DNA of 64,000 nucleotides from Desulfobacterales bacterium (GTDB taxonomy: Bacteria; Desulfobacterota; Desulfobacteria; Desulfobacterales; JAIPEE01). The position numbers and the translations under genes are program-made. The stretch lies in the NCBI GenBank assembly GCA_021737275.1, contig JAIPEE010000004.1, positions 1 to 64,000 on the forward strand. Reading direction: 5' to 3'. Shown piece after piece: positions 1-64,000 of the stretch. The notes beneath the pieces are model-generated. The model did not search any database. It was given only the letters and a program-made list of their open reading frames with translations, and had not been told where the DNA came from. Within the stretch, counting starts at the first letter, position 1; the number at the start of each line of letters is the position of its first letter.

Positions 1-137
1 AAATTCGAGCCTCCTGATCAGCCATTTTGCACCTGATTGCACCAAAAGGCGCATCGTTAATTGTAAAAGAGCAAATGTTTTAAACCATCCACCTTAAAAA
101 ATGCGATGGATGGTTGAGCTGTAACTCTAAACTTTAG
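1..137. other. Left-edge non-coding stretch with one short hairpin
   Basis: I see no gene here. The only structure is a 9-bp inverted repeat (AACCATCCA at 83-91 and its complement at 107-115) with a 15-nt loop and no T-run. An in-frame TAG at 135-137 closes the frame that continues into the FeoB-like remnant, so the missing upstream part of FeoB is not present in that frame. Confidence 0.5.
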
Positions 138-611
138 GCAGATAAGATAACCCTTGAAAATGAAAAGAATTCCACACTTAAACCTGTTGTTATTTCCCAA
201 AAAAGAGAAAAAGCGGAAAAATCCTATATGGGCCGTATCGGCAAACTGATCGCACCTGTTTTTGCACCGATAGGCATAGACTGGCGGGGGAGTGTCGCTC
301 TTCTGACCGGCTTTTTTGCCAAAGAGATTGTTGTCAGTTCACTGGGTATCCTTTATGCGACAGAAGAAGATGAATCTTCCGATGCGCTTCAAAAAGCCCT
401 GAAAGCATCCGGCATGTCACCTCTTTCTGCGCTGGCCCTGATGGTTTTTGTTTTACTCTATGATGTGCCCTGCATTGCGACAGTAACCGCCATTAAGAGG
501 GAAACCGGCTCTTGGAAATGGGCATCTTTTAACATTGCATACAGTACCTTTTTAGCATGGTTTATGGCTCTGCTTGTTTACCAGGGCGGAAGACTATTTG
601 GGTTGGCCTGA
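138..611 (+). pseudogene. feoB: 3' remnant of ferrous iron transporter feoB
   Basis: FeoB is an inner-membrane ferrous iron transporter with an N-terminal GTPase domain and two Gate membrane domains. Only the extreme C-terminus is left: from the ATG at 228 the 127 residues include FFAKEIVVSSLGILY, LLYDVPCIATVTAIKRETGS and a final hydrophobic helix, all typical of the FeoB end. The same frame is open back to 138 without another ATG and contains no GTPase domain (full proteins are about 650-800 residues). Nothing FeoB-like is visible in any frame of 1-137. The original terminator still follows directly. It is best read as a truncated, probably non-functional gene left by a deletion or rearrangement; expression of a short membrane protein from 228 cannot be excluded. 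Confidence 0.8.
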
Positions 612-627
612 GTCCAACCCTCTTTTT
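600..627 (+). terminator. Intrinsic terminator of the feoB remnant
   Basis: GGGTTGG (600-606) pairs with CCAACCC (614-620) around a 7-nt loop, followed by TCTTTTT. The hairpin overlaps the stop codon of the feoB remnant. Confidence 0.75.
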
Positions 628-797
628 GAGGCAGGTTCAAATCGTTTTCAAAGTCTGGAGGAAAAATTAATGACTCCGGTACATCAACTATTCTACATAA
701 AAACCTTGAAATATTGTCAGGTCTTGATATTTTTACATTTTTTTTGTACCTATACCCGAGCAATATCTTTTGAACGCTCTTAACATCAGGATATATT

Positions 798-1244
798 ATG
801 ACTTTGATAAAACAGAAAAAGATTCTTTTTATTGCCGCTGTACTGTTTTTCTTATTTACCGGAGCCGCTTTTGCCGAGCGTCTCTCTATCAAGGTATCCA
901 TTGCCAATGTCCGCTCCGGACCGGGCAGCAACTACGGCGTACTCTGGCAGGTTGAAAAATACTTCCCGATTCTGGTTGTACAAAGATCCGGCCAGTGGAT
1001 CAAGTTTAAGGATTTTGAAGGAGATACTGGCTGGATTCATGATTCGCTTGTATCTGATAACGCTACTGTTATCTCCACCAAAAAGGTCAGTAATGTCCGA
1101 ACGGGCCCGGGTACGGATTATGACATTGCCTTTACAATAGAGGCCGGTATTCCTTTCAAAGTTCTTGAGAAAAAAGGCAAATGGATCCTTATCCAGCATG
1201 GAGATGGTGATAAAGGCTGGATTTACGACTCTTTGGTTTGGTAA
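798..1244 (+). CDS. Secreted protein with two bacterial SH3 domains
   Basis: A 148-residue protein starting with a clear Sec signal peptide (positive MTLIKQKK, hydrophobic core, cleavage expected after AFA near residue 26). The mature part is two tandem bacterial SH3-like repeats (about residues 29-88 and 91-148). Each has the NVRSGPGS or NVRTGPGT turn, a GQWIKF or GKWILI strand and a closing GWI-DSLV motif. Such domains usually bind peptidoglycan or mediate protein contacts in the periplasm. AGGA lies 8 nt before the ATG. The PfkB kinase gene starts 13 nt downstream, so the two are probably cotranscribed, although a functional link is not obvious. The exact ligand cannot be inferred. Confidence 0.88.
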   Translation: MTLIKQKKILFIAAVLFFLFTGAAFAERLSIKVSIANVRSGPGSNYGVLWQVEKYFPILVVQRSGQWIKFKDFEGDTGWIHDSLVSDNATVISTKKVSNVRTGPGTDYDIAFTIEAGIPFKVLEKKGKWILIQHGDGDKGWIYDSLVW

Positions 1245-1257
1245 CTATAAGGAAATA

Positions 1258-2253
1258 ATGACTATACCAAATATTGATTTTGGATCAAAAAAACTAATTG
1301 TCGGCATTGGCTCGGCGCTGGTTGACATTCTTGCCCGTGAAGATGATGTGTTTCTTGGAAAAATTGGTGCTGCAAAAGGCGGTATGAATCTTGTTGAACA
1401 GATTGTTATTGATAATGCCGTCAAGCTGCTTTCAGACGACCATATAATTGTACCGGGAGGTTCCGCATGTAATACCGCTATCGGTGTAGCCAGACTTGGA
1501 AGCCCGTCTCGCTTTGTAGGTAAGCTGTGTGATGATGATTTTGGGGAAATATTCCGAAACGGTCTCAACAAAAATGGTGTTTCCCCCCTTTTACTGGACT
1601 CACCTTTACCGACAGGCAGGGTGCTTTCCGTTATTACACCGGATGCCCAACGATCCATGCTGACCTACCTGGGCGCCTCTTCAGAAACAATACCCGGAGA
1701 TGTCACATCCGACTGGTTCGATAATGTTGCAATTGCACATATTGAGGGCTATCTGCTTTTTAATCCCGACCTGATGATGGCCATTCTGAAAGAAGCTAAA
1801 AAACATGGCACAAAGATTTCTCTGGATCTTGCAAGCTTCACGGTAGTTGAATCTTCAATAGATATTCTCGAAAAAATCGTTGACGATTATGTAGACATCC
1901 TGATTGCCAATGAAGATGAAGCTGAAGCATTCACCGGTTTTAAAAATGAAGATAAAGCCATTGATGCACTTTCAAAGCTGGCAGATATTGCCGTGCTGAA
2001 AGTTGGTAAACGCGGCAGTTATATCGCTCATAATGGAAAAATTATCAGAATCAACCCTAAAGGTTCAGGTGACGCCGTCGATACAACCGGCGCAGGCGAT
2101 CTTTGGGCCGCCGGTTTTCTCCATGGACTTGTAAGCGGAAAAACACTTGAAGAAAGTGGTGAGATCGGCTCTGCATGCGGATATGAAGTATGCCGGGTTA
2201 TTGGCGCCAGTATTCCCGATGAGGGCTGGAAGCGCATAACCGGCAGTTTTTAA
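1258..2253 (+). CDS. PfkB-family carbohydrate/nucleoside kinase
   Basis: A 331-residue ribokinase-superfamily kinase. It shows the N-terminal glycine-rich substrate region (GGSACNTAIGVARLG, about residues 67-81) and the C-terminal PfkB signature DTTGAGDLWAAGFLHG, whose Asp in TGAGD is the expected catalytic base. The general layout resembles adenosine kinase-like PfkB proteins, but substrate specificity (ribose, fructose, adenosine or other) cannot be fixed by eye. The start at 1258 is chosen because AAGGAA lies just before it; the longer frame back to 1165 would run into the SH3 gene. Cytoplasmic. Confidence 0.88.
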   Translation: MTIPNIDFGSKKLIVGIGSALVDILAREDDVFLGKIGAAKGGMNLVEQIVIDNAVKLLSDDHIIVPGGSACNTAIGVARLGSPSRFVGKLCDDDFGEIFRNGLNKNGVSPLLLDSPLPTGRVLSVITPDAQRSMLTYLGASSETIPGDVTSDWFDNVAIAHIEGYLLFNPDLMMAILKEAKKHGTKISLDLASFTVVESSIDILEKIVDDYVDILIANEDEAEAFTGFKNEDKAIDALSKLADIAVLKVGKRGSYIAHNGKIIRINPKGSGDAVDTTGAGDLWAAGFLHGLVSGKTLEESGEIGSACGYEVCRVIGASIPDEGWKRITGSF

Positions 2254-2330
2254 AAATTTTCAACTAACTTAACGTTAGAACCCTTTGAAAAACATATTAT
2301 TTTGCTCAAAGGATTCTACAGGGGGAATGG

Positions 2331-3014
2331 ATGGCCAAAAAGATAACTCGTAAAGAACTTTTGAAAGAACCCGATGAATTTTTGACACTTTCGGCCAAAG
2401 CTATTGGTTTTGCTACAGAAAATAAAGATAAAATTATGCTGTGGATTGGCGGCGTAATCGTACTGATTCTGATTATCTCCGGCATTGCATACAAGATGAA
2501 CAGGGATGAAAAAGCCTCTTATACCATGCTGTATAAGGCTATGCAGGTATATGACGCCGGCATGAAAAACAATGGCCCGGAAAAAGTGTTCCAGGATACT
2601 GAAAAACAATTTGATGAACTTATCAGTAGATACGCTTCACATTCCGGTGGAAAAATCGGCTGCATTCAGTTTGCCAATATCTGTTATACAGCCGGAAATA
2701 CTGAAAAAGCTATCATGCTTTACGAAATGGCTCAAAAAGCCTTCAAGCAAAACCCATCGATGACCAATGTAATTTTAAACAGCCTCGCTTATGCTTATGA
2801 GAAAAATGGAAATAATGAAAAGGCTATCTCATGTTTTGAAAAAGTGGCTTCCGGTTCTGAAACCATCATGAAGGCAGATGCCCTCTATCACCTTGGTACG
2901 CTTTACGCAGCTCAGGGCGATACAGATAAAAGCAGGGAGGCTTTTGGCAAGATTGTTTCCGAGCATACTGATTCCGTTTTTGTAAAAATTGCTCAGGAGA
3001 AAATTACGGGATAA
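2331..3014 (+). CDS. Membrane-anchored tetratricopeptide repeat protein (YfgM-like layout)
   Basis: The 227 residues comprise a short charged cytoplasmic segment, one transmembrane helix (about residues 35-56, GGVIVLILIISGIAY), then several TPR-like helix pairs. Examples are the blocks containing YTAGNTEKAIMLYEMA, AYEKNGNNEKAISCFEKV and YHLGTLYAAQGDTDKSREAF. This type II arrangement matches YfgM/ancillary SecYEG translocon subunits that act as periplasmic chaperone partners, but the TPR family is broad. AGGGGG lies 5-6 nt before the ATG chosen; a second ATG four bases upstream is out of frame. A bidirectional-looking terminator follows. Confidence 0.8.
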   Translation: MAKKITRKELLKEPDEFLTLSAKAIGFATENKDKIMLWIGGVIVLILIISGIAYKMNRDEKASYTMLYKAMQVYDAGMKNNGPEKVFQDTEKQFDELISRYASHSGGKIGCIQFANICYTAGNTEKAIMLYEMAQKAFKQNPSMTNVILNSLAYAYEKNGNNEKAISCFEKVASGSETIMKADALYHLGTLYAAQGDTDKSREAFGKIVSEHTDSVFVKIAQEKITG

Positions 3015-3039
3015 TTTTTAAAGTTTTTACCAAAATTGA

Positions 3040-3073
3040 AACGGCTGCCAATTTGAGTTGGTGGCCGTTATTT
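3040..3073 (+). terminator. Intrinsic terminator between convergent genes
   Basis: A 12-bp stem (3040-3051 with 3058-3069, two G-T wobbles, 6-nt loop TTTGAG) is followed by ATTTTAT. It sits between the TPR gene and the convergent sigma-54 regulator. Confidence 0.75.
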
Positions 3074-3098
3074 TATAGTGATCTCCTGTCTGCTCTTT

Positions 3099-4487
3099 TC
3101 AATGGTCTTTTTTGGTGCCGACTTCTATACCTAACTTCTTGATCTTCTGATTCAAGCCGCTCTTGCCTATTCCCAGCATCTTCGCCGCATGAGCCTGAAC
3201 ATTATCCGCCTGTTTAAGTGCCCGCTCGATCATACGCTTTTCAACCATCACAAGAGTATCATAAAGGCTCGCATTAGAGGGAATGCCGTCCATCTCAAAA
3301 GTGTTGAACACACTTTTTTTAAAATCCCTGGGAAGATCTGATACCGTAATCGTATCACCGGGGCAGAGAATCATTGCCCGTTCAATAACATTTTCAAGCT
3401 CTCGCACATTACCGGGCCAGGCATAATCAAAAAACAGCAGTTCAACTTCATGATCCACACCCTTAACCGGGATTTCCACCTTACGCTCATCTGCATACTT
3501 GTTGATAAAGTGCTGCACCAGTAAACGAATATCATCGAGTCGCTCTTTTAGTTCAGGCATAACAATTTGCATGACATTCAGCCGGAAAAACAGATCTTCT
3601 CGAAAATTTCCCCTGACAACTTCATCTTTTAAGGACTTGTTGGTTGCAGCAACAAATCGGGTATCAACAGATATTGGTTTTTCACCACCAACTCTTTCGA
3701 TGGTTTTTTCCTGTAAAACACGAAGCAGTTTAACCTGAAGGTATTGTGACAACTCACCAATTTCATCCAGAAAAAGCGTCCCGCCTTCGGCAAGTTCAAA
3801 ACGACCCTTTTTCATACTTATTGCACCGGTAAAAGCGCCTTTTTCATGACCAAAAAGCTCACTTTCAAGCAAGCTTTCTGCAAGTGCACTACAATTAACA
3901 GCCACAAAGGGCTTTCCATGACGAGGGCTGTTGTAATGAATTGATTTGGCAACCAGCTCCTTGCCGGTTCCACTGCCCCCCTCAATCAAAACCGTGGCAT
4001 TAGTTGGAGCCACCTTTCGGATTGTGGAAAACACTTCCTGCATGGCAAGGCTTTTGCCAATGATATTATCAAAACTGTATTGTGACTCGATGGAATCTCT
4101 TAGCAGGCGATTTTCTTTAACTATTCTGAACATTGCTATCGCCTTGTTTACATAGATAATCAGCCGCTCATTATCAAAGGGCTTTAGGATATAGTTATAT
4201 GCCCCCTTTTGCATAGCTTCCACAGCCTTTTCCACTGTCCCATGGGCTGTCATCATGATAACCGGAAGCTCACTGTCCATCTCCTTTATATGCTCAAGAA
4301 GCTGAATACCGTCCATATTCGGCATTTTCATGTCGGTCAGGACAAGATCAACATCACAGTTTCTAAGCAGGTCGAGTGCTTCCGGGCCACTGTTTGCTTC
4401 AAGGGTTTCATACCCTTCATCGGATAGAACCGCACTTAATATGACTGCATAATTTTTTTCATCATCAACAATAAGGATTGTCTCCAT
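3099..4487 (-). CDS. NtrC-family sigma-54-dependent response regulator
   Basis: The 462 residues contain the three NtrC modules. A receiver domain (about 1-118) has the phosphoacceptor Asp52 in VLTDMKMP. An AAA+ domain (about 140-385) has Walker A GGSGTGKE and an intact GAFTGA loop ([10 protein letters not shown]) for contacting sigma-54. A Fis-type helix-turn-helix lies at the C-terminus ([20 protein letters not shown]). It should activate sigma-54 promoters when phosphorylated by the histidine kinase encoded 2 nt upstream. The two follow the Mla-like transporter genes on the same strand with a 42-nt gap, suggesting a single operon. No sigma-54 promoter was recognised nearby, so its target genes are unknown. 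Confidence 0.93.
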
Positions 4488-4489
4488 GA

Positions 4490-5917
4490 CTATCCCTCCA
4501 ACTTTATCGGCAACGTAACAACAACACGGGCGCCGGAGTCTTTCCTGTTTTCAATAATAATTTTGCCGGCATGAGCCTCAATAATATTTTTAACTATACC
4601 AAGGCCAAGACCGGTGCCTTTTTCCTTGGTTGTAAAAAAAGGATCCCAAATTTTATTAGCCTGTTCCTCTGCTATACCCTTCCCCTCATCTTCAATACAG
4701 ATCTGAATATTTTCATCATCGGTGCTGATTTCGACATGGACTTCCCCACCCGCCGGCATAGCCTGCATGGCATTTATCAACAGGTTTAAAAATGCCTGGT
4801 AAAGCATTGAAGCATCTGCATTGATTTCAGGGATCTGATCACGCTGGAACTTTTTAAAAATTGTATAGCCCCTGGATTTGATCTCCGGTTCCAGAAATAT
4901 GATATTTTTATCAATGATTTCTTCGATCCGGCATGGCACCAGATTAGGGCGTCTGGGACGTGCAAAATTGAGAAAATCCGTAATGATATTGTTCAGACGT
5001 CGTGACTCTTCGATAATTATCTGTGTAATTCTATTTGTCCGATCATCCGGTTTATCTGTTTTCTTTTTCAAAAGTTCAGCAGAACTTATAATTATTCCCA
5101 GCGGATTTCTGATTTCATGGGAGACACCGGCTACCATTTCACCAATAGATGACAGCCTTTCAGCACGATCAAGCTGCTCCCTGAGCTTGATCTCTTCCTG
5201 GGCACGTTTCTGAGAAATACGCTCTCCCCTTTTTACAACCAGAAGAAGTGCCAGGAAAAGTGCGCACATAACTGAAGATCCGGTTATAATAACCCTGATC
5301 TGAAAACTGAAAATAGTTTTATACTCATCGGAAAGATCCTGAACGATCTCCACTACTCCCAGCACAGGCCCTGAAAGTGTAGAAAGCGGGCGCTCTGCCC
5401 TTAATGGTGCAAATGTAATAATTTTATTTTCCTTGGAAATCCCCAGCAATATCTCCCAGAAACTGCCCCGTTGCTCTACTATTGATGTAGCTGAGCCTTT
5501 CAATGCTTTTTTATAGATTGTTCCGCCGGCATTTTGCTTTCCGATCAATGCCTTGTCAAAGCTGTAAGAGATTGTATCATTCATGTTATAGATATTCACC
5601 TGCTCCACGTTAAAGCTGTGCAGGGTGCTCCGTACAACCTTATCCATTCGCTCAAACTGCTCAGGATTACTGAGCTGTATTTTTCCGTATTTAAGTGCGA
5701 CAGGGATAATAAACTGTAGAAAGACTTGATGGTTCAGGTTTTCGACAAGAAGAAGTGCATAATCTTCACTTTTCTGGCGTTGCGTTGAGCGCGCCCAGTG
5801 AATATTCATAACGGAAAGTACAATTGTACCAATAAAAATAGCAATAATACTGGTAAAAGTGAAATACTTAACCAGTCTGAAGGGTTTTACTTTTTCTTCT
5901 GGAATTTTTGGCCTCAT
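4490..5917 (-). CDS. Membrane sensor histidine kinase
   Basis: The 475 residues have a transmembrane helix near residues 18-38 and a second near 207-230, bracketing a periplasmic sensor region of about 170 residues with no recognised family. The cytoplasmic part has a HisKA dimerisation helix with the phosphorylated His in SHEIRNPLG and a HATPase domain with an N-box (NLLINAMQAM), a G1 box (DEGKGI) and a G2 box (GTGLGLGI). It phosphorylates the NtrC-type regulator immediately downstream. This layout is like the ZraS/AtoS group, but the sensed signal is not deducible. Its position directly after mlaD suggests an envelope lipid or stress signal; that is inference from context. Confidence 0.9.
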   Translation of the reverse strand: MRPKIPEEKVKPFRLVKYFTFTSIIAIFIGTIVLSVMNIHWARSTQRQKSEDYALLLVENLNHQVFLQFIIPVALKYGKIQLSNPEQFERMDKVVRSTLHSFNVEQVNIYNMNDTISYSFDKALIGKQNAGGTIYKKALKGSATSIVEQRGSFWEILLGISKENKIITFAPLRAERPLSTLSGPVLGVVEIVQDLSDEYKTIFSFQIRVIITGSSVMCALFLALLLVVKRGERISQKRAQEEIKLREQLDRAERLSSIGEMVAGVSHEIRNPLGIIISSAELLKKKTDKPDDRTNRITQIIIEESRRLNNIITDFLNFARPRRPNLVPCRIEEIIDKNIIFLEPEIKSRGYTIFKKFQRDQIPEINADASMLYQAFLNLLINAMQAMPAGGEVHVEISTDDENIQICIEDEGKGIAEEQANKIWDPFFTTKEKGTGLGLGIVKNIIEAHAGKIIIENRKDSGARVVVTLPIKLEG

Positions 5918-5959
5918 AAAGGATGAGCGTCTTTTTGCCCTGCTCTGTTTTATACCTTG

Positions 5960-7459
5960 TTACTGTACAGGCATTGAAATGCCGGACATAAGGGATTTTA
6001 TATCTTCATCAGAAAAATTAATCCCTGCACCTATGAAAAAAGAATCGGTATCATTATCACTGATAAAATCATCATAGCCTGCCGTCAGGTAGATGTGTTT
6101 TATGGGTGAAAAATCAGCGCCTATCTTCAGGTGCGCATTTGTATCCGGATCAAAATCAAAAGCGTCAAAAGAGAGTTTCAGATAATCTTCAAACAGGTAG
6201 TAATCCAGGCCGAAACCACCGGTTGATTCAATTATACCGCCACGCAATACAACATCATGATATCTTTTGGCAATCTGGGCTGAAAATTTCAATTTGTCTT
6301 TCTCTACCTCTTCAACACGCTCATATGTTGTATTGCCGTTTTTATCTGTCCGGGTATATTCGGTAACGGTTTTCTTGCCCCTGGGATCATCCACAAGCTG
6401 AAGAATATAATACTTGTCTTCCTTGGGCTGAATCTTCAATGTTACATAAGACTTTATATCTGAGGTATCCGTCAGATATTCCGCTTTGTAATCAAGATAC
6501 GTTTTGAACCGTTCCTGCTGTGCCAGAAAATCATTGATGCTTTCAAGGGTTTCATTGAGATTTTCGACGGTTTCCTCATCATTTACCAGACGACCCAGCG
6601 TACCCTCACCATTGTCAATCTTTTCAGAAACATTCTTTAACGATGCAAGAGCGGCATTCAGATTTTCGACCGTCTCTTCATCATTAACCAGTTTGCCGAG
6701 GCTACCTTCGCCGTTGTTGATCTTGGCTGTAATTTCACCCATGCCGAGCATAAGATCTTCAACCATCTCCGATGCTTGTCTGACATTTGCAACAATCATG
6801 CGAATATCTTCGCTGTTGGCATTTCCCATCTCTTTTAGCTGCTCCGAAAACTCGGAAAAATTGGCAATGATCCTTGTAACATCTTCATTGTTTTCCTGAA
6901 CAGTTTTATTCAGTGTTTCAAGCATCTCACGTGAATTATCGATGATAGACCTTAACGCATCCTCACCACTTTGACCGCCCGCAACATTGGAAAGAGACGT
7001 TGTCAGTTTTTTAATATCATTTGCCACATCACCCAGGGCACTCATCATCATATCCATATCAATTGTGGAAATGGTCTTTTTGATGGTGTCGCCCTCTGCC
7101 AGTGCAGGGGAAGTCGATGATCCCGGAATAAGTTCAACAAATTTGTCCCCCAGAATACCTCGCGTACGAATGATAGCACTGACATCTTCGGTAAGTCTTA
7201 TTTCAGGTCTTATTTTGAGCGTTACCAGTGCTTTTCCATTTTGAAGTGCGATCTTGCCGACACGCCCAACTTCAACACCGGCTATTTCAACACTGGTATC
7301 CTCTGCAAGGCCGGTAACAGAATCAAACAATACATATAAACTATAACCACCATTGCGGGAAAATCCTATGTCACCAACCCTCATGGACATAAAGACAAGG
7401 ATTACAATTCCGGCAACAACCAGTAAACCAACTTTTGCTTCAGCGCTAAATTTTGACAT
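5960..7459 (-). CDS. MlaD-like MCE protein with repeated coiled region and beta-rich C-terminal extension
   Basis: An MCE-domain substrate-binding component of an Mla-type lipid ABC transporter, anchored in the inner membrane and acting in the periplasm. Residues 9-27 form the anchor helix, and about 38-115 the MCE domain (FDSVTGLAEDTSVEIAGVEV, GILGDKFVELIPG). A helical needle region follows. At about 245-310 are two tandem copies of a roughly 32-residue unit with NGEGSLGKLVNDEETVENLN and NGEGTLGRLVNDEETVENLN. The last 160 residues are beta-rich with alternating polar/hydrophobic strands and FGLDYYLFEDYLKLSFDAF-like segments, as in outer-membrane barrel proteins. At 499 residues it is far longer than E. 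coli MlaD (about 180). It follows the ATPase gene by 11 nt. Confidence 0.88.
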   Translation of the reverse strand: MSKFSAEAKVGLLVVAGIVILVFMSMRVGDIGFSRNGGYSLYVLFDSVTGLAEDTSVEIAGVEVGRVGKIALQNGKALVTLKIRPEIRLTEDVSAIIRTRGILGDKFVELIPGSSTSPALAEGDTIKKTISTIDMDMMMSALGDVANDIKKLTTSLSNVAGGQSGEDALRSIIDNSREMLETLNKTVQENNEDVTRIIANFSEFSEQLKEMGNANSEDIRMIVANVRQASEMVEDLMLGMGEITAKINNGEGSLGKLVNDEETVENLNAALASLKNVSEKIDNGEGTLGRLVNDEETVENLNETLESINDFLAQQERFKTYLDYKAEYLTDTSDIKSYVTLKIQPKEDKYYILQLVDDPRGKKTVTEYTRTDKNGNTTYERVEEVEKDKLKFSAQIAKRYHDVVLRGGIIESTGGFGLDYYLFEDYLKLSFDAFDFDPDTNAHLKIGADFSPIKHIYLTAGYDDFISDNDTDSFFIGAGINFSDEDIKSLMSGISMPVQ

Positions 7460-7470
7460 AGCAAAAACCG

Positions 7471-8211
7471 TTAGAAATTATTATCTTCTACCTTTCGCTC
7501 TATGAATTGCCTGACAACAGGGTTCCCGGTCGCTTTAACCTCTTCAGGTGTACCCTTTTCAATAATTTTACCATGATACAGCATGGCCACTGTATGCGCA
7601 ATCCTAAAAGTAGAATCAATATCATGGCTGATAACAATACACGTTGCACCTGTTTCCTGCTGGGTTTTAACGATCAGCTTGTCAACGGCATCACACATAA
7701 TCGGATCCAGGCCGGTTGTGGGCTCATCAAAAAGTATAATTTTGGGATCAAGTGCAAGCGCCCGCGCAAGCCCCACACGTTTTCGCATACCGCCTGAAAG
7801 TTCTGACGGCATTTTATGGGTGACATCCTTTAGACCTACCTGCAGGAGTTTCTTCTCAACGATGGCCTTAATTTCTCTTCCTTTAAGCTTTGTATGCTCC
7901 TTCAGCGGGAAAGCAACATTATCACCCACATTCATGGAGTCAAAAAGTGCCGCATCCTGAAAAAGCATGCCAAATTTTTTGCGTACCTCATTCAACTCTT
8001 TTTCACCAAGTGTTGTGGTATCCACACCATCGATCATGATCTTACCTGAATCCGGTCGGATCAGACCGATCATATGCTTCAGCAGTACACTTTTGCCGCC
8101 GCCGCTCTGTCCGATAATAACCGTAATCTTACCGGGTTCAATGGTCAGATCAATGTCATCAAGGACTTTCTGTCCGTTAAAGGATTTTTTTATTTTTTTT
8201 AATTCAATCAT
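7471..8211 (-). CDS. Mla-type ABC transporter ATPase (MlaF-like)
   Basis: The 246-residue cytoplasmic ATPase of the MCE lipid transporter. It has Walker A (GQSGGGKS), Q-loop (MLFQDAALFDSMNV), the ABC signature (LSGGMRKRVGLARAL), Walker B (IILFDEPTTGLDP) and the switch His (VISHD). The DAALFDSMNV segment and LSGGMRKR variant are characteristic of MlaF/Ttg2A ATPases. Its ATG shares one base with the stop codon of the permease gene, so they are translationally coupled. Confidence 0.94.
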   Translation of the reverse strand: MIELKKIKKSFNGQKVLDDIDLTIEPGKITVIIGQSGGGKSVLLKHMIGLIRPDSGKIMIDGVDTTTLGEKELNEVRKKFGMLFQDAALFDSMNVGDNVAFPLKEHTKLKGREIKAIVEKKLLQVGLKDVTHKMPSELSGGMRKRVGLARALALDPKIILFDEPTTGLDPIMCDAVDKLIVKTQQETGATCIVISHDIDSTFRIAHTVAMLYHGKIIEKGTPEEVKATGNPVVRQFIERKVEDNNF

Positions 8212-8981
8212 TAAAACATTACCGCTGTAAGAAAATAATCACTTACCAGGATTGTGACGGAAGCCATAACAACCGCCTGTGTTGTTGCCTTGCCAACCCC
8301 TTCTGCACCGCCGGTAGTATAAAACCCCTTGTAACAACCTATCAGGGAAAGAATAAAACCAAAAACTGCCGACTTGATCAAACCGTTTATGATGTCATCC
8401 ACAACCAGAAGGTCATAGATGCGGGCCATAAATATACCGGAATTAATATCCAGCAATTTGACCCCGACAAAATAGCCGCCGGCAATCCCGATAAAATCTG
8501 AAACAATGGTTAAAAACGGCAGCATAATGATACTGGCAACAACCCTGGGCACAACCAGATACTGAACCGGGTTAACCGACATGGTGTACAGGGCATCTAT
8601 CTGTTCGGTGACACGCATGGTACCAATAGCTGCTGCCATGGCTGAGCCGGCTCTGCCGGTTACCATTAGCGCTGTAAAAACGGGCCCTAACTCACGGGTG
8701 ATCGCCAGCGCAACGGTTGCTCCCACAAGGCTTTCACCGCCGAATTTTCTAAACCCGTAGTATGACTGTATTGCCAGCACCATTCCTGTAAATGTACCTG
8801 TAATAAGGACAACCACAAGGGAGTTGGTGCCCACAAACTCCATCTGTTTTAATATTTCTTTAAGTCTGAAAGGCTTGCGGAACAGCCAGGCAGCTATAGA
8901 CAACAAGAAAAGAAGAATCCTGCCGAACTCTTCTAAAAGATATATGAATGGCCTGCCTGCGAATTCAAATAAACGTAACAT
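8211..8981 (-). CDS. Mla-type ABC transporter permease (MlaE-like)
   Basis: A 256-residue integral membrane permease with the MlaE signature region (ITRELGPVFTALMVTGRAGS, then IGTMRVTEQIDAL) and five or so hydrophobic helices. With the ATPase and MCE protein it should move phospholipids between membranes. It is the first gene of the operon; a good sigma-70 promoter lies about 75-100 nt upstream (9054-9082). Gene order permease-ATPase-MCE protein is as in other Mla operons, but no MlaB or MlaC gene follows; a two-component system follows instead. Confidence 0.94.
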   Translation of the reverse strand: MLRLFEFAGRPFIYLLEEFGRILLFLLSIAAWLFRKPFRLKEILKQMEFVGTNSLVVVLITGTFTGMVLAIQSYYGFRKFGGESLVGATVALAITRELGPVFTALMVTGRAGSAMAAAIGTMRVTEQIDALYTMSVNPVQYLVVPRVVASIIMLPFLTIVSDFIGIAGGYFVGVKLLDINSGIFMARIYDLLVVDDIINGLIKSAVFGFILSLIGCYKGFYTTGGAEGVGKATTQAVVMASVTILVSDYFLTAVMF

Positions 8982-9053
8982 AGATATAGATAAACGGAAC
9001 CTGTTTTAACAAATTTATGATAACTTTTCGTCATTATTGTAATAATGTATATG

Positions 9054-9082
9054 GATATAAGGAAATCAGCACCTAAAGTCAA
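9054..9082 (-). promoter_or_regulatory. Candidate sigma-70 promoter of the mla-like operon
   Basis: Read on the minus strand: TTGACT (9082-9077), 17-nt spacer, TATATC (9059-9054), close to consensus. It would start transcription about 65 nt before the permease ATG. The rest of the 358-nt spacer 8982-9339 is AT-rich and shows no gene. Confidence 0.55.
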
Positions 9083-9339
9083 GGTAAAGCCTTATTTCGA
9101 GGGGCATTATATACGGTCGGGTTTTGATAAAAGGTTACAATATTAGCGCAAAGACTGTTTAATATCATATGAAAATTCCTAAACGGCTAACTATCCTGAT
9201 TTTTTTCATAATGCCGGCTTTTTATAAATTTCAATTATAAAAGTTTGTAATAGTTGATGAAAAAGCCAGATACCTGCATATACACCTTGCCCATAAATAA
9301 TTAAAATGATATCAAAAAAGGAAACTTTAACTATTATAT

Positions 9340-10359
9340 ATGAGTGCAATTATGGATATCCGGATGCTAACTGACGAGCAGCTTGCCGGCCAGCGAATCA
9401 TGGCCGGCTTTAACGGTACAGATCTTAATGATGATCTGAAATTTCTTATTAATAAAATTAAGGTCGGTGGTATTATTCTATTTTCCAGAAATATTGAAAC
9501 GCCCGACCAGGTCAAAAATCTTTGTGTATCTGCTCAGAATTTTGCCAGATCATGCGGGCAGCCACCACTTTTTATTGCTATTGATCAGGAAGGAGGATTG
9601 GTTGCAAGATTAAGGAAACCACTTTTTAAAGAATTCCCTGGCAATCCGGCTATAACTTCTGAAAGAGATGCGATTGATTTTGCTACCGCCTGTGCAGATG
9701 AACTAAAAAACATCGGTATTAATATGAACATGGCCCCGGTCATGGATGTTGCTTTGAAAGATATCAACAGCATCATGAAAGACAGGGCCTTTGGAGATAA
9801 CCCTGAACGGGTTTCCCAAATGGGTTCGGTAGTTATTAACCGTCTTCAGCAAAATGGTATCATAGCCGTTTCAAAACATTTTCCTGGAATCGGCAGGACA
9901 GTGCTGGACTCCCACCTTGATTTACCGCCATTGGATGTATCGAAAGAAGAGATGCAGACTTTTGATCTACCGCCGTTTATGACCGCTATAAAGAATAATG
10001 TATCTGGCATCATGCTTTCCCATATTCTCTATAAAAAGCTTGATGAGAATTGGCCGGCCAGCCTTTCACCAATTATAGCACGTGATCTTTTACGAAAGGA
10101 GATGGGATATAATGGTGTTTCCATGACTGATGATATGGATATGGGTGCGATCAAAAAACATTATAATGTCCATATATTTATAGCTCAGATTCTTAAATCG
10201 GAAATTGATTTAATACTGATTTGTCATAAAGGCCCCAACATAATGCGGGCTTATGAAAATATTTTGCATGCCCTAACAACATCTAAAGACATGAAAGAAA
10301 AGGGCATTTTATCTGTAAGGCGCCTCAATGCCCTCAAGGAAAAGTATTTATCAAATTAG
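9340..10359 (+). CDS. nagZ: Glycoside hydrolase family 3 beta-N-acetylhexosaminidase (NagZ-like)
   Basis: The 339 residues form a single-domain GH3 TIM barrel typical of NagZ, which removes GlcNAc from muropeptides during cell-wall recycling. Visible motifs are IDQEGGLVARL, NMNMAPVMDV, KHFPGIGRT followed by DSH (the Asp-His general acid/base pair of NagZ) and SMTDDMDMGA with the nucleophile Asp. The usual KHFPGHG is KHFPGIG here, but the catalytic DSH and TDD are intact. The start is uncertain: the ATG at 9340 has AAGGAA some 15 nt upstream, and an ATG at 9352 is also possible. No signal peptide, so cytoplasmic. It is convergent with the SDR gene with a 5-nt gap. AmpG, encoded at 40530-41768, could supply its substrate. 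Confidence 0.88.
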   Translation: MSAIMDIRMLTDEQLAGQRIMAGFNGTDLNDDLKFLINKIKVGGIILFSRNIETPDQVKNLCVSAQNFARSCGQPPLFIAIDQEGGLVARLRKPLFKEFPGNPAITSERDAIDFATACADELKNIGINMNMAPVMDVALKDINSIMKDRAFGDNPERVSQMGSVVINRLQQNGIIAVSKHFPGIGRTVLDSHLDLPPLDVSKEEMQTFDLPPFMTAIKNNVSGIMLSHILYKKLDENWPASLSPIIARDLLRKEMGYNGVSMTDDMDMGAIKKHYNVHIFIAQILKSEIDLILICHKGPNIMRAYENILHALTTSKDMKEKGILSVRRLNALKEKYLSN

Positions 10360-10364
10360 AATTC

Positions 10365-11180
10365 TTATACAACGCCTTTTGGCATCGGTGGTACACTTTC
10401 ACCGCCCAGTACATAGCCACCATCCAACTTTATGACACTTCCTGTCATAAACGGTGCATCATTAATAATAAACTGAACAGCCTTGACAACATCATCAACA
10501 GAGCCTACGCGTCCTAACAACGTATGACCCGTCAGTGCTTTTTTCTGCCCGTCAGTCAGCAGCCCCCACCCTCTGGTATTGGTGGCATGCCGGGTATCAA
10601 TAAAACCAAGCTGAATCTCATTGACCCGAACCTCAGGGGCAGCCAGTCTTGCCCAGGTTTCTGTCAAAAGAGATATTCCGCGGCTGGCAGTGGAATACCC
10701 TTCATTGAACACATAACCGGCCGGGCCTGACCGGCCGACGATACCGGCTATGGAAGAGAAGTTGATCACCACCCCATCACCTGAGGCTTTAAGGTGGGGT
10801 AAAGCAGCTTCAAAAACCCATCGTTTTGCTCTCAATGTTGTGTCCATTTCAAGATCCCACTGCTCTTCAGTATATGGGCCATGAACCACCGGCCAACCGC
10901 CCCGCTCAATATTATTAATGAGGATATCAAGTCTGCCGAAATGCGTCACAACCTTTTTAATGAGTTCGGGAATCTGACCTGTTTCCAACAGGTTGGTCCG
11001 GATGATAAGATGGGGGTTACCGGTTTTGGCAAAAACCGATTTCATCTCTTCAAGGCTCTCTTCCCAATCATAATAATTGAGGGCTGCATCAATGCCGTCA
11101 TTTGAAAGGGATAGGCCGATAGCGCGGCCGATGCCTTTAATAGCGCCAAGTACAAGTGCAACCTTTTTGGGTTGTTTCAT
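10365..11180 (-). CDS. Divergent short-chain dehydrogenase/reductase-like protein
   Basis: A 271-residue Rossmann-fold protein of the SDR family. The cofactor loop is present as GAIKGIG near residue 13, and the C-terminus has the usual MTGSVIKLDGGY. The catalytic region is unusual. A serine follows the strand (VVINFSSIAG), but the YxxxK motif is not there: the sequence is GYSTASRGISLL, so the Lys position is Arg and the Tyr is one residue out of register. The NNAG motif is LINNIERGG. It may be a catalytically altered or regulatory SDR. Substrate unknown. Transcribed toward nagZ; the upstream gene is the YkgJ protein, 98 nt away. Confidence 0.82.
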   Translation of the reverse strand: MKQPKKVALVLGAIKGIGRAIGLSLSNDGIDAALNYYDWEESLEEMKSVFAKTGNPHLIIRTNLLETGQIPELIKKVVTHFGRLDILINNIERGGWPVVHGPYTEEQWDLEMDTTLRAKRWVFEAALPHLKASGDGVVINFSSIAGIVGRSGPAGYVFNEGYSTASRGISLLTETWARLAAPEVRVNEIQLGFIDTRHATNTRGWGLLTDGQKKALTGHTLLGRVGSVDDVVKAVQFIINDAPFMTGSVIKLDGGYVLGGESVPPMPKGVV

Positions 11181-11278
11181 ATTTACCGACCTGTATTAAC
11201 TAATTAGTATTTATACTTAACTAAGGCTTCTTTCTGGATTCCCGCTTCTGATGAGGCTTTCAAAATACTTCCAATTTG

Positions 11279-12001
11279 TTAAGTGAAAAGCACCCTTTTA
11301 ATCCACTCAAAGCCGAGCTTCAGCAACTCAACATCATCCGTTTTAATTTTTTCCATAATACGCTCATCCAGATTAAACTCACCCAAAAGTCCCTTTTCAA
11401 AAATATGAGTTCTAAATGAATCCAGATCATAAAACGCCATATGCACCATCAACTCTTCCTTAAAATCAACCGGCCCGGATTTTTTCTGATTTTTAAGGCT
11501 GATGATTTCAAGCAACAGATCATTCATTTCATTATATTTCTTCAGTCCCTGGTTTTCAACCCATTCAAGCGGTGTCTGCGATTTCCCCTCGGAAAAGCCT
11601 TTACAGTGAGACTCCCTTATGAGCGCAAAGTGTTCCATAAGCTGACCGGTTTCCCTTGAACGAGTAACCGCACGAGCAAGCGGATACATCCGGCAGGATG
11701 CCGGCCGGTCATTATAGACACTGCATCCTTCAGGCGTTACAAACGGACAGGTCAGACCATCAGCCGGATTTGGTTTCAGGGTTACAACCGGAAGGCCGGA
11801 CTCGGGCCCGATATGTCGGCTGGTATATTTTGATAAAAATTCTTCACAGGAAAGACCAAGGCTCTTTCTCATTCTGACCATATCATAAGGTGTTATAAAC
11901 TGGTTTAAATCACGGCAGCATTCATTGAAACATGCTACCCCTGAATGACAGGCAAATATAAATGGCTCATCCGGCATAATCTGAACAATATCTTCTTCCA
12001 T
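11279..12001 (-). CDS. YkgJ-family cysteine cluster protein
   Basis: The 240 residues carry an N-terminal cysteine cluster (CHSGVACFNECCRDL, around residues 19-33) and a second group (CPFVTPEGCSVYNDRPASC). This pattern defines the YkgJ/CxxCxxCC metal-binding family, thought to hold zinc or iron. The C-terminal 100 residues are helical and not recognised. Members occur widely in sulfate reducers, and biochemical function is not established. It is divergent from aprBA with a 615-nt spacer. A second, shorter member lies at 33892-34428. Confidence 0.82.
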   Translation of the reverse strand: MEEDIVQIMPDEPFIFACHSGVACFNECCRDLNQFITPYDMVRMRKSLGLSCEEFLSKYTSRHIGPESGLPVVTLKPNPADGLTCPFVTPEGCSVYNDRPASCRMYPLARAVTRSRETGQLMEHFALIRESHCKGFSEGKSQTPLEWVENQGLKKYNEMNDLLLEIISLKNQKKSGPVDFKEELMVHMAFYDLDSFRTHIFEKGLLGEFNLDERIMEKIKTDDVELLKLGFEWIKRVLFT

Positions 12002-12333
12002 AGTACCTCGAATCTGACTCGATAATTCACATTTATTTTTTTTAATACATACAATTACGGTTTACATACCTGAAAAGCACCGTCTTTGGCAAGCATCTTA
12101 AAATAAATAATAATATCGAGCCTATATCTATACAATTGACGGTTTTAATTTTTTTTTAAGTTTCAGTCAGACTTTCACTCAACTCCGGATTTTCCTGGCA
12201 AAAATTATTTTTTTTTTATTACCGAATATGACAATATATTGTAGCCCATCATCTTAAACCTACCAGATATTGTCTCCAGCTTTTCTGCTGCAAAAATATC
12301 ACATCTTTTTAAAAAGCGCTTGGATGAAATTTC

Positions 12334-12362
12334 TTGACAAGGAAAATGCTGAATGATAAAAA
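12334..12362 (+). promoter_or_regulatory. Candidate promoter of aprBA
   Basis: TTGACA (12334-12339), 17-nt spacer, TAAAAA (12357-12362). It would give a leader of about 250 nt before aprB and place a perfect palindrome (12380-12401) shortly after the start point. The surrounding 12002-12616 spacer is AT-rich and otherwise gene-free. It also holds a 12-bp palindrome ACAATATATTGT at 12231-12242 and a 5-bp hairpin GGCAG/CTGCC near 12424-12440. Confidence 0.5.
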
Positions 12363-12379
12363 TCTATCTTTATTTTGCA

Positions 12380-12401
12380 ATATCAGCTATATAGCTGATA
12401 T
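12380..12401. promoter_or_regulatory. Perfect 22-bp palindrome upstream of aprB
   Basis: The half-site ATATCAGCTAT is followed immediately by its exact complement, with no central spacer. It lies about 20-40 nt downstream of the predicted -10 box and 216 nt before the aprB start. Symmetry and position suit a repressor operator, or a short hairpin at the 5' end of the mRNA. I do not recognise the motif as a known regulator site. Confidence 0.55.
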
Positions 12402-12616
12402 CAAAGCGTTTTTTAAAATTCAGGGCAGTATATTGCTGCCATTTGTTGACTAAAACAGGTCCATGAGACCGATATTTTAAATGTAAATATTTGGAATTAA
12501 TATAAATAATTAAATGTGAGGGGAGGTGCAATAAGTTTAGTTAATTTTTGTTGAATTGGCTATTATTGTAAGAATTATTGATAACTTTTATAAACGCAAA
12601 ATCAGGAGGTATGTAA

Positions 12617-13054
12617 ATGCCAAGTTTTGTAATAGCTGAAAAATGTGACGGCTGTAAAGGTGGCGATAAGACAGCTTGTATGTATATCTGTCCTAACGAC
12701 CTGATGGTATTGGATCCTAATGCAATGAAGGCTTACAATCAGGAGCCCGATCAGTGCTGGGAATGTTTTTCTTGTGTAAAAATTTGCCCGACCCAGGCTA
12801 TCGAAGTTCGTGGTTACTCTGACTTTGTTCCGCTTGGAAGCAGTGTAATGCCTATGATGGGTACTGAAGACATTATGTGGACCTGTAAATTCAGAAATGG
12901 TCTCATCAAACGCTTTAAGTTTCCTATCCGGACAACTGCAGAAGGTACGGCAAATGCTTATGCTGACCTTAAAGGAAAAGATCTGGACAGTGGCCTGCTC
13001 TCAACTGAAGAGGTTGATGGTAGAGTATTGCCGACTCCAATTGCAACTGTTTAA
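12617..13054 (+). CDS. aprB: Adenylylsulfate (APS) reductase beta subunit
   Basis: The 145-residue ferredoxin-like subunit of APS reductase passes electrons to the FAD of AprA in the cytoplasm. The N-terminal half holds two [4Fe-4S] motifs: CDGCKGGDKTACMYICP, with the longer insertion typical of AprB, and CWECFSCVKICP. The C-terminal tail (from about residue 85) wraps around AprA in known structures. AGGAGGT lies 7 nt before the ATG. aprA follows after 69 nt with its own AAGGAGG. Length and motifs match sulfate-reducer AprB. Confidence 0.97.
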   Translation: MPSFVIAEKCDGCKGGDKTACMYICPNDLMVLDPNAMKAYNQEPDQCWECFSCVKICPTQAIEVRGYSDFVPLGSSVMPMMGTEDIMWTCKFRNGLIKRFKFPIRTTAEGTANAYADLKGKDLDSGLLSTEEVDGRVLPTPIATV

Positions 13055-13123
13055 TTGATATCTGAGGTTGAATAAACACATTAAAATTTAATCTTAATAC
13101 GAAATATTTTTAAGGAGGATATA

Positions 13124-15100
13124 ATGGCATTACCAAATAAACCTTTGGGTGAAATTAAGGCCGTAAGAGATCCTGAAGTTGAAGAGCGCGAAGTTGATAT
13201 TCTGATCGTTGGTGGTGGTATGGCTGCCTGCGGTACTGCTTTTGAGCAAAAAAAATGGACACCGGACGCAAAAATTCTTCTCTGTGACAAAGCTGCTATG
13301 GATAGAAGTGGCGCTGTTGCTCAGGGCCTTTCTGCAATCAATACTTATATTGGCGACAACACAGCTGATGACTATGTCCGTATGGTACGCAATGACCTTA
13401 TGGGCCTTGTTCGTGAAGATCTTATCTTTGACCTTGGAACTCATGTTGATGACTCTGTTCATCTGTTCGAAGAGTGGGGCCTTCCTGTTTGGAAAAAAAC
13501 CGACGATGGTAAAAACCTCGATGGTAAAAAAGGTCAGAAAGCCGGTACACTGAAAGCTGGTGCTACTCCGGTTCGTACAGGTAAATGGCAGATCATGATC
13601 AATGGTGAATCTTACAAACGTATCGTTGCTGAAGCTGCAAAACTGGCTCTTGGCGAAGATAACATCCTTGAAAGAGTTTTCATCGTTGAATTGCTGCTTG
13701 ACGCTAACAAAGATAACCAGATTGCCGGCGCAGTTGGTTTCTCTGTTCGTGAAAACAAAATATATATAATCAAATGTAAGACTATGATGGTTGCCTGTGG
13801 TGGCGCTGTTAATATTTACCAGCCACGTTCAGTTGGTGAGGGTAAAGGTCGTGCATGGTATCCGGTATGGAATGCAGGCTCCACATACACAATGTGTATG
13901 AAGGTTGGTGCTGAACTTTCCATGATGGAAAACCGTTTCACCCCGGCCCGTTTTAAAGACGGTTACGGCCCTGTTGGTGCATGGTTCTTGCTCTTTAAAG
14001 CTAAAGCACTTAATGGTCTTGGTGAAAACTTTGCCGCCGGCGATGCTGCTAAAGCAGAGCTGGAAAAATATGCACCTTATGGAACCGCAGCAATTACACC
14101 GACCTGTCTGCGTAACCATCTGATGCTGTTCGAGATGAAAGAAGGCCGTGGCCCGATCCAGATGGATACGGTTACAGCACTCGCTACTCTCGGCGAAACA
14201 ATGGACAAGAAAGAACTTAAGCATCTTGAATCAGAAGCTTGGGAAGATTTCCTTGACATGACTTGTGGTCAGGCTAACCTGTGGTGTGCAACAAACACCG
14301 AGCCTGAAAAGAAAAACTCTGAAATTATGCCGACCGAACCTTACCTTCTTGGTTCACATTCCGGTTGCTGTGGTCTTTGGACTTCAGGCCCGGATTACGA
14401 CTGGGTTCCGGATGCATACAAAATTACAGCTTCCAGTGGTAAAATATACAACCGTATGACTACAGTTGACGGTCTGTTTACAGCTGGTGACGGTGTTGGT
14501 TGTTCAGGTCATAAATTCTCTTCAGGTTCTCATGCTGAAGGTCGTATGGTTGCTAAAGAAATGGCCAGATATGTCCGCGACAATGCTGATTTCGCTCCTG
14601 CGCTGTCTCAGAGCAAAGAAGAGCTTGTTGACCTTGTTTACAAACCGGTCAGAGTTTACCTCGACAACTGCGAATACACAACTGCAGAAGACATTAATCC
14701 TGAATACATCAAACCTGCAGGCATGGCTCTGCGTCTGATGAAAGCAACTCATGAGTATGGTGCCGGTACGGCTACATACTACCAGACAAGCAGCAAGAGT
14801 CTTGAAGTTGTTATGGAACTTCTTCAGGTTATGCGCGAAGACTGTGAAAAACTGGCAGCCGGTGATCTCCATGAGCTGATGAGAGCTTGGGAAATCTATC
14901 ATCGTATCTGGACTGTTGAAGCACATCTTCGTCATATCCAGTATCGTAAAGAGACTCGTTATCCTGGATTCTACTATCAGGCTGACTATCCGGGTCAGGA
15001 TGATGAAAACTGGTTCTGCTTTGTTAACTCAAAGTATGATCCTAAAGCATCAAAATGGGATATATTCAAGAAAGATTACATCAAGATCATCCCTGATTGA
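13124..15100 (+). CDS. aprA: Adenylylsulfate (APS) reductase alpha subunit
   Basis: The 658-residue flavoprotein reduces APS to sulfite and AMP, the second step of dissimilatory sulfate reduction. It belongs to the fumarate reductase/succinate dehydrogenase flavoprotein superfamily. The FAD-binding strand is VDILIVGGGMAACGTAFEQ near the N-terminus, and later motifs include GAVAQGLSAINTYIGD and LFTAGDGVGCSGHKFSSGSH. Full length. It forms an operon with aprB and ends at a strong terminator (15145-15178), so qmoA probably relies on its own promoter or on readthrough. Confidence 0.98.
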   Translation: MALPNKPLGEIKAVRDPEVEEREVDILIVGGGMAACGTAFEQKKWTPDAKILLCDKAAMDRSGAVAQGLSAINTYIGDNTADDYVRMVRNDLMGLVREDLIFDLGTHVDDSVHLFEEWGLPVWKKTDDGKNLDGKKGQKAGTLKAGATPVRTGKWQIMINGESYKRIVAEAAKLALGEDNILERVFIVELLLDANKDNQIAGAVGFSVRENKIYIIKCKTMMVACGGAVNIYQPRSVGEGKGRAWYPVWNAGSTYTMCMKVGAELSMMENRFTPARFKDGYGPVGAWFLLFKAKALNGLGENFAAGDAAKAELEKYAPYGTAAITPTCLRNHLMLFEMKEGRGPIQMDTVTALATLGETMDKKELKHLESEAWEDFLDMTCGQANLWCATNTEPEKKNSEIMPTEPYLLGSHSGCCGLWTSGPDYDWVPDAYKITASSGKIYNRMTTVDGLFTAGDGVGCSGHKFSSGSHAEGRMVAKEMARYVRDNADFAPALSQSKEELVDLVYKPVRVYLDNCEYTTAEDINPEYIKPAGMALRLMKATHEYGAGTATYYQTSSKSLEVVMELLQVMREDCEKLAAGDLHELMRAWEIYHRIWTVEAHLRHIQYRKETRYPGFYYQADYPGQDDENWFCFVNSKYDPKASKWDIFKKDYIKIIPD

Positions 15101-15144
15101 TTACGGAACCCATCATGCAAATGATAGTTCAATAATTGAGACAT

Positions 15145-15178
15145 ACCTCCAGATGCCGCAAGGCATCTGGAGGTTTTT
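15145..15178 (+). terminator. Strong intrinsic terminator of aprBA
   Basis: A perfect 13-bp stem (15145-15157 with 15162-15174) closed by a GCAA tetraloop and followed by a T-run. It ends the aprBA unit. Confidence 0.92.
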
Positions 15179-15232
15179 ATTAAGGTATGACAGCTCCCCG
15201 GGCGGTATCCAATGGTTTTAATGCCGGGATAC

Positions 15233-15315
15233 CCATAAATTTTACATATCGATTACAAGTCAGTAATCGGTTCCGGGAATATTTTTTGTAAAATTTATGG
15301 TTATCATGACATAGT
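15233..15315 (+). promoter_or_regulatory. Compound inverted repeat and candidate promoter ahead of qmoA
   Basis: Perfect 14-bp arms CCATAAATTTTACA (15233-15246) and its complement (15287-15300) enclose a second hairpin CGATTAC/GTAATCG (15250-15256 with 15263-15269). A possible promoter overlaps the right arm: TTGTAA (15286-15291), 18-nt spacer, CATAGT (15310-15315), about 85 nt before qmoA. A 7-bp repeat GGTATCC/GGATACC lies just upstream. The structure could be an operator, a leader structure or a small mobile-element relic; only the repeat itself is certain. Confidence 0.5.
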
Positions 15316-15405
15316 ATTTAAGGATATCGTCTGATGGAAGCCTGTCAGATTTTTTTACGAAGTAACTGTTTGTAACCAAAAGATAAAAATGCACGGAGGG
15401 ATGGC

Positions 15406-16683
15406 ATGACAGAAGAAAAAGCGGCTCCTGCGAGTGGAAGCATTTTGGTTGTAGGCGGAGGGATCAGCGGTTTGACCACTGCACTGGAAGCTGCAGAAGT
15501 GGGATATGAAGTATTCCTGGTCGAACAAAATCCTTACCTGGGCGGAAGAGTGGCACAGTTGAATCAGTATTTTCCAAAACTTTGCCCGCCGACCTGTGGC
15601 CTTGAAATCAATTTCAGAAGACTAAAAGACAACCCCAATGTCAAGGTCATTACCCTGGCAGAGGTTGATAGTGTTTCCGGCGATCCGGGTAATTATGATG
15701 TTACCCTTAAAATGAAACCCAGATTTGTAAATGAAAACTGTGTTGCATGTAATGACTGTGTGGATGCATGTCCGGTTGAACGCAAAAACAGCTTTAACTT
15801 TGATATGGATACAACAAAGGCTATCTACAGACCGTTCGATATGTCATTTCCCATGCGCTATGTTATTGACGAGTCTGAATGTAAGGGCGCCGAGTGCGCA
15901 AAATGTGTTGACGCTTGTAAATATAATGCAATCGACCTGAACATGGAAGTTAAAACCATGGAACTGAATGTCGGTGCAATCGTATGGGCTACAGGCTGGG
16001 AACCTTATGACGCCAAAAAGATCGATAACCTCGGTTTCGGTCAGTATGACAATATTATTACTAATATGATGCTTGAACGCTATGCATCTACTAATGGTCC
16101 AACTGCCGGCAAAATCGTCGTACCGTCAAATGGTAATCCACCTGAAAGCATCGCGTTTGTTCAATGCGCAGGCTCAAGAGATGAAAATCATCTGCCCTAC
16201 TGCTCTTACATCTGCTGTATGGCATCTCTGAAACATGCCACCTATATCAGGGAGCAGTACCCGGATGCCAAGGTCTATATTTTCTATATCGACCTCAGAA
16301 CACCGGGGCAGCGGTATGAAAAATTCTATAAAAAAATCAAGGAAGATGAAAACGTCATACTTATCAAGGGTAAAGTGGCAGAGGTAAATGAAGATCCGGT
16401 CACAAAACAAATTACCGTGGTAGCTGAAAATGCGGTTACCGGCGAAAAAATCCGCCAGAAAGTGGATATGGCCGTTCTTGCTACCGGTATGCAGCCGACG
16501 GCTGCAGGATGTAAACTCCCCGCTGATCTGAACTATACTGAAGATGGTTTCATTATCAATGATTTTGAAAAAGGCGGAATGTTTGCAGCCGGATGTGCCA
16601 ATAAACCGGCCGACGTTGTTTCCTCAAATCAGAATGCAACCGGTATGGCGCTTAAAGCGATCCAAACCCTGGTGAGAAGGTAG
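15406..16683 (+). CDS. qmoA: Quinone-interacting membrane-bound oxidoreductase subunit QmoA
   Basis: A 425-residue cytoplasmic flavoprotein related to heterodisulfide reductase HdrA, part of the QmoABC complex that exchanges electrons between the menaquinone pool and AprAB. The FAD site is ILVVGGGISGLTTALEAAE at residues 14-32. Cysteine-rich ferredoxin-type segments follow (CVACNDCVDACP and CKGAECAKCVDACK), as well as CAGSRDENHLPYCSYICC. GGAGGG precedes the ATG. qmoB starts 10 nt downstream. The 305-nt spacer before it contains the aprA terminator and a compound inverted repeat. Confidence 0.96.
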   Translation: MTEEKAAPASGSILVVGGGISGLTTALEAAEVGYEVFLVEQNPYLGGRVAQLNQYFPKLCPPTCGLEINFRRLKDNPNVKVITLAEVDSVSGDPGNYDVTLKMKPRFVNENCVACNDCVDACPVERKNSFNFDMDTTKAIYRPFDMSFPMRYVIDESECKGAECAKCVDACKYNAIDLNMEVKTMELNVGAIVWATGWEPYDAKKIDNLGFGQYDNIITNMMLERYASTNGPTAGKIVVPSNGNPPESIAFVQCAGSRDENHLPYCSYICCMASLKHATYIREQYPDAKVYIFYIDLRTPGQRYEKFYKKIKEDENVILIKGKVAEVNEDPVTKQITVVAENAVTGEKIRQKVDMAVLATGMQPTAAGCKLPADLNYTEDGFIINDFEKGGMFAAGCANKPADVVSSNQNATGMALKAIQTLVRR

Positions 16684-16693
16684 GAGGTTATCC

Positions 16694-19018
16694 ATGGATA
16701 AGAAATATTGTGTATATATCTGCACAGGATGTGGAATCGGAGATGCCCTGGATATTGAAAAACTGACCGAAGTTCCTGATGAAGAGGGAATCAGTTGCAA
16801 AACCCATCCTATCTTGTGTAGCAAAGAAGGCGTTGACTTTCTTAAAAGTGAAATTGCTGATGGTGTCAACACAATGGCTATTTGCGCATGTTCCCGCCGT
16901 GTCAATTATGATGTTTTCCGTTTTGAGGGTTGCATCGTTGACCGCGTCAATCTTCGCGAACAGGTCGTCTGGACCCATCCGGTGTGTGAAAAACCGGCTG
17001 ATGAAGATGAAGAGTTTATCGATCATCTGCAGATGCTGGCTGAAGATTATATTAAAATGAGTATGGCCAAACTTGAGAAAATTAATCTTCCCGAGCCCTA
17101 CAAGCTGGAATCTTTCAGTAAAAAAGTCCTGGTTATCGGTGGCGGTATCACCGGTATTTCTGCAGCAATCGATGCAGCCAAAGCCGGATATGAAGTTACC
17201 GTTGTAGAAAAAGATGCCATTCTCGGTGGTTATGCTGCCAAAATCAGAAAGCAGATTCCTGTGAGCAGCCCTTATGAAGGGTTAATTGATCCGATTATCG
17301 GTTCTAAAATCACAGAACTGGAAGCTTATTCCAATATTACTATAAAAACTGAAACCGTAGTTGCCCGTATCGCGGGTGAACCGGGCAATTTTACCGTAAC
17401 AATGAAAAAACCGAGTGAAAAAATCGAATTTGACGTACCGTTCCCGCTACCTGAAAAGATGAAGGTGGATGAAAATGGTAAAGATCTCGATGCCGAAGCT
17501 CAGTATGCCAAGTATCAGGAATATAATGAAGGCAAAATTGACATCCTGAAACTGGATCCCAATGGCGAAAAATATGGTGCCGTTGTCCTGGCAGCCGGTT
17601 GGCGTCCTTATGAAATTGAAGACAATTCCTGTGCTCATCTCGGATATGGTGAATTTCCGGATGTTATAACGAGCCATCAATTTGAAGAGATTGCGTCCAG
17701 AGGCAAAGTAACCCGCCCGTCAGACGGCAAGGATGCTAAATCTGTTGTGTTTATCCAGAACCCCGGCAAAGATGAAGATGATTCAGACTTTGATTACAGC
17801 GGTTCTGTTGCCAGCATGGTTGCACTCAAACAAGCCAAGTATGTCAGGGAAGATTATGACGCTGACGGAAAAGCGTTTGTATTTTATCAGCACATGAGAA
17901 CACCGGGCCTTCAGGAAAACTTTTACAAAAGCATACAGCAGGATGAAGGAATTTTCCTGACAAAAGGCAATGTAATGAGTGTTTCCAAAAATGGCGCCGG
18001 CTTTATTGTTGAAGCTGATAATACACTGTTGGGTGAAAAGATTCAGGTCAAAGCTGACATGGTTGTTCTGGCAACCGGTATGGTTCCCGTTACAGTTGAT
18101 GATCCGGTTATCAACCTTGCTTATCGCCAGGGTCCGGGTTTCCGTGACAATGATATCTTTAACGGATATTGTGATTCTAACTTTATCTGCTTTCCGTATG
18201 AAACCCAGAGAACCGGTATCTATGCAGCGGGTGCTGTTCGCCGTAACATGACCATTGAAGAGTCAATGGAAGATGCCGCCGGCGCCGCACTTAAAGCGAT
18301 TCAGTGTATTGAATCCTCAAACCGCGGCGTTTCTGTTCATCCGAGATCTGGTGATATGACATTCCCGGACTTCTTCTTCCAGAGATGCACACAATGTAAA
18401 CGCTGTACGGAAGAGTGTCCTTTTGGTGCCCTTGATGATGATGAAAAGGGTACGCCGAAACCTAACCCGTCTCGCTGTCGCCGCTGCGGTACCTGTATGG
18501 GTGCATGCCCCGAACGTATTATCGGCTTTGCTGACTATAATATCGACAGTATCGGCTCAATGGTTAAGGCTATCGGCGTTCCGTCTGAAGATGATTTTGA
18601 TGAGCCGCCGCTACGTATTCTCGGACTCGTTTGTGAAAACGATGCGTATCCGGCCATGGATATTGCCGGCCTGAACAGACTTCAGTATTCTGCTGATGTT
18701 CGTATTATTCCGGTAAGATGCCTTGGTTCAGTAAATGTTATCTGGATCAAGGATGCCCTGGCACAGGGTATGGATGGTGTTTTCCTCCTCGGGTGTAAAC
18801 ATGGCGATGACTACCAGTGTCACTTTGTAAAAGGTAGCGAGCTTGCCAGTATCCGTATGAAGAAAATCGGTGATGCATTAAGCAGTCTTGCACTTGAAGA
18901 TGAACGTGTTGCCCAGTTTGAAGTTGCGATTGATGAGTTCGACAAAGTTCCGACAATCATTAATGATTTTGTTGACGTTGTTGAAGGACTTGGGCCGAAT
19001 CCGTTCAAGGGCTTCTAA
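16694..19018 (+). CDS. qmoB: Quinone-interacting membrane-bound oxidoreductase subunit QmoB
   Basis: A 774-residue fusion of an HdrA-like flavoprotein with an MvhD-like iron-sulfur domain. Residues 1-120 have a cysteine-bearing segment (CVYICTGCGIGD). The FAD motif VLVIGGGITGISAAIDAAK starts near 145. Two [4Fe-4S] motifs lie near 560-615 (CTQCKRCTEECP and CRRCGTCMGACP). The last 140 residues are MvhD-like (LVCENDAYPAMDIAG, PVRCLGSVN, FLLGCKHGDDYQCHF). It is thought to pass electrons within Qmo toward APS reductase. AGGAGG lies before the ATG. Unexpectedly, a terminator-like hairpin with a T-run separates it from qmoC. Confidence 0.96.
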   Translation: MDKKYCVYICTGCGIGDALDIEKLTEVPDEEGISCKTHPILCSKEGVDFLKSEIADGVNTMAICACSRRVNYDVFRFEGCIVDRVNLREQVVWTHPVCEKPADEDEEFIDHLQMLAEDYIKMSMAKLEKINLPEPYKLESFSKKVLVIGGGITGISAAIDAAKAGYEVTVVEKDAILGGYAAKIRKQIPVSSPYEGLIDPIIGSKITELEAYSNITIKTETVVARIAGEPGNFTVTMKKPSEKIEFDVPFPLPEKMKVDENGKDLDAEAQYAKYQEYNEGKIDILKLDPNGEKYGAVVLAAGWRPYEIEDNSCAHLGYGEFPDVITSHQFEEIASRGKVTRPSDGKDAKSVVFIQNPGKDEDDSDFDYSGSVASMVALKQAKYVREDYDADGKAFVFYQHMRTPGLQENFYKSIQQDEGIFLTKGNVMSVSKNGAGFIVEADNTLLGEKIQVKADMVVLATGMVPVTVDDPVINLAYRQGPGFRDNDIFNGYCDSNFICFPYETQRTGIYAAGAVRRNMTIEESMEDAAGAALKAIQCIESSNRGVSVHPRSGDMTFPDFFFQRCTQCKRCTEECPFGALDDDEKGTPKPNPSRCRRCGTCMGACPERIIGFADYNIDSIGSMVKAIGVPSEDDFDEPPLRILGLVCENDAYPAMDIAGLNRLQYSADVRIIPVRCLGSVNVIWIKDALAQGMDGVFLLGCKHGDDYQCHFVKGSELASIRMKKIGDALSSLALEDERVAQFEVAIDEFDKVPTIINDFVDVVEGLGPNPFKGF

Positions 19019-19032
19019 TATTAATACTTATG

Positions 19033-19083
19033 GTGAAGGTTTCAGTAAATTTTCTTACCGGAACCTTCACTTTAGTTTTTTTT
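19033..19083 (+). terminator. Terminator-like hairpin between qmoB and qmoC
   Basis: An 11-bp stem, GTGAAGGTTTC (19033-19043) with 19060-19070 (one wobble), is extended by 4 further pairs (19045-19048 with 19055-19058) after one mismatch. It is followed by TTTAG and an eight-T run (19076-19083). It looks like an intrinsic terminator inside the qmo operon. It would attenuate qmoC unless read through, or qmoC has its own promoter; a TATACT box is present just before 19111. Confidence 0.75.
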
Positions 19084-19144
19084 GAATTTGCGAGTACCGC
19101 ATATACTGTGGTCAAACATCGCTATTTAGTTCAGGAGGTTTAAC

Positions 19145-20278
19145 ATGTCGAACCAATACCTAGTTGAGCCTGATGTCGATTTTATCAAGGAACTGGAGGC
19201 CCTCGGCGGCGATACACTTAAAAAATGTTTTCAATGCGCCACCTGTTCCGTTGCATGTCCTATTGCACCTGACAACAATCCTTTCCCAAGAAAAGAAATG
19301 ATTGCAGCGTCCTGGGGTTTAAAGGACAAACTGGTAAAGAATGAAGACATCTGGCTTTGTCATAACTGTGGGGATTGTACAACACTGTGCCCGCGCGGCG
19401 CAAAACCGGGCGAAGTACTTAGCGCGGTTCGCTCTTATGCGATTACCGAGTACGCTACACCCAAAGCCTTTGGTAAAATGGTCAATGATCCAAAAAAATT
19501 GCCCATTCTGTTTCTGATTCCTGTTGTTATTTTTATCGTTCTTGGAACACTGACCGGGCTTTTAAACTTTGCACCGGGCGGAGATGAAGTGGCCCATCAT
19601 CTATTTTTCTCAACATGGCTTGTAGATTTAATCTTTGTTCCGCTTGCTATTGCAGTTGCAGCTATTTTTGCGCTGGGCGTTAAACGTTTTCTGGGAGATA
19701 TCCATGAAAATGCAATCCAGCAAGGCAGAACTGAAAATAAACCGATAGATGCCAAGGCTTTTATCAAATCATTGATTAGTATTTTGCCCACTATCCTGAA
19801 GCATGACAAATTTAATGAGTGTGGTGAAAACAAGGAACGCGGCACTTCTCATCTGCTTGTTTTCTATTCATTTGTTGCACTTTTTGTTGTAACCAATATT
19901 TTCTTTGTTGTTCTTTATGTGTTCCAGACTCATGGTCCTTACTCCCAGCTGAACCCGGTTAAATGGCTGGCCAATATTGCCGGAATTGCCTTGATCATTG
20001 GCGCATCCATGATGATCAGCAGCAGACGCCGGAATTCAGACCAGCCATCCGGTTATAAGGACTGGTATCTGCTGGGTCTGGTACTGGGACTGGGTGTAAC
20101 CGGTATGCTGGCGGAGGCCACAAGACTGGCTGACCTTGCAGGCCTTTCATATACCATCTACTTTCTTCATCTGGTATTTGTATTCAATCTGTTTGCATTT
20201 CTGCCGTTCTCAAAATTGGCCCATCTGGTTTACAGAACCATAGCCATGACATACTCGGAGTATACAGGCCGAAAATAG
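19145..20278 (+). CDS. qmoC: Quinone-interacting membrane-bound oxidoreductase subunit QmoC
   Basis: The 377-residue membrane subunit of Qmo. The N-terminal HdrC-like part has two [4Fe-4S] motifs, CFQCATCSVACP near residue 30 and CHNCGDCTTLCP near 78. The rest is a cytochrome b-like membrane domain (related to HdrE/NarI) with about six helices starting near residue 118 (ILFLIPVVIFIVLGTLTGLL). It contacts the quinone pool. AGGAGG precedes the ATG. It lies 126 nt after qmoB, beyond a terminator-like hairpin, and is followed by a near-symmetrical terminator. Confidence 0.96.
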   Translation: MSNQYLVEPDVDFIKELEALGGDTLKKCFQCATCSVACPIAPDNNPFPRKEMIAASWGLKDKLVKNEDIWLCHNCGDCTTLCPRGAKPGEVLSAVRSYAITEYATPKAFGKMVNDPKKLPILFLIPVVIFIVLGTLTGLLNFAPGGDEVAHHLFFSTWLVDLIFVPLAIAVAAIFALGVKRFLGDIHENAIQQGRTENKPIDAKAFIKSLISILPTILKHDKFNECGENKERGTSHLLVFYSFVALFVVTNIFFVVLYVFQTHGPYSQLNPVKWLANIAGIALIIGASMMISSRRRNSDQPSGYKDWYLLGLVLGLGVTGMLAEATRLADLAGLSYTIYFLHLVFVFNLFAFLPFSKLAHLVYRTIAMTYSEYTGRK

Positions 20279-20303
20279 CCAGATAGTATTTTTTGAAAAA
20301 TTT

Positions 20304-20340
20304 AAAGGGTGAGGTTTTTATAACCTCACCCTTTGTGTTT
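20304..20340. terminator. Bidirectional terminator after qmoC
   Basis: A 13-bp perfect stem AAAGGGTGAGGTT (20304-20316) with 20322-20334 and a 5-nt loop. The T-rich stretch is weak on the plus side (GTGTTT) and better on the minus side (AAATTTTTCAAAAAA), so it can serve both qmoC and the convergent gene at 20382-20888. Confidence 0.8.
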
Positions 20341-20381
20341 GCTAACTATGCTCGGACCATTTATATAACCTGGTGGCATGA

Positions 20382-20888
20382 TCAGATTACATCAGGATCT
20401 TCATTTTCAAACTCTGAAACTTCAGGTGCTTTATCATCAAAACGCGATGGTTCAACTATTTTAAGTGCGGCCTCATATAAATCCAACAAATCAACATCCG
20501 GGTGACCATTGCGAATAGTTTCCAGAGTTTTTGAGGTAATTTCTCTGCTGGAAGAATCGGGTGAAGATAATGCAATTTTACGAAATAATTCCAAGAATTG
20601 ATCATTCAGAGAGACTTCCACATTTACAAAATATCTTGCCATAAAATCAGTGGCCAGACTGCCATTGTAAGCAGCAAAAAGTTTTTTATCAATGAGATTG
20701 ATAACGCCCGGGGGTCTTGAACATAAGCCTTTAAGACTGAATCCATTCATCTCTTTAGACAGTTTTTTAAAAAGCTTTCGATCAGCATGGTGAATGCCTT
20801 CAAATACTTTCTTTCGTGTCTCTTCAGGCTGTTTTTTCCATGAAACATATAGTGCATCTATCAGTCCATTTTGTTTTTTCTTATCCAT
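20382..20888 (-). CDS. Uncharacterised helical protein between qmoC and sat
   Basis: 168 residues from the ATG at 20888, chosen because GGAG lies 10 nt upstream; a GTG at 20930 would add 14 residues. No signal peptide, membrane helix or cysteine motif is seen. The sequence is mostly charged and amphipathic helix (KKVFEGIHHADRKLFKKLSK, DVDLLDLYEAALKIVEP) with an acidic tail ending in EFENEDPDVI. I do not recognise the family. It is downstream of sat on the same strand but separated from it by a strong terminator, so it probably has its own transcript. Its location inside the sulfate-reduction locus is the only hint to its role. Confidence 0.7.
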   Translation of the reverse strand: MDKKKQNGLIDALYVSWKKQPEETRKKVFEGIHHADRKLFKKLSKEMNGFSLKGLCSRPPGVINLIDKKLFAAYNGSLATDFMARYFVNVEVSLNDQFLELFRKIALSSPDSSSREITSKTLETIRNGHPDVDLLDLYEAALKIVEPSRFDDKAPEVSEFENEDPDVI

Positions 20889-20990
20889 AACGCATAAACT
20901 CCGAGTAGATATTTTTCTATGTTTTAACACCTGTGTGCCTTACCTCGATGCCGGCCGGCGACCGATATATCAAGACACTTTTTTACAAAA

Positions 20991-21020
20991 AAAGGGAAAC
21001 GCCAAACGACGTTTCCCTTT
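20991..21020 (-). terminator. Intrinsic terminator of sat
   Basis: An 11-bp perfect stem (20991-21001 with 21010-21020, 8-nt loop). On the minus strand it is followed by a T-run (complement of the As at 20985-20990). It lies 28 nt past the sat stop codon. Confidence 0.85.
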
Positions 21021-21047
21021 AGATTTTATATTCAACGCTTAACTGGA

Positions 21048-22322
21048 TTAATTACCGGTTGCAGCGCCATGCAGTTTAACTTCAACCTTATCCGTAACAC
21101 CTTCATAGTACTTTCGAAGAATAGCAACAACTTCTTCACGACCAAAGTGATCCGGAAGATCGCCGCCTTCGGAAAGCATCTTGCGAAGCATGGTGCCGGA
21201 AAGCAGTACGCGGTCTTCTTTGCCATGCGGACAAGTTCTGAGAGAAGCCATACCGTCACATTTGTAACAATAGAAGGTCCAGTCAATCTTCAGCGGTGCA
21301 CACAGCAGTGCCTTGCCTTCTTCAGCAGGTGTCGGGATTTTGTCAAAAATGGTCTGTGCTTCAAACATGCCATAGAAGTCACCAACACCGGCGTGGTCAC
21401 GTCCGATGATCATTCTGGAGCAGCCATAATTCTGACGGAAAGTAGCGTGCAGGAGGCCTTCACGAGGACCGGCATAACGCATATCCAGCGGATAGCCGCC
21501 CTGAACTACATTATCTGCTACAAAGTAGTTTTTTACGAGTGCATCAATACATTTTACACGAACTTCAGCCGGAATGTCGCCCGGTTTCAGGTTACCAACA
21601 AGGGAGTGGATAAAAACACCGTCACATACCTCAACAGCAATTTTTGCCAGGTATTCATGTGAACGATGCATCGGGTTTCTCAACTGCAGTGCTGCAACTT
21701 CTTTCCAGCCTTTTTTATCAAAGATCGCACGGGACTCAGCAGGTCTCTGGTAAACGCCTGCATATTTTACCGGGTATTCACCTTCGCTCAGGACCTTAAC
21801 CGGACCAGCTATATTAATAGCTTTCTGATTCATAACCATCTGAACGCCCGGATGATCATTTTCAGCGATTTTCCAGAACTCTTCTGCCGTTGCCGTACCT
21901 TCGCCCATGAAAACTTTTTCACATTCCCAGCGTTTGTCGGCTTCTGTCATCTCATACTTTTCGGTAACCTTCATGGTAGCCATGATTTCATTACCTTCAG
22001 CATCGTACAGTGCAACCTCATCACCTTCAGTAATTGCATCAGCATCTTCCTGAGAAACATCAAGTGTTACAGGAACAGGCCAGAATGTACCGTCTGCCAT
22101 AAGAAAGTCGTCACAAACACCTTTCCAATCTGCTTTTGTCATGAAGCCGGTAATGGGGCTGAAACCGCCGATACCCATCATGATCAGATCACCTTTTGCA
22201 CGGGAAGAAATTTCAATCTGTTTCAGACCGGCAGCTTTTGTTTTTTCAGCTTCCAGTTCTGCGCCTTCGAGCAGGCAGCAAGTTAAGCCTTTACCGCCAT
22301 GTGGTGGAATTAAATTTGACAT
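21048..22322 (-). CDS. sat: Sulfate adenylyltransferase (ATP sulfurylase)
   Basis: A 424-residue homooligomeric enzyme that makes APS from ATP and sulfate, the entry step of sulfate reduction. It has the nucleotide-binding motif [13 protein letters not shown], then [12 protein letters not shown] and a zinc-site-like [16 protein letters not shown] near the C-terminus, as in the dissimilatory enzyme. It is encoded opposite to aprBA-qmoABC and so is regulated separately; a weak promoter candidate (TTGACA at 22420-22415 on the minus strand with TAATTC 17 nt away) lies about 70 nt upstream. It ends at a strong terminator. Confidence 0.98.
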
Positions 22323-22495
22323 ACTATGTCTCCTTTCAGTGTATTAATATTACGATTTTACCAATCGTTTTAGTGTCTATAAAAATATTATGAATTAGTA
22401 AGGAATTCATGTTTTGTCAAGCGGTAAATGCGACAGTATGGGTATAAAATTTTTGCCGTCAATTCAATGATTTATTGATATGCCCGGACGCCTGC

Positions 22496-23485
22496 TTACC
22501 CTGCCGGATGCACTATCTTGGAGGCTGGGACAAGCCTGACCTTTTTTTTGAGCAGCGGCAGCATCTCTTTCAGCACTTCATACGTCACCCTTGAAGGGTG
22601 GCCGATCCCAACGGCCTCACCATGCTTTTCCGCATCACGGATGAGCTGGTTGATCTGTTTGCGAATAAAACCCGCATCCTGCTTATGATCCAGAAAAACA
22701 TCCCTTTCGGCAAACGGCACTTGAAACATTTTGGCAGACGGGCGGCAAAGTGTTCCAGCGGTGGTTCGACTGTCTATGAAATAGAGATTTCTCTTTTTCA
22801 AAATAATCATTATCTGATTCATCTGGTCCGAATTTTCTGTTAACCTGGATCCCATATGATTATTCACACCAACCACAAAAGGAACCTGTGCCAGGTTGCG
22901 TTCAAGGCGGGATACCAGTTGGTCGGGGGTCATATCTGAAACAAGCGCACCTGGTCCGGGGTCAATTTTTGGATATTCCCTGGGCTCCATAGGCAGATGC
23001 AGCATTACCTCCAATCCTTTCTGGTGAGCAGCACGGGCGATCTGTTCCTGCTTCGGGCTGTATGGCAGAATTGAAAGCGTGATCTCGGCATCAAGGCCCA
23101 GAAACTTATCAGCAAGAGGGCCGTCATAACCCAGATCATCTATAATCAGGGCAACCATTGGCCGCTTATCATTCGGATCAAACTCAGGCGGCTTAACAGG
23201 TGGTTTTTTGGCCGGAATATCCTTGATGGGATAGACTTCGTATGTTGGTATCTTTTTTTCCGAGGCCGGTTTTGAAGCAGGTGTTTTTGCAGCGGGCTCA
23301 GGCTCAAGTGCTGCGTTATGGCCACTGCCCGGTATAAGAAAATGTGCCATTACGCCCAGTCCGATAACAATGCCCGCCAGAATAAAACATCCATAAACAG
23401 CTCTTAAAATATGACGTTTAAGAGATGGATTTTTCTTTGATTTTTTGGAAGGTTTTTTTTTGCTTCCAGCCTTCTTCTTTACCAT
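22496..23485 (-). CDS. Divergent polysaccharide deacetylase family protein
   Basis: 329 residues: a lysine-rich cytoplasmic start (KKKAGSKKKPSKK), one membrane helix (about 28-50), a proline-rich linker and a C-terminal domain (about 110-329) of the divergent polysaccharide deacetylase (YibQ-type) family. That domain shows MVALIIDDLGYDG, VMLHLPMEP, GVNNHMGSRLTE and IDSRTTAGT. It should sit in the periplasm. The domain is related to NodB-type deacetylases, but the activity is poorly known. It is the last gene of the ftsEX-envC-ctp cluster, 99 nt after the protease, with a hairpin in between, which fits a role in septal cell-wall processing. Confidence 0.85.
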   Translation of the reverse strand: MVKKKAGSKKKPSKKSKKNPSLKRHILRAVYGCFILAGIVIGLGVMAHFLIPGSGHNAALEPEPAAKTPASKPASEKKIPTYEVYPIKDIPAKKPPVKPPEFDPNDKRPMVALIIDDLGYDGPLADKFLGLDAEITLSILPYSPKQEQIARAAHQKGLEVMLHLPMEPREYPKIDPGPGALVSDMTPDQLVSRLERNLAQVPFVVGVNNHMGSRLTENSDQMNQIMIILKKRNLYFIDSRTTAGTLCRPSAKMFQVPFAERDVFLDHKQDAGFIRKQINQLIRDAEKHGEAVGIGHPSRVTYEVLKEMLPLLKKKVRLVPASKIVHPAG

Positions 23486-23524
23486 TTGGATCTACCTGGC
23501 CCACCTTATACGTTGGATATATGA

Positions 23525-23554
23525 AAACTCCCTGCAGGGTTATACAGGGAGTTT
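23525..23554 (-). terminator. Hairpin between protease and deacetylase genes
   Basis: A 10-bp perfect stem AAACTCCCTG (23525-23534) with 23545-23554 and a 10-nt loop. No clear T-run follows on the minus strand, so it may be a processing or attenuation hairpin rather than a full terminator. Confidence 0.45.
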
Positions 23555-23584
23555 CTGTTGATAAATTATTTAATGTTCAGCAAT

Positions 23585-24976
23585 TTATTGTTGTGTTTTT
23601 GAAAAAATATCATAACTCATCAGAATATCCAGTGCCCGGGAAATCTGGTAATCTTTTATAAGAGACTCAGCGGCAAATTTAGTCTCATAAATTGACCGGT
23701 GTTCTTCCTGAACTTCTTGATCATCTGTCTCCTTTGCAGATTTCTGATCCTCTACCTGCTGAACCTTCTGATCCGGTTCCCCCTCTTTTGAAGGTGCGGC
23801 ATCAAGATGATTCTTCAAATCTTTTTCCTTCAGGAATTGTCTCTCTTCAACAACATTTTTGCCGTCAAGACTGCGCTGTTTTACAACAATATCCGGTTCA
23901 ATGCCCTGGGCCTGAATGGATCGGCCACTGGGAGTATAATAGCGGGCGATGGTATATTTGATCCCATAACCATCACGAAGTGCTTCAACCGTCTGAACAG
24001 AACCTTTTCCAAAAGAGGTTGTTCCTAGCAGCAAAGCTCGCTTGTTATCCTGAAGTGCACCTGCCACAATTTCTGAAGCACTGGCGCTGCCGCCGTTTAT
24101 AAGAACAACCATCGGATAGTCCCGCTTAACCTTGTTCGGTTTGGCGCTATATATTTTTGAATTTCTTTCAAGTCTGCCCTTGATGGAAACGATCTCACCC
24201 TCTTCCAGAAAAAGATCGGAAATGATTACAGATTCATTTAAAAGGCCACCGGGATTATCCCTGAGATCAAGAATCAAGCCTCTGAGCGGTTTATCTGCTG
24301 CTTCCAGTTTTTCTAAAGCTTCAACAAGAGACTCCATGGTATTATCATTAAAGTTGGTTATCCATACATATCCGTATCCCGGTTCCAATTCCGCAGAACG
24401 AACACTTTCAACAGGGATAATATCTCTGGTCAATATAAAGTCTATAGGGTCTTTCTCTCCGTCCCTGACAACAGTGATAACAACATCCGTGCCTTTGGGG
24501 CCGCGCATTAATTTGACCGCCTCCCAAAGCATCATCTCCAGGGTAGACTTTTCATCAACCTTGATAATTTTATCTCCGGCCTTAACGCCGGCTTTATATG
24601 CAGGTGTACCTTCTATGGGAGAAACAACGGTAAGAACTTTATCTTTCATGGTAATAACAATACCGATACCACCGAATTCGCCCTGGGTATCTATCTGAAG
24701 CTCTTCAAATGCCGCGGGTGGCAAAAGCTGGGAATGTGGATCCAGACTGTGTACCATACCCTGAATCGCTTTTTCCATCAGATCTTTGGAATCTACCGGT
24801 TCTACATAGTTCTTTTCAAGAATATCGACAACATCGGTAAACAGTTTCAGCCCCTTATATGTATCTGAACTACCGGCAGCAAGCTCTCTGTAAAACCCCG
24901 CACCAATTGTAAGACAGATGACGGCTGTGATTACAAGCGGCCATAGTTTTATCCATCGTCTTTTGGAAATGGTCAT
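23585..24976 (-). CDS. S41-family C-terminal processing protease
   Basis: A 463-residue periplasmic serine protease of the CtpA/Prc family. It has a signal or anchor helix (about 10-28), a PDZ domain (about 95-180, GEFGGIGIVITMKD, AGVKAGDKIIKVD) and the S41 catalytic core with the Ser in GGSASASEIVAG and the Lys in TSFGKGSVQTV. A Gln/Glu-rich C-terminal tail follows. Such proteases control cell-wall hydrolases. It starts 11 nt after the EnvC-like gene, so the cluster is probably one operon. Confidence 0.93.
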   Translation of the reverse strand: MTISKRRWIKLWPLVITAVICLTIGAGFYRELAAGSSDTYKGLKLFTDVVDILEKNYVEPVDSKDLMEKAIQGMVHSLDPHSQLLPPAAFEELQIDTQGEFGGIGIVITMKDKVLTVVSPIEGTPAYKAGVKAGDKIIKVDEKSTLEMMLWEAVKLMRGPKGTDVVITVVRDGEKDPIDFILTRDIIPVESVRSAELEPGYGYVWITNFNDNTMESLVEALEKLEAADKPLRGLILDLRDNPGGLLNESVIISDLFLEEGEIVSIKGRLERNSKIYSAKPNKVKRDYPMVVLINGGSASASEIVAGALQDNKRALLLGTTSFGKGSVQTVEALRDGYGIKYTIARYYTPSGRSIQAQGIEPDIVVKQRSLDGKNVVEERQFLKEKDLKNHLDAAPSKEGEPDQKVQQVEDQKSAKETDDQEVQEEHRSIYETKFAAESLIKDYQISRALDILMSYDIFSKTQQ

Positions 24977-24987
24977 AGATTACACCT

Positions 24988-26403
24988 TTATCCTTTTTTT
25001 ATCCATTTTAAGGGATCAACCGGTTTTCCGTGGTGCCTTACTTCAAAGTAGAGGCCCGTACCTGTTATTGAGCCTGAATCGCCGGTAGTCGCTATTACTT
25101 CATCTGTTGCAACAACATCGCCCTTTGCCTTGAACATCTCTTCCACATGGGCATACACGGTGCAGTAGCTTTTACCATGGTCCACAATAATCATGTTTCC
25201 ATAACCCTTGAACCAGTCAGCAAAAATAACCTCACCATAACTTACAGCCTTTACAGGATCTCCTCGTTTAGCAGCAATATCAATTCCACTACGGAAACTT
25301 TCAATGTTGTATTTCTTATTTCTGTAAGCGCCGTACGAACTAATTATTTTACCATTAACCGGCCCATTAAGCAATCCCTTTGAATCTGCAAATGATCGGT
25401 TAGACGGTTTAAGTTTCTCATGAACAATAAAGCCCGGTTCCAGATCCATTTTATCGATCGCATGATCCAGATTTTTGGCTGCTTCCTCCAGTGCTTTTAT
25501 AACCGCCATCTCCAGAGATTTTTTATCCCTGATATTCACGAGTATGGATGACCGTTTATTTCTATCTTCGGACAACGCTTTTATCTGTTTATTGTATTCC
25601 GCCTCTTTCGCAAGTTTTTGTTTCTTCTGCTCATTCAGCTTTTTAAGGAGGTTTGTTGTTTTTTCCTTTTCCACCAGATAGCGGTTTAGGACAGATTCAT
25701 CATGGGAGAGGATATGTTCAAGGCTTTTTTTGCGCTGAAAAAGTTCGAACATGGAATCTGCTGTTGAAAGAAAATGGACAGCCCCAACCTGATTTAATTT
25801 ATAAAGTGCCACCAGCCTGACAGATAAATATTCTTCTTGTGTTTTTATTGAAGCGGTCAGCGTATCATACGCCGTCATATTTTCATCGATCTTTTTGCTA
25901 AGCGCTAAAAGCTCCGATCGGGTTCGTGATGCCTGTTTGACCGTTTTATCAATACTCAGATCCAGATTATTGAGATTTTTAACGATATTTTTCTCATCGC
26001 GAGTGATCCTTTCAATTTCAGCTTGCCGGGTTTCGATCTTTTTATTTATATCATCGGTAATCGCCTTTACACTATAAACCTCTTCATCTTTTCCGGATCC
26101 CAGACTGATAATCTCAATATAATCACTATTGTCTATAATAAAACCGGTTTGGCTTTTATAGGATATTTTGAGCCACTTACCGGTATCTTCAAGGATATCA
26201 ACCCGTGTGCCCTTCTGGAGCTTGAATATGGGGGCCATACTGCTGCCCGGAACCGGCCTCACATTCAAATCGGATGCCTTTATAATCCCCACTGAGGGTC
26301 CAGACGCCGGGTAGGCGGCTGTTGAAAACCCTATCCAGAGAATCAGAAACGGAAGTATTATTATTTTAAAAGTTGTCTTAAGGAAATATAACACCCTAAC
26401 CAT
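24988..26403 (-). CDS. EnvC-like murein hydrolase activator with SH3 and degenerate LytM domain
   Basis: 471 residues from the ATG at 26403. It has a signal peptide (KIIILPFLILWIGFSTAAYPA), a bacterial SH3 domain (about 40-100, LNVRPVPGSS), a long coiled coil (about 110-330) and a C-terminal M23/LytM domain. The LytM zinc ligands look degenerate: the first site is FRSGIDIAA rather than HxGxD, and the last motif is LYFEV rather than HxHFEV. EnvC of E. coli is degenerate in the same way and acts by activating amidases rather than cutting murein. The start overlaps the end of ftsX by 43 nt. The SH3 domain is an addition compared with E. coli EnvC. Confidence 0.85.
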   Translation of the reverse strand: MVRVLYFLKTTFKIIILPFLILWIGFSTAAYPASGPSVGIIKASDLNVRPVPGSSMAPIFKLQKGTRVDILEDTGKWLKISYKSQTGFIIDNSDYIEIISLGSGKDEEVYSVKAITDDINKKIETRQAEIERITRDEKNIVKNLNNLDLSIDKTVKQASRTRSELLALSKKIDENMTAYDTLTASIKTQEEYLSVRLVALYKLNQVGAVHFLSTADSMFELFQRKKSLEHILSHDESVLNRYLVEKEKTTNLLKKLNEQKKQKLAKEAEYNKQIKALSEDRNKRSSILVNIRDKKSLEMAVIKALEEAAKNLDHAIDKMDLEPGFIVHEKLKPSNRSFADSKGLLNGPVNGKIISSYGAYRNKKYNIESFRSGIDIAAKRGDPVKAVSYGEVIFADWFKGYGNMIIVDHGKSYCTVYAHVEEMFKAKGDVVATDEVIATTGDSGSITGTGLYFEVRHHGKPVDPLKWIKKG

Positions 26404-27233
26404 CCTGCAAATGTACTTCCAATAAGGACAACACCGGAAGCTTGAATGGAAAGAAACTTTATCTGGATCAGGCCGACTGCAAATCCCTGTGAAATATTTG
26501 TAGCGATGATCACATAAAAACAAAAAAGGGCAGTGAGTCCCAGTATTCCACCTGCAACACCCTGCAGCAGCCCTCCGATATAAAAAGGTGCTTTAATAAA
26601 GCTGTTTGTGGCGCCAACCAATCGCATAATATCCACTTCATCTTTTCGGGCATAAAGTACCAGGCGGGCTGTATTGGCAACAATAAATACAGCGGCCATA
26701 AAAAAGATGCCGACCATTGCATATCCCAGCACCCTGAACAGGTCAAAGATATTGGAAAACCGGCTGAGCCAGCCCTGTCCGTATTCAACATCACCCACGG
26801 CATCCAGCAGGGTTATCTGTTTTGCCAGATCTTCAACCTTATCCCAACGCCTGAAGGTCGGTTTCATCAAAATTTCATAGGAATCGGGCAGAGGATTGGT
26901 ATCAAGATTGTCCAGCAATGAGGCCTGACGCTTCATCTGCTCTTTCAAGGTCTCAAGGGCCTGTGAGCTGGAAATGTAATTCACCTTCTGAACACCATAC
27001 ATCTCCAGAATCTTTTCCTGTATCTCCGTTATCTCCGGATCAGGAATGTCCGGCTTCAAATATGCAATAATCCGGATACCCTTTTTCCATGAGTTGAGGA
27101 TATCATCGGCATTTGCAAAAAAGAGCATAAACGAACTGACAATCAAGACGGCAAATGAAATGGTAACCACCGTAATAGTGTTCAACATTCGGTTTTGGTG
27201 AATATCTCTTATGGCACGCTTAAAATTTATCAT
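26361..27233 (-). CDS. ftsX: Cell division ABC transporter permease FtsX
   Basis: A 290-residue membrane protein with the FtsX layout: a cytoplasmic N-terminus, TM1 (about 20-42), a periplasmic domain of about 120 residues, then three helices (FMAAVFIVANTARLVLYARK and two after it). With FtsE it transmits ATP hydrolysis to a periplasmic murein hydrolase activator, here the EnvC-like product encoded next. It overlaps ftsE by 4 nt (ATGA), so they are translationally coupled. Confidence 0.94.
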   Translation of the reverse strand: MINFKRAIRDIHQNRMLNTITVVTISFAVLIVSSFMLFFANADDILNSWKKGIRIIAYLKPDIPDPEITEIQEKILEMYGVQKVNYISSSQALETLKEQMKRQASLLDNLDTNPLPDSYEILMKPTFRRWDKVEDLAKQITLLDAVGDVEYGQGWLSRFSNIFDLFRVLGYAMVGIFFMAAVFIVANTARLVLYARKDEVDIMRLVGATNSFIKAPFYIGGLLQGVAGGILGLTALFCFYVIIATNISQGFAVGLIQIKFLSIQASGVVLIGSTFAGWLGCYISLRQLLK

Positions 27234-27931
27234 AGGATCATATCAGCTTTTTTGAAATCAACCAGACGTCCCTGATCCAATTTGCATATTTTCCCGCCTG
27301 TTTTGCGAATCATTTCATGATCATGTGTCGCAATAATGATTGTTGCTCCCCGCCTGTGTATTCCTTTAAGCAGATCCATAATAATCTCTGCCGATTCCGG
27401 GTCAAGACTGCCGGTCGGTTCATCGGCAAGGATAATCTTGGGATCACCGGCAACAGCACGGGCAACAGCGATTCTCTGCTGCTCTCCACCGGAAAGACTG
27501 GGTGGATATGACTGGGCCCGATCTTCCATACCGACAGTCCGAAGCAGATTGTTCACCTTTTTCTGGATCAGACGACTTTTTCTGCCCATAGCTTCAAGCA
27601 CAATGGCCACATTTTCAAAAACGGTCTTGGTCGGAATCAGCTTATAATCCTGAAAAATAACACCAATTTTTCGTCTGACCATGGGCATTCGGTTGTTTGG
27701 AATCCGTGAAAGGTTCATACCATCCAGCAACACATGCCCCTCAGATGCAGCCTCTCCCAGATAGAGCAGCTTTAAAAGTGTAGATTTCCCGGCACCGCTT
27801 TGCCCGGTTACAAACAAAAACTCATTTTTAGGGATATCAAGGGTTATATCGATCAGTGCTTTTTTAGCACCGTAGTGTTTGTGAACATGAAAAATTCTTA
27901 TGATGGCATCGCCGGCGTTGCTCTCAATCAT
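27230..27931 (-). CDS. ftsE: Cell division ABC transporter ATPase FtsE
   Basis: A 233-residue ATPase with Walker A (GQSGAGKS), Q-loop (VIFQDYKLIPTKTV, typical of FtsE), signature (LSGGEQQRIAVARA) and Walker B (IILADEPTGSLDP). It is the first gene of the ftsEX-envC-ctp-deacetylase cluster, and its product works at the division site. A 303-nt spacer separates it from the divergent pyrE. Confidence 0.95.
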   Translation of the reverse strand: MIESNAGDAIIRIFHVHKHYGAKKALIDITLDIPKNEFLFVTGQSGAGKSTLLKLLYLGEAASEGHVLLDGMNLSRIPNNRMPMVRRKIGVIFQDYKLIPTKTVFENVAIVLEAMGRKSRLIQKKVNNLLRTVGMEDRAQSYPPSLSGGEQQRIAVARAVAGDPKIILADEPTGSLDPESAEIIMDLLKGIHRRGATIIIATHDHEMIRKTGGKICKLDQGRLVDFKKADMIL

Positions 27932-28009
27932 TATTCAGGTAGTGCCCTTTATGGTACTCCGATTATAGATGAATATAAGTAGAGCCTGTTGAAACCTAAG
28001 CCTAAAATA

Positions 28010-28038
28010 TTGACCCACACCCGGTTTGCTGATAATGA
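28010..28038 (+). promoter_or_regulatory. Candidate promoter of a short leader or small RNA ahead of pyrE
   Basis: TTGACC (28010-28015), 17-nt spacer, TAATGA (28033-28038); GATAAT with a 15-nt spacer is an alternative -10. A start near 28044 would give about 95 nt of RNA ending at the terminator at 28083-28136. The rest of the 27932-28234 spacer shows no gene. Confidence 0.45.
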
Positions 28039-28082
28039 ATCTCGTGAGTTCAGGGAGTGCTGCCTCCAGTTTTCCTTGCTCA

Positions 28083-28136
28083 AGCCTCCACTGAATCCCA
28101 TTAAAATGGCTTCTTCCAACTCGGTGGGGGCTTTTT
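28083..28136 (+). terminator. Intrinsic terminator or attenuator upstream of pyrE
   Basis: AGCCTCCAC (28083-28091) pairs with GTGGGGGCT (28124-28132) with one wobble, enclosing a smaller CCATT/AATGG hairpin, followed by TTTT then A. It lies 100 nt before pyrE and has no recognisable gene before it on the plus strand. Confidence 0.65.
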
Positions 28137-28234
28137 ATCGGATTTTCGCTTGGAAATCAAGTTTTTCTTGAGGCATAAAAATTTAAAAAATAATGTTTTT
28201 TGATTTATAACATATATTTAAAGGATACTATTCT

Positions 28235-28792
28235 ATGAAACAGGAACTGATCAAACTCATCTGTAAAAAATCTTTTCAGTATGAAAAAGAACCGATTTTT
28301 AAACTCGCATCCGGTAAAAGAAGCCAGTATTACGTCAACTGCAAACCGGTTACGCTGAGCCCTAGGGGGATGTATCTTATCGGCCATCTGGTTTTTGATG
28401 CCATCAAAGATGCGAATGTCAAAGGCGTTGGCGGTCTGACCTTCGGTGCAGACGCCATTGCGACAGCAGCATCCTTTGCATCCGAACTCAAAGGGCAACC
28501 GATCAATGCATTCTCCATTCGCAAAGACCGGAAAGATCATGGCATTGTAAAATGGATGGAAGGCGACCTGCAACCCGGTGATCGTGTTGTTATCATTGAT
28601 GATGTGGCCACCACCGGCGGTTCAACAATCAAGGCAATAGAACGCGCTCAGACTGAAGGCATGGAAGTGGTTAAAGTGGTTATCCTTGTTGATCGCCAGG
28701 AGGGCGGCGTGGATAATATTAAAAAGCATGTAGAAGATGTGGTTTCGATTGTGAAAAGAGATGAGTTGATGGCAGAGATTGGCGCTTTATAA
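28235..28792 (+). CDS. pyrE: Orotate phosphoribosyltransferase
   Basis: The 185-residue cytoplasmic enzyme converts orotate and PRPP to OMP in pyrimidine synthesis. The PRPP-binding motif [14 protein letters not shown] lies near residues 112-125, with [14 protein letters not shown] and RKDRKDHG loops as expected. AAGGA precedes the ATG by about 10 nt. It stands alone; a terminator-like hairpin upstream (28083-28136) suggests attenuation control, as for pyrE in enterobacteria, but the mechanism is not shown by the sequence. Confidence 0.95.
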
Positions 28793-28824
28793 ACAGTTTC
28801 TGATGGATATCAAAAACTGTTTAT
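28789..28824 (+). terminator. Hairpin terminator of pyrE
   Basis: An 11-bp perfect AT-rich stem (28789-28799 with 28814-28824) overlaps the stop codon, has a 14-nt loop and is followed by AAATTATTGTTT. The T-run is weak. Confidence 0.5.
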
Positions 28825-28939
28825 AAATTATTGTTTAACTTCACTCAAGTATGCTGTTGACCATTGTATGGTTACAAAGATATAAAAAAATATTAATAAT
28901 TTTTAAAATTTTTAATTTTCCTTAATTTGTATTCTACCC

Positions 28940-30202
28940 ATGAGACGATATAAATTTTCATCAAAAATTGATGGGCTGGCTCTCCTTAAGGAGGATGAAT
29001 CAACATATATCTCTCGTTGTTCAGGTGAACTCCTTAAAAATAAAAAGAGATATCGCCTTATTGACCTTTTTTCAGGCGCAGGAGGCTTGTCGCTAGGATT
29101 CTCCGAAACATTCGGCCAACCGTTTAAAACGGTTTGTGCTAATGATTTCAATAAGTTTTGCGCAGATACATACAATGAAAATTTTGGACCGCATTGTCTT
29201 TGTGGTGATATTGAAGAACTCTTGCAAGACAGCACACTCAAAATTCCCAAGGCTGATGTAGTTATTGGAGGGCCACCTTGCCAAGGCTTCAGCCTTCTTA
29301 ATAAAAATCGTAAGAATGACCCAAGAAAAGAATTATGGAGACCCTTTTTGGACGTTGTTGAAAAGAGCGGCGCATCCGTTTTTGTTATGGAAAATGTCCC
29401 GCAACTGCTTGGCACCTTCGAACATGAAGAAATTGTCGGCGCAGCAAAAGCCATTGGCTTCAAGGTTTGGCAAGACAAACTAGTTGCTGCAGATTTTGGC
29501 GTCCCTCAAACACGAACTCGAGCATTCATTATTGGTTGTAAATATACTGACCCCGCAGTATTTTTCCCTCCACGAAAGACCCATTATAATCCTAATGCTA
29601 ATGGTAAATCCTTAGCTATCCCTTTTCCACATAAAGATTATTTATCTAAACCTCAAAAGTGGCAAACCGTCAGAGACGCCATAGGCAATTTGCCTGCTCC
29701 TGTCGGAACAAATATTCGAGATATACTCCCTCCGCTTAATTTGCACTTCGGACGTAATCCTACTGAACTAAGCCGCAAACGGTATAGCGCTATTCCAAAA
29801 GAAGGAATGAATCGGTTTGACTTGCAAAGAATTGCTCCGGAACTAACCCCTAATTGCTGGATACGCAAAAAATCCGGTGGCACGGACTTATTCGGCAGAC
29901 TCTGGTGGGATCGTCCTTCAGTCACAATACGCACTGAATTTTTCAAACCTGAAAAAGGGCGTTATTTACACCCGGAACAACATCGGCCGATAACCCATAG
30001 AGAAGCTGCAAGATTTCAAAGTTTTCCAGACAGTTTCCGGTTTTTAGGATCGAAAATTGAAATCGCCAAGCAAATTGGAAATGCCGTACCGCCAATGCTT
30101 GCTGCTCGTGTTGCAGATGTTGTTCGATTATTGCTTGATCAAAAAGATAACAAATGGACATCTTTTCGAGAGAAAAAAGAAGCCAAATTATGTCGCGCAT
30201 AG
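28940..30202 (+). CDS. DNA (cytosine-5-)-methyltransferase
   Basis: A 420-residue C5-cytosine methyltransferase with the conserved motifs in order: I (LIDLFSGAGGLSLGF, SAM binding), IV (GGPPCQGFS, catalytic Cys), VI (FVMENV), VIII (QTRTRAFIIG) and X near the end (IGNAVPPMLA). The recognition domain (about 210-330) cannot be assigned to a target. The next gene is vsr, overlapping by 49 nt, so the target is likely one where deamination of 5-methylcytosine gives T:G mismatches, as with Dcm. The upstream region lacks a clear ribosome site and is very AT-rich, and no cognate restriction enzyme is seen. Probably acquired horizontally. Confidence 0.94.
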   Translation: MRRYKFSSKIDGLALLKEDESTYISRCSGELLKNKKRYRLIDLFSGAGGLSLGFSETFGQPFKTVCANDFNKFCADTYNENFGPHCLCGDIEELLQDSTLKIPKADVVIGGPPCQGFSLLNKNRKNDPRKELWRPFLDVVEKSGASVFVMENVPQLLGTFEHEEIVGAAKAIGFKVWQDKLVAADFGVPQTRTRAFIIGCKYTDPAVFFPPRKTHYNPNANGKSLAIPFPHKDYLSKPQKWQTVRDAIGNLPAPVGTNIRDILPPLNLHFGRNPTELSRKRYSAIPKEGMNRFDLQRIAPELTPNCWIRKKSGGTDLFGRLWWDRPSVTIRTEFFKPEKGRYLHPEQHRPITHREAARFQSFPDSFRFLGSKIEIAKQIGNAVPPMLAARVADVVRLLLDQKDNKWTSFREKKEAKLCRA

Positions 30203-30561
30203 GCGGCAAAAACACAAAGCCGGAATTAATTGTACGCTCTTTACTCCATAAAATGGGCTACAGATTTCGACTCCATAGGCATGATTTGCCAGGCAAACCT
30301 GATATTACCCTTCCAAAATATAAAAAAATCATATTTGTTCACGGTTGCTATTGGCATGGGCATTTTGATTGTCCAAAGTCAAAAAGACCGACCACAAATA
30401 TAGCATTCTGGGAGACTAAGTTAGATAAGAATATTTCAAGAGATAAAAATAATATTAAATCTCTTATTGAGTTAGGTTGGGATGTAATGGTAATTTGGAC
30501 TTGCGAAGTAGGTGATATAGACACCCTTAAAATTAAACTTCTGAATTTTCTGCAAAATTGA
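30154..30561 (+). CDS. vsr: Very short patch repair endonuclease
   Basis: The 135-residue Vsr nicks DNA 5' of the T in T:G mismatches produced by deamination of methylcytosine. It has RSQIMSRIGGKNTKPEL, the catalytic-site region LPGKPDITLPKY (metal-binding Asp) and VHGCYWHGH (zinc and active-site His/Cys). Length matches the family. The start overlaps the methyltransferase gene by 49 nt, as is common in dcm-vsr pairs. The gene is AT-richer than its neighbours. Confidence 0.94.
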   Translation: MDIFSREKRSQIMSRIGGKNTKPELIVRSLLHKMGYRFRLHRHDLPGKPDITLPKYKKIIFVHGCYWHGHFDCPKSKRPTTNIAFWETKLDKNISRDKNNIKSLIELGWDVMVIWTCEVGDIDTLKIKLLNFLQN

Positions 30562-30576
30562 ACATAATAAACTTGA

Positions 30577-30714
30577 AAGAGGAATCGCTCCGGCCCTCGC
30601 CATTTGGAATTTCATCATATAAAGCCGCATGTTGAAGGTGGAGAAAATACAGAAGAAAATCTTATAGCACTTTGTACTATCTGCCATGATGATATACATC
30701 GCAACAACAAATAA
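30577..30714 (+). pseudogene. C-terminal remnant of an HNH endonuclease
   Basis: In the frame opened by a TGA at 30574-30576, about 45 codons end at TAA 30712. They read LEFHHIKPHVEGGENTEEN, then LIALCTICHDDIHRNNK, which is the beta-beta-alpha metal core of HNH nucleases (HH, N, and CxxCHxxIH). No start codon and no N-terminal part are present in frame. It lies right after vsr, so it is either the decayed end of an older HNH gene or a broken restriction nuclease of the methyltransferase cassette. Confidence 0.75.
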
Positions 30715-30759
30715 TTGTATTGATATGCATGTTTTATTTTTAAGGTTGGTTAGTTTACA

Positions 30760-30792
30760 TTGAGACCTTTGAAAAGTGTTCAATGGTCTCAA
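30760..30792. repeat. Long near-perfect inverted repeat after the HNH remnant
   Basis: TTGAGACC-T-TTGAA (30760-30773) pairs with TTCAA-T-GGTCTCAA (30779-30792), 13 of 14 positions, loop AAGTG. It ends 7 nt from the queD stop. With no T-run on either side it is not a standard terminator; it may be one for queD or an element end. Confidence 0.6.
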
Positions 30793-30798
30793 ATAAGA

Positions 30799-31176
30799 TT
30801 AAACAATATACGTAGCACATGCATCGTCGGACTCCCAAGACGTAACCCGCGTGACACTCACATCATTGGGCTCTGCATCAAGTTTTTTCTGAAGCATATT
30901 GGCCACATACAAAGCCACATTCTCGGAAGAGGGCGGACAATCATCATTAAACATCTCGAGTTCGTTCAGAAACTTATGGTCCAGGGTCTCCATAATTGCC
31001 CGGATATGTTTTTTAAGAATACCAAAATCTATTAACACGCCCGCACTATTCAGTTTTTCGCCGCCGACATGAACTTCGATCTTCCAGTTATGGCCGTGTA
31101 GGTTCTCACACTGTTTAGCGACCATCTTCAGCTGATGGGCTGCTGCAAAACGGGTCACTACTTTTAATTCAAACAT
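30799..31176 (-). CDS. queD: 6-carboxy-tetrahydropterin synthase (QueD/PTPS family)
   Basis: 125 residues from the ATG at 31176, preceded by AGGAG at a good distance; an in-frame TTG at 31182 is less likely. It has the zinc-binding histidines in FAAAHQL and HGHNWKI, a catalytic Cys in KQCENLHGH, and later the TLDHKFLNE and PSSENVALY motifs of QueD, an enzyme of queuosine precursor synthesis. PTPS homologues for pterin synthesis look alike, so the assignment is to the family with QueD preferred. dnaJ lies 43 nt upstream on the same strand. Confidence 0.88.
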   Translation of the reverse strand: MFELKVVTRFAAAHQLKMVAKQCENLHGHNWKIEVHVGGEKLNSAGVLIDFGILKKHIRAIMETLDHKFLNELEMFNDDCPPSSENVALYVANMLQKKLDAEPNDVSVTRVTSWESDDACATYIV

Positions 31177-31219
31177 TTTCAACTCCTATCATCACATAAA
31201 AGGCTTCAATCAGATCAAC

Positions 31220-32338
31220 TCACCCCGCAGCCTTTGTTCCGTGACCCTTAAACATGTTTTTAAATTTTGTGGTCAGTTTGCCCTCTTCGATCTTTTCAAA
31301 CTCCCTGAGAAGGGTTTCCTGTTTTTTATTGAGCCCGGTCGGAGTATTGACCATCACCTGAATGATCTGATCCCCACGCTGGCCATTTCTTAAAGATGGT
31401 ACACCCTTTCCTCGGAATGTAAAAATTTCCCCGGGCTGGGTACCTTTTGGAATTTCCAGCTTTTTATCACCATTTAATGTCTGCACGGGTATTTTATCAC
31501 CCAGGGCCGCCTGAACAAACGAAATATCTATCTGACAGATTATATCGGTATTTTTGCGTTTAAAGAACTCATGGGGTTCAACATCAATGAAGACATAAAG
31601 GTCTCCGGATGGTCCGCCCTGTGGTCCGGCCTCGCCCTCTCCTGTTAACCGCAGACGAGATCCACTGTCTACACCGCCTGGAATCTTTACAGAAACTTTC
31701 TTGTTCACCCTGATCTGACCGGATCCACCACAAGAGTGACAGGGATTGGGAATTGATTTTCCGGCACCACGACAGGCTGAACATGTTGTACGAACAGAAA
31801 AGAAACCCTGTGTTCGTGTCATCTGGCCTGTGCCCTGACATGTGGGACATGTTTCCATCTGTGTGCCGGGCTGACAACCACTGCCGCCGCAATCTTCACA
31901 ACCGGCCAGTTTCTGGATATCAATCTCGGTTTCAGTTCCAAAAACGGCTTCCATAAAAGTGAGATTCATATCATAGCGAAGATCTGATCCCCGCTGAACC
32001 CTTTGCCGTGATCTTCCGCCTGAACCAAATCCAAAAAAATCTTCGAAAATATCACCAAAACTGGAAAAAATATCTTCAAATCCGCCAAAGCCGGAAAAAC
32101 CGCTACCCTCAAGGCCCTGATGGCCATACTGGTCATAAACCTGTCTTTTCTGGGGGTCTCTCAAAACTTCGTAGGCTTCGGCAGCTTCTTTAAATTTTTC
32201 TTCAGCTTCTGTATTTTCCGGATTTCTGTCCGGGTGGTACTTCATAGCGAGCTTTCGGTAATTCGCCTTTATTTCACTATCCTGAGCACTCCGCTCGACA
32301 CCTAATACTTCGTAATAATCGCGCTTATTATTCGCCAT
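31220..32338 (-). CDS. dnaJ: Chaperone protein DnaJ
   Basis: A 372-residue type I DnaJ: J domain with HPD ([10 protein letters not shown], residues 1-70), Gly/Phe region ([17 protein letters not shown]), four CxxCxGxG-type zinc repeats ([32 protein letters not shown]) and the C-terminal substrate domains. It stimulates DnaK, which is not in this window. It starts a minus-strand unit with queD; no heat-shock promoter was recognised in the 360-nt spacer toward ndk. Confidence 0.97.
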
Positions 32339-32636
32339 CTCTATTCCTGATCAGTAACTTTTATATACAATTTTCAGCCTGTTCACACCGCTGGTTTTTG
32401 TCTAAAATAATGCACAAATCAAGGATGTCAACGAAGAATATGTGACAGCCCGCTATTGAAACATGATCAATCTCTTAAAACACTTCGGAAATGGCTTCAA
32501 AACATTAGATTATGTTCAAGGGCAAAACCTCAGCCTTTTTTGAAACCACAGGAATAGATTTCCATTTCGGTAATTTCAAAAATGTGAGAACACAGCCATT
32601 GGATATAAAATGAGGTTTTGAAACCAGTTCTCATTC

Positions 32637-32665
32637 TTGACTTGGGATAAGGCTTCTGGTATGGC
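32637..32665 (+). promoter_or_regulatory. Candidate promoter of ndk
   Basis: TTGACT (32637-32642), 17-nt spacer, TATGGC (32660-32665), with a start about 28 nt before the ndk ATG. The remainder of the 32339-32698 spacer contains no gene or strong repeat. Confidence 0.45.
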
Positions 32666-32698
32666 TCCGACAATTAATTTAATTGAAAGGATATTATC

Positions 32699-33115
32699 AT
32701 GGAAAGAACACTATCAATCGTCAAACCCGATGGCGTTGCCAAAAATGTAATCGGAGAAGTTGTAAAACGTTTTGAAAGCAATGGCATTAAAATTGTGGCT
32801 ATGAAAATGATCCACATGAACCAGGCACAGGCAGAAGGTTTTTATGCCGTTCATAAAGAACGTCCCTTTTTCGGAAGCCTGACCGAATTTATGACATCCG
32901 GACCAATTGTGGTTATGGTTCTGGAAGGCGAAAATGTTATCGCTAAAAACCGTGAACTGATGGGCGCCACCAACTTTAAAGAAGCCGCAGAAGGTACCAT
33001 CCGCAGAGATTTTGCCACAGACATTGAAAAAAATGTTGTTCATGGTTCAGATGCACCGGAAACAGCTGCGTTTGAAATTGGCTATTTCTTCAATAGTTTT
33101 GAGATTGTCGGCTGA
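32699..33115 (+). CDS. ndk: Nucleoside diphosphate kinase
   Basis: A 138-residue kinase that balances NTP pools. Visible are the N-terminal [12 protein letters not shown] strand and the active-site His in [12 protein letters not shown]. Full length. AAAGGA precedes the ATG. Its stop codon TGA overlaps the ATG of the next gene (TGATG), so it is coupled to the tRNA methyltransferase. Confidence 0.96.
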
Positions 33116-33885
33116 TGCCGCTCAAGGTAAAGCTTGAAAATATTGCCATTGTGTTGCAGCAACCCAAGTATCCTGAAAATATCGGGTCTGCTGCACGCGC
33201 CATGCGCAATATGGGCATCCGTGAACTTATTGTGGTAAATCCTGATAACCTTGACATGGATAAAGTGTTAAAACTTGCCACACATGAAGCTGCAGACATC
33301 ATTGAAGCAATGAAGGTGCATTCCGATCTTGTTGAAGCACTTGCACCGTTTAATTATGTTGCCGGCACAACAGCCCGCCTGGGTGGAGAACGCCAGGTTG
33401 TAAATAAACCCGCAAAACTGGCCCGTCAACTGATTCCGATTTCACAGGACAATAAGATCGCGATACTTTTCGGCTCTGAAAGCAGGGGATTAATTAATGA
33501 AGACATCCGCCTCTGTCATGCACTGGTCAATATTCCCACAAACGATTTTTCATCTCTGAATCTGGCACAGGCTGTCATGGTGATGTGTTATGAACTTTTT
33601 CAGGCCTCCACTGAAGAGAACCTTTCTTTTTCACCCAGACTTGCAAATCGCTTTGAACTGGATAATATGTATGAACAGCTTAAAGATGTTCTTATAAAAA
33701 TCAGTTATATGCAACCTGACAACCCCGATTATTTCATGAAAAACTTTCGTCAGTTTTTCACCAGACTTCAGCTTCGTGCCAAAGAGGTCGGTATTATTCG
33801 TGGGGTTTGCAGACAGATCAACTGGTATGGTGAAAAAAGATACAAGGACGGTCTCGAGGAAAAAGATAAATGCACAACACCCTGA
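33115..33885 (+). CDS. SpoU/TrmD-fold RNA methyltransferase (TrmJ-like)
   Basis: 256 residues with the knotted SPOUT methyltransferase motifs: QQPKYPENIGSAARAM (motif 1), ILFGSESRGL (motif 2) and IPTNDFSSLNLAQAV (motif 3). The C-terminal helical extension of about 90 residues is typical of TrmJ, which makes 2'-O-methyl at tRNA position 32. Translationally coupled to ndk. The YkgJ-type gene follows after 6 nt, so three genes form one operon. Confidence 0.9.
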   Translation: MPLKVKLENIAIVLQQPKYPENIGSAARAMRNMGIRELIVVNPDNLDMDKVLKLATHEAADIIEAMKVHSDLVEALAPFNYVAGTTARLGGERQVVNKPAKLARQLIPISQDNKIAILFGSESRGLINEDIRLCHALVNIPTNDFSSLNLAQAVMVMCYELFQASTEENLSFSPRLANRFELDNMYEQLKDVLIKISYMQPDNPDYFMKNFRQFFTRLQLRAKEVGIIRGVCRQINWYGEKRYKDGLEEKDKCTTP

Positions 33886-33891
33886 TTAACA

Positions 33892-34428
33892 ATGTTTCCC
33901 CAACTACAGAACTATAAAAATCTGGTAGCCAAAGTGGATGCCATGTGCCTGAAAGTTTCAAAGGCATATCATTCACATATCAAATGCCGGAAAGGATGTG
34001 ACGGCTGCTGCCGGCAAATATCTATTTTCCCGGTCGAGGCCTTTGCTCTTTTGGAAGGATTACTCACCTTGCCAAAAAATGAAATGGCAAGGATCAGAAA
34101 AAAAATAGAAACCATAATTGAGGACGGTTCCTGCCCGCTTCTGGAAGACGAAGTATGCCTGCTGTATGGTTATCGGCCTATTATTTGCCGAACCCATGGC
34201 ATGCCCATCAGGATTATGCAAAACGGAGAATCCAAACTGGACTTCTGCCCCATGAATTTTCAGAAGCATTCTTCCATATCAGTCAAGTTGACGATTGATC
34301 TGGAAAAGCTGAATGAAGCCCTGTCGACCATCAATGCACTTTTTATTAAGGAAAGTAAACTGGAGGATATGCCTGAGCGGGTGACGGTTTCGGAAGCTTT
34401 ACTGTATCTTGATTTTGAGTATGAATAA
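33892..34428 (+). CDS. Short YkgJ-family cysteine cluster protein
   Basis: 178 residues with an early cluster CRKGCDGCCRQ (around residues 35-45) and later cysteines in GSCPLLEDEVCLLYGYRPIICRTHG and DFCPMNF, the pattern of the YkgJ/UPF0153 zinc- or iron-binding family. Function unknown. It follows the trmJ-like gene by 6 nt. It differs from the longer homologue at 11279-12001 in spacing and C-terminus. The spacer after it contains a 13-bp direct repeat GGATTGTTGGCAA (34462-34474 and 34524-34536). Confidence 0.8.
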   Translation: MFPQLQNYKNLVAKVDAMCLKVSKAYHSHIKCRKGCDGCCRQISIFPVEAFALLEGLLTLPKNEMARIRKKIETIIEDGSCPLLEDEVCLLYGYRPIICRTHGMPIRIMQNGESKLDFCPMNFQKHSSISVKLTIDLEKLNEALSTINALFIKESKLEDMPERVTVSEALLYLDFEYE

Positions 34429-34549
34429 TATTGCTTTTGCCTCTTTTAAATAATCACCTGCGGATTGTTGGCAATTCGTTTCCATTTTTGAACCATTGCC
34501 GAATTTTTATAATTTAGTACTATGGATTGTTGGCAAACCCCTGTTTGAA

Positions 34550-35887
34550 TTAATTCAGGACTTCTTTTTTAACCTGCTTGTATGGTTTAACAAGATAAAG
34601 GTTTGCACTCAACCTGCCGAAAAAAAGCGCTATTGTTGCGGCCAGCGCACCGATGATATCAAAAACATAAATGGATAATGTCATGATGATAACAATCGAA
34701 ACAATTTCAGCAACAGTTGCGCCTGTTATTGGAGAGGTGTTTCCTTTAAAAACAAGTATGGCTCTTTGAAATGTGCGGATCATGGCAAGCCCCGGTGCAA
34801 ATGAAATAAATATGGCCGGGAAAAATGCAAACGCTGTAAGTGCATCTGACAGACCTGAAATATGGTGAAACCAGAAATGCGAAAGCACGGGTATACATGT
34901 CACCAGTGTGAGCAGAATCGTCAGCGATATACCAAGTATAAACGCAAAGTTTCTCAGGTTATAAAAATCATCAATATTTTTTTGAAGCAGCGCAATAACC
35001 GCTTCCAGATAGGAAATGCAGATACTGCCAAAGAAAAAAGCCAGTGAACTGATAACCGGAAAAACAGCCAGTGAATCTATTGCGCTGCGGCTGTGTCCCA
35101 GAAAAAATGTTATCAGGGGAAATGATCCAAGAGAGAGAATAGATGTCAAAACCAGTGGGTAGTAAAATTTAAAAATAGATTTATAGGTGGTTTCCATTTT
35201 ATTATTGAACGGTGTATTCTTATCATGGATCTCTTTTACATTTTTATGAGCCATTATTCTGCATAAAGCGGCCTCTACCAAAACAGCCACAGTCATAGCA
35301 AACATGCCCACATATACACCTTTAAGCTCAGTAAAACGGGCAAGCAGCAAAGCGGTGCCAACCAGGGAAATAATTCGTAAAAAAGTGCCGAAAGCAACCA
35401 ATCTTGTCCGGTTGTTAATAATCAGTATCCCCTGGTAAAACCGTCGATAACCGATAGCCGCCGGCCAGGGCAGAAGGATGATCAAACTTATATGAGCCAT
35501 CCGGGCTATATCTTGCGGAAGATCCATAAGCCGTGTTGATATAAAGTAAAAAATGGGTGAAATCATGCATATCGCCATAATGATGGTAACAATACCGTTA
35601 AGATACATCGTAAAATTGAAAAGCTTTTTAAATTTTTCCAGGTTTTTAACAAACGCCGTAACTGCACTTGTAATCATCAGGATGGGTGCCTCAAATATCC
35701 ATGCCATCGGAAAAGCTACGCCATAGGCGGCAAGATTGTATTTCGGGTCAGGAAGTCTTGCAATAATTGCAGCGACAATAAACATCTCAAAGGCAATCAT
35801 AAACCAGGTTGCTGCAAGTGGTGCCCAGAAGATAAATATTTTGTTAAATGTAATCTGCCCGGATGAATTTGTTTTTATATTTATCAT
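34550..35887 (-). CDS. MOP-superfamily (MATE-like) membrane transporter
   Basis: 445 residues from the ATG at 35887; a TTG at 35920 would add 11. About 12 hydrophobic helices with the duplicated architecture of MATE/flippase proteins (TWFMIAFEMFIVAAIIARLP at the start, GYRRFYQGILIINNRTR in the middle). It could export a drug, lipid or metabolite; there is also some resemblance to ANK/progressive ankylosis-type members of this superfamily. I cannot decide the substrate. It stands alone, convergent with the YkgJ gene, and is flanked upstream by a decayed transposase. Confidence 0.75.
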   Translation of the reverse strand: MINIKTNSSGQITFNKIFIFWAPLAATWFMIAFEMFIVAAIIARLPDPKYNLAAYGVAFPMAWIFEAPILMITSAVTAFVKNLEKFKKLFNFTMYLNGIVTIIMAICMISPIFYFISTRLMDLPQDIARMAHISLIILLPWPAAIGYRRFYQGILIINNRTRLVAFGTFLRIISLVGTALLLARFTELKGVYVGMFAMTVAVLVEAALCRIMAHKNVKEIHDKNTPFNNKMETTYKSIFKFYYPLVLTSILSLGSFPLITFFLGHSRSAIDSLAVFPVISSLAFFFGSICISYLEAVIALLQKNIDDFYNLRNFAFILGISLTILLTLVTCIPVLSHFWFHHISGLSDALTAFAFFPAIFISFAPGLAMIRTFQRAILVFKGNTSPITGATVAEIVSIVIIMTLSIYVFDIIGALAATIALFFGRLSANLYLVKPYKQVKKEVLN

Positions 35888-36032
35888 TACAAAACATTGT
35901 TTTTTAAATTTAGCGTTCAAGTTTGATTAGCATTATGGGTTGATTAGTTCAATTGGTAATATTTATAAAAATAACAGAAAATATAAGCGCAAACTCAACA
36001 ACTCATTACCAAATCAAAGGAGGCTCAAGTTC

Positions 36033-36437
36033 ATGATACACCAAATCGGCAGGAAATTGCGACAACAAATTCATTATTTTTCGGGTGAACTTTGTGCCGG
36101 TATTGGCAAAGTCAGTTCTCGCTTTATTGAAGAGGTTGTTTTGGGTACTTCCTCAAGTGGATCTGTTCGACTAACTCAAATCAGCCGGACCCTTGAGGAA
36201 AAAGCCTTTTTTATTCAGTTTAATTTTTTACCGGTCAGTTTACCGGAATGTCCGAATTGTTTTCTGTGACTTGTCGTTGTTAAAGGTTTAAGCAGAAAGC
36301 CGTTGATGCTTTTGACCACCGAACCGATGCGTAGAAACCGAAAGGTATTATGGTGGGCTGTTAATGCATATTTAACCCGCTGGAAAGTGGAAGATACCAT
36401 CCGTTTTATTAAAAAAAGCTATAATTTTGAGTCATGA
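36033..36437 (+). pseudogene. Decayed transposase with internal deletion and nonsense codon
   Basis: Starting at ATG 36033, with AGGAGG about 10 nt upstream, the frame reads IHQIGRKLRQQIHYFSGELC and continues as a transposase N-terminus of about 60 residues. It then jumps to a C-terminal part ending LPVSLPECPNCFL, TGA at 36267, and continues in the same frame as LVVVKGLSRKPLMLLTTEPM, later YLTRWKVEDTIRFIKKSYNF, stop at 36435. The last segments are typical of the end of IS4-type transposases (RWRVEETIRFIKQSYxLED). The catalytic DDE middle is missing, the TGA sits where relatives have Trp, and the C-terminus is cut. No intact terminal repeats were identified. Confidence 0.8.
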
Positions 36438-36446
36438 TCATCCTGT

Positions 36447-36656
36447 TTAAGTATTTTCATCAATTTTTCTAAGCGCCATATTGACTTTGTGAGCTGCAAA
36501 GAACAAATATGACATTTCATCCTTTTTGTTTTCAAGGTTATCTTCTTTAGCTGAATATGATACTAACCCGTCAAATGTCAGAAAATAGAAGATAACCACC
36601 CCGGTTTTGGGTTTTGGGAAAGATTTAACTTTTTCTGCTGTGAATGAATTACTGAT
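36447..36656 (-). pseudogene. Broken reading frame with coding character, unknown
   Basis: On the minus strand, after the hydrolase gene, the frame between a TAA (36659-36657) and a TAA (36449-36447) encodes 69 residues including KPKTGVVIFYFLTFDGLVS and EMSYLFFAAHKVNMALRKI, with no ATG, GTG or TTG near its start. It looks like the C-terminal end of a lost gene. It contains a perfect 10-bp inverted repeat (GGTTATCTTC and its complement, 38 nt apart). I do not recognise the family. Confidence 0.35.
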
Positions 36657-36663
36657 TTAAGCT

Positions 36664-37323
36664 TCACTTGCTCTTTGAGCGCCACCTCTTCTTTATCCAG
36701 GGTATCGCATCTGAAAGTGTTTCTGTGAATTGTCCGGTTGCATGATGTTTTATCTTTTCTACGGCTACAAATTCAATATCATATCCTTTTCCCATCAGGT
36801 CATTCACGGCTCTTTCTGTAGGTGCTATCGGCATTATCTCGTCAGCCCGACTGTGGATCACATATAGCGGCATCTTTACACCGTGCTTTCCGGACAGTTT
36901 CGGCGGCCTTCCTGCCATCACTATTCCTGCAGCAAATCGTTCCGGATACATTTTAGACAAATGCCAAACCCCGACACCGCCCATACTGTAACCAACAGCC
37001 AGTGTTTTCCGGGTATCGATCTTATATGTTTTTTCAATCTCATCCAGTAAAGACATTATCATCTCGGTGCTCTGCGGCTGAGTCCAGTTACTCACCGGGC
37101 AATCAGGGGCAACAATAATTGCGCCCAGATCTCTCAGCGCCGGTTCAACCAAACCGGACAATATTAAACGTCCGTAGTAAGGCGTGCCATGTCCTGCAAA
37201 ATGCAAGGCCAGTACGAGAGGTATCGGCTTTTTGCCGGAATAGTTATGGGGAGCTGCTACGGCATAACGGAATTCGCCAGGTTGTAACTGTTCATTTTTT
37301 ATTTTTGATGGAAGAGTTTTCAT
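36664..37323 (-). CDS. Alpha/beta hydrolase (esterase/dienelactone hydrolase-like)
   Basis: 219 residues with the alpha/beta hydrolase fold: oxyanion region VLALHFAGHG, nucleophile elbow GYSMGGVG near residue 117, catalytic Asp in HSRADEIMP and His in KIKHHATGQF. No signal peptide, so cytoplasmic. It resembles the phospholipase/carboxylesterase and dienelactone hydrolase groups; substrate unknown. It lies downstream of the M20 deacylase on the same strand but is separated by a long perfect hairpin (37404-37447). Confidence 0.85.
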   Translation of the reverse strand: MKTLPSKIKNEQLQPGEFRYAVAAPHNYSGKKPIPLVLALHFAGHGTPYYGRLILSGLVEPALRDLGAIIVAPDCPVSNWTQPQSTEMIMSLLDEIEKTYKIDTRKTLAVGYSMGGVGVWHLSKMYPERFAAGIVMAGRPPKLSGKHGVKMPLYVIHSRADEIMPIAPTERAVNDLMGKGYDIEFVAVEKIKHHATGQFTETLSDAIPWIKKRWRSKSK

Positions 37324-37403
37324 TTAGTCATCTTATATAAAAATTATCTTAGATGCTACATTTAATTCAAATATTTGGAATGGATTGATATGTAATTAAT
37401 TCC

Positions 37404-37447
37404 CCGGAGGTTAAAGTCACCCTATAACCGGTGACTTTAACCTCCGG
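37404..37447. repeat. Perfect 18-bp stem hairpin
   Basis: CCGGAGGTTAAAGTCACC (37404-37421) pairs exactly with 37430-37447; loop of 8 nt. No T-run on either side, so it does not match a standard intrinsic terminator although it follows the M20 gene stop by 38 nt. It may be a terminator working with other signals or a small interspersed repeat. Confidence 0.7.
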
Positions 37448-37484
37448 AACAGCGCCCACCCCAATTAGTTCTGCAGGCTGTCAA

Positions 37485-38777
37485 TCAGGCCGTCCAACGC
37501 ATAATTGCCAGCGCTATTGCCTTTGTCTGATCAATCAGTTCCTGAACTGTAATAAATTCATCTGCCATATGGGCCGGTTTGTCTGACGGCCCGATAGATA
37601 TTGTTGGAACCTTGGCATAATTGATCAGATGAATGGCATCGGTCAGGCTGCCCATACCGGAAAAACCCGTGTCATAACCAAGCTCTTTAAGAACTTCTAT
37701 TCCCAGCTGGGCGATGGGTTCATCTTCACTGATCTCTGCACCATACATACCACCAAATTCTATCTCAGGCGGATTTTCGGAGAGCCAGTCATCTGTCTGG
37801 GCAACTTTCATAATTCGGTCTGTGATTTCCTGTTCAAGGTTTTTTGTGGCCGGTATATAGTTGGCATTAAAGCTAAGCTCAACTTTTTCCGGGTAGGTAA
37901 TACTCCATTCTCCACCGTGGATAACCGTTGTCTGAATGGCATCCGGATCAAGATATTTGTGCTGCTTGTCCGGCCGGGTTCGCCACTCCTCACTTAGATC
38001 TTCTATCGCCTGAAGAATTTTTATGGATTTTGTAATTGCATTTACGGCACCACCCTCTTTCCAGTGGGGTTGAGTCATTTCAGCATGTCCTGCCCTGCCG
38101 TTAATCGTAATCTTTCCACCGGAATTTCCGCGCATGGCAATCAGTACACTCATGTTTGTGGGTTCCGGAATAATGGCGGCATCCGCTTTATATCCCTTTT
38201 CACAGCAGGAAAATGTACCCATACAGGTTGCCTCTTCATCAGGTGCAACCTGGACCGTAATATCGCCGTTCAGCTTTATGCCTGCCTGCCGGATAAACTT
38301 AACGGCTTTGATCATGGCAGCAACGCCTCCCTTCATATCACAGGAACCCCGGCCATAAAGCTTTCCGTCTTTCAGGGTGCCTTTAAAGGGATCATATGTC
38401 CAATTCTCCGCAAGCCCGGCGGGGACCACATCATAGTGACCATTCAGAATCAGTGACTTTCCGGTTCCGCCACTTTTCATTTGCCCAACCACAACAGGCA
38501 TACCACTCATATCTCTATCATGCTGAACACCTGAATTTTCGAAATTCCCCATCTGAGATGCATCGATTTCCCAGGAGTCCACCTCAAAATCCATATCCGC
38601 CAGAGTAGCAGAAAAAATAGCGGCAAGGGCACGATAGTTATCCTTGTTTTCCCCTGCGCCCTTACCCGATTCAGGTGTGACCGTTTTAAAGGAGATAATT
38701 TTACTTAAATACTCAATAATTTCATCCTGGTTTTCGTCGATCAGATCAAGTACTTTTTGTTCTTTTTCAGTAATCAT
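37485..38777 (-). CDS. M20-family peptidase / ArgE-DapE-type deacylase
   Basis: 430 residues from the ATG at 38777, which has GTGAGG six bases upstream; an in-frame GTG at 38789 is less likely. Metallopeptidase M20 fold: first metal motif LILNGHYDVVPAG (His, Asp), GRGSCDMKGG with the bridging Asp, PDEEATCMGT with the catalytic Glu pair, and a dimerisation domain in the middle. Related enzymes remove acyl groups from amino acids or cut dipeptides. It follows the DUF6178-like gene by 8 nt and AmpG further upstream, so murein peptides are a possible substrate (inference). Confidence 0.88.
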   Translation of the reverse strand: MITEKEQKVLDLIDENQDEIIEYLSKIISFKTVTPESGKGAGENKDNYRALAAIFSATLADMDFEVDSWEIDASQMGNFENSGVQHDRDMSGMPVVVGQMKSGGTGKSLILNGHYDVVPAGLAENWTYDPFKGTLKDGKLYGRGSCDMKGGVAAMIKAVKFIRQAGIKLNGDITVQVAPDEEATCMGTFSCCEKGYKADAAIIPEPTNMSVLIAMRGNSGGKITINGRAGHAEMTQPHWKEGGAVNAITKSIKILQAIEDLSEEWRTRPDKQHKYLDPDAIQTTVIHGGEWSITYPEKVELSFNANYIPATKNLEQEITDRIMKVAQTDDWLSENPPEIEFGGMYGAEISEDEPIAQLGIEVLKELGYDTGFSGMGSLTDAIHLINYAKVPTISIGPSDKPAHMADEFITVQELIDQTKAIALAIMRWTA

Positions 38778-38785
38778 ATCAATCC

Positions 38786-40504
38786 TCACTTATTTGAAGT
38801 TAATAAAAAATGCCTTATATATTTAGGATTCAGCGTATCTTCATGAACAGAACCATACTCTTCTTCAATTTCAGCAAAAAGGTTTTCCAGTGTCTGTGCA
38901 TGTGAGTTACTGATCACATAACTGTCAATTCCTGTTCGTTTTGCAATCCAGTTCAGGAATGATTCTTTTACTGCCGGATCAATTTTCCGTGGTGCCTTTT
39001 GGTCCACCCAGAGCTTGATGAAAATCTGTTTAAAATCATCCATATCCAGCGGAATCAATTCATCGGATAATCCTGCTTCATATCTTGCCCAACAAGTGAG
39101 CAGCAAGCTTTTATAATTAATAAGGTTGTTAACAACAGGATCAAAGGAAAGATTCATAGCCGCCAGCAGTTCATCAAACGCAAAAATATCGGTGATGGCA
39201 TCTCTGACTTTCCGGATATCTTCAAGCGTTTCAAATTCCCGGTAGAGCTGACCGGTACTGCGGGCAGCATCGTAAAACATGGGCCGTTTAATCATAAGCC
39301 CGCCCAGTATGCCTACCCATTTTTCATCCCAGAATGCAAGAACCAGTTTCTCTTTTTCGAACCACGCAGATTTACGCCATGCATCCACTTCCCATTTTAA
39401 TGAAAGCGCTGCCCCAAATCCAATTCTGAAAATCTGGTCTAATGTGTGTTTTTGAATAATAGTTGCAGCATGAGCCGGTTCAAGATCTTCTTTCCATAAA
39501 ATGCGAGAAAGGCCGATACTTAAATAACCAGATGCTTTATCGATTATATTTTTCAAATCATCTCGGGTTTTAACGCTTTTCTGATCCGCAGAAATGATCT
39601 GGTTGGAAAGACCCGCAAAAGCGGTCTGAAGAAGCTGCCGGCTTATTGGAGAATCCACCATCCGGAGTGCTTTTGTAAAAATATTTTCTTTAGACAACAG
39701 GCCGGGAGAGTAAACCGGAACAGGAACAAGTGACCGGATTTTATTTTCCGGCTGGTAAAATTGGGGAGAAATCTCATCAATATCTTCCGGTTTCAGCGGT
39801 TGATATATCCCAATGGCCTCATCAAACGGCAGAAATCCTTTTTCAGCCATACGGACATTTTTAAGTCTGAAACACTCCTCTTCAACTTCGGATGGCAAAA
39901 TAGAGGTGAATTCCGCCATAACACCATGAAAAAGAGATATGTCTTCTACGGCAAGCTGTTGCAGTATATCCTTCAGCATCTCATATCGCTCTTTTTTTTC
40001 TTCAGGATCAGTATCGGAATCATCCGTTCTTTGCATAATTCCAATGTAGAATGTACCGTCAAAGGTAAAAAAAGCATCATCAAAGTCAGAGGGATCCTGG
40101 TCCTCTTCAAGGATTATAACTTGAATATTGTGATACAGAAAAAGTTCAAACAGCTTTGTTTTCTCTTTTACAAACCAATTGACGGCGCGCTTTGAATCAG
40201 CTTTGAGCAGATGAGAGATCCATGGCAGCATAGCATGGTTATCCAACCTGTCTCCATCCCAGGACTCTGCATCCAGCATAAATTCCCACTGCCTGTCCGA
40301 TGCCAGCGAGGTAATCGGCAGGGCGTCTTCCATTCCGATATCATTAATAAGAAAATAGAGATCCTCTTCGGAAAATGAGCGAACCAGTGCCGGAGGATTG
40401 GGTGCGTCAAGTATAATATTTAATGCCTGTTCGGAAGTTCCGGAAAGAATTTTTCTTCTTTGTTCAAGAAGTTCTTGCAGTTTTTTTTGGATTTCTTTGC
40501 TCAT
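38786..40504 (-). CDS. Uncharacterised 572-residue protein (DUF6178-like)
   Basis: A large soluble helical protein without signal peptide, membrane helix or metal motif. Visible features are an N-terminal coiled stretch (KEIQKKLQELLEQRRKIL), a conserved-looking FSEEDLYFLINDIGMEDALP block near residue 45 and PITSLASDRQWEFMLDAESW. The pattern recalls the DUF6178 family found in Desulfobacterota and relatives; that is recall, not a search. It lies between AmpG (25-nt gap) and the M20 deacylase (8-nt gap), so the three are likely one operon. No function can be assigned. Confidence 0.75.
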   Translation of the reverse strand: MSKEIQKKLQELLEQRRKILSGTSEQALNIILDAPNPPALVRSFSEEDLYFLINDIGMEDALPITSLASDRQWEFMLDAESWDGDRLDNHAMLPWISHLLKADSKRAVNWFVKEKTKLFELFLYHNIQVIILEEDQDPSDFDDAFFTFDGTFYIGIMQRTDDSDTDPEEKKERYEMLKDILQQLAVEDISLFHGVMAEFTSILPSEVEEECFRLKNVRMAEKGFLPFDEAIGIYQPLKPEDIDEISPQFYQPENKIRSLVPVPVYSPGLLSKENIFTKALRMVDSPISRQLLQTAFAGLSNQIISADQKSVKTRDDLKNIIDKASGYLSIGLSRILWKEDLEPAHAATIIQKHTLDQIFRIGFGAALSLKWEVDAWRKSAWFEKEKLVLAFWDEKWVGILGGLMIKRPMFYDAARSTGQLYREFETLEDIRKVRDAITDIFAFDELLAAMNLSFDPVVNNLINYKSLLLTCWARYEAGLSDELIPLDMDDFKQIFIKLWVDQKAPRKIDPAVKESFLNWIAKRTGIDSYVISNSHAQTLENLFAEIEEEYGSVHEDTLNPKYIRHFLLTSNK

Positions 40505-40529
40505 AAATTTATTTAACCTTGATGAAGTT

Positions 40530-41768
40530 TTAAAAATCTTTGGTTGTCTTTGGTGATAATTTCAGCAACAGCAACAACCCCGGAATAGCAATCAGCGTAC
40601 AGAAAATAAAAAAACCCGTCCAACCTATATATTTGGCCATAAAGCCTGTTGATGCTGAGAGAAAGACTCTCGGTATCCCCATCAGACTTGAGAGCAGAGC
40701 ATATTGTGTCGCGGTGTACTTTTTGTTTGTGATACCGGCCATAAAGGCCACAAAGGCGGCGGTTCCCATTCCACCACACAGATTTTCAAATGCGATCACA
40801 GCAGATAACAATGGAATACTGTATCCAATTTCCGATAGCAAAGCAAATCCTGCCGTGGAAATGGCCTGAAGAAAGCCAAAAATCCAGAGACTTTGGTATA
40901 TCCCCAAATGCAGCATAAGGATTCCGCCGAGCAGACCACCGCCAATGACAGCGACAGTGCCAAACAGTTTAACCACAGCGCCGATTTCCGTCATGGAGAA
41001 TCCCATTTCCAGATAAAAGGGAGTGGTGATAAAGCCGGCCATTGTATCCCCGACCTTAAACATCAAAATAAACGCCAGTATCCATATTGCATCTTCTCTG
41101 CTGAAATATTCTACCAGGGGATTAATAACCGCATCCGTAAGCGTTTCAGGTGTGCCAAAAGGTGTATCCGGCTCCGGTGTCAGCAGCGTTGTTATGATAC
41201 CCGGAATCATACAGGCCGCCATAATCAAATAAACTATTGAAAATGGCATGTGGTCCGCCATGATAAGACCGCCGCCTGAAGCCAGCAGCATGCCGAGTCG
41301 ATAGCCATTAATAAAAAATGACGATCCAAGACCAAGTTCATTGTCCGGAAGATCTTCACGGCGATAGGCATCCGCTGCAATATCTTGTGAAGCACTGAAA
41401 AATGTTACAAGAAATGCCGCAAGTGCCACCAGCCATGGTGTTTCTGCTGGGCTGGCCATACTCAGATACGCAATTGAAGCGACCAGTAAGATTTGTGTGA
41501 TCAGTAACCAGCCACGACGTCTGCCGAGAAATGGCGGTATGAATCGATCCAGAAAAGGTGCCCAGAGAAATTTAATGGTATAGGGCAGTCCGACCAGCGC
41601 CATGAGGCCAATAACGGTTAGATCCACACCCTCTTTTTTCATCCATGCCTGAAGAACAGAGATAGTTAAGAGTAAAGGGAGTCCGCTGGCAAAACCCATA
41701 ATGAGGGCCACCAGCATTCGGCGGCTGAAGATAGCTTTCAAAGTGGGGCGGTCAGTGTTATGGATCAT
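40530..41768 (-). CDS. ampG: AmpG-type muropeptide MFS permease
   Basis: A 412-residue, 12-helix major facilitator transporter with AmpG features: MGFASGLPLLLTISVLQAWM in helix 1, LPYTIKFLWAPFLDR, the GRRRGW loop, and FFSASQDIAADAYRRE in the middle. AmpG imports GlcNAc-anhydroMurNAc peptides for cell-wall recycling; NagZ (9340-10359) would act on them. It heads the operon with the DUF6178-like and M20 genes. Confidence 0.88.
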   Translation of the reverse strand: MIHNTDRPTLKAIFSRRMLVALIMGFASGLPLLLTISVLQAWMKKEGVDLTVIGLMALVGLPYTIKFLWAPFLDRFIPPFLGRRRGWLLITQILLVASIAYLSMASPAETPWLVALAAFLVTFFSASQDIAADAYRREDLPDNELGLGSSFFINGYRLGMLLASGGGLIMADHMPFSIVYLIMAACMIPGIITTLLTPEPDTPFGTPETLTDAVINPLVEYFSREDAIWILAFILMFKVGDTMAGFITTPFYLEMGFSMTEIGAVVKLFGTVAVIGGGLLGGILMLHLGIYQSLWIFGFLQAISTAGFALLSEIGYSIPLLSAVIAFENLCGGMGTAAFVAFMAGITNKKYTATQYALLSSLMGIPRVFLSASTGFMAKYIGWTGFFIFCTLIAIPGLLLLLKLSPKTTKDF

Positions 41769-41788
41769 AAAATCAAAAACCTTTATCT

Positions 41789-41804
41789 CTCTCCCGCTTC
41801 GCTC
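41789..41804 (+). repeat. Copy 1 of an interspersed CCCGCTTCGCTC repeat
   Basis: CTCTCCCGCTTCGCTC lies in the 325-nt gene-free spacer between AmpG and pckG. It matches 15 of 16 positions of the copy at 52733-52752. The surroundings (to about 41850) are irregular, with a small TGCAC/GTGCA hairpin. Confidence 0.6.
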
Positions 41805-41976
41805 AGGTTGCAGCGAGCGCAGAGAAAACCTCTTATTGCACAGAAGTGCATAACTACAGTTGACAACAAATAATTCAAAAGCCTAATCAATCAAAGACCT
41901 ATATCCTGAAAAACCTCAAAGCTTTATGACGTGTTTTATCTTTTTGCGGAGCAAAAAAACTCTGCAGTCCCTGCAT

Positions 41977-41996
41977 CTCGAACGAAGCGGGCGAGA
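41977..41996 (-). repeat. Copy 2 of the interspersed repeat, inverted
   Basis: Read on the minus strand this is CTCGCCCGCTTCGTTCGAG with flanking bases, matching 18 of 20 positions of the copy at 52733-52752. It lies in the same spacer as copy 1 but in opposite orientation. The spacer 41769-42093 holds no gene. Confidence 0.6.
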
Positions 41997-42035
41997 AAAA
42001 CTGTTGTAATCATTTCCCAGCTCTCTGAAATTAAC

Positions 42036-42066
42036 AAAAAATCCCCTCCTGAAAAGAAGGGGATTT
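42036..42066 (-). terminator. Intrinsic terminator of pckG
   Basis: A 9-bp stem (42039-42047 with 42058-42066) is followed on the minus strand by a T-run (complement of the As at 42036-42041). It lies 28 nt past the pckG stop. Confidence 0.8.
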
Positions 42067-42093
42067 AATAAGTTACTAAATAACCGGAACTTT

Positions 42094-44046
42094 TTACAAC
42101 TGATCAGGTTTAACAACAGGGCCGAACCTTTCTTTAAGTTCCGTAAGACCCTTGTGCTGTTTGTCCAAAATCAAAAACAGTTGCTCAGGAAGATTGCTTT
42201 CCTGCCCATATGCTTCCCTCTGGAGCTCATTTCTGGCAATAATATTGTCGAGATACAGAGAAAACTGTTTTTCATATAAATCTTCAGAATAATCTTTATC
42301 AATGATCGTTTTGAAAAGATCCTTAAGATCATTATATTTCGGAAGCTCACCGATGGGTGTTTTAATGGTTTCAACTTCTCCGTGAGCTTTTCTTTCCAGC
42401 CATGCGAGCCAGACCTTTACATCTTTTTTCTCACCCAGCAACTTCTTGGAATCACCACCTCTGGATTCATGTGTCAGAAAGTAGTTCAGTCCGGCCAGTA
42501 CCGGTTTTTTGTCAGCTGCAATCTTTTCATTTCCAAAAAACTTGAACTGGGCATCCATGTAATCTGCCAGAGAGCCGGGGATGAATGGTGCATTCGCCCA
42601 TGGGGCACGTTTGACACCCCTGGCGCCAACTTCAGTTGCGGTTGCAGCAGAAACAATACAGGCGCCTATCACAACACCCTCTTCAGGTGTATTGGCAGCC
42701 CATACCGGCGGCATGGTATCACTGTCTCTTCCACTGTAAGTAACAACGCGGGTTTCAGCACCGGCCGGATCTTCTGCTGTTTCACTATAATTAGCCAGAG
42801 CGGTGGATGAAAGGGTACATCTTGCGTTTGGGTGAGATATTGGAATGGCTTTCCCATTCTCATCAACCATGCCCTGTTCCCATTCCCCCTGAAAGTTCTT
42901 ACCCTTTGCCGGTGCCTCTTCACCATTACCGGTCCAGTGCGGTATACCATTTTCATCAATAAGTACATTGGACCAGATAACTTCAGTAGACTCATTTCTG
43001 AGCAGTTTCATCAGCTCAGGGTCACCCTCCCAGTTAACATCTTCCACAATACCGAAAATACCGCATTCCGGGTTAACGGATCTGATTGATCCGTTTTCGT
43101 CAATCCACATCTGGGCAAGGTCATCACCTACAAAATGGTTTCCGGCCATGGCAGTTGTAGTTTTACCGCATCCACTGGGTGCTGCACCGGTAAACCATGT
43201 AATACGGCCACCAGGGCCGTCAATACCGGTAATAAACATATGCTCGGAAAGTTCTTTTCCCCTGTTTTCATAAACCGATTTATCAACGGAAAATCGATGA
43301 TTCCCCTTTTTCAGCAGCAAGGTGTTGCCCGCATAGGTACAGTACATACTGTATGTGGTCCAGTGACTGCGATCCATAAAAACACGGGCGTTGGGCAAAT
43401 CTTCTGCCCGGTTCAGACCTTCACTGTGAATATTTGTATAAAAATGACCAAGGCGTACAACTTCTTTATCAAACGCTTCAAAACAGTTTCTGTAAAGAAT
43501 TTCTGCACTGTGTGATACATATGCAGAGCTTGTAATTTCCAGTGCCGGGTTTGATACCGGGCTGCCGACCGGGCCGCGTGTATAACAGCCGACGATCATC
43601 ACCATGTCTTTCATGATGCCGGTCATTTTTTCGCGAAGCTCAATCAGCGCATTATCCCGAAAAAGCTTGTTGGCCAGAGAACTGATCTCCTCACCTTCGT
43701 TGGCAATATAAAATGTCCGGTCAACAATACGACCCTGTTCCGCCTTAAGATCATAATGAATGGTATGATCTTTCATGGGCAGGTTGGCCTCTTCGCCTTT
43801 TTCCCATGCAAGATACCTGATAAACTGAACATCTTCTCTGGATCCTGAATTGATAAAGATTGTTTTGGGTCGGCACATAGCCGCTGCATTTGCAATTTTT
43901 AACAGTGCTTCAGGGGTTGTAATTTTTTTAAGTTTTTCCCGATTGGAATCATCCGAGAGCTTTTCGATATACGCAATCGCATCCTCAACTGTCTTGATTC
44001 CGCCAATTTCCTGTACAATATCTATTCCTTGATTCCTTACCAGCAT
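42094..44046 (-). CDS. pckG: Phosphoenolpyruvate carboxykinase (GTP)
   Basis: A 650-residue GTP-dependent PEPCK that interconverts oxaloacetate and PEP. It has the P-loop GAAPSGCGKTTTAM near residue 285, preceded by MFITGIDGPGGRITWFTG, metal-site residues in FVGDDLAQMW, and GTP-type sequences near GYSGRDSDTMPPVW-like regions. Full length, cytoplasmic. It stands alone with a terminator, and its upstream spacer carries no recognised operator. Confidence 0.96.
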   Translation of the reverse strand: MLVRNQGIDIVQEIGGIKTVEDAIAYIEKLSDDSNREKLKKITTPEALLKIANAAAMCRPKTIFINSGSREDVQFIRYLAWEKGEEANLPMKDHTIHYDLKAEQGRIVDRTFYIANEGEEISSLANKLFRDNALIELREKMTGIMKDMVMIVGCYTRGPVGSPVSNPALEITSSAYVSHSAEILYRNCFEAFDKEVVRLGHFYTNIHSEGLNRAEDLPNARVFMDRSHWTTYSMYCTYAGNTLLLKKGNHRFSVDKSVYENRGKELSEHMFITGIDGPGGRITWFTGAAPSGCGKTTTAMAGNHFVGDDLAQMWIDENGSIRSVNPECGIFGIVEDVNWEGDPELMKLLRNESTEVIWSNVLIDENGIPHWTGNGEEAPAKGKNFQGEWEQGMVDENGKAIPISHPNARCTLSSTALANYSETAEDPAGAETRVVTYSGRDSDTMPPVWAANTPEEGVVIGACIVSAATATEVGARGVKRAPWANAPFIPGSLADYMDAQFKFFGNEKIAADKKPVLAGLNYFLTHESRGGDSKKLLGEKKDVKVWLAWLERKAHGEVETIKTPIGELPKYNDLKDLFKTIIDKDYSEDLYEKQFSLYLDNIIARNELQREAYGQESNLPEQLFLILDKQHKGLTELKERFGPVVKPDQL

Positions 44047-44199
44047 TTCGTCTATCTCCTTAAACAGAATTTAACACATATATTTTCAATCTAAACAGTA
44101 TTAAATTCCATAGCATCTTATTACAATATCGTCCAAGTTTCTTTTGGGTTCATGATGAACATGATCCTGATCCCGCCAGTATTTGATACTGCCGTTAAA

Positions 44200-44856
44200 T
44201 CATTGCCGATCTCTCTGACACTCAAACCTTTCCTGAACCGGCATGTTCTGCCTGAGCCAGGTAATAATCTTGTCAATTTCTTCCTGAATTTCCTTTAAAG
44301 CCTTTCCCCGGTGACTGACACTGCTTTTCTCATCAATGGAAATTTCAGCAAATGTTTTTTTTAAATCCGGATAATAAAATACCGGGTCGTATCCGAATCC
44401 ATTTTCACCCGAAGGTTCTTCCGTTATAAGCCCCTTACAATCAGCTTCATAGGTAAGTGCCGGTCCGGGTGGTGTGGCAATTGAAATAACACATTTAAAA
44501 GCGGCGTTCCTGTTTTCAACGCCCGTCATCTCTTCGAGCAGTTTTTTGCATCGATCCTCATCAGTTGCGTCTTCGCCGGCATAACGGGCAGAATGAACAC
44601 CCGGTGCACCATCCAGCGCTTCTACTACCAGGCCGGAATCATCGGCCAGCACAGGCATACCCAGAAATCTGGCGGTCATACTTGCCTTTTTATAAGCATT
44701 TTCTTCAAATGTATTGCCATCTTCGACGATCTCAGGAATCGGTCCAAAGTCATCAAGATTTTTTATGTTTACCGGAAACGGTTCAAGCAGTCTTGTAATT
44801 TCTTCAATTTTGCCCTTGTTGCGGGTTGCAACAACGATAGTAACAGATTTATTCAT
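44200..44856 (-). CDS. rdgB: XTP/dITP diphosphatase (HAM1/RdgB)
   Basis: 218 residues from the ATG at 44856. It hydrolyses ITP, XTP and deoxy forms to protect nucleic acids. It shows the N-terminal VVATRNKGKIEEI, ADDSGLVVEALDGAPGVHSARYAG (metal and substrate site, given here in two parts: ADDSGLVVEALDG and APGVHSARYAG) and FGYDPVFYYPD. The C-terminal 15 residues (NMPVQERFECQRDRQ) extend past the usual end. Divergent from iorA. A 15-bp palindrome (CAGTAT-TTG-ATACTG, 44177-44191) lies just past its stop. Confidence 0.93.
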   Translation of the reverse strand: MNKSVTIVVATRNKGKIEEITRLLEPFPVNIKNLDDFGPIPEIVEDGNTFEENAYKKASMTARFLGMPVLADDSGLVVEALDGAPGVHSARYAGEDATDEDRCKKLLEEMTGVENRNAAFKCVISIATPPGPALTYEADCKGLITEEPSGENGFGYDPVFYYPDLKKTFAEISIDEKSSVSHRGKALKEIQEEIDKIITWLRQNMPVQERFECQRDRQ

Positions 44857-44910
44857 AGATACCCTTACTGTTAAAAATATAAACAATTATAGCATGTTTG
44901 GCGCCATTTG

Positions 44911-44960
44911 ATTGCATATAAATCATGGAAAAATATTTGTAAAGTGAATTTATATGCAAT
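44911..44960. promoter_or_regulatory. Long inverted repeat between rdgB and iorA
   Basis: Perfect 13-bp arms ATTGCATATAAAT (44911-44923) and its complement (44948-44960), 24 nt apart. It lies between divergent genes, about 30-40 nt upstream of the iorA promoter candidate. It could be a paired operator or a hairpin; the motif is not recognised. Confidence 0.5.
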
Positions 44961-44987
44961 TGAGGGTTTGCTTCCGTAAGAAAAGGC

Positions 44988-45015
44988 TTTACACAAAAGA
45001 TTAGCCTGATATATA
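44988..45015 (+). promoter_or_regulatory. Candidate promoter of iorAB
   Basis: TTTACA (44988-44993), 16-nt spacer, TATATA (45010-45015), about 75 nt before the iorA start. Confidence 0.4.
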
Positions 45016-45096
45016 AACGACTGTTTTAAGCTATAGTAAAAAGCGCTGTAAAAACAGCCATATGATGTAATATATAATTTTAGCAAGGGAAAGACT

Positions 45097-46944
45097 ATGC
45101 ACAAACTACTTGAAAATCAAACAGGTAAACAGGTGCTGCTTCTTGGAAATGAAGCCATTGCCCGCGGTGCAATCGAAGCCGGCCTGTCCATGGCAGCCAC
45201 ATATCCCGGCACGCCTTCATCTGAAATTTCCCTGAATCTGTTTCAGATGTCCAGGGAAAGCAACCTCTATTTTGAATATAGCACCAATGAAAAAGTGGCT
45301 ATGGAAATGACTGCCGCCGCTGCAAACAGCGGATTGAGAAGCATGTGCATCATGAAGCATGTTGGTATGAACGTTGCCGCCGATGCCATGATGACCCTGG
45401 CTTATGTCGGCGTCAAGGCCGGCATGGTCATAATCGTAGCAGATGACCCTTTCATGTTTTCGAGCCAGAATGAACAGGATAGCCGCTACTATGCAAAACT
45501 TTCGGGCCTGCCCATGCTGGAACCATCTTCGGTTGAAGAAGCCAAGTCCATGATGTCTTATGCATTTGACCTTTCGGAAAAACTGAAGGAACCGGTTATC
45601 TTCAGAACCACTACCCGTATTAACCATTCTACAGCCGTAGTTACATATAACGATATCCCTGAACGGAAAACCAAAGGAAACTTTGTTAAAGATCCCTTTA
45701 ATCTGGTGACGGTTCCGGCAATATCCAGAAAACTGCACATCAAGCTTCTTGAAAATATGGATACGGCCTGTGAAATAGGTTCAACGTCTGAATATAACTT
45801 TATTGAAGGCGATGGCACGCTTGGCATTATCTGTAATGGCGTCAGTTATAGTTATGTTTGTGATGCCATAGCTGACCTTGATCAGACAGACAAAATCAAA
45901 ATTTTGCGCCTCGGACTTTCCCATCCCATGCCTGAAAAACCGGTAAAAGATTTTGTTAAATCCTGTGACAAAGTGCTTGTCGTTGAAGAGGGTGAACCTT
46001 ACATGGAAGAAGCGGTTCGATCCCTTGCACAGGAAGAAGGCTTGACGATCTCAATAAAAGGTAAGGGCAAGGAACTTTTTTCAAGGCGCAATGAATATGA
46101 CCCCGGCCTGGTAAGGGGAATGATTGCCAAATATTTTGGTATCGATTATGAAGCACCGGAAGTGCCGGATCTTTCAGATTTGCCTGAAATGCCCCAGCGG
46201 CCACCGACACTTTGTGCCGGATGCTCTCACCGGGCAACTTACACCGCTGTTAAAAAAGCTGCTGAAGGTATGGACACCGTATATCCCGCGGATATCGGCT
46301 GTTATACACTTGGATTCTTACCGCCGCTTCAGATGGGAGATTTTCTGCTCTGTATGGGATCTTCGGTCGGCACCTCCTGTGGATTTGCACAGGCGACCGA
46401 TCAAAAAGTAATCTCTTTTATTGGCGATTCTACATTCTTCCATTCCGGAATTCCCGGCCTGGTCAATGCAGTTTTCAATAAACATAATTTCACACTGGTC
46501 ATTATGGATAACAGCACCACCGCGATGACCGGCCACCAGCCCCACCCCGGCGTTGATATGGAAGAGCTTAATATGCCTGATTTCGGCCGCGTCTCCATTG
46601 AAGCGATGGTCAAAGCCGCCGGTGTTGAACATATATCCGTCATCAAACCGTTCAACATCAAGAAGAGTGTCGCGACAATTAAAGAAGCACTTGAATTTGA
46701 AGGTGTATCCGTTGTTATCTCCCGGGAAGTTTGTGCGCTTTATGCAAAAGCGCTGAAAAAACCGAAACGCAATGTATTTATGGTCAGCGACAAATGTAAA
46801 AATCATAAAAACTGTGTGAATGAACTGGGATGCCCGGCATTTTTTCTTCATGAGGGACGGGTAAATATTGATCCGGATATTTGTGTGGGGTGTTCCATCT
46901 GCGCACAAGTATGCCCGGAACATGCAATCAGACCTCTAAAATAA
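45097..46944 (+). CDS. iorA: Indolepyruvate ferredoxin oxidoreductase alpha subunit
   Basis: A 615-residue thiamine-pyrophosphate enzyme that oxidatively decarboxylates aryl-pyruvates to aryl-acetyl-CoA with ferredoxin as acceptor. The N-terminal pyrimidine-binding domain begins with EAGLSMAATYPGTPSSEI. The TPP/Mg site is ADIGCYTLGF, then ISFIGDSTFFHSG and MDNSTTAMTGH. Residues from about 565 hold two ferredoxin-like clusters (CKNHKNCVNELGCP and CVGCSICAQVCP). It forms an operon with iorB, 21 nt downstream. Typical of anaerobes degrading amino acids or making aryl acids. Confidence 0.95.
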   Translation: MHKLLENQTGKQVLLLGNEAIARGAIEAGLSMAATYPGTPSSEISLNLFQMSRESNLYFEYSTNEKVAMEMTAAAANSGLRSMCIMKHVGMNVAADAMMTLAYVGVKAGMVIIVADDPFMFSSQNEQDSRYYAKLSGLPMLEPSSVEEAKSMMSYAFDLSEKLKEPVIFRTTTRINHSTAVVTYNDIPERKTKGNFVKDPFNLVTVPAISRKLHIKLLENMDTACEIGSTSEYNFIEGDGTLGIICNGVSYSYVCDAIADLDQTDKIKILRLGLSHPMPEKPVKDFVKSCDKVLVVEEGEPYMEEAVRSLAQEEGLTISIKGKGKELFSRRNEYDPGLVRGMIAKYFGIDYEAPEVPDLSDLPEMPQRPPTLCAGCSHRATYTAVKKAAEGMDTVYPADIGCYTLGFLPPLQMGDFLLCMGSSVGTSCGFAQATDQKVISFIGDSTFFHSGIPGLVNAVFNKHNFTLVIMDNSTTAMTGHQPHPGVDMEELNMPDFGRVSIEAMVKAAGVEHISVIKPFNIKKSVATIKEALEFEGVSVVISREVCALYAKALKKPKRNVFMVSDKCKNHKNCVNELGCPAFFLHEGRVNIDPDICVGCSICAQVCPEHAIRPLK

Positions 46945-46965
46945 ATTTTTTAAGGACTATATATA

Positions 46966-47565
46966 ATGGAAACAAAAAGATTAATTATAGTAGCCGTTGG
47001 CGGACAGGGAAACCTTTTGTCTTCAAGAATTTTAGGTGAGGCGGCGCTGCTTTCCGATGTCCCGGTTCGTATGAGTGAAATTCACGGCATGGCCCAGCGC
47101 GGTGGCGTTGTAGAATCAGCCATCGTTTTTGGCGATGCAAAAAGCACCATTATTTCAGATGGTGAAGCTGATCTGCTGGTAGGCTTTGAGCCACTGGAAA
47201 CCATGCGTGCCCTTAACAGGTGTAATGCCGGTACCACTGTAATCACCAGCATTTCGCCGTTATCACCGTTTACCGTAACAATTGGCAGGGGCACCTATCC
47301 CAAACTGAGTAAGATCAAGGAGATGATAAGCACCAAAACAAAAAAACTGATTGCCTATGATGCAGCAGCCGTAGCAAAGGAAGCCGGAAGTGTTTTATCC
47401 GTTAATGTTGTGCTTCTTGGATCTCTTATTCAAACTGAAGTTTTACCAATCTCTGCCGATGCTGTAAAAGAGGCCATTCAAAAACGTGTCAAACCGGCGT
47501 TTGTTGATATGAACCTGGGAGCTTTTGAATTGGGCTTTAATGCGGCCGCAGGTGCAGGTAAGTAA
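46966..47565 (+). CDS. iorB: Indolepyruvate ferredoxin oxidoreductase beta subunit
   Basis: A 199-residue gamma-type domain of 2-oxoacid:ferredoxin oxidoreductases, pairing with IorA. It shows VAVGGQGNLLSSRILGEAA, EIHGMAQRGGVVESAIVFGD and DLLVGFEPLETMRAL. Full length. An 8-bp perfect hairpin (TGTTTATT, 47594-47601 with 47606-47613) follows but lacks a T-run. Confidence 0.94.
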   Translation: METKRLIIVAVGGQGNLLSSRILGEAALLSDVPVRMSEIHGMAQRGGVVESAIVFGDAKSTIISDGEADLLVGFEPLETMRALNRCNAGTTVITSISPLSPFTVTIGRGTYPKLSKIKEMISTKTKKLIAYDAAAVAKEAGSVLSVNVVLLGSLIQTEVLPISADAVKEAIQKRVKPAFVDMNLGAFELGFNAAAGAGK

Positions 47566-47706
47566 AAAATCAGATGTTTTTTTGGCATGGCAGTGTTTAT
47601 TCTTTAATAAACAGGCAAAACCCTTTCTTTAGAAATTCTTAAGTGTAAATCCCGGTGCCTTTAAAACGGCTCCGGATAAATATAAACCGAATAAGATTAT
47701 CTTTAT

Positions 47707-48717
47707 ATGGAAAGTTTTAAAAAGAGAATACTGCTGGTTATCTTTACCATTTTCATGGTTATTATGGCTGGCACTTTCGGATATTACTTCCTGTATGAAG
47801 GTCATCATACCATGATTGATTGTCTATATATGACGGTCATTTCGTTAACCAGTGTGGGCTACGGTGAAGTCCTCCAAGTATCGGGGAATGTTCCTGCCCA
47901 GATTTTTACCATTGCACTTATACTGCTCGGTATGGGTGTCATTCTTTATGGATTTACAACGGTTGCGGCACTATTCATTGAAGGTGAGCTTTCAGGTTTT
48001 TTAAGGAAAAAGAAGATGGATAAGCAAATAGAAAAACTCAAAAATCATTATATTATCTGCGGCGGCGGTGAAACAGGCCGCCCTCTTCTGCGCGAACTGA
48101 TCGCGAACCGCGAACCGGTCGTATTAATTGAGGCCGATGAAAAAAATATTGAACGCTGCAAGGAGATTGCAAACCTGCTCTATATAAATGGCGATGCGAC
48201 CGATGACCGGAACCTGGTTGATGCAGGAATTGAGATTGCTGCAGGAATTATTATCTCGCTGCCATCCGATAAAGATAATCTCTATATCACTATGACTGCC
48301 CGGATGCTGAACAGCAAGGTTCGCATAATCAGCAGAATGACAGATTCTTCCCTAAAACCAAAACTTTTAAAAGCCGGCGCAGACAGCGTGGTTTCACCCA
48401 ATAGCATCGGCGCCCTCAGAATGGTATCGGAAATGATCCGTCCTGAAGCGGTCAACTTTCTTGATCAGATGCTCAGACATGATACCGGAAATATCCGGAT
48501 ACATCAGATCTCAATTTCTGAGAAGTCCTCGGTAAAAGGGAAACCCATCATGGAGTCAGGGATCAAAAACAAGTTTGATCTGCTTGTGCTCGGCGCAAAA
48601 TATAATTCAGATAAAATAACTTTTAATCCACCGCCGTCATATGTTCTTGAACCGGGGATGACGCTGATTGTAATGGGTGAGATGAATAATATTGCAAAAG
48701 CAAAGGCAGTTTTTTAA
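47707..48717 (+). CDS. Potassium channel with RCK/TrkA regulatory domains
   Basis: A 336-residue two-helix ion channel. TM1 is near residues 8-28, the pore loop has the selectivity sequence TSVGYGE near residue 47, and TM2 is near 66-88. A cytoplasmic TrkA-N Rossmann domain (HYIICGGGETGRPLLREL) and a TrkA-C domain at the end follow. It should be a ligand-gated K+ channel. The next gene, an amidohydrolase, begins 43 nt later; no functional link is obvious. Confidence 0.92.
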   Translation: MESFKKRILLVIFTIFMVIMAGTFGYYFLYEGHHTMIDCLYMTVISLTSVGYGEVLQVSGNVPAQIFTIALILLGMGVILYGFTTVAALFIEGELSGFLRKKKMDKQIEKLKNHYIICGGGETGRPLLRELIANREPVVLIEADEKNIERCKEIANLLYINGDATDDRNLVDAGIEIAAGIIISLPSDKDNLYITMTARMLNSKVRIISRMTDSSLKPKLLKAGADSVVSPNSIGALRMVSEMIRPEAVNFLDQMLRHDTGNIRIHQISISEKSSVKGKPIMESGIKNKFDLLVLGAKYNSDKITFNPPPSYVLEPGMTLIVMGEMNNIAKAKAVF

Positions 48718-48760
48718 AAATCTTGAATTTCGGTTTTTCTTTATCGGAGACAGGAGAAAT

Positions 48761-50551
48761 ATGTGTAATAATCAATTTTCATCTCTGATATTATTAATAT
48801 TTATAATTGCAGGTTGTGCCACGGGATCGGATATCGTTGGCACAGGCGAAAAAGCAGCAGATACTGTTCTTCTGAAAGGCCAAATCTATACTGTGGATAA
48901 CCTAAAAAGCTGGGCAGAAGCAGTTGCCATTGAAGATGGAACAATTGTTTTTGTCGGTTCAACGAAAGAGATATCTCCCTATATCGGCCCACAAACAGAA
49001 ATCATAAATCTTAAAGGTAAGTTTGCAATGCCTTCATTTGTGGATGGCCACATGCATCCGGGATGGAGTGCATATACCTATTTATATCAGGCTGCACTTT
49101 ATGATTTATATACCACTGAACAATATCTCGATAAAATCAGAGAATTTGCTGACGAGAATCCGAATTTAAAAGGGATTATGGGCGCAGGTTTTTATAGGTC
49201 CGTTTTCGATTCTAACGGACCAAAGAAAGAGTGGCTTGATGAGATCAGCACAGAACACCCTATTGCAGTCACATCCAATGACGGTCACTCCATGTGGGTT
49301 AATTCAAAGACACTTGAAATGATCGGTATTACAAAAGACACACCCGATCCTAAAGGCGGCGTTATAAAAAGGGATCCTGAAACAGGGGAACCGTCAGGCT
49401 TGCTGCATGAATATGGTGCGATGAATCTTGTCTGGGATATTTTTCCGGCAGCAACAAAGGCAGAATACAAAAAATCGCTGTTGTGGCTTCAGGATTGGCT
49501 GAACGCCGAAGGAATTACTACTGCCCATGATGCGTGGTTGGAGTTTGATCCTAATTACTATGAGGCTTATCAAGAACTGGCCGAAGAAGGTAAGTTAACG
49601 GTTCGCTACAGAGGATCATGGTATATTGAACCAACTGATGACTTTATGGAACAGATTGAACAGGGCGTTGAACTGGCAAAGAAATTCAATCATCCACATT
49701 TTAAGGCGCACTCCTTTAAATTCTTTGCTGATCAGGTAATAGAGGGAGAAACCGCTTTTCTGGTTGAACCTTACGCACACAGGCTTGATTATTATGGCCA
49801 GAAAACATGGACCGATGAAGAGATGGTGGACGCATTTTCCAAAGTAGACAAAGCCGGGCTACAGATCCATGTCCATGTTATCGGAGACGGTGCAGCAAAA
49901 TATACGGTTAAGGCCCTTGAAAAAACTCAGGAGATCAATGGTGAAAGGGATTCCAGGCACTCGTTTGCTCATGTCCAGATGGCAAAACCGGAAGATGTAA
50001 AAAAAATGGGCGAACTGGGCTTAAGCGCACACATGAGCCAGTACTGGATGAATATAGACGAGTACTTTTGGGATTTCTACCTGCCCTATCTCGGCCCCGA
50101 ACGCGCTTTTAACGAAACATACCCCCATAAAAGTCTTTTTGATGCCGGTGTTAATGTAACAGTTGCGAGTGACTTCAATGTTTCTAAACCCGATGTTATG
50201 TTTGCCATATACAGCGGGATGAAAAGGATACTTCCTATTGGAAAATACATGGAATGGTATGGATATGATCCCAAATACCGTTATGTAACCAACCCTGATG
50301 CAGAGCTCAGAAAATATGATATGAGCTATCTGCCGCCGGCAAGTGAATGTGTAAGCCTCGATGAAATGGTGGCAGCCGCAACAATTAACGGGGCATATGC
50401 TAATTTTCTTGAGAATGAAGTCGGCTCAATTGAGGTGGGTAAAAAAGCGGATATTGTAGTACTGAGTAAAAATATTTTTAAAATCGATACAGAAGAAATT
50501 CCCAATGTTGAAATTGAGATGACTTTTTTTGAGGGAAAAAGAGTGTATTGA
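48761..50551 (+). CDS. Lipoprotein amidohydrolase (YtcJ-like)
   Basis: 596 residues from the ATG at 48761, which follows AGGAG. It has a lipoprotein signal peptide (SLILLIFIIAGC, lipobox IIAGC), so it is an envelope lipoprotein. The rest is the amidohydrolase_3/YtcJ family: metal motif SFVDGHMHPGW, a Lys-equivalent segment KAHSFKFFADQV, HVHVIGDGAAKYTV, HSFAHVQM and VASDFNVSKPD, closing with the GSIEVGKKADIVVLSKN beta-sandwich piece. Substrates of this family are mostly unknown (N-acyl amino acids or formamides in studied cases). Confidence 0.9.
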   Translation: MCNNQFSSLILLIFIIAGCATGSDIVGTGEKAADTVLLKGQIYTVDNLKSWAEAVAIEDGTIVFVGSTKEISPYIGPQTEIINLKGKFAMPSFVDGHMHPGWSAYTYLYQAALYDLYTTEQYLDKIREFADENPNLKGIMGAGFYRSVFDSNGPKKEWLDEISTEHPIAVTSNDGHSMWVNSKTLEMIGITKDTPDPKGGVIKRDPETGEPSGLLHEYGAMNLVWDIFPAATKAEYKKSLLWLQDWLNAEGITTAHDAWLEFDPNYYEAYQELAEEGKLTVRYRGSWYIEPTDDFMEQIEQGVELAKKFNHPHFKAHSFKFFADQVIEGETAFLVEPYAHRLDYYGQKTWTDEEMVDAFSKVDKAGLQIHVHVIGDGAAKYTVKALEKTQEINGERDSRHSFAHVQMAKPEDVKKMGELGLSAHMSQYWMNIDEYFWDFYLPYLGPERAFNETYPHKSLFDAGVNVTVASDFNVSKPDVMFAIYSGMKRILPIGKYMEWYGYDPKYRYVTNPDAELRKYDMSYLPPASECVSLDEMVAAATINGAYANFLENEVGSIEVGKKADIVVLSKNIFKIDTEEIPNVEIEMTFFEGKRVY

Positions 50552-50586
50552 TCCTAACCCTGAAAGACAGGTTTTAAAAATAGATT

Positions 50587-52503
50587 CTATACAATTCGCT
50601 TAAATGCTTTTTCAATATCCCGTTTTGTCCATTCAACCCAGGTCGGTCTGCCATGGGGACAGTGGAACGGATCTTCACACTGTTCCATCTGGCTTAAAAG
50701 CCCTTTAATCTCTTCAAAGGATAGCTTCTGGTTGGCACGGATGGCGCCATGGCATGCCATGATCATCAAGCTTTCTTCTCTGGCCTTATCGAGATTTGAA
50801 ACAACCCCTATTTCAAGGGCTTTGTCGATAATTTCCATTATCAGGGGTGCTGCCGCCTTACCCTCAAGTATGGTTGGAACAGACTTGATAACATAAGTGT
50901 TGCCCCCAAAAGATTCTATTTCCATTCCGGATTTTTCTAGATCCGGGGTCAGTTTTTCGAGGATATCTGATTCCCGGAAATTAAGTTCAATGGTTTCAGG
51001 AATCAGAAGATTCTGAACGGAAACCCTGGCATTATCGGATCTGCTTTTAAGTTTTTCATAAAGCACGCGTTCGTGAGCAGCGTGTTGATCAATCAGAATG
51101 ACACCATCACCGGATTCACATAAAATATAGGTATTATGGCTCTGACCGATTATGTTGAGATTTGAAAAACGGCTCTCTTCAAAAAGAGCCTGCTGTACGA
51201 CAGTTTCCTTTTTCGATAATTCTATCGGCATTTCAGGTAAACGTTCCTGAGGTAATTCTTCCGGAATTATTTGCGGTGCTTCAGTTTTAAAGACAGATAA
51301 TGTTTCAGCAACCTCTTCAATCTCTTTAAACGGCTCCGGTATTGAATCCGGCTCAGAAACCGATGCCGGTCCGGATGTAAATGCATTTGCTGTTACAGCT
51401 TTTGGTTCAGAATTTTCAGATGCTAACGGGATATTTTTTTTAAATTCCGGCTTAACTTCCGACTCAAAAACAGGAACCGGCTTTTGCACCGGCCGGGTCC
51501 ATGTCTCCTCCCTGTCCGCCTTCCCCAGGGCATTGGATATGGTATTTTTGATGGCACCATGGATTTCATGTTGTCTCGCAAATCTTACTTCATGCTTGGT
51601 CGGGTGCACATTAACATCTACTTCATCATAGGGAACTTTTAAAAAGATAATTGCCGCAGGATACTGGCCCTTAACAAGACGGCCTTTGTATCCCTGAAAA
51701 ATTGCGTGCTGAACCGTTTTATCTTTTACAAATCGGTCATTTACATAGATATTAATGCCACGGGAGGTCGAACGGGCATAACGCGGTGCGGTTACCCACC
51801 CTGAAATGGTTACAGTATTATCCGTATAATTGATGTGGCGAAGCTCTTTTTTTGCATCTTTTCCAAGAATATCCGCAGCACGGTCAAGATGTTCTGAAAC
51901 AGCAATCCAGTTTTTAACCTGCTTTCCATTATGGTTCAGCGTAAACCGGACTTTCGGCCGGCCAATTGCGATATTGGCCAGCGTATCAGAGATATGGCCC
52001 ATCTCTGTATTAATAGTCTTCATAAATTTACGACGAGCAGGTATATTATAAAAAAGCTGTTTGATCGCGATCATCGTGCCTATGGGGGCACCGGTTTCAG
52101 AAACCTTTTTGATTTTGCCGCCCTCAACATAAATATCTACTCCGGAATCCGAATCCTTATTTCGGGAAATCATCTGAAAACGGGAGACGGATGCAATACT
52201 CGGTAGCGCTTCACCTCTGAAACCCAGGGTATTAATGGCAAAAAGATCCGTATCCTTTGCGATTTTGCTGGTGGCATATCGTTCAAGGGAGAGCAGGGCA
52301 TCATCATGACTCATACCGATGCCGTTATCGGAAACACGTATTAAGGAGCGGCCACCCTTTTCAATATCGACAATAATTTTTGTACTGCCGGCATCAAGGG
52401 CATTTTCAACCAGTTCCTTCACCACCGATGCCGGACGCTCGACAACTTCACCGGCGGCAATTTTATTGGAAAGTATCTCCGGAAGTATTTTTATCCTGGC
52501 CAC
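50587..52503 (-). CDS. mutL: DNA mismatch repair protein MutL
   Basis: 638 residues with a GTG start. The N-terminal GHKL ATPase contains LVENALDAGS, DNGIGM and TLGFRGEALPSI; a Pro/Glu-rich linker spans about residues 330-440. The C-terminal domain carries DQHAAHERVLYE, matching the DQHAx2Ex4E endonuclease motif, and CPHGRPT. Such MutL proteins nick DNA themselves, which fits bacteria without MutH. Only 3 nt separate it from a small upstream gene on the same strand. Confidence 0.96.
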   Translation of the reverse strand: MARIKILPEILSNKIAAGEVVERPASVVKELVENALDAGSTKIIVDIEKGGRSLIRVSDNGIGMSHDDALLSLERYATSKIAKDTDLFAINTLGFRGEALPSIASVSRFQMISRNKDSDSGVDIYVEGGKIKKVSETGAPIGTMIAIKQLFYNIPARRKFMKTINTEMGHISDTLANIAIGRPKVRFTLNHNGKQVKNWIAVSEHLDRAADILGKDAKKELRHINYTDNTVTISGWVTAPRYARSTSRGINIYVNDRFVKDKTVQHAIFQGYKGRLVKGQYPAAIIFLKVPYDEVDVNVHPTKHEVRFARQHEIHGAIKNTISNALGKADREETWTRPVQKPVPVFESEVKPEFKKNIPLASENSEPKAVTANAFTSGPASVSEPDSIPEPFKEIEEVAETLSVFKTEAPQIIPEELPQERLPEMPIELSKKETVVQQALFEESRFSNLNIIGQSHNTYILCESGDGVILIDQHAAHERVLYEKLKSRSDNARVSVQNLLIPETIELNFRESDILEKLTPDLEKSGMEIESFGGNTYVIKSVPTILEGKAAAPLIMEIIDKALEIGVVSNLDKAREESLMIMACHGAIRANQKLSFEEIKGLLSQMEQCEDPFHCPHGRPTWVEWTKRDIEKAFKRIV

Positions 52504-52506
52504 GGT

Positions 52507-52692
52507 TTATCCGTTGGTTTCCTCTTCAAGAACTGTCCTGCTGAGAAAATTTGCGTCAAGCGGTGACAGATCAAATTTCTGACAGGCTTCTTCAATTAAC
52601 TGGCTTATCGGTGTTTCAGTTTTTGCTTCACGGTTTTCAGAAATCCATTTTACAGCTCTACGAATGTCTTCTCCTTCAGGTAAAATACTCAT
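52507..52692 (-). CDS. Small conserved-looking protein encoded before mutL
   Basis: 61 residues, predicted helical and acidic (GEDIRRAVKWISENREAKTE, QLIEEACQKFDLSPLDANF). GGAGA precedes the ATG by 4-5 nt, and the stop is 3 nt before mutL, so it is a genuine coupled gene. Family not recognised. Its place suggests a link to mutL expression or simply an operon partner. Confidence 0.75.
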   Translation of the reverse strand: MSILPEGEDIRRAVKWISENREAKTETPISQLIEEACQKFDLSPLDANFLSRTVLEEETNG

Positions 52693-52732
52693 CTTATCTC
52701 CATTTTAAAGTTAAAAAATTAAAACATTGCCT

Positions 52733-52752
52733 CTCACCCGCTTCGCTCGAGA
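52733..52752 (+). repeat. Copy 3 of the interspersed repeat, with longer flanks
   Basis: CTCACCCGCTTCGCTCGAGA. The surrounding spacer (about 52730-52834) continues with GAACACAGAGGACACAG and later CTGTGGCTCTGCG, which pair loosely as complements, and holds no gene. Related copies are at 41789-41804 and, inverted, at 41977-41996. Confidence 0.6.
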
Positions 52753-52849
52753 ACACAGAGGACACAGCGCTTTGCTTCGCTAAAGAAACCCGGAGTCTCT
52801 TTTAGATCTGTGGCTCTGCGAGATATACGACGCAGGTTAAATAATTTTT

Positions 52850-54313
52850 TTATAAAGTAGCTCTTTTCATATGAAAATCCGTAGCCTGTTCAAAATTATA
52901 AGCCACCTTCAACATCGTCCCCTCATCAAAATGGTTGCCCATTATCTGGAGTCCGATCGGCAAACCATCGGGGGAAAACCCGCATGGAAGAGACATCCCC
53001 GGAATACCTGCCAGGTTAGCCGAAAGAGTGAATATGTCTGACAGATACATGGTCAGCGGATCATCTGATTTTTCTCCAATTTTAAATGCCGGTGTCGGCG
53101 CAACCGGAGAAAGAATAACATCGCAGGATTCAAACGCATTTCTAAAATCAGACATAATCAGGGATCGTACCTGTGATGCCTTGCGGTAATAAGCGTCATA
53201 ATATCCGGCAGAAAGGGCATAGGTTCCGAGAATGATTCTTCTCTGAACCTCGGGGCCGAATCCTTTGGACCGGGTATTTTTATACATTTTCAAAAGATCG
53301 CTCTGTGTCTTGTCCCTGAATCCGTACTTTACACCATCAAATCGTGCCAGGTTTGAACTGGCCTCTGCCGGTGCAATGACATAATAGGCGGCGACAGCAT
53401 AATCAGTATGGGGCAGGGAAATTTCAACCGTTTCCGCACCCAGATTTTCAATGGTTTTTACCGCATTGCCGACCGTTTCGGAAACAGCAGGATCAAGCCC
53501 TTCTTTTGACTTGTACTCTTTGGGAATACCTATCTTTATTCCTTTTAGGCCCGCATTTTCGAGCGCTTTCGTATAATCCGGCACATCCCTGGGAACTGAG
53601 GTAGAATCTTTGGCATCATGACCTGAAATAGCGTTCATCATGATGGCACTGTCGGTAACATCTTTTGTGAGCGGCCCAATCTGATCAAGGGATGATGCAA
53701 ATGCCACTAGACCATAACGGGAAACCCGGCCGTAGGTTGGCTTAATTCCGACAACACCACAGTGTGATGCGGGCTGGCGAATGGAACCACCGGTATCGGA
53801 ACCCAGAGATGCCGGACACATATCAGCAGCAACTGATGCCGCAGACCCGCCACTGGAACCGCCGGGAATATAGTCAAGATTCCATGGATTGTGAACCGGT
53901 TTGAAACTGGAATTTTCATTGGACGATCCCATGGCGAACTCATCCATATTGAGCTTACCTGCAGTAATAGCACCGGCCGCATTCAGTTTTTTCATAACCG
54001 TTGCATCATACTGGGGTACAAACGCTTCCAGTATTTTTGATGCACAGGTGGTTCGGATCCCTTTTGTGCAGATCAGATCCTTGATACCCAGTGGAATACC
54101 GGTAAGTGCCGTTACATTACCGGCAACAATCTCTTTATCTGCCTTTTCAGCCTGTTCCATGGCCAGCTCTTGGGAAACCGTAATAAAAGCACCGACCTTC
54201 TCTTCAACATCATTAATACGATCAAAAATGCCCTGTGTCAGTTCTTTGGAAGTAATTTCCTTCTTGTCCAGAAGCTTTCGTGCTTCGTGAATTGTCAGTT
54301 CATGAAGTTTCAT
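52850..54313 (-). CDS. gatA: Aspartyl/glutamyl-tRNA amidotransferase subunit A
   Basis: A 487-residue amidase-signature enzyme that releases ammonia from Gln to amidate Asp- or Glu-tRNA. The catalytic triad is visible: Lys in [10 protein letters not shown], cis-Ser in [11 protein letters not shown] and nucleophile Ser in [11 protein letters not shown]. Preceded by gatC (21 nt) on the same strand. gatB is not in the window and must be elsewhere. Confidence 0.96.
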
Positions 54314-54334
54314 ATATAAAGTCCTTAAGATTAA

Positions 54335-54622
54335 TTAACCAATGATTTTGGGTACTACAAAGCTGCCATCCTCTTTTTCAGGCGCATTTGAAAGGGCGTT
54401 GTCTCTGTCCATATGCTCACCGGGCAAATCTTCACGGAATGCATTACTCAGTGGTATGGCATGAGTAGCCGGCTGAACATCCTTGGCATCAACTTGCTCA
54501 AGTGTGTCCACATATTCCAGGATATTACCGATCTGGCCGGCAAACTTGTCAATGGCACCTTCATCCATATGAAGTCGGGCAAGGCCGGCCACTTTCAAAA
54601 CTTCTTCCTTGGTGATTTTCAT
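54335..54622 (-). CDS. gatC: Aspartyl/glutamyl-tRNA amidotransferase subunit C
   Basis: The 95-residue GatC shows MKITKEEVLKVAGLARLHMD at the start, NILEYVDTLEQVD and FREDLPGEH in the middle and VPKII at the end. It tethers GatA to GatB. It sits between the SPOR gene and gatA with gaps of about 20 nt. Confidence 0.94.
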   Translation of the reverse strand: MKITKEEVLKVAGLARLHMDEGAIDKFAGQIGNILEYVDTLEQVDAKDVQPATHAIPLSNAFREDLPGEHMDRDNALSNAPEKEDGSFVVPKIIG

Positions 54623-54642
54623 AACTGTTTCCTCAAATATTA

Positions 54643-55314
54643 TTACCGGGTTACAACAAAAGCGTCAATGCCATCGCTTTTAAGCTTGGAAACCGTGCTT
54701 CCGGCCTCTGAACGGCTGGCAAAAGACCCGACGCGTATACGATACCATGTCCCTTTGTCCTGTAAATCTACGGAAACACTGTATGCCTGGTAACCTTTAT
54801 TTTTTAATTTATCGACAAGCCTTTGTGCATCACCCTGTGTTTTTACTGAAGCGACCTGAATTGTTAAAGGTTTATCAGATATTGCCGGCGTGGGCACAGA
54901 AATAGCCTTATCTATCTTTTCCGGTTTTTTGGTCAGGGCTGTTTTATGCCTGGGTGCTGAATCCCCGATTTCCTGCAGGGTGCTTTCAGCCACCTCAATG
55001 GGCTTGTTATCTTTCAGTGCCTCATAAAATCCAAGCTCCGGCGGCTCCGGGTTATCCTCTGAATTACTTTTCTCAAACCGTTCCTGCTCCTGTCTCAGTA
55101 ACGCAGCTTTAAGGTCAGCCAGTTCCTGTTGGATACCTTGAATATCGAACTCTACAGGCGCCATTCCCCTTCCGACAAACACGCCGAGGATAAACATCCA
55201 CAGGGAAGCAACAAAAACCAGCGCAATCCAACCGGTTATTCCATTACGCTTTTTTGCTTTGGATGCAGCTCTTTTTTTTGGCGGTGTTTTTTCAGGTTTT
55301 TCCGTTTTCCTCAT
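54643..55314 (-). CDS. Membrane-anchored SPOR-domain protein
   Basis: 223 residues: a basic cytoplasmic start (KKRAASKAKKRN), one transmembrane helix (about 27-48), a linker, and a C-terminal SPOR domain (about 147-223) with QVASVKTQGDAQRLVDKLK and WYRIRVGSFASRSEA. SPOR domains bind denuded glycan at division sites, so it is a probable septal protein. It lies between argS (12-nt gap) and gatC in one operon. Confidence 0.88.
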   Translation of the reverse strand: MRKTEKPEKTPPKKRAASKAKKRNGITGWIALVFVASLWMFILGVFVGRGMAPVEFDIQGIQQELADLKAALLRQEQERFEKSNSEDNPEPPELGFYEALKDNKPIEVAESTLQEIGDSAPRHKTALTKKPEKIDKAISVPTPAISDKPLTIQVASVKTQGDAQRLVDKLKNKGYQAYSVSVDLQDKGTWYRIRVGSFASRSEAGSTVSKLKSDGIDAFVVTR

Positions 55315-55326
55315 GTTCCCTGATAC

Positions 55327-56994
55327 TTACATTTTTTCCGGTGCACTGACACCCAGTAGTGAAAGTCCGTTACGAATTACATTTTTAATAGCCAAAATCA
55401 TAAAGAGCCGACCGGTCATCAATTCCTTATCGTCTTCTACTAAAACGCGGTGCTTATTGTAATAGGTATGGAAACAGGATGCAAGCTCCATCAGATAGAA
55501 TGTGATCCGATGTGGTGCCATTGTTTCTGCTGCCATAATCACTGTTTCAGGATATCTTGCCAGAGCCTTCATAAGATGAACCTCTTCGGGTTCAATAAGC
55601 CGGGCAATAGCGGCCTTGTCTTTTGCGACATCAATAATTCCGCGTTCACGGCCCTTTTCAAGAATACTTGAAATTCGGGCATGGACATACTGAACATAAT
55701 ATACAGGGTTATCATTACTCTTTTTCTTTGCAATATCCAGGTCAAAATCCAGCGGGCTTTCATAATTTCTTGTCAGGAAAATGAAACGTGCGGCATCCTT
55801 GCCGACTTCATTTACAACATCCTGAAGCGTTTCAAACTCACCTGACCTTGTAGACATGGCTACCGGCTCTCCGCCGCGCAGCAGGTTAACAAGCTGGACA
55901 AGTACAACATCGAACTGTTCCTTTTTATGACCGGAAGCCATGACAGAAGCTGTCATTCTCGGGATATAGCCATGATGGTCCGCACCCCAGACATCAATCA
56001 GCCGTTCAAACCCTCTTTCAAATTTTTCCTGATGGTAAGCAATATCGGAAGCGAAATAAGTGGTCAGGCCATTATTACGAACAACAACACGATCTTTTTC
56101 ATCACCATAATCCGTCGTTCTGAACCACTTAGCGCCATCTTCTTCATAGATGGTGCCCTTTTCCTGAAAAGCTTTCAGGGCTTTGTCCACCATGCCATTA
56201 TCAAAAAGAGACTGCTCACTGAACCAGTTATCAAAGGTAATACCAAAAGATTCAAGGTCGCTTCTAATGCCGTCAAGGATTGAGTCCGCCGCGAGCCTGG
56301 CACAATAGGCAATGGCCTCTTCTTCTGTAATCTCAATAAGTTCTCTTCCCCTATCCGCTTTAATGGCCCGTGCCATATCGATAATATATTCTCCCTGGTA
56401 ACAATCTTCCGGAAATTCGACATCATCTCCAAAAAGAGACCTGTATCTTAAAAAAACAGACGTTCCCAGAGTTCTGATCTGGCGCCCGGAATCATTGATG
56501 TAGTATTCTTTTTTGACATCATAACCGTTAAAGGCAAGAATACGGGCCACACTGTCCCCCACCGCTGCACCACGACCATGCCCGACATGTAAAGGGCCGG
56601 TCGGATTGGCACTTACAAACTCAACCATTACTTTTTTGCCCTGACCAATCACAGACTTGCCATATGCGATGTCTTCTTTATGGACCTGACTTAAAACCGG
56701 ATGCCAGAAAGTTGTGTCCATGAAAAAATTTATAAAACCGGGTCCGGCAATCTCGGTTTTTGCAACCGCGCCATTTGTGTCACCCAACCGGTTGATAATG
56801 GCTTCAGCAATTTTTCTGGGTGCCATTTTCTGTATCTTTGCCATAACCATGGCTATGTTTGTTGAAAAATCACCGTGCGCCTCAATTTTTGGTTCTTCCA
56901 CGACAAACTCAGGAAAGTCTGAAGAGGGAAGGTCGCCATTTTCAAAAGCTTTAGTTGCTGCCTTGAGAATAATATCTTTTATCTGTTGTTTCAT
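55327..56994 (-). CDS. argS: Arginyl-tRNA synthetase
   Basis: A 555-residue class I synthetase: the HIGH motif region is [14 protein letters not shown] near residue 120, the KMSKS position is AMSTRSGEF (as in ArgRS lacking canonical KMSK), and the DALR anticodon-binding domain is at the C-terminus. It is the first gene of the argS-SPOR-gatC-gatA operon. A near-consensus promoter lies at 57121-57149 and a hairpin at the very 5' end of the predicted transcript. Confidence 0.97.
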
Positions 56995-57064
56995 CTGTTT
57001 ATATCCCGCTTCAATTGTGTGTTTATTTTTTTCACACGCCGTAATTACCGGGGTGAAATATCTA

Positions 57065-57110
57065 AAAGCTGTTCCAGGCCCTATTTTATAAAATAGCCCA
57101 AAACAGCTTT
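57065..57110 (-). promoter_or_regulatory. Hairpin at the 5' end of the argS transcript
   Basis: AAAGCTGTT (57065-57073) pairs with 57102-57110 and encloses a perfect 16-bp palindrome CTATTTTATAAAATAG (57081-57096). It starts a few bases after the predicted transcription start and could be a leader structure, or a terminator for the HD-GYP gene upstream (on the minus strand it ends in AGCTTTTA). Confidence 0.55.
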
Positions 57111-57120
57111 CGGTTTTAAG

Positions 57121-57149
57121 TTAATAGTGGGTTTTGGAATGCAAGTCAA
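57121..57149 (-). promoter_or_regulatory. Candidate sigma-70 promoter of the argS operon
   Basis: Read on the minus strand: TTGACT (57149-57144), 17-nt spacer, TATTAA (57126-57121). A start near 57114 would give a leader of about 120 nt. Confidence 0.55.
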
Positions 57150-57244
57150 GCAGTATGGAAAGCACTGTAACCTTTAAGATTATTAAGAAAGCAGCGCTAA
57201 ATTGAATTACCGTGTATAAAAATCACATTAAAGTGCGGTCAAGA

Positions 57245-58357
57245 TCAGCTTTTCAGCGCAGCCATGTTGACCTGATCCCTCTCACTCCAGACAAAACTGG
57301 AAAGTATTGAATCCTCAGCAGTTCCAACATCCGCCTTAATCTCAATAATACCGTCTATACATGAAAGAAAGGCATCTGTAACAGCAGGGTCAAAATGTTC
57401 ACCCCGCTCCTTTTTAATAATATCAATCGCAACTTCGACCGGGTAGGGCTTCTTATACGGCCGGGTTGATGTCAGGGCATCAAATACATCCACAATACCC
57501 ACAATCCTTCCCAGAATGGGGATTTTATCTCCGGCAAGTCCCTGGGGATATCCCTTGCCGTTCCATTTTTCATGATGGGTCAGTGCAATATCATGAGCAT
57601 TTTGAAGTATTTCTGCCGTGGATTTAGCGAAAATATTAGCACCCAGGATGGTGTGGGTCTTCATAACATCAAACTCTTCATTTGTCAGTTTGCCGGGTTT
57701 TAGTAAGATACTGTCCGGAATACCGATTTTACCCACATCATGCATCGGGGACGAATATCTGATCTGAAGGACATCTCTTTCAGGCAGCCCGAGCGTTAAA
57801 GCAACCAGTTCACTGTATCTGCTCATGCGGGCAATATGGTCACCGGTATCATCATCCTTATATTCTGCAGCAAGAATCAGGCGGTTAACCGTATCCAGAT
57901 AGGCCAGATGAAGTTCATCATAAACAGATTTGAGTTCCTGATGGGTTTGTGAATGTTCTGTAATCAGGCGGCGCTCTCTGAGAACACGTTTGATCCTTAC
58001 GATAAGCTCCTTGGGACTCAGGGGTTTGAATGCAAAATCACTTGCCCCCCTTTTTATAGCCTCTTCATACGAGTAGTCACCACTGTAACCGGTCATCATA
58101 ATAACATCCGTATCATAACATTTTTTTACCTCATCAAGAAGCTCAATGCCGTCCATATCGGGCATTCTGATATCGGAAACCAGAATGTGGATACGCCTTT
58201 CCTTCATAACACGCAGAGCATCAATACCGTCTTCCGCCACAGAACATTCATATCCGGATGATTCGATCGCTTTTTGTAGCATATCACGAATAGGCGCTTC
58301 ATCATCTGCAACAAGAATATGAATCTGATCGGAATCTTCAGTGTCATAGGGGGCCAT
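57245..58357 (-). CDS. Response regulator with HD-GYP cyclic-di-GMP phosphodiesterase domain
   Basis: 370 residues: a receiver domain (about 10-125) with the phosphoacceptor Asp in VSDIRMPDMDG, a coiled linker (about 135-160), and an HD-GYP domain (about 165-345) with MHDVGKIGIPD and HHEKWNGKGYPQG, both intact. HD-GYP proteins hydrolyse cyclic-di-GMP. It stands alone; no kinase gene is adjacent, so its input is unknown. Confidence 0.94.
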   Translation of the reverse strand: MAPYDTEDSDQIHILVADDEAPIRDMLQKAIESSGYECSVAEDGIDALRVMKERRIHILVSDIRMPDMDGIELLDEVKKCYDTDVIMMTGYSGDYSYEEAIKRGASDFAFKPLSPKELIVRIKRVLRERRLITEHSQTHQELKSVYDELHLAYLDTVNRLILAAEYKDDDTGDHIARMSRYSELVALTLGLPERDVLQIRYSSPMHDVGKIGIPDSILLKPGKLTNEEFDVMKTHTILGANIFAKSTAEILQNAHDIALTHHEKWNGKGYPQGLAGDKIPILGRIVGIVDVFDALTSTRPYKKPYPVEVAIDIIKKERGEHFDPAVTDAFLSCIDGIIEIKADVGTAEDSILSSFVWSERDQVNMAALKS

Positions 58358-58707
58358 ATTGTCCTCCTCAATTGAATGGCAAACTGTTACGACATCAAAC
58401 GTTCCGGGAATAACAACATATGGAAAGGTTTGTTACCTGAAGTATATTCAGTTGATAACACTGTGAATCTTAACGCTAAAATATTTAATTGTAAATATTT
58501 TTTTCAAAATTCAAATAACGATGTGTACCAACCGGATTAATGCACACAAGTGATTGTATAAAAATTGATTTATAGTGTGTCTTCATATATATTAAATAAA
58601 TAGCCATTTTACTCGGAATCGGTGACAGATGATTAACGTCGGGTAAATCGTCTTCCCTGTTGAAGTTTTCTGAACAGTATAGATTTCTATGCCTGCGAAA
58701 CATTTTT

Positions 58708-59904
58708 ATGAAAATAATTTTTGTGTTTCTGATAATTATTTTGTTCGCTTTCAGCGGATATCATCTGACATTCAGAGATATTCGGCTGCCGCGTTTTGCA
58801 CGACGTTTTTATCTGACCGGTACTGAATATCTTTTTCTTGGCCTTTTAATGGGACCGTTGTTTTTCAACCTTCTGGATGACATAACCCTGAATGCTCTTG
58901 ACCCTCTTTGTGCCCTGATCCTGGGATGGATAGGCCTGCTCTTCGGTTTTCAATTTGAACTTCCAAAACTCAGAAGGTTTCCCCTGGAATTTTTTACATC
59001 ATCCATTTTTGAGAGCATTTTAACCTCCATAGTTGTCTTTTTTGGTGTTTATCATATGGCGCCCTATTTTTATGATATGGGCGGGCCTGTGCGCATAATG
59101 GTATCTCTTTCTCTGGCTGCCGCCGCTGCCTGCACAGCACAAACCGGCCTGTCTCTTCTCGCCCCGCATGTCATAAAAGAGCATCAGGACAATATTTTGC
59201 TCCTGAGATATATCTCAAGTATTGACGGACTGAGCGCCATGACCGTTCTCGGCATCGCATATTATTTCAGAATGTTATATTTTCCGTTGGCATCAAGACT
59301 GTCAGAGCCTTTGTGGGGGGGAATCATTGTTCTGATGACATGTATCGGGTTGCTGTTTCTGTACATACTGTTCCTGTCACAGCGTCATGATGAAGGAGAG
59401 CTTGCCCTTATTGTCATCGGTATGGTCATTTTTACAAGCGGCACCGCATCTCTTCTTAACTTTTCTCCGCTTCTGGCCAATTTTTTTATGGGATTTTGCC
59501 TCGTAAATATTACAAGGGAAAAAGAACGAATCTTTCAAATGCTGATCAGTGTAGAAAAACCGGTTTACCTCCTGCTCCTCTTCTTTCTGGGTGCCGGCTG
59601 GATTCCTGTGAGCATCTGGATAGTCATTCCAGCTGCAGCTTATTGCATATTCAGAGCTGCGGGAAAGCTGGCCGGCGGTTATGCCGTTACCCATATCAGC
59701 CCCGGTATGAAACAGTATCCGGAACATCTCGGTTTTGGACTGCTCGAGCAAGGCGGCCTTGCACCCGCCATACTTCTGGATTTCAATAAGAGCTTTCCTT
59801 TTGATGTTGTTCCCATGGCCATAAGCGTTGTACTTGTTGCCATTATATTCAACGACTTTATCAGTGCCCATTTTATGAGCAGACTTCTGAAAGAGGAAAA
59901 ATAG
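58708..59904 (+). CDS. Cation/proton antiporter-like membrane protein 1
   Basis: 398 residues from the ATG at 58708; a TTG at 58660 would add 16. About 11-12 hydrophobic helices in the CPA2 sodium/hydrogen exchanger style: EYLFLGLLMGPLFFNLLDD, LILGWIGLLFGFQFELPKL, TAQTGLSLLAPHVI. No cytosolic regulatory domain. The start has a poor ribosome site. The stop codon overlaps the GTG of the next frame, and the next ATG is 27 nt on, so the two antiporter genes are coupled. The 350-nt spacer before it contains only an AT-rich inverted repeat (AAATATTTA at 58479-58487 with its complement at 58492-58500), not a gene. Confidence 0.82.
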   Translation: MKIIFVFLIIILFAFSGYHLTFRDIRLPRFARRFYLTGTEYLFLGLLMGPLFFNLLDDITLNALDPLCALILGWIGLLFGFQFELPKLRRFPLEFFTSSIFESILTSIVVFFGVYHMAPYFYDMGGPVRIMVSLSLAAAAACTAQTGLSLLAPHVIKEHQDNILLLRYISSIDGLSAMTVLGIAYYFRMLYFPLASRLSEPLWGGIIVLMTCIGLLFLYILFLSQRHDEGELALIVIGMVIFTSGTASLLNFSPLLANFFMGFCLVNITREKERIFQMLISVEKPVYLLLLFFLGAGWIPVSIWIVIPAAAYCIFRAAGKLAGGYAVTHISPGMKQYPEHLGFGLLEQGGLAPAILLDFNKSFPFDVVPMAISVVLVAIIFNDFISAHFMSRLLKEEK

Positions 59905-59930
59905 TGGGAAATATTCAAACCGGAAGAAAT

Positions 59931-61253
59931 ATGACCACCCATTTTTTAATGTTGATATTGATACTACTTTTTGCATTTTTGGTCAGAAGTCTGGATATCA
60001 GTTCAAAGTGGCAGGCAGCCGCAATGATAAATCTGTCGCTCGGGTTCATGCTGCTTGCTGCGTTTATAGTTTCACAAATATTAAAAGGCCTTAAACTGCC
60101 ATTGATCAGCGGTTATATTTTTACCGGTATTCTGGCAGGACCCTTTGTTACCGGATTTCTTACATTTGAAATGGTTGAGCGGTTCAGTCTTATTGATGAT
60201 CTGGCCCTGAGTTTTATTGCACTGGCAGCCGGGGGTGAATTACATTTGTTCGCTATCAAAAAACAGATGAAGACAATCTCACTGAATATCATTTTTCTTA
60301 CTATATTGGTTTTTCTGATGATTGGCCTGTTTGTTTTATTCACAGGCCGGTATTTTACCGTAATATCCGATCTCGACCCGAAGGCACTGATGGTACTGGC
60401 CATTTTGCTCAGTGTTATCTGTATTGCCCGTTCTCCCGCATCGGCCATTGCCGTAATCAATGAATGCAAGGCAAAGGGGCCTTTTACAGATATGGTGCTG
60501 GCCATTGCAATCGCAAAAGACGTGTTGATTATTATCCTCTTTACATTTGCCATGGGAATATCAAAAATGATTCTTTCCGGCCAAGACTCTTTTCAAACAG
60601 GGAAGCTCTTTGTACTGATACTGGAAATTATTATATCAATCGGAGCTGGTCTGATAGTGGGAAAAGGCATATCCCTGTATTTCGATCGTATCCGGCACGA
60701 TTTTTCTCTTTTTCTCTTATTTATTGCATTCAGTGTAACCCGTATTTCTTTTTGGGGAAATGAATTCATGGTAACACATTATGATGTTTCCCTGCATCTT
60801 GAACCCCTACTCATCTGTATGAGTGCCGGCTTTTTTGTTCAGAACTTCAGCAGCTCCGGATCCTATTTTGTTGAAAGCCTGGACAGGATGTCTCTGCCCA
60901 TTTATGTGCTGTTTTTTTCGCTGGCAGGCGCATCATTAAACCTGCAATCTCTTGTTATCTGCTGGCCGTTGGCTTTAAGTGTTGTAGCCGTTAGAATTGC
61001 CGGGCTTTTTGGCGGAAGCTGGCTTGCTGGGACCATCAGTCATGATCCGCCAATATTTAACAAATGTGCATGGATGGCTTATATTACTCAGGCTGGGGTC
61101 TCCATCGGTCTTGCCCAGCTGGCTGGAAAACAGTTTCCAGAAATCGCTGTTCTTAATACAGTCGTGCTGGCCACGATAACTATAAACCAGATTCTGGGTC
61201 CGATTTTATTTAAAATCTCATTAGGTCTTGTCGGTGAGGCCGGTAAAAGATAA
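59931..61253 (+). CDS. Cation/proton antiporter-like membrane protein 2 (KefB/NapA-type)
   Basis: 440 residues from the ATG at 59931, preceded by GGAAG; a GTG at 59904 is also in frame. About 12 helices with CPA2 antiporter features: LPLISGYIFTGILAGPFVTG, DDLALSFIALAAGGELHLFA, SVICIARSPASAIAVINECK. It lacks a TrkA/KTN domain. It probably works with the preceding paralogue, as separate antiporters or as a pair. It converges with the PII-like gene 38 nt away. Confidence 0.85.
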   Translation: MTTHFLMLILILLFAFLVRSLDISSKWQAAAMINLSLGFMLLAAFIVSQILKGLKLPLISGYIFTGILAGPFVTGFLTFEMVERFSLIDDLALSFIALAAGGELHLFAIKKQMKTISLNIIFLTILVFLMIGLFVLFTGRYFTVISDLDPKALMVLAILLSVICIARSPASAIAVINECKAKGPFTDMVLAIAIAKDVLIIILFTFAMGISKMILSGQDSFQTGKLFVLILEIIISIGAGLIVGKGISLYFDRIRHDFSLFLLFIAFSVTRISFWGNEFMVTHYDVSLHLEPLLICMSAGFFVQNFSSSGSYFVESLDRMSLPIYVLFFSLAGASLNLQSLVICWPLALSVVAVRIAGLFGGSWLAGTISHDPPIFNKCAWMAYITQAGVSIGLAQLAGKQFPEIAVLNTVVLATITINQILGPILFKISLGLVGEAGKR

Positions 61254-61290
61254 TCCATACGGCCCACTGGTTTCAAAATAAAGGTGATGC

Positions 61291-61647
61291 CTATTTGGAA
61301 AGTTTACCGAGCTTCCCGAACCGGATGACCGGCGTGACAAAATAGATTCCCTGCTGAAATTTTTTGGTTTTTTTTGAAGTTTTTTCAATAAAGGAGATGG
61401 CGTTTTCAAGAAGCTTTTCATCTTTAATAACGGCAAACACCGTTTTATTGTGATGCTTACCACCACTTGTAAGGCTTCTGAATCCTGCAAAGATGGGAAC
61501 ATGGTCACTGATCAACTGTAGAGAACCGGTTGTTTCAATAACAGTCGCACCGCTAATGCCCAGCTCCAGCCAGCCGGTCAGAATCTCATTTAAAAAATCA
61601 TCACTATCTATGACAACAGTTAACAGATTCAAAAAATATTTCTCCAT
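61291..61647 (-). CDS. Small PII-like signalling protein
   Basis: 118 residues from the ATG at 61647; the longer frame would begin at a non-standard codon. The pattern MEKYFLNLLTVVIDSDDFLN, EILTGWLELGISGATVIETTG, a loop with FRSLTSGGKHHNKT, then KLLENAISFIEK resembles the beta-alpha-beta ferredoxin-like fold of PII-like proteins, with a short T-loop equivalent. No canonical PII signature or tyrosine is present. Such proteins often sense nucleotides and bind nearby transporters, here the antiporters. The EIIA gene is 30 nt upstream. Confidence 0.6.
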   Translation of the reverse strand: MEKYFLNLLTVVIDSDDFLNEILTGWLELGISGATVIETTGSLQLISDHVPIFAGFRSLTSGGKHHNKTVFAVIKDEKLLENAISFIEKTSKKTKKFQQGIYFVTPVIRFGKLGKLSK

Positions 61648-61677
61648 TACTATGGATAAACTAATCAATACCCGAAA

Positions 61678-62148
61678 CTATTGAATTGCCATCTTTTCTT
61701 CCAGGTTGATAATTTCTTCCCGCAAGGATTCAACATCTTCTGCATTTCTGATTGCAGCCAGGAATTTGGGTTCCTTGCATAACCGGGAAAGACCCGCCAG
61801 TATTTGCAGATGCAAGGTTGTTTCATTTTCGGGTATCAACAGGGCAAGGATAATGTCTACCGGAGCATTGTCCAGTGCGTCAAAATCAACCGGTTTTTCC
61901 GGACGAATTAAAAAAATATGGGCATCATCAAGATTTGGATTGGTTGTATGTGGTAAGCCAATTCCCTTTCCAATACCCGTACTGGCCATTTCCTCACGGG
62001 CCAGCATACCATTGTAAATTTCTGCAGCTTCTTTAACAAAATGATCACGTTTGCAAATATCAGCCACAAATTGAAATACGGAATTTTTATCAGGAATTGA
62101 AATGCCCAGAAAAATATGTTCGGCAGAAAGATGTTTCCAGATTTTCAT
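61678..62148 (-). CDS. PTS EIIA (fructose/nitrogen type, PtsN-like)
   Basis: 156 residues of the PTS_EIIA_2 type: phosphorylatable His in IGKGIGLPHTTNPN near residue 66, PVDIILALLIPENET and LHLQILAGLSRL afterwards. No EIIB/EIIC membrane permease, EI or HPr gene is nearby, so it is probably regulatory, like PtsN. With the PII-like gene 30 nt downstream and the antiporter genes beyond, it suggests control of ion transport by a phosphorylation state. Confidence 0.88.
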   Translation of the reverse strand: MKIWKHLSAEHIFLGISIPDKNSVFQFVADICKRDHFVKEAAEIYNGMLAREEMASTGIGKGIGLPHTTNPNLDDAHIFLIRPEKPVDFDALDNAPVDIILALLIPENETTLHLQILAGLSRLCKEPKFLAAIRNAEDVESLREEIINLEEKMAIQ

Positions 62149-62341
62149 AATAAGTCAACCCATTTCTGTCTGGTTAGGGATCGGGGACGAAATAAATTGA
62201 ATAAAAAATACAAAGCCTTTTAATTTATGTTCAAGTTGTTGAGCTCACGATCCTCTGTTCCTAAATTGTAAAAAATAATATAAAATATTAAGTGTATATG
62301 TGTCAAGGAGTTCGCGTCTTCAGGTTTAAGGTATTGACAGG

Positions 62342-63640
62342 ATGCCAAATAATATTCAAGAAATAAAAAATATGAATAATAGTGGCCCACATAAATTAAA
62401 TATTATACCTGATAAGGCCGGCGCAGATGATTATCTGAAAGTCAGCTACCCTATCCGATATGGGCGGTATTCTGAAATCAGAAAGGATAAACTTTTATTA
62501 ACATTCAATCAGAATGGAGAAGTTAAAACCATCCAGGGCCTTGATTCCGAATGGCCTCATCCGTCTGAATGGCTCAAACGAACAGCAGGTAATGATTGGG
62601 TATATTATTCAGCAGGTGGTTATAATGGAATGTTTGATTTTATCGGCGAATATTATCGTCCCTGCTTCACCTATTCCACCAATGCCCTTCTTGGAGATAA
62701 CCCGTTCGATCAAAAAATTGTAAGAAGTGCTATTTCCCGATGGGCAGATGATCTGGATGCTATATTTACAAGGATCGGAGATGACTGCCCTAATGAAATT
62801 AAAACACTATTAGATAAAATTATTACACATCACCCTGTTGCTCTCGATAGAAAAGCAAAGCAGTTTCATGAGCTTATCGGCGGGCGGATTTCTGTTTTGC
62901 CGCCGGATGCACGGCATGTGGACTATGATGTTGTACCGGTTATTATAGCAGACGGCTGCCTTTATAATTGCGGGTTCTGCCGTGTCAAAACAGGACGCGG
63001 CTTTGCGCCCCGGCTCAAAGGCGATATATTACGTCAGATTGCCGGCCTGAAAACTTTTTATGATGAAGATATTTCAAATTATAACGCCATTTTTTTGGGA
63101 AACCATGACGGCCTGTATGCAGGTGAAACACTGATCCATTTTGCTGCAGAAGCTGCATTTAATGCGTTTAATTTTGACAACTCATATATGAAAAGGCCAC
63201 GGTTGTTTATGTTCGGTAGTGTGGATTCCCTGCCGGCTGCAGATCATAGTTGTTTTAAAATGATAAATGATTTGCCCTTTCAGACATTTATTAATATTGG
63301 TCTTGAATCCTTTGACTCGGAAACACTTACTCTGCTGGAAAAACCGATATCCACTGATGCTGTAAAAAGTGCTTTCGAAAGAATGCTGGAGGTAAATCAC
63401 CGTTATAAAAACCTGGAGATAACCGCAAATTTTGTATTGGGTAATGATTTGTCAAGAGAACATATTACTTCTCTGATTGAAGTGCTTTCAAATATTCCCA
63501 AAAAATTATGCAGCAAGGGCACCGTTTACATATCGCCGCTTTATTCAGGTGGAAACAAAGGCACAATGGTAAGAGACTTTCGGGAAATTAAGTTTAAAAG
63601 CCGTATGCCGGTTTATCTTTATCTGATTCAAAGATTATAA
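62342..63640 (+). CDS. Radical SAM protein of unknown function
   Basis: 432 residues. A radical SAM domain starts near residue 197 with IIADGCLYNCGFCRVKTG (CxxxCxxC cluster site), followed by IFLGNHDG and ITANFVLGND as later strands. The N-terminal 190 residues (YPIRYGRYSEIRKDKLLLTF, KTIQGLDSEWPHPSEWLKRT) are not a family I recognise and may be a substrate domain. No SPASM cysteines at the C-terminus. AAGG lies about 11 nt before the ATG. Single gene, convergent with the alkyltransferase-like gene. Confidence 0.75.
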   Translation: MPNNIQEIKNMNNSGPHKLNIIPDKAGADDYLKVSYPIRYGRYSEIRKDKLLLTFNQNGEVKTIQGLDSEWPHPSEWLKRTAGNDWVYYSAGGYNGMFDFIGEYYRPCFTYSTNALLGDNPFDQKIVRSAISRWADDLDAIFTRIGDDCPNEIKTLLDKIITHHPVALDRKAKQFHELIGGRISVLPPDARHVDYDVVPVIIADGCLYNCGFCRVKTGRGFAPRLKGDILRQIAGLKTFYDEDISNYNAIFLGNHDGLYAGETLIHFAAEAAFNAFNFDNSYMKRPRLFMFGSVDSLPAADHSCFKMINDLPFQTFINIGLESFDSETLTLLEKPISTDAVKSAFERMLEVNHRYKNLEITANFVLGNDLSREHITSLIEVLSNIPKKLCSKGTVYISPLYSGGNKGTMVRDFREIKFKSRMPVYLYLIQRL

Positions 63641-63644
63641 AGTA

Positions 63645-63998
63645 TCAGATAAACGTCCACTCAAACACACCAAGATCCACCCGGCCGTTTTTATCAAAGA
63701 TTACACCTTCGTCTTCAAGTATCGCCCGCTGGATATCCGCGGCATCACTGCCGGGCCTTATACTGATTTTCCCCTGTGAATTAATAACCCGCTGCCAGGG
63801 GATATCCGAGTCAAAAGGCAGGGCTGCCATTGCAAACCCAACCATGCGAGGTGTACATCTGTCTATCATCCTTGAGATACGGCCATACGTGGTGACCTTC
63901 CCGGCCGGCACTTTTTCAGTCAGCTGATATACCTGTTCAAATTTATTTGGTTTGGGTACTTTCTTTTGAGTCATAGCCCATCCATATGAAAGCGCCAT
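63645..63998 (-). CDS. Alkyltransferase-like (ATL) DNA-binding protein
   Basis: 117 residues from the ATG at 63998, with an alternative ATG at 63974. It has the DNA-binding domain of O6-methylguanine methyltransferases (VYQLTEKVPAGKVTTYGRIS, AALPFDSDIPWQRVINSQGK). The reactive Cys of PCHR is Trp here (IPWQRVI), the mark of ATL proteins, which flag alkylated guanine for nucleotide excision repair rather than removing the group. The gene reaches almost to the window edge, so an upstream extension cannot be excluded. Confidence 0.87.
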   Translation of the reverse strand: MALSYGWAMTQKKVPKPNKFEQVYQLTEKVPAGKVTTYGRISRMIDRCTPRMVGFAMAALPFDSDIPWQRVINSQGKISIRPGSDAADIQRAILEDEGVIFDKNGRVDLGVFEWTFI

Positions 63999-64000
63999 AA

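Follow-up and report, generated by a model that had tools for sequence, protein, structure and literature searches.

The window, by which we mean the whole stretch of 64,000 nucleotides analysed here, contains an mlaEFD operon that we consider quite likely to encode a transenvelope phospholipid transporter of the Veillonella type. In the explanation that fits the data best, every MlaD chain would end in its own barrel and the outer-membrane ends of such chains would be replaceable. The proposal of an earlier note on this DNA that one chain reaches from an inner-membrane anchor to the outer membrane is largely supported by structure prediction and by genomic distribution. The bridge idea is not new, because MlaD of Veillonella parvula has the same architecture, a transmembrane helix followed by an MCE domain, a long helix and a ten-stranded barrel; Grasekamp 2023 (PMC10665443) proposed a bridge for it and gave localisation data. 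The one-chain bridge is thus already published and the window protein belongs to that published kind.

The new part is a proposed module exchange with a protein family that we name X. The window MlaD adds a well-conserved one-chain bridge to the cases of phospholipid transit outside the E. coli MlaA/MlaC shuttle, and the phylum holds forms with and without the barrel side by side. This allows a comparison, which yields X as a concrete candidate for the outer-membrane partner of the barrel-less long MlaDs. Word searches of one literature library returned no account of an outer-membrane module exchange with X as partner and no title or abstract describing X, by which its absence in print is not established.

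The operon and the architecture of MlaD

ORF calling placed mlaD, which starts with ATG and encodes 499 aa, at 5960..7459 on the minus strand, with ends that match exactly the coding stretch named in the earlier note; the plus strand is interrupted there by many stops. The gene is the third of an operon in the order mlaE-mlaF-mlaD. The mlaE permease gene (8211..8981, minus strand; PF02405, E 1.6e-84) overlaps by 1 bp with the mlaF ATPase gene (7471..8211, minus strand; ABC_tran, E 1.5e-35), which lies 11 bp upstream of mlaD. PRK11831 MlaF was the top NCBIfam match of MlaF, under its cut-off, and Pfam gave no STAS domain match in the window MlaE. The operon is flanked by a kinase gene and by a gene on the opposite strand and contains no ABC_trans_aux lipoprotein gene.

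Genes for a histidine kinase and then a response regulator (window 3099-5917) follow directly downstream of mlaD on the same strand. As a kinase and a regulator are also found near mlaD in related loci (19 and 16 of 41, respectively, many of these loci being truncated by contig ends), envelope sensing or regulation of the Mla system may be the role of these two genes. Elsewhere in the window, at 12617-15100, two ORFs resemble by eye adenylylsulfate reductase subunits B and A, which fits a sulfate reducer. Two further MCE operons occur in the genome, both without a barrel. The second, on contig 50 (L075:3075-6536), consists of a STAS-MlaE fusion, MlaF, MlaD and an ABC_trans_aux lipoprotein, a layout that corresponds to that of Brucella Mpc (PMC12436622). 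In the third, on contig 8, the ATPase position is taken by an ORF (L076:4328-4999) that had no Pfam match and resembles by eye an ABC ATPase with lost Walker motifs.

The long MlaD of the window combines a transmembrane helix, an MCE domain, a helical needle and a C-terminal barrel, an assignment based on the ORF, Pfam and 41 relatives. A hydrophobic helix at residues 6-29 (7373..7444, minus strand), predicted by AF2 with a block confidence of 46-62, is the putative N-terminal transmembrane segment. It is followed by the MCE/MlaD domain at residues 38-113 (7121..7348, minus strand; PF02470, E 3.5e-19), the single MCE stretch detected by Pfam, which matched E. coli MlaD (5uw8) with a VIA Z of 18.8. 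The NCBIfam MlaD equivalog covered only residues 5-140, under its cut-off, and Pfam found nothing above cut-off past residue 113. The full-length AF2 model had a mean pLDDT of 56.5, with acceptable values for the MCE and C-terminal parts and values <50 for the needle, whose approximately 180 residues (135-313; 6521..7057, minus strand) are predicted to be helical with this low confidence. With a helix rise of 0.15 nm per residue, the 204 residues between the MCE domain and the barrel would span about 31 nm as one continuous straight helix, an upper bound because the predicted helix breaks.

Self-comparison of the needle revealed two adjacent 34-residue NGEG repeats at residues 247-280 (6620..6721, minus strand) and 281-314 (6518..6619, minus strand), with 22 of 34 residues identical at lag 34; shuffling the stretch 300 times never gave more than 12. 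The tandem repeats of the earlier note are therefore real, their period being 34 and not 32 residues. Conservation is higher in the second copy, which adjoins the barrel, than in the first (2.80 vs 2.12 bits per column in 66 sequences).

The beta region of about 160 residues that had been likened to outer-membrane strands was recovered as residues 319-483 (6011..6505, minus strand; 165 residues), followed by a short helix at 484-492, and outer-membrane barrels led its fold matches. We assign it as a predicted ten-stranded barrel of the outer-membrane type, on the basis of the AF2 model, strand alternation and fold matches. Modelled alone with a 41-row alignment, the C-terminal 186 residues reached a pLDDT of 86.1 and a pTM of 0.75. 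DSSP delimited 12 strand segments, ten of which alternate strongly and two, 362-371 and 377-386, hardly. Since these two are polar, variable and without alternation, the count of 12 was dropped and residues 362-386 (6302..6376, minus strand), of low conservation, are read as a hairpin in an extracellular loop. Over the ten strands, the mean difference between the hydrophobic and the polar face was 1.08, compared with 0.51 +/- 0.10 after shuffling (0 of 5000 shuffles as high). Among the folds listed by VIA-align 2 the top match was OpcA (Z 17.1, rmsd 2.4, 139 aligned), followed by the Legionella Dot/Icm porin (Z 16.2, rmsd 5.9, 154 aligned), Pla (Z 14.5, rmsd 3.0, 134 aligned) and the designed ten-stranded barrel TMB10 (Z 14.0, rmsd 2.6, 132 aligned). 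In Foldseek only two matches had E <0.001, TMB10 at the top with E 4.7e-4 and a query-based TM-score of 0.52, followed by an outer-membrane receptor. A PHROGs search with the barrel gave no match.

The last strand, residues 473-483 (6011..6043, minus strand), holds an invariant G477 and a near-invariant F482 in a G-x-x-h-x-F pattern that resembles the BAM beta-signal. Past it lies a conserved tail (DEDIK..., short helix; 5963..6010, minus strand) with invariant D484, D486 and K488, expected on the periplasmic side. Besides these residues and G477, the invariant positions of alignment A1 include Q344, P345, D348, K349, Y351, D358, G361, R406, G408, G415, D419 and G461, a list that is not exhaustive.

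Distribution of the barrel, MlaA/MlaC and family X

The genome of the window, which is 96% complete and has LptD and TamB, gave 0 matches to MlaC (PF05494) and MlaA (PF04333), both of which were detected in the E. coli control. When the barrel profile A3 was searched against 297 genomes of the phylum, the barrel was found in 53, at one place each and always with E <1e-46, mostly in one open frame with the MCE domain; the other 244 had none. MlaA was present in 12/53 fused-barrel genomes vs 139/244 others (Fisher 7e-6; 0.004 by family majority, 96 families) and MlaC in 12/53 vs 156/244 (Fisher 4e-8; 0.001 by family majority, 96 families), P values that, like those given below, overstate the evidence because genome counts stand for few evolutionary events. 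Since at least one of the two is kept in 14 of the 53 genomes, including G072 of the same order, MlaA and MlaC are depleted and not excluded where the barrel is fused. The suggestion that the one-chain system does without a separate MlaA/MlaC accordingly holds for the window genome and fails as a rule.

Family X was recognized at 14 loci of the same phylum that encode barrel-less long MlaDs (L077-L090), picked from the stronger partial matches. Beside mlaEFD, all 14 have an ORF of 420-540 aa, the products being mutually similar (examples L077:1769-3283 and L084:1323-2783); it lies immediately downstream of mlaD in 12 loci and upstream of the operon in 2. By eye, X starts with a signal peptide or lipobox, appears exported and is built of units that resemble strands, for example 'LWPFF'. 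Counted by script, each protein has 10 to 19 hydrophobic-Pro motifs, at a median spacing of mostly 18 to 21 residues. Pfam searches of 13 of the 14 X proteins, all but L080, assigned no family at E 0.01, and comparison with PDB sequences yielded 0 matches. An NCBIfam scan of 6 of the 14 X proteins gave one match to LA_1737_Cterm below threshold (E 5.8e-6, 26.3 bits vs a cut-off of 60) and one match at chance level (E 0.12). There was no sign that X is a detached barrel, since hhalign gave a probability of 0.1% for homology of X to the fused barrel.

With profile A4, X was found in 95 of the 297 genomes, in 0/53 with a fused barrel vs 95/244 others (Fisher 1.5e-10). At the level of the 96 families, X occurs in 26 and the fused barrel in 20, with none shared (p 0.001). 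Among the 80 of 95 X genomes that could be checked by a listed MlaD place, X lies within 5 kb of mlaD on the same strand in 72, downstream in 70; in the other 8 it does not. X genomes are poor in MlaA (14/95) and MlaC (18/95), and fused barrel, X, MlaA or MlaC jointly cover 287 of 297 genomes. X probably supplies the outer-membrane end of barrel-less MlaDs.

Proposed transport route and alternatives

In the mechanism that we propose, six MlaD chains would form an MCE ring on MlaEF, and their helices, including the 34-residue repeats, would build a tube that crosses the periplasm. At its far end each chain would carry its own ten-stranded barrel, which would insert into the outer membrane and anchor the chain there. 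By analogy with Veillonella (Grasekamp 2023), MlaEF may drive lipid through the hexameric MlaD tube. The earlier note had expected the protein to form its own lipid channel end. This weaker part of the proposal is not supported, because a barrel of ten strands whose polar face is conserved offers little space for lipid. Lipid would then pass between or beside the barrels, or at the mouth of the tube, and not through a single barrel. In barrel-less relatives, where MlaD ends in a hydrophobic tail, the neighbour-encoded X would probably provide this end.

If the C-terminal domain were instead a soluble, ten-stranded lipid-binding barrel of the lipocalin or nitrobindin kind, it would sit at the needle tip in the periplasm and never enter the outer membrane. 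DUF3598, BFA1, nitrobindin and Rv2717c-like folds do match at Z 11-12 in VIA-align 2; the outer-membrane barrels, however, match better (Z 14-17). Furthermore, in 7 of 10 strands conservation is higher on the polar face, whereas conservation of a hydrophobic core would be expected of a soluble barrel; of the strand connections in the AF2 domain model, those on one side are mostly short and those on the other mostly long; and the last strand fits the beta-signal pattern. We therefore regard a soluble barrel as very improbable, and the soluble C-terminal domain that the earlier note had held against its own proposal is not suggested by these model-based comparisons.

A more serious competitor, still one that we do not favour, is that the barrel merely tethers the needle to the outer membrane and that lipid transfer is left to another outer-membrane protein. 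The little room for lipid in the barrel agrees with this, as does the judgement of Grasekamp 2023 (PMC10665443) that the V. parvula barrel is too narrow. That X and the fused barrel exclude each other and that MlaA/MlaC are depleted points, on the other hand, to a barrel that covers the outer-membrane end, evidence that is indirect. It is unlikely that lipid transport runs mainly through the contig 50 operon and that the barrel MlaD has another substrate. Such an operon is present, with a lipoprotein gene as described for Mpc (PMC12436622); the layout of the window operon and the lack of MlaA/MlaC matches nevertheless correspond to Veillonella, whose mla mutants show outer-membrane lipid phenotypes (PMC10665443).

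The Veillonella-type transporter that we prefer can be set against the known systems. V. parvula and the window share an operon of mlaEFD only, the order of domains and the lack of MlaA/MlaC in the genome. They differ in MlaD length (419 vs 499 aa, the latter with two 34-residue needle repeats), and are likened by architecture and not by barrel sequence (PMC10665443). The E. coli MlaFEDB-MlaC-MlaA system is similar in MlaE, MlaF and the MCE domain (VIA Z 18-19), but combines an MlaD of 183 aa with the shuttle MlaC and the lipoprotein MlaA, neither of which was found in the window genome. In Brucella Mpc (PMC12436622) and PqiABC, too, the MCE protein reaches toward the outer membrane by a long needle of helices; these systems, however, use an outer-membrane lipoprotein (MpcA/PqiC), and Mpc also a STAS-MlaE fusion, both of which are missing from the window operon. 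PqiB and LetB have several MCE domains per chain, the window MlaD one. Mycobacterial Mce1 (8fed) resembles it in its single-MCE chains and long helical tube, but is a hetero-hexamer with a tip of one strand per chain, compared with the full barrel per chain predicted here (Mce1 as described in PMC10665443).

Proposed exchange of the needle ends

Comparison of 66 fused forms with 54 barrel-less MlaDs (L077-L130) located the module boundary. In 45 of the 54 the last repeat motif lies 49 or 50 residues from the C-terminus. The barrel-less proteins end in a short, hydrophobic conserved tail (the 'EQTPITVLG' tail), and an E-x-x-P-hydrophobic motif, EQTPITVLGTLLGIFF or similar, occurs within the last 30 residues of 53/54 barrel-less MlaDs vs 1/66 fused forms. 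The repeat-bearing needle is thus common to both forms, and the exchange concerns the part past the last repeat. A tree built on the N-terminal 190 residues (MCE domain; 122 rows) was best fitted by 5 switches between the forms, well-supported branches forcing only 1.

These data lead us to infer one shared needle that can be combined with different outer-membrane ends, namely the fused barrel, X, or MlaA/MlaC. According to Grasekamp 2023 (PMC10665443), barrel-less long MlaDs are the majority form, and proteins as yet unidentified were considered for them. On balance we lean towards a reading in which the long MlaD needles of the phylum have exchangeable ends and X docks on the 'EQTPITVLG' tail to form the outer-membrane end; X would then be one of the proteins that Grasekamp 2023 considered for these MlaDs.

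No rule tying the presence of the barrel to the number of repeats was found among the 66 fused and 54 barrel-less forms. Of the 66 fused forms, 32 have a single motif hit and 30 have two, and 0 to 5 were counted in the barrel-less relatives. Repeat spacing in the latter was 34 (61 cases), 41 (19), 48 (2) or 67 (2) residues. Except for the two cases of 67, the spacing equals 34 or exceeds it by one or two heptads (7 or 14), as though the length of the needle were adjusted heptad by heptad.
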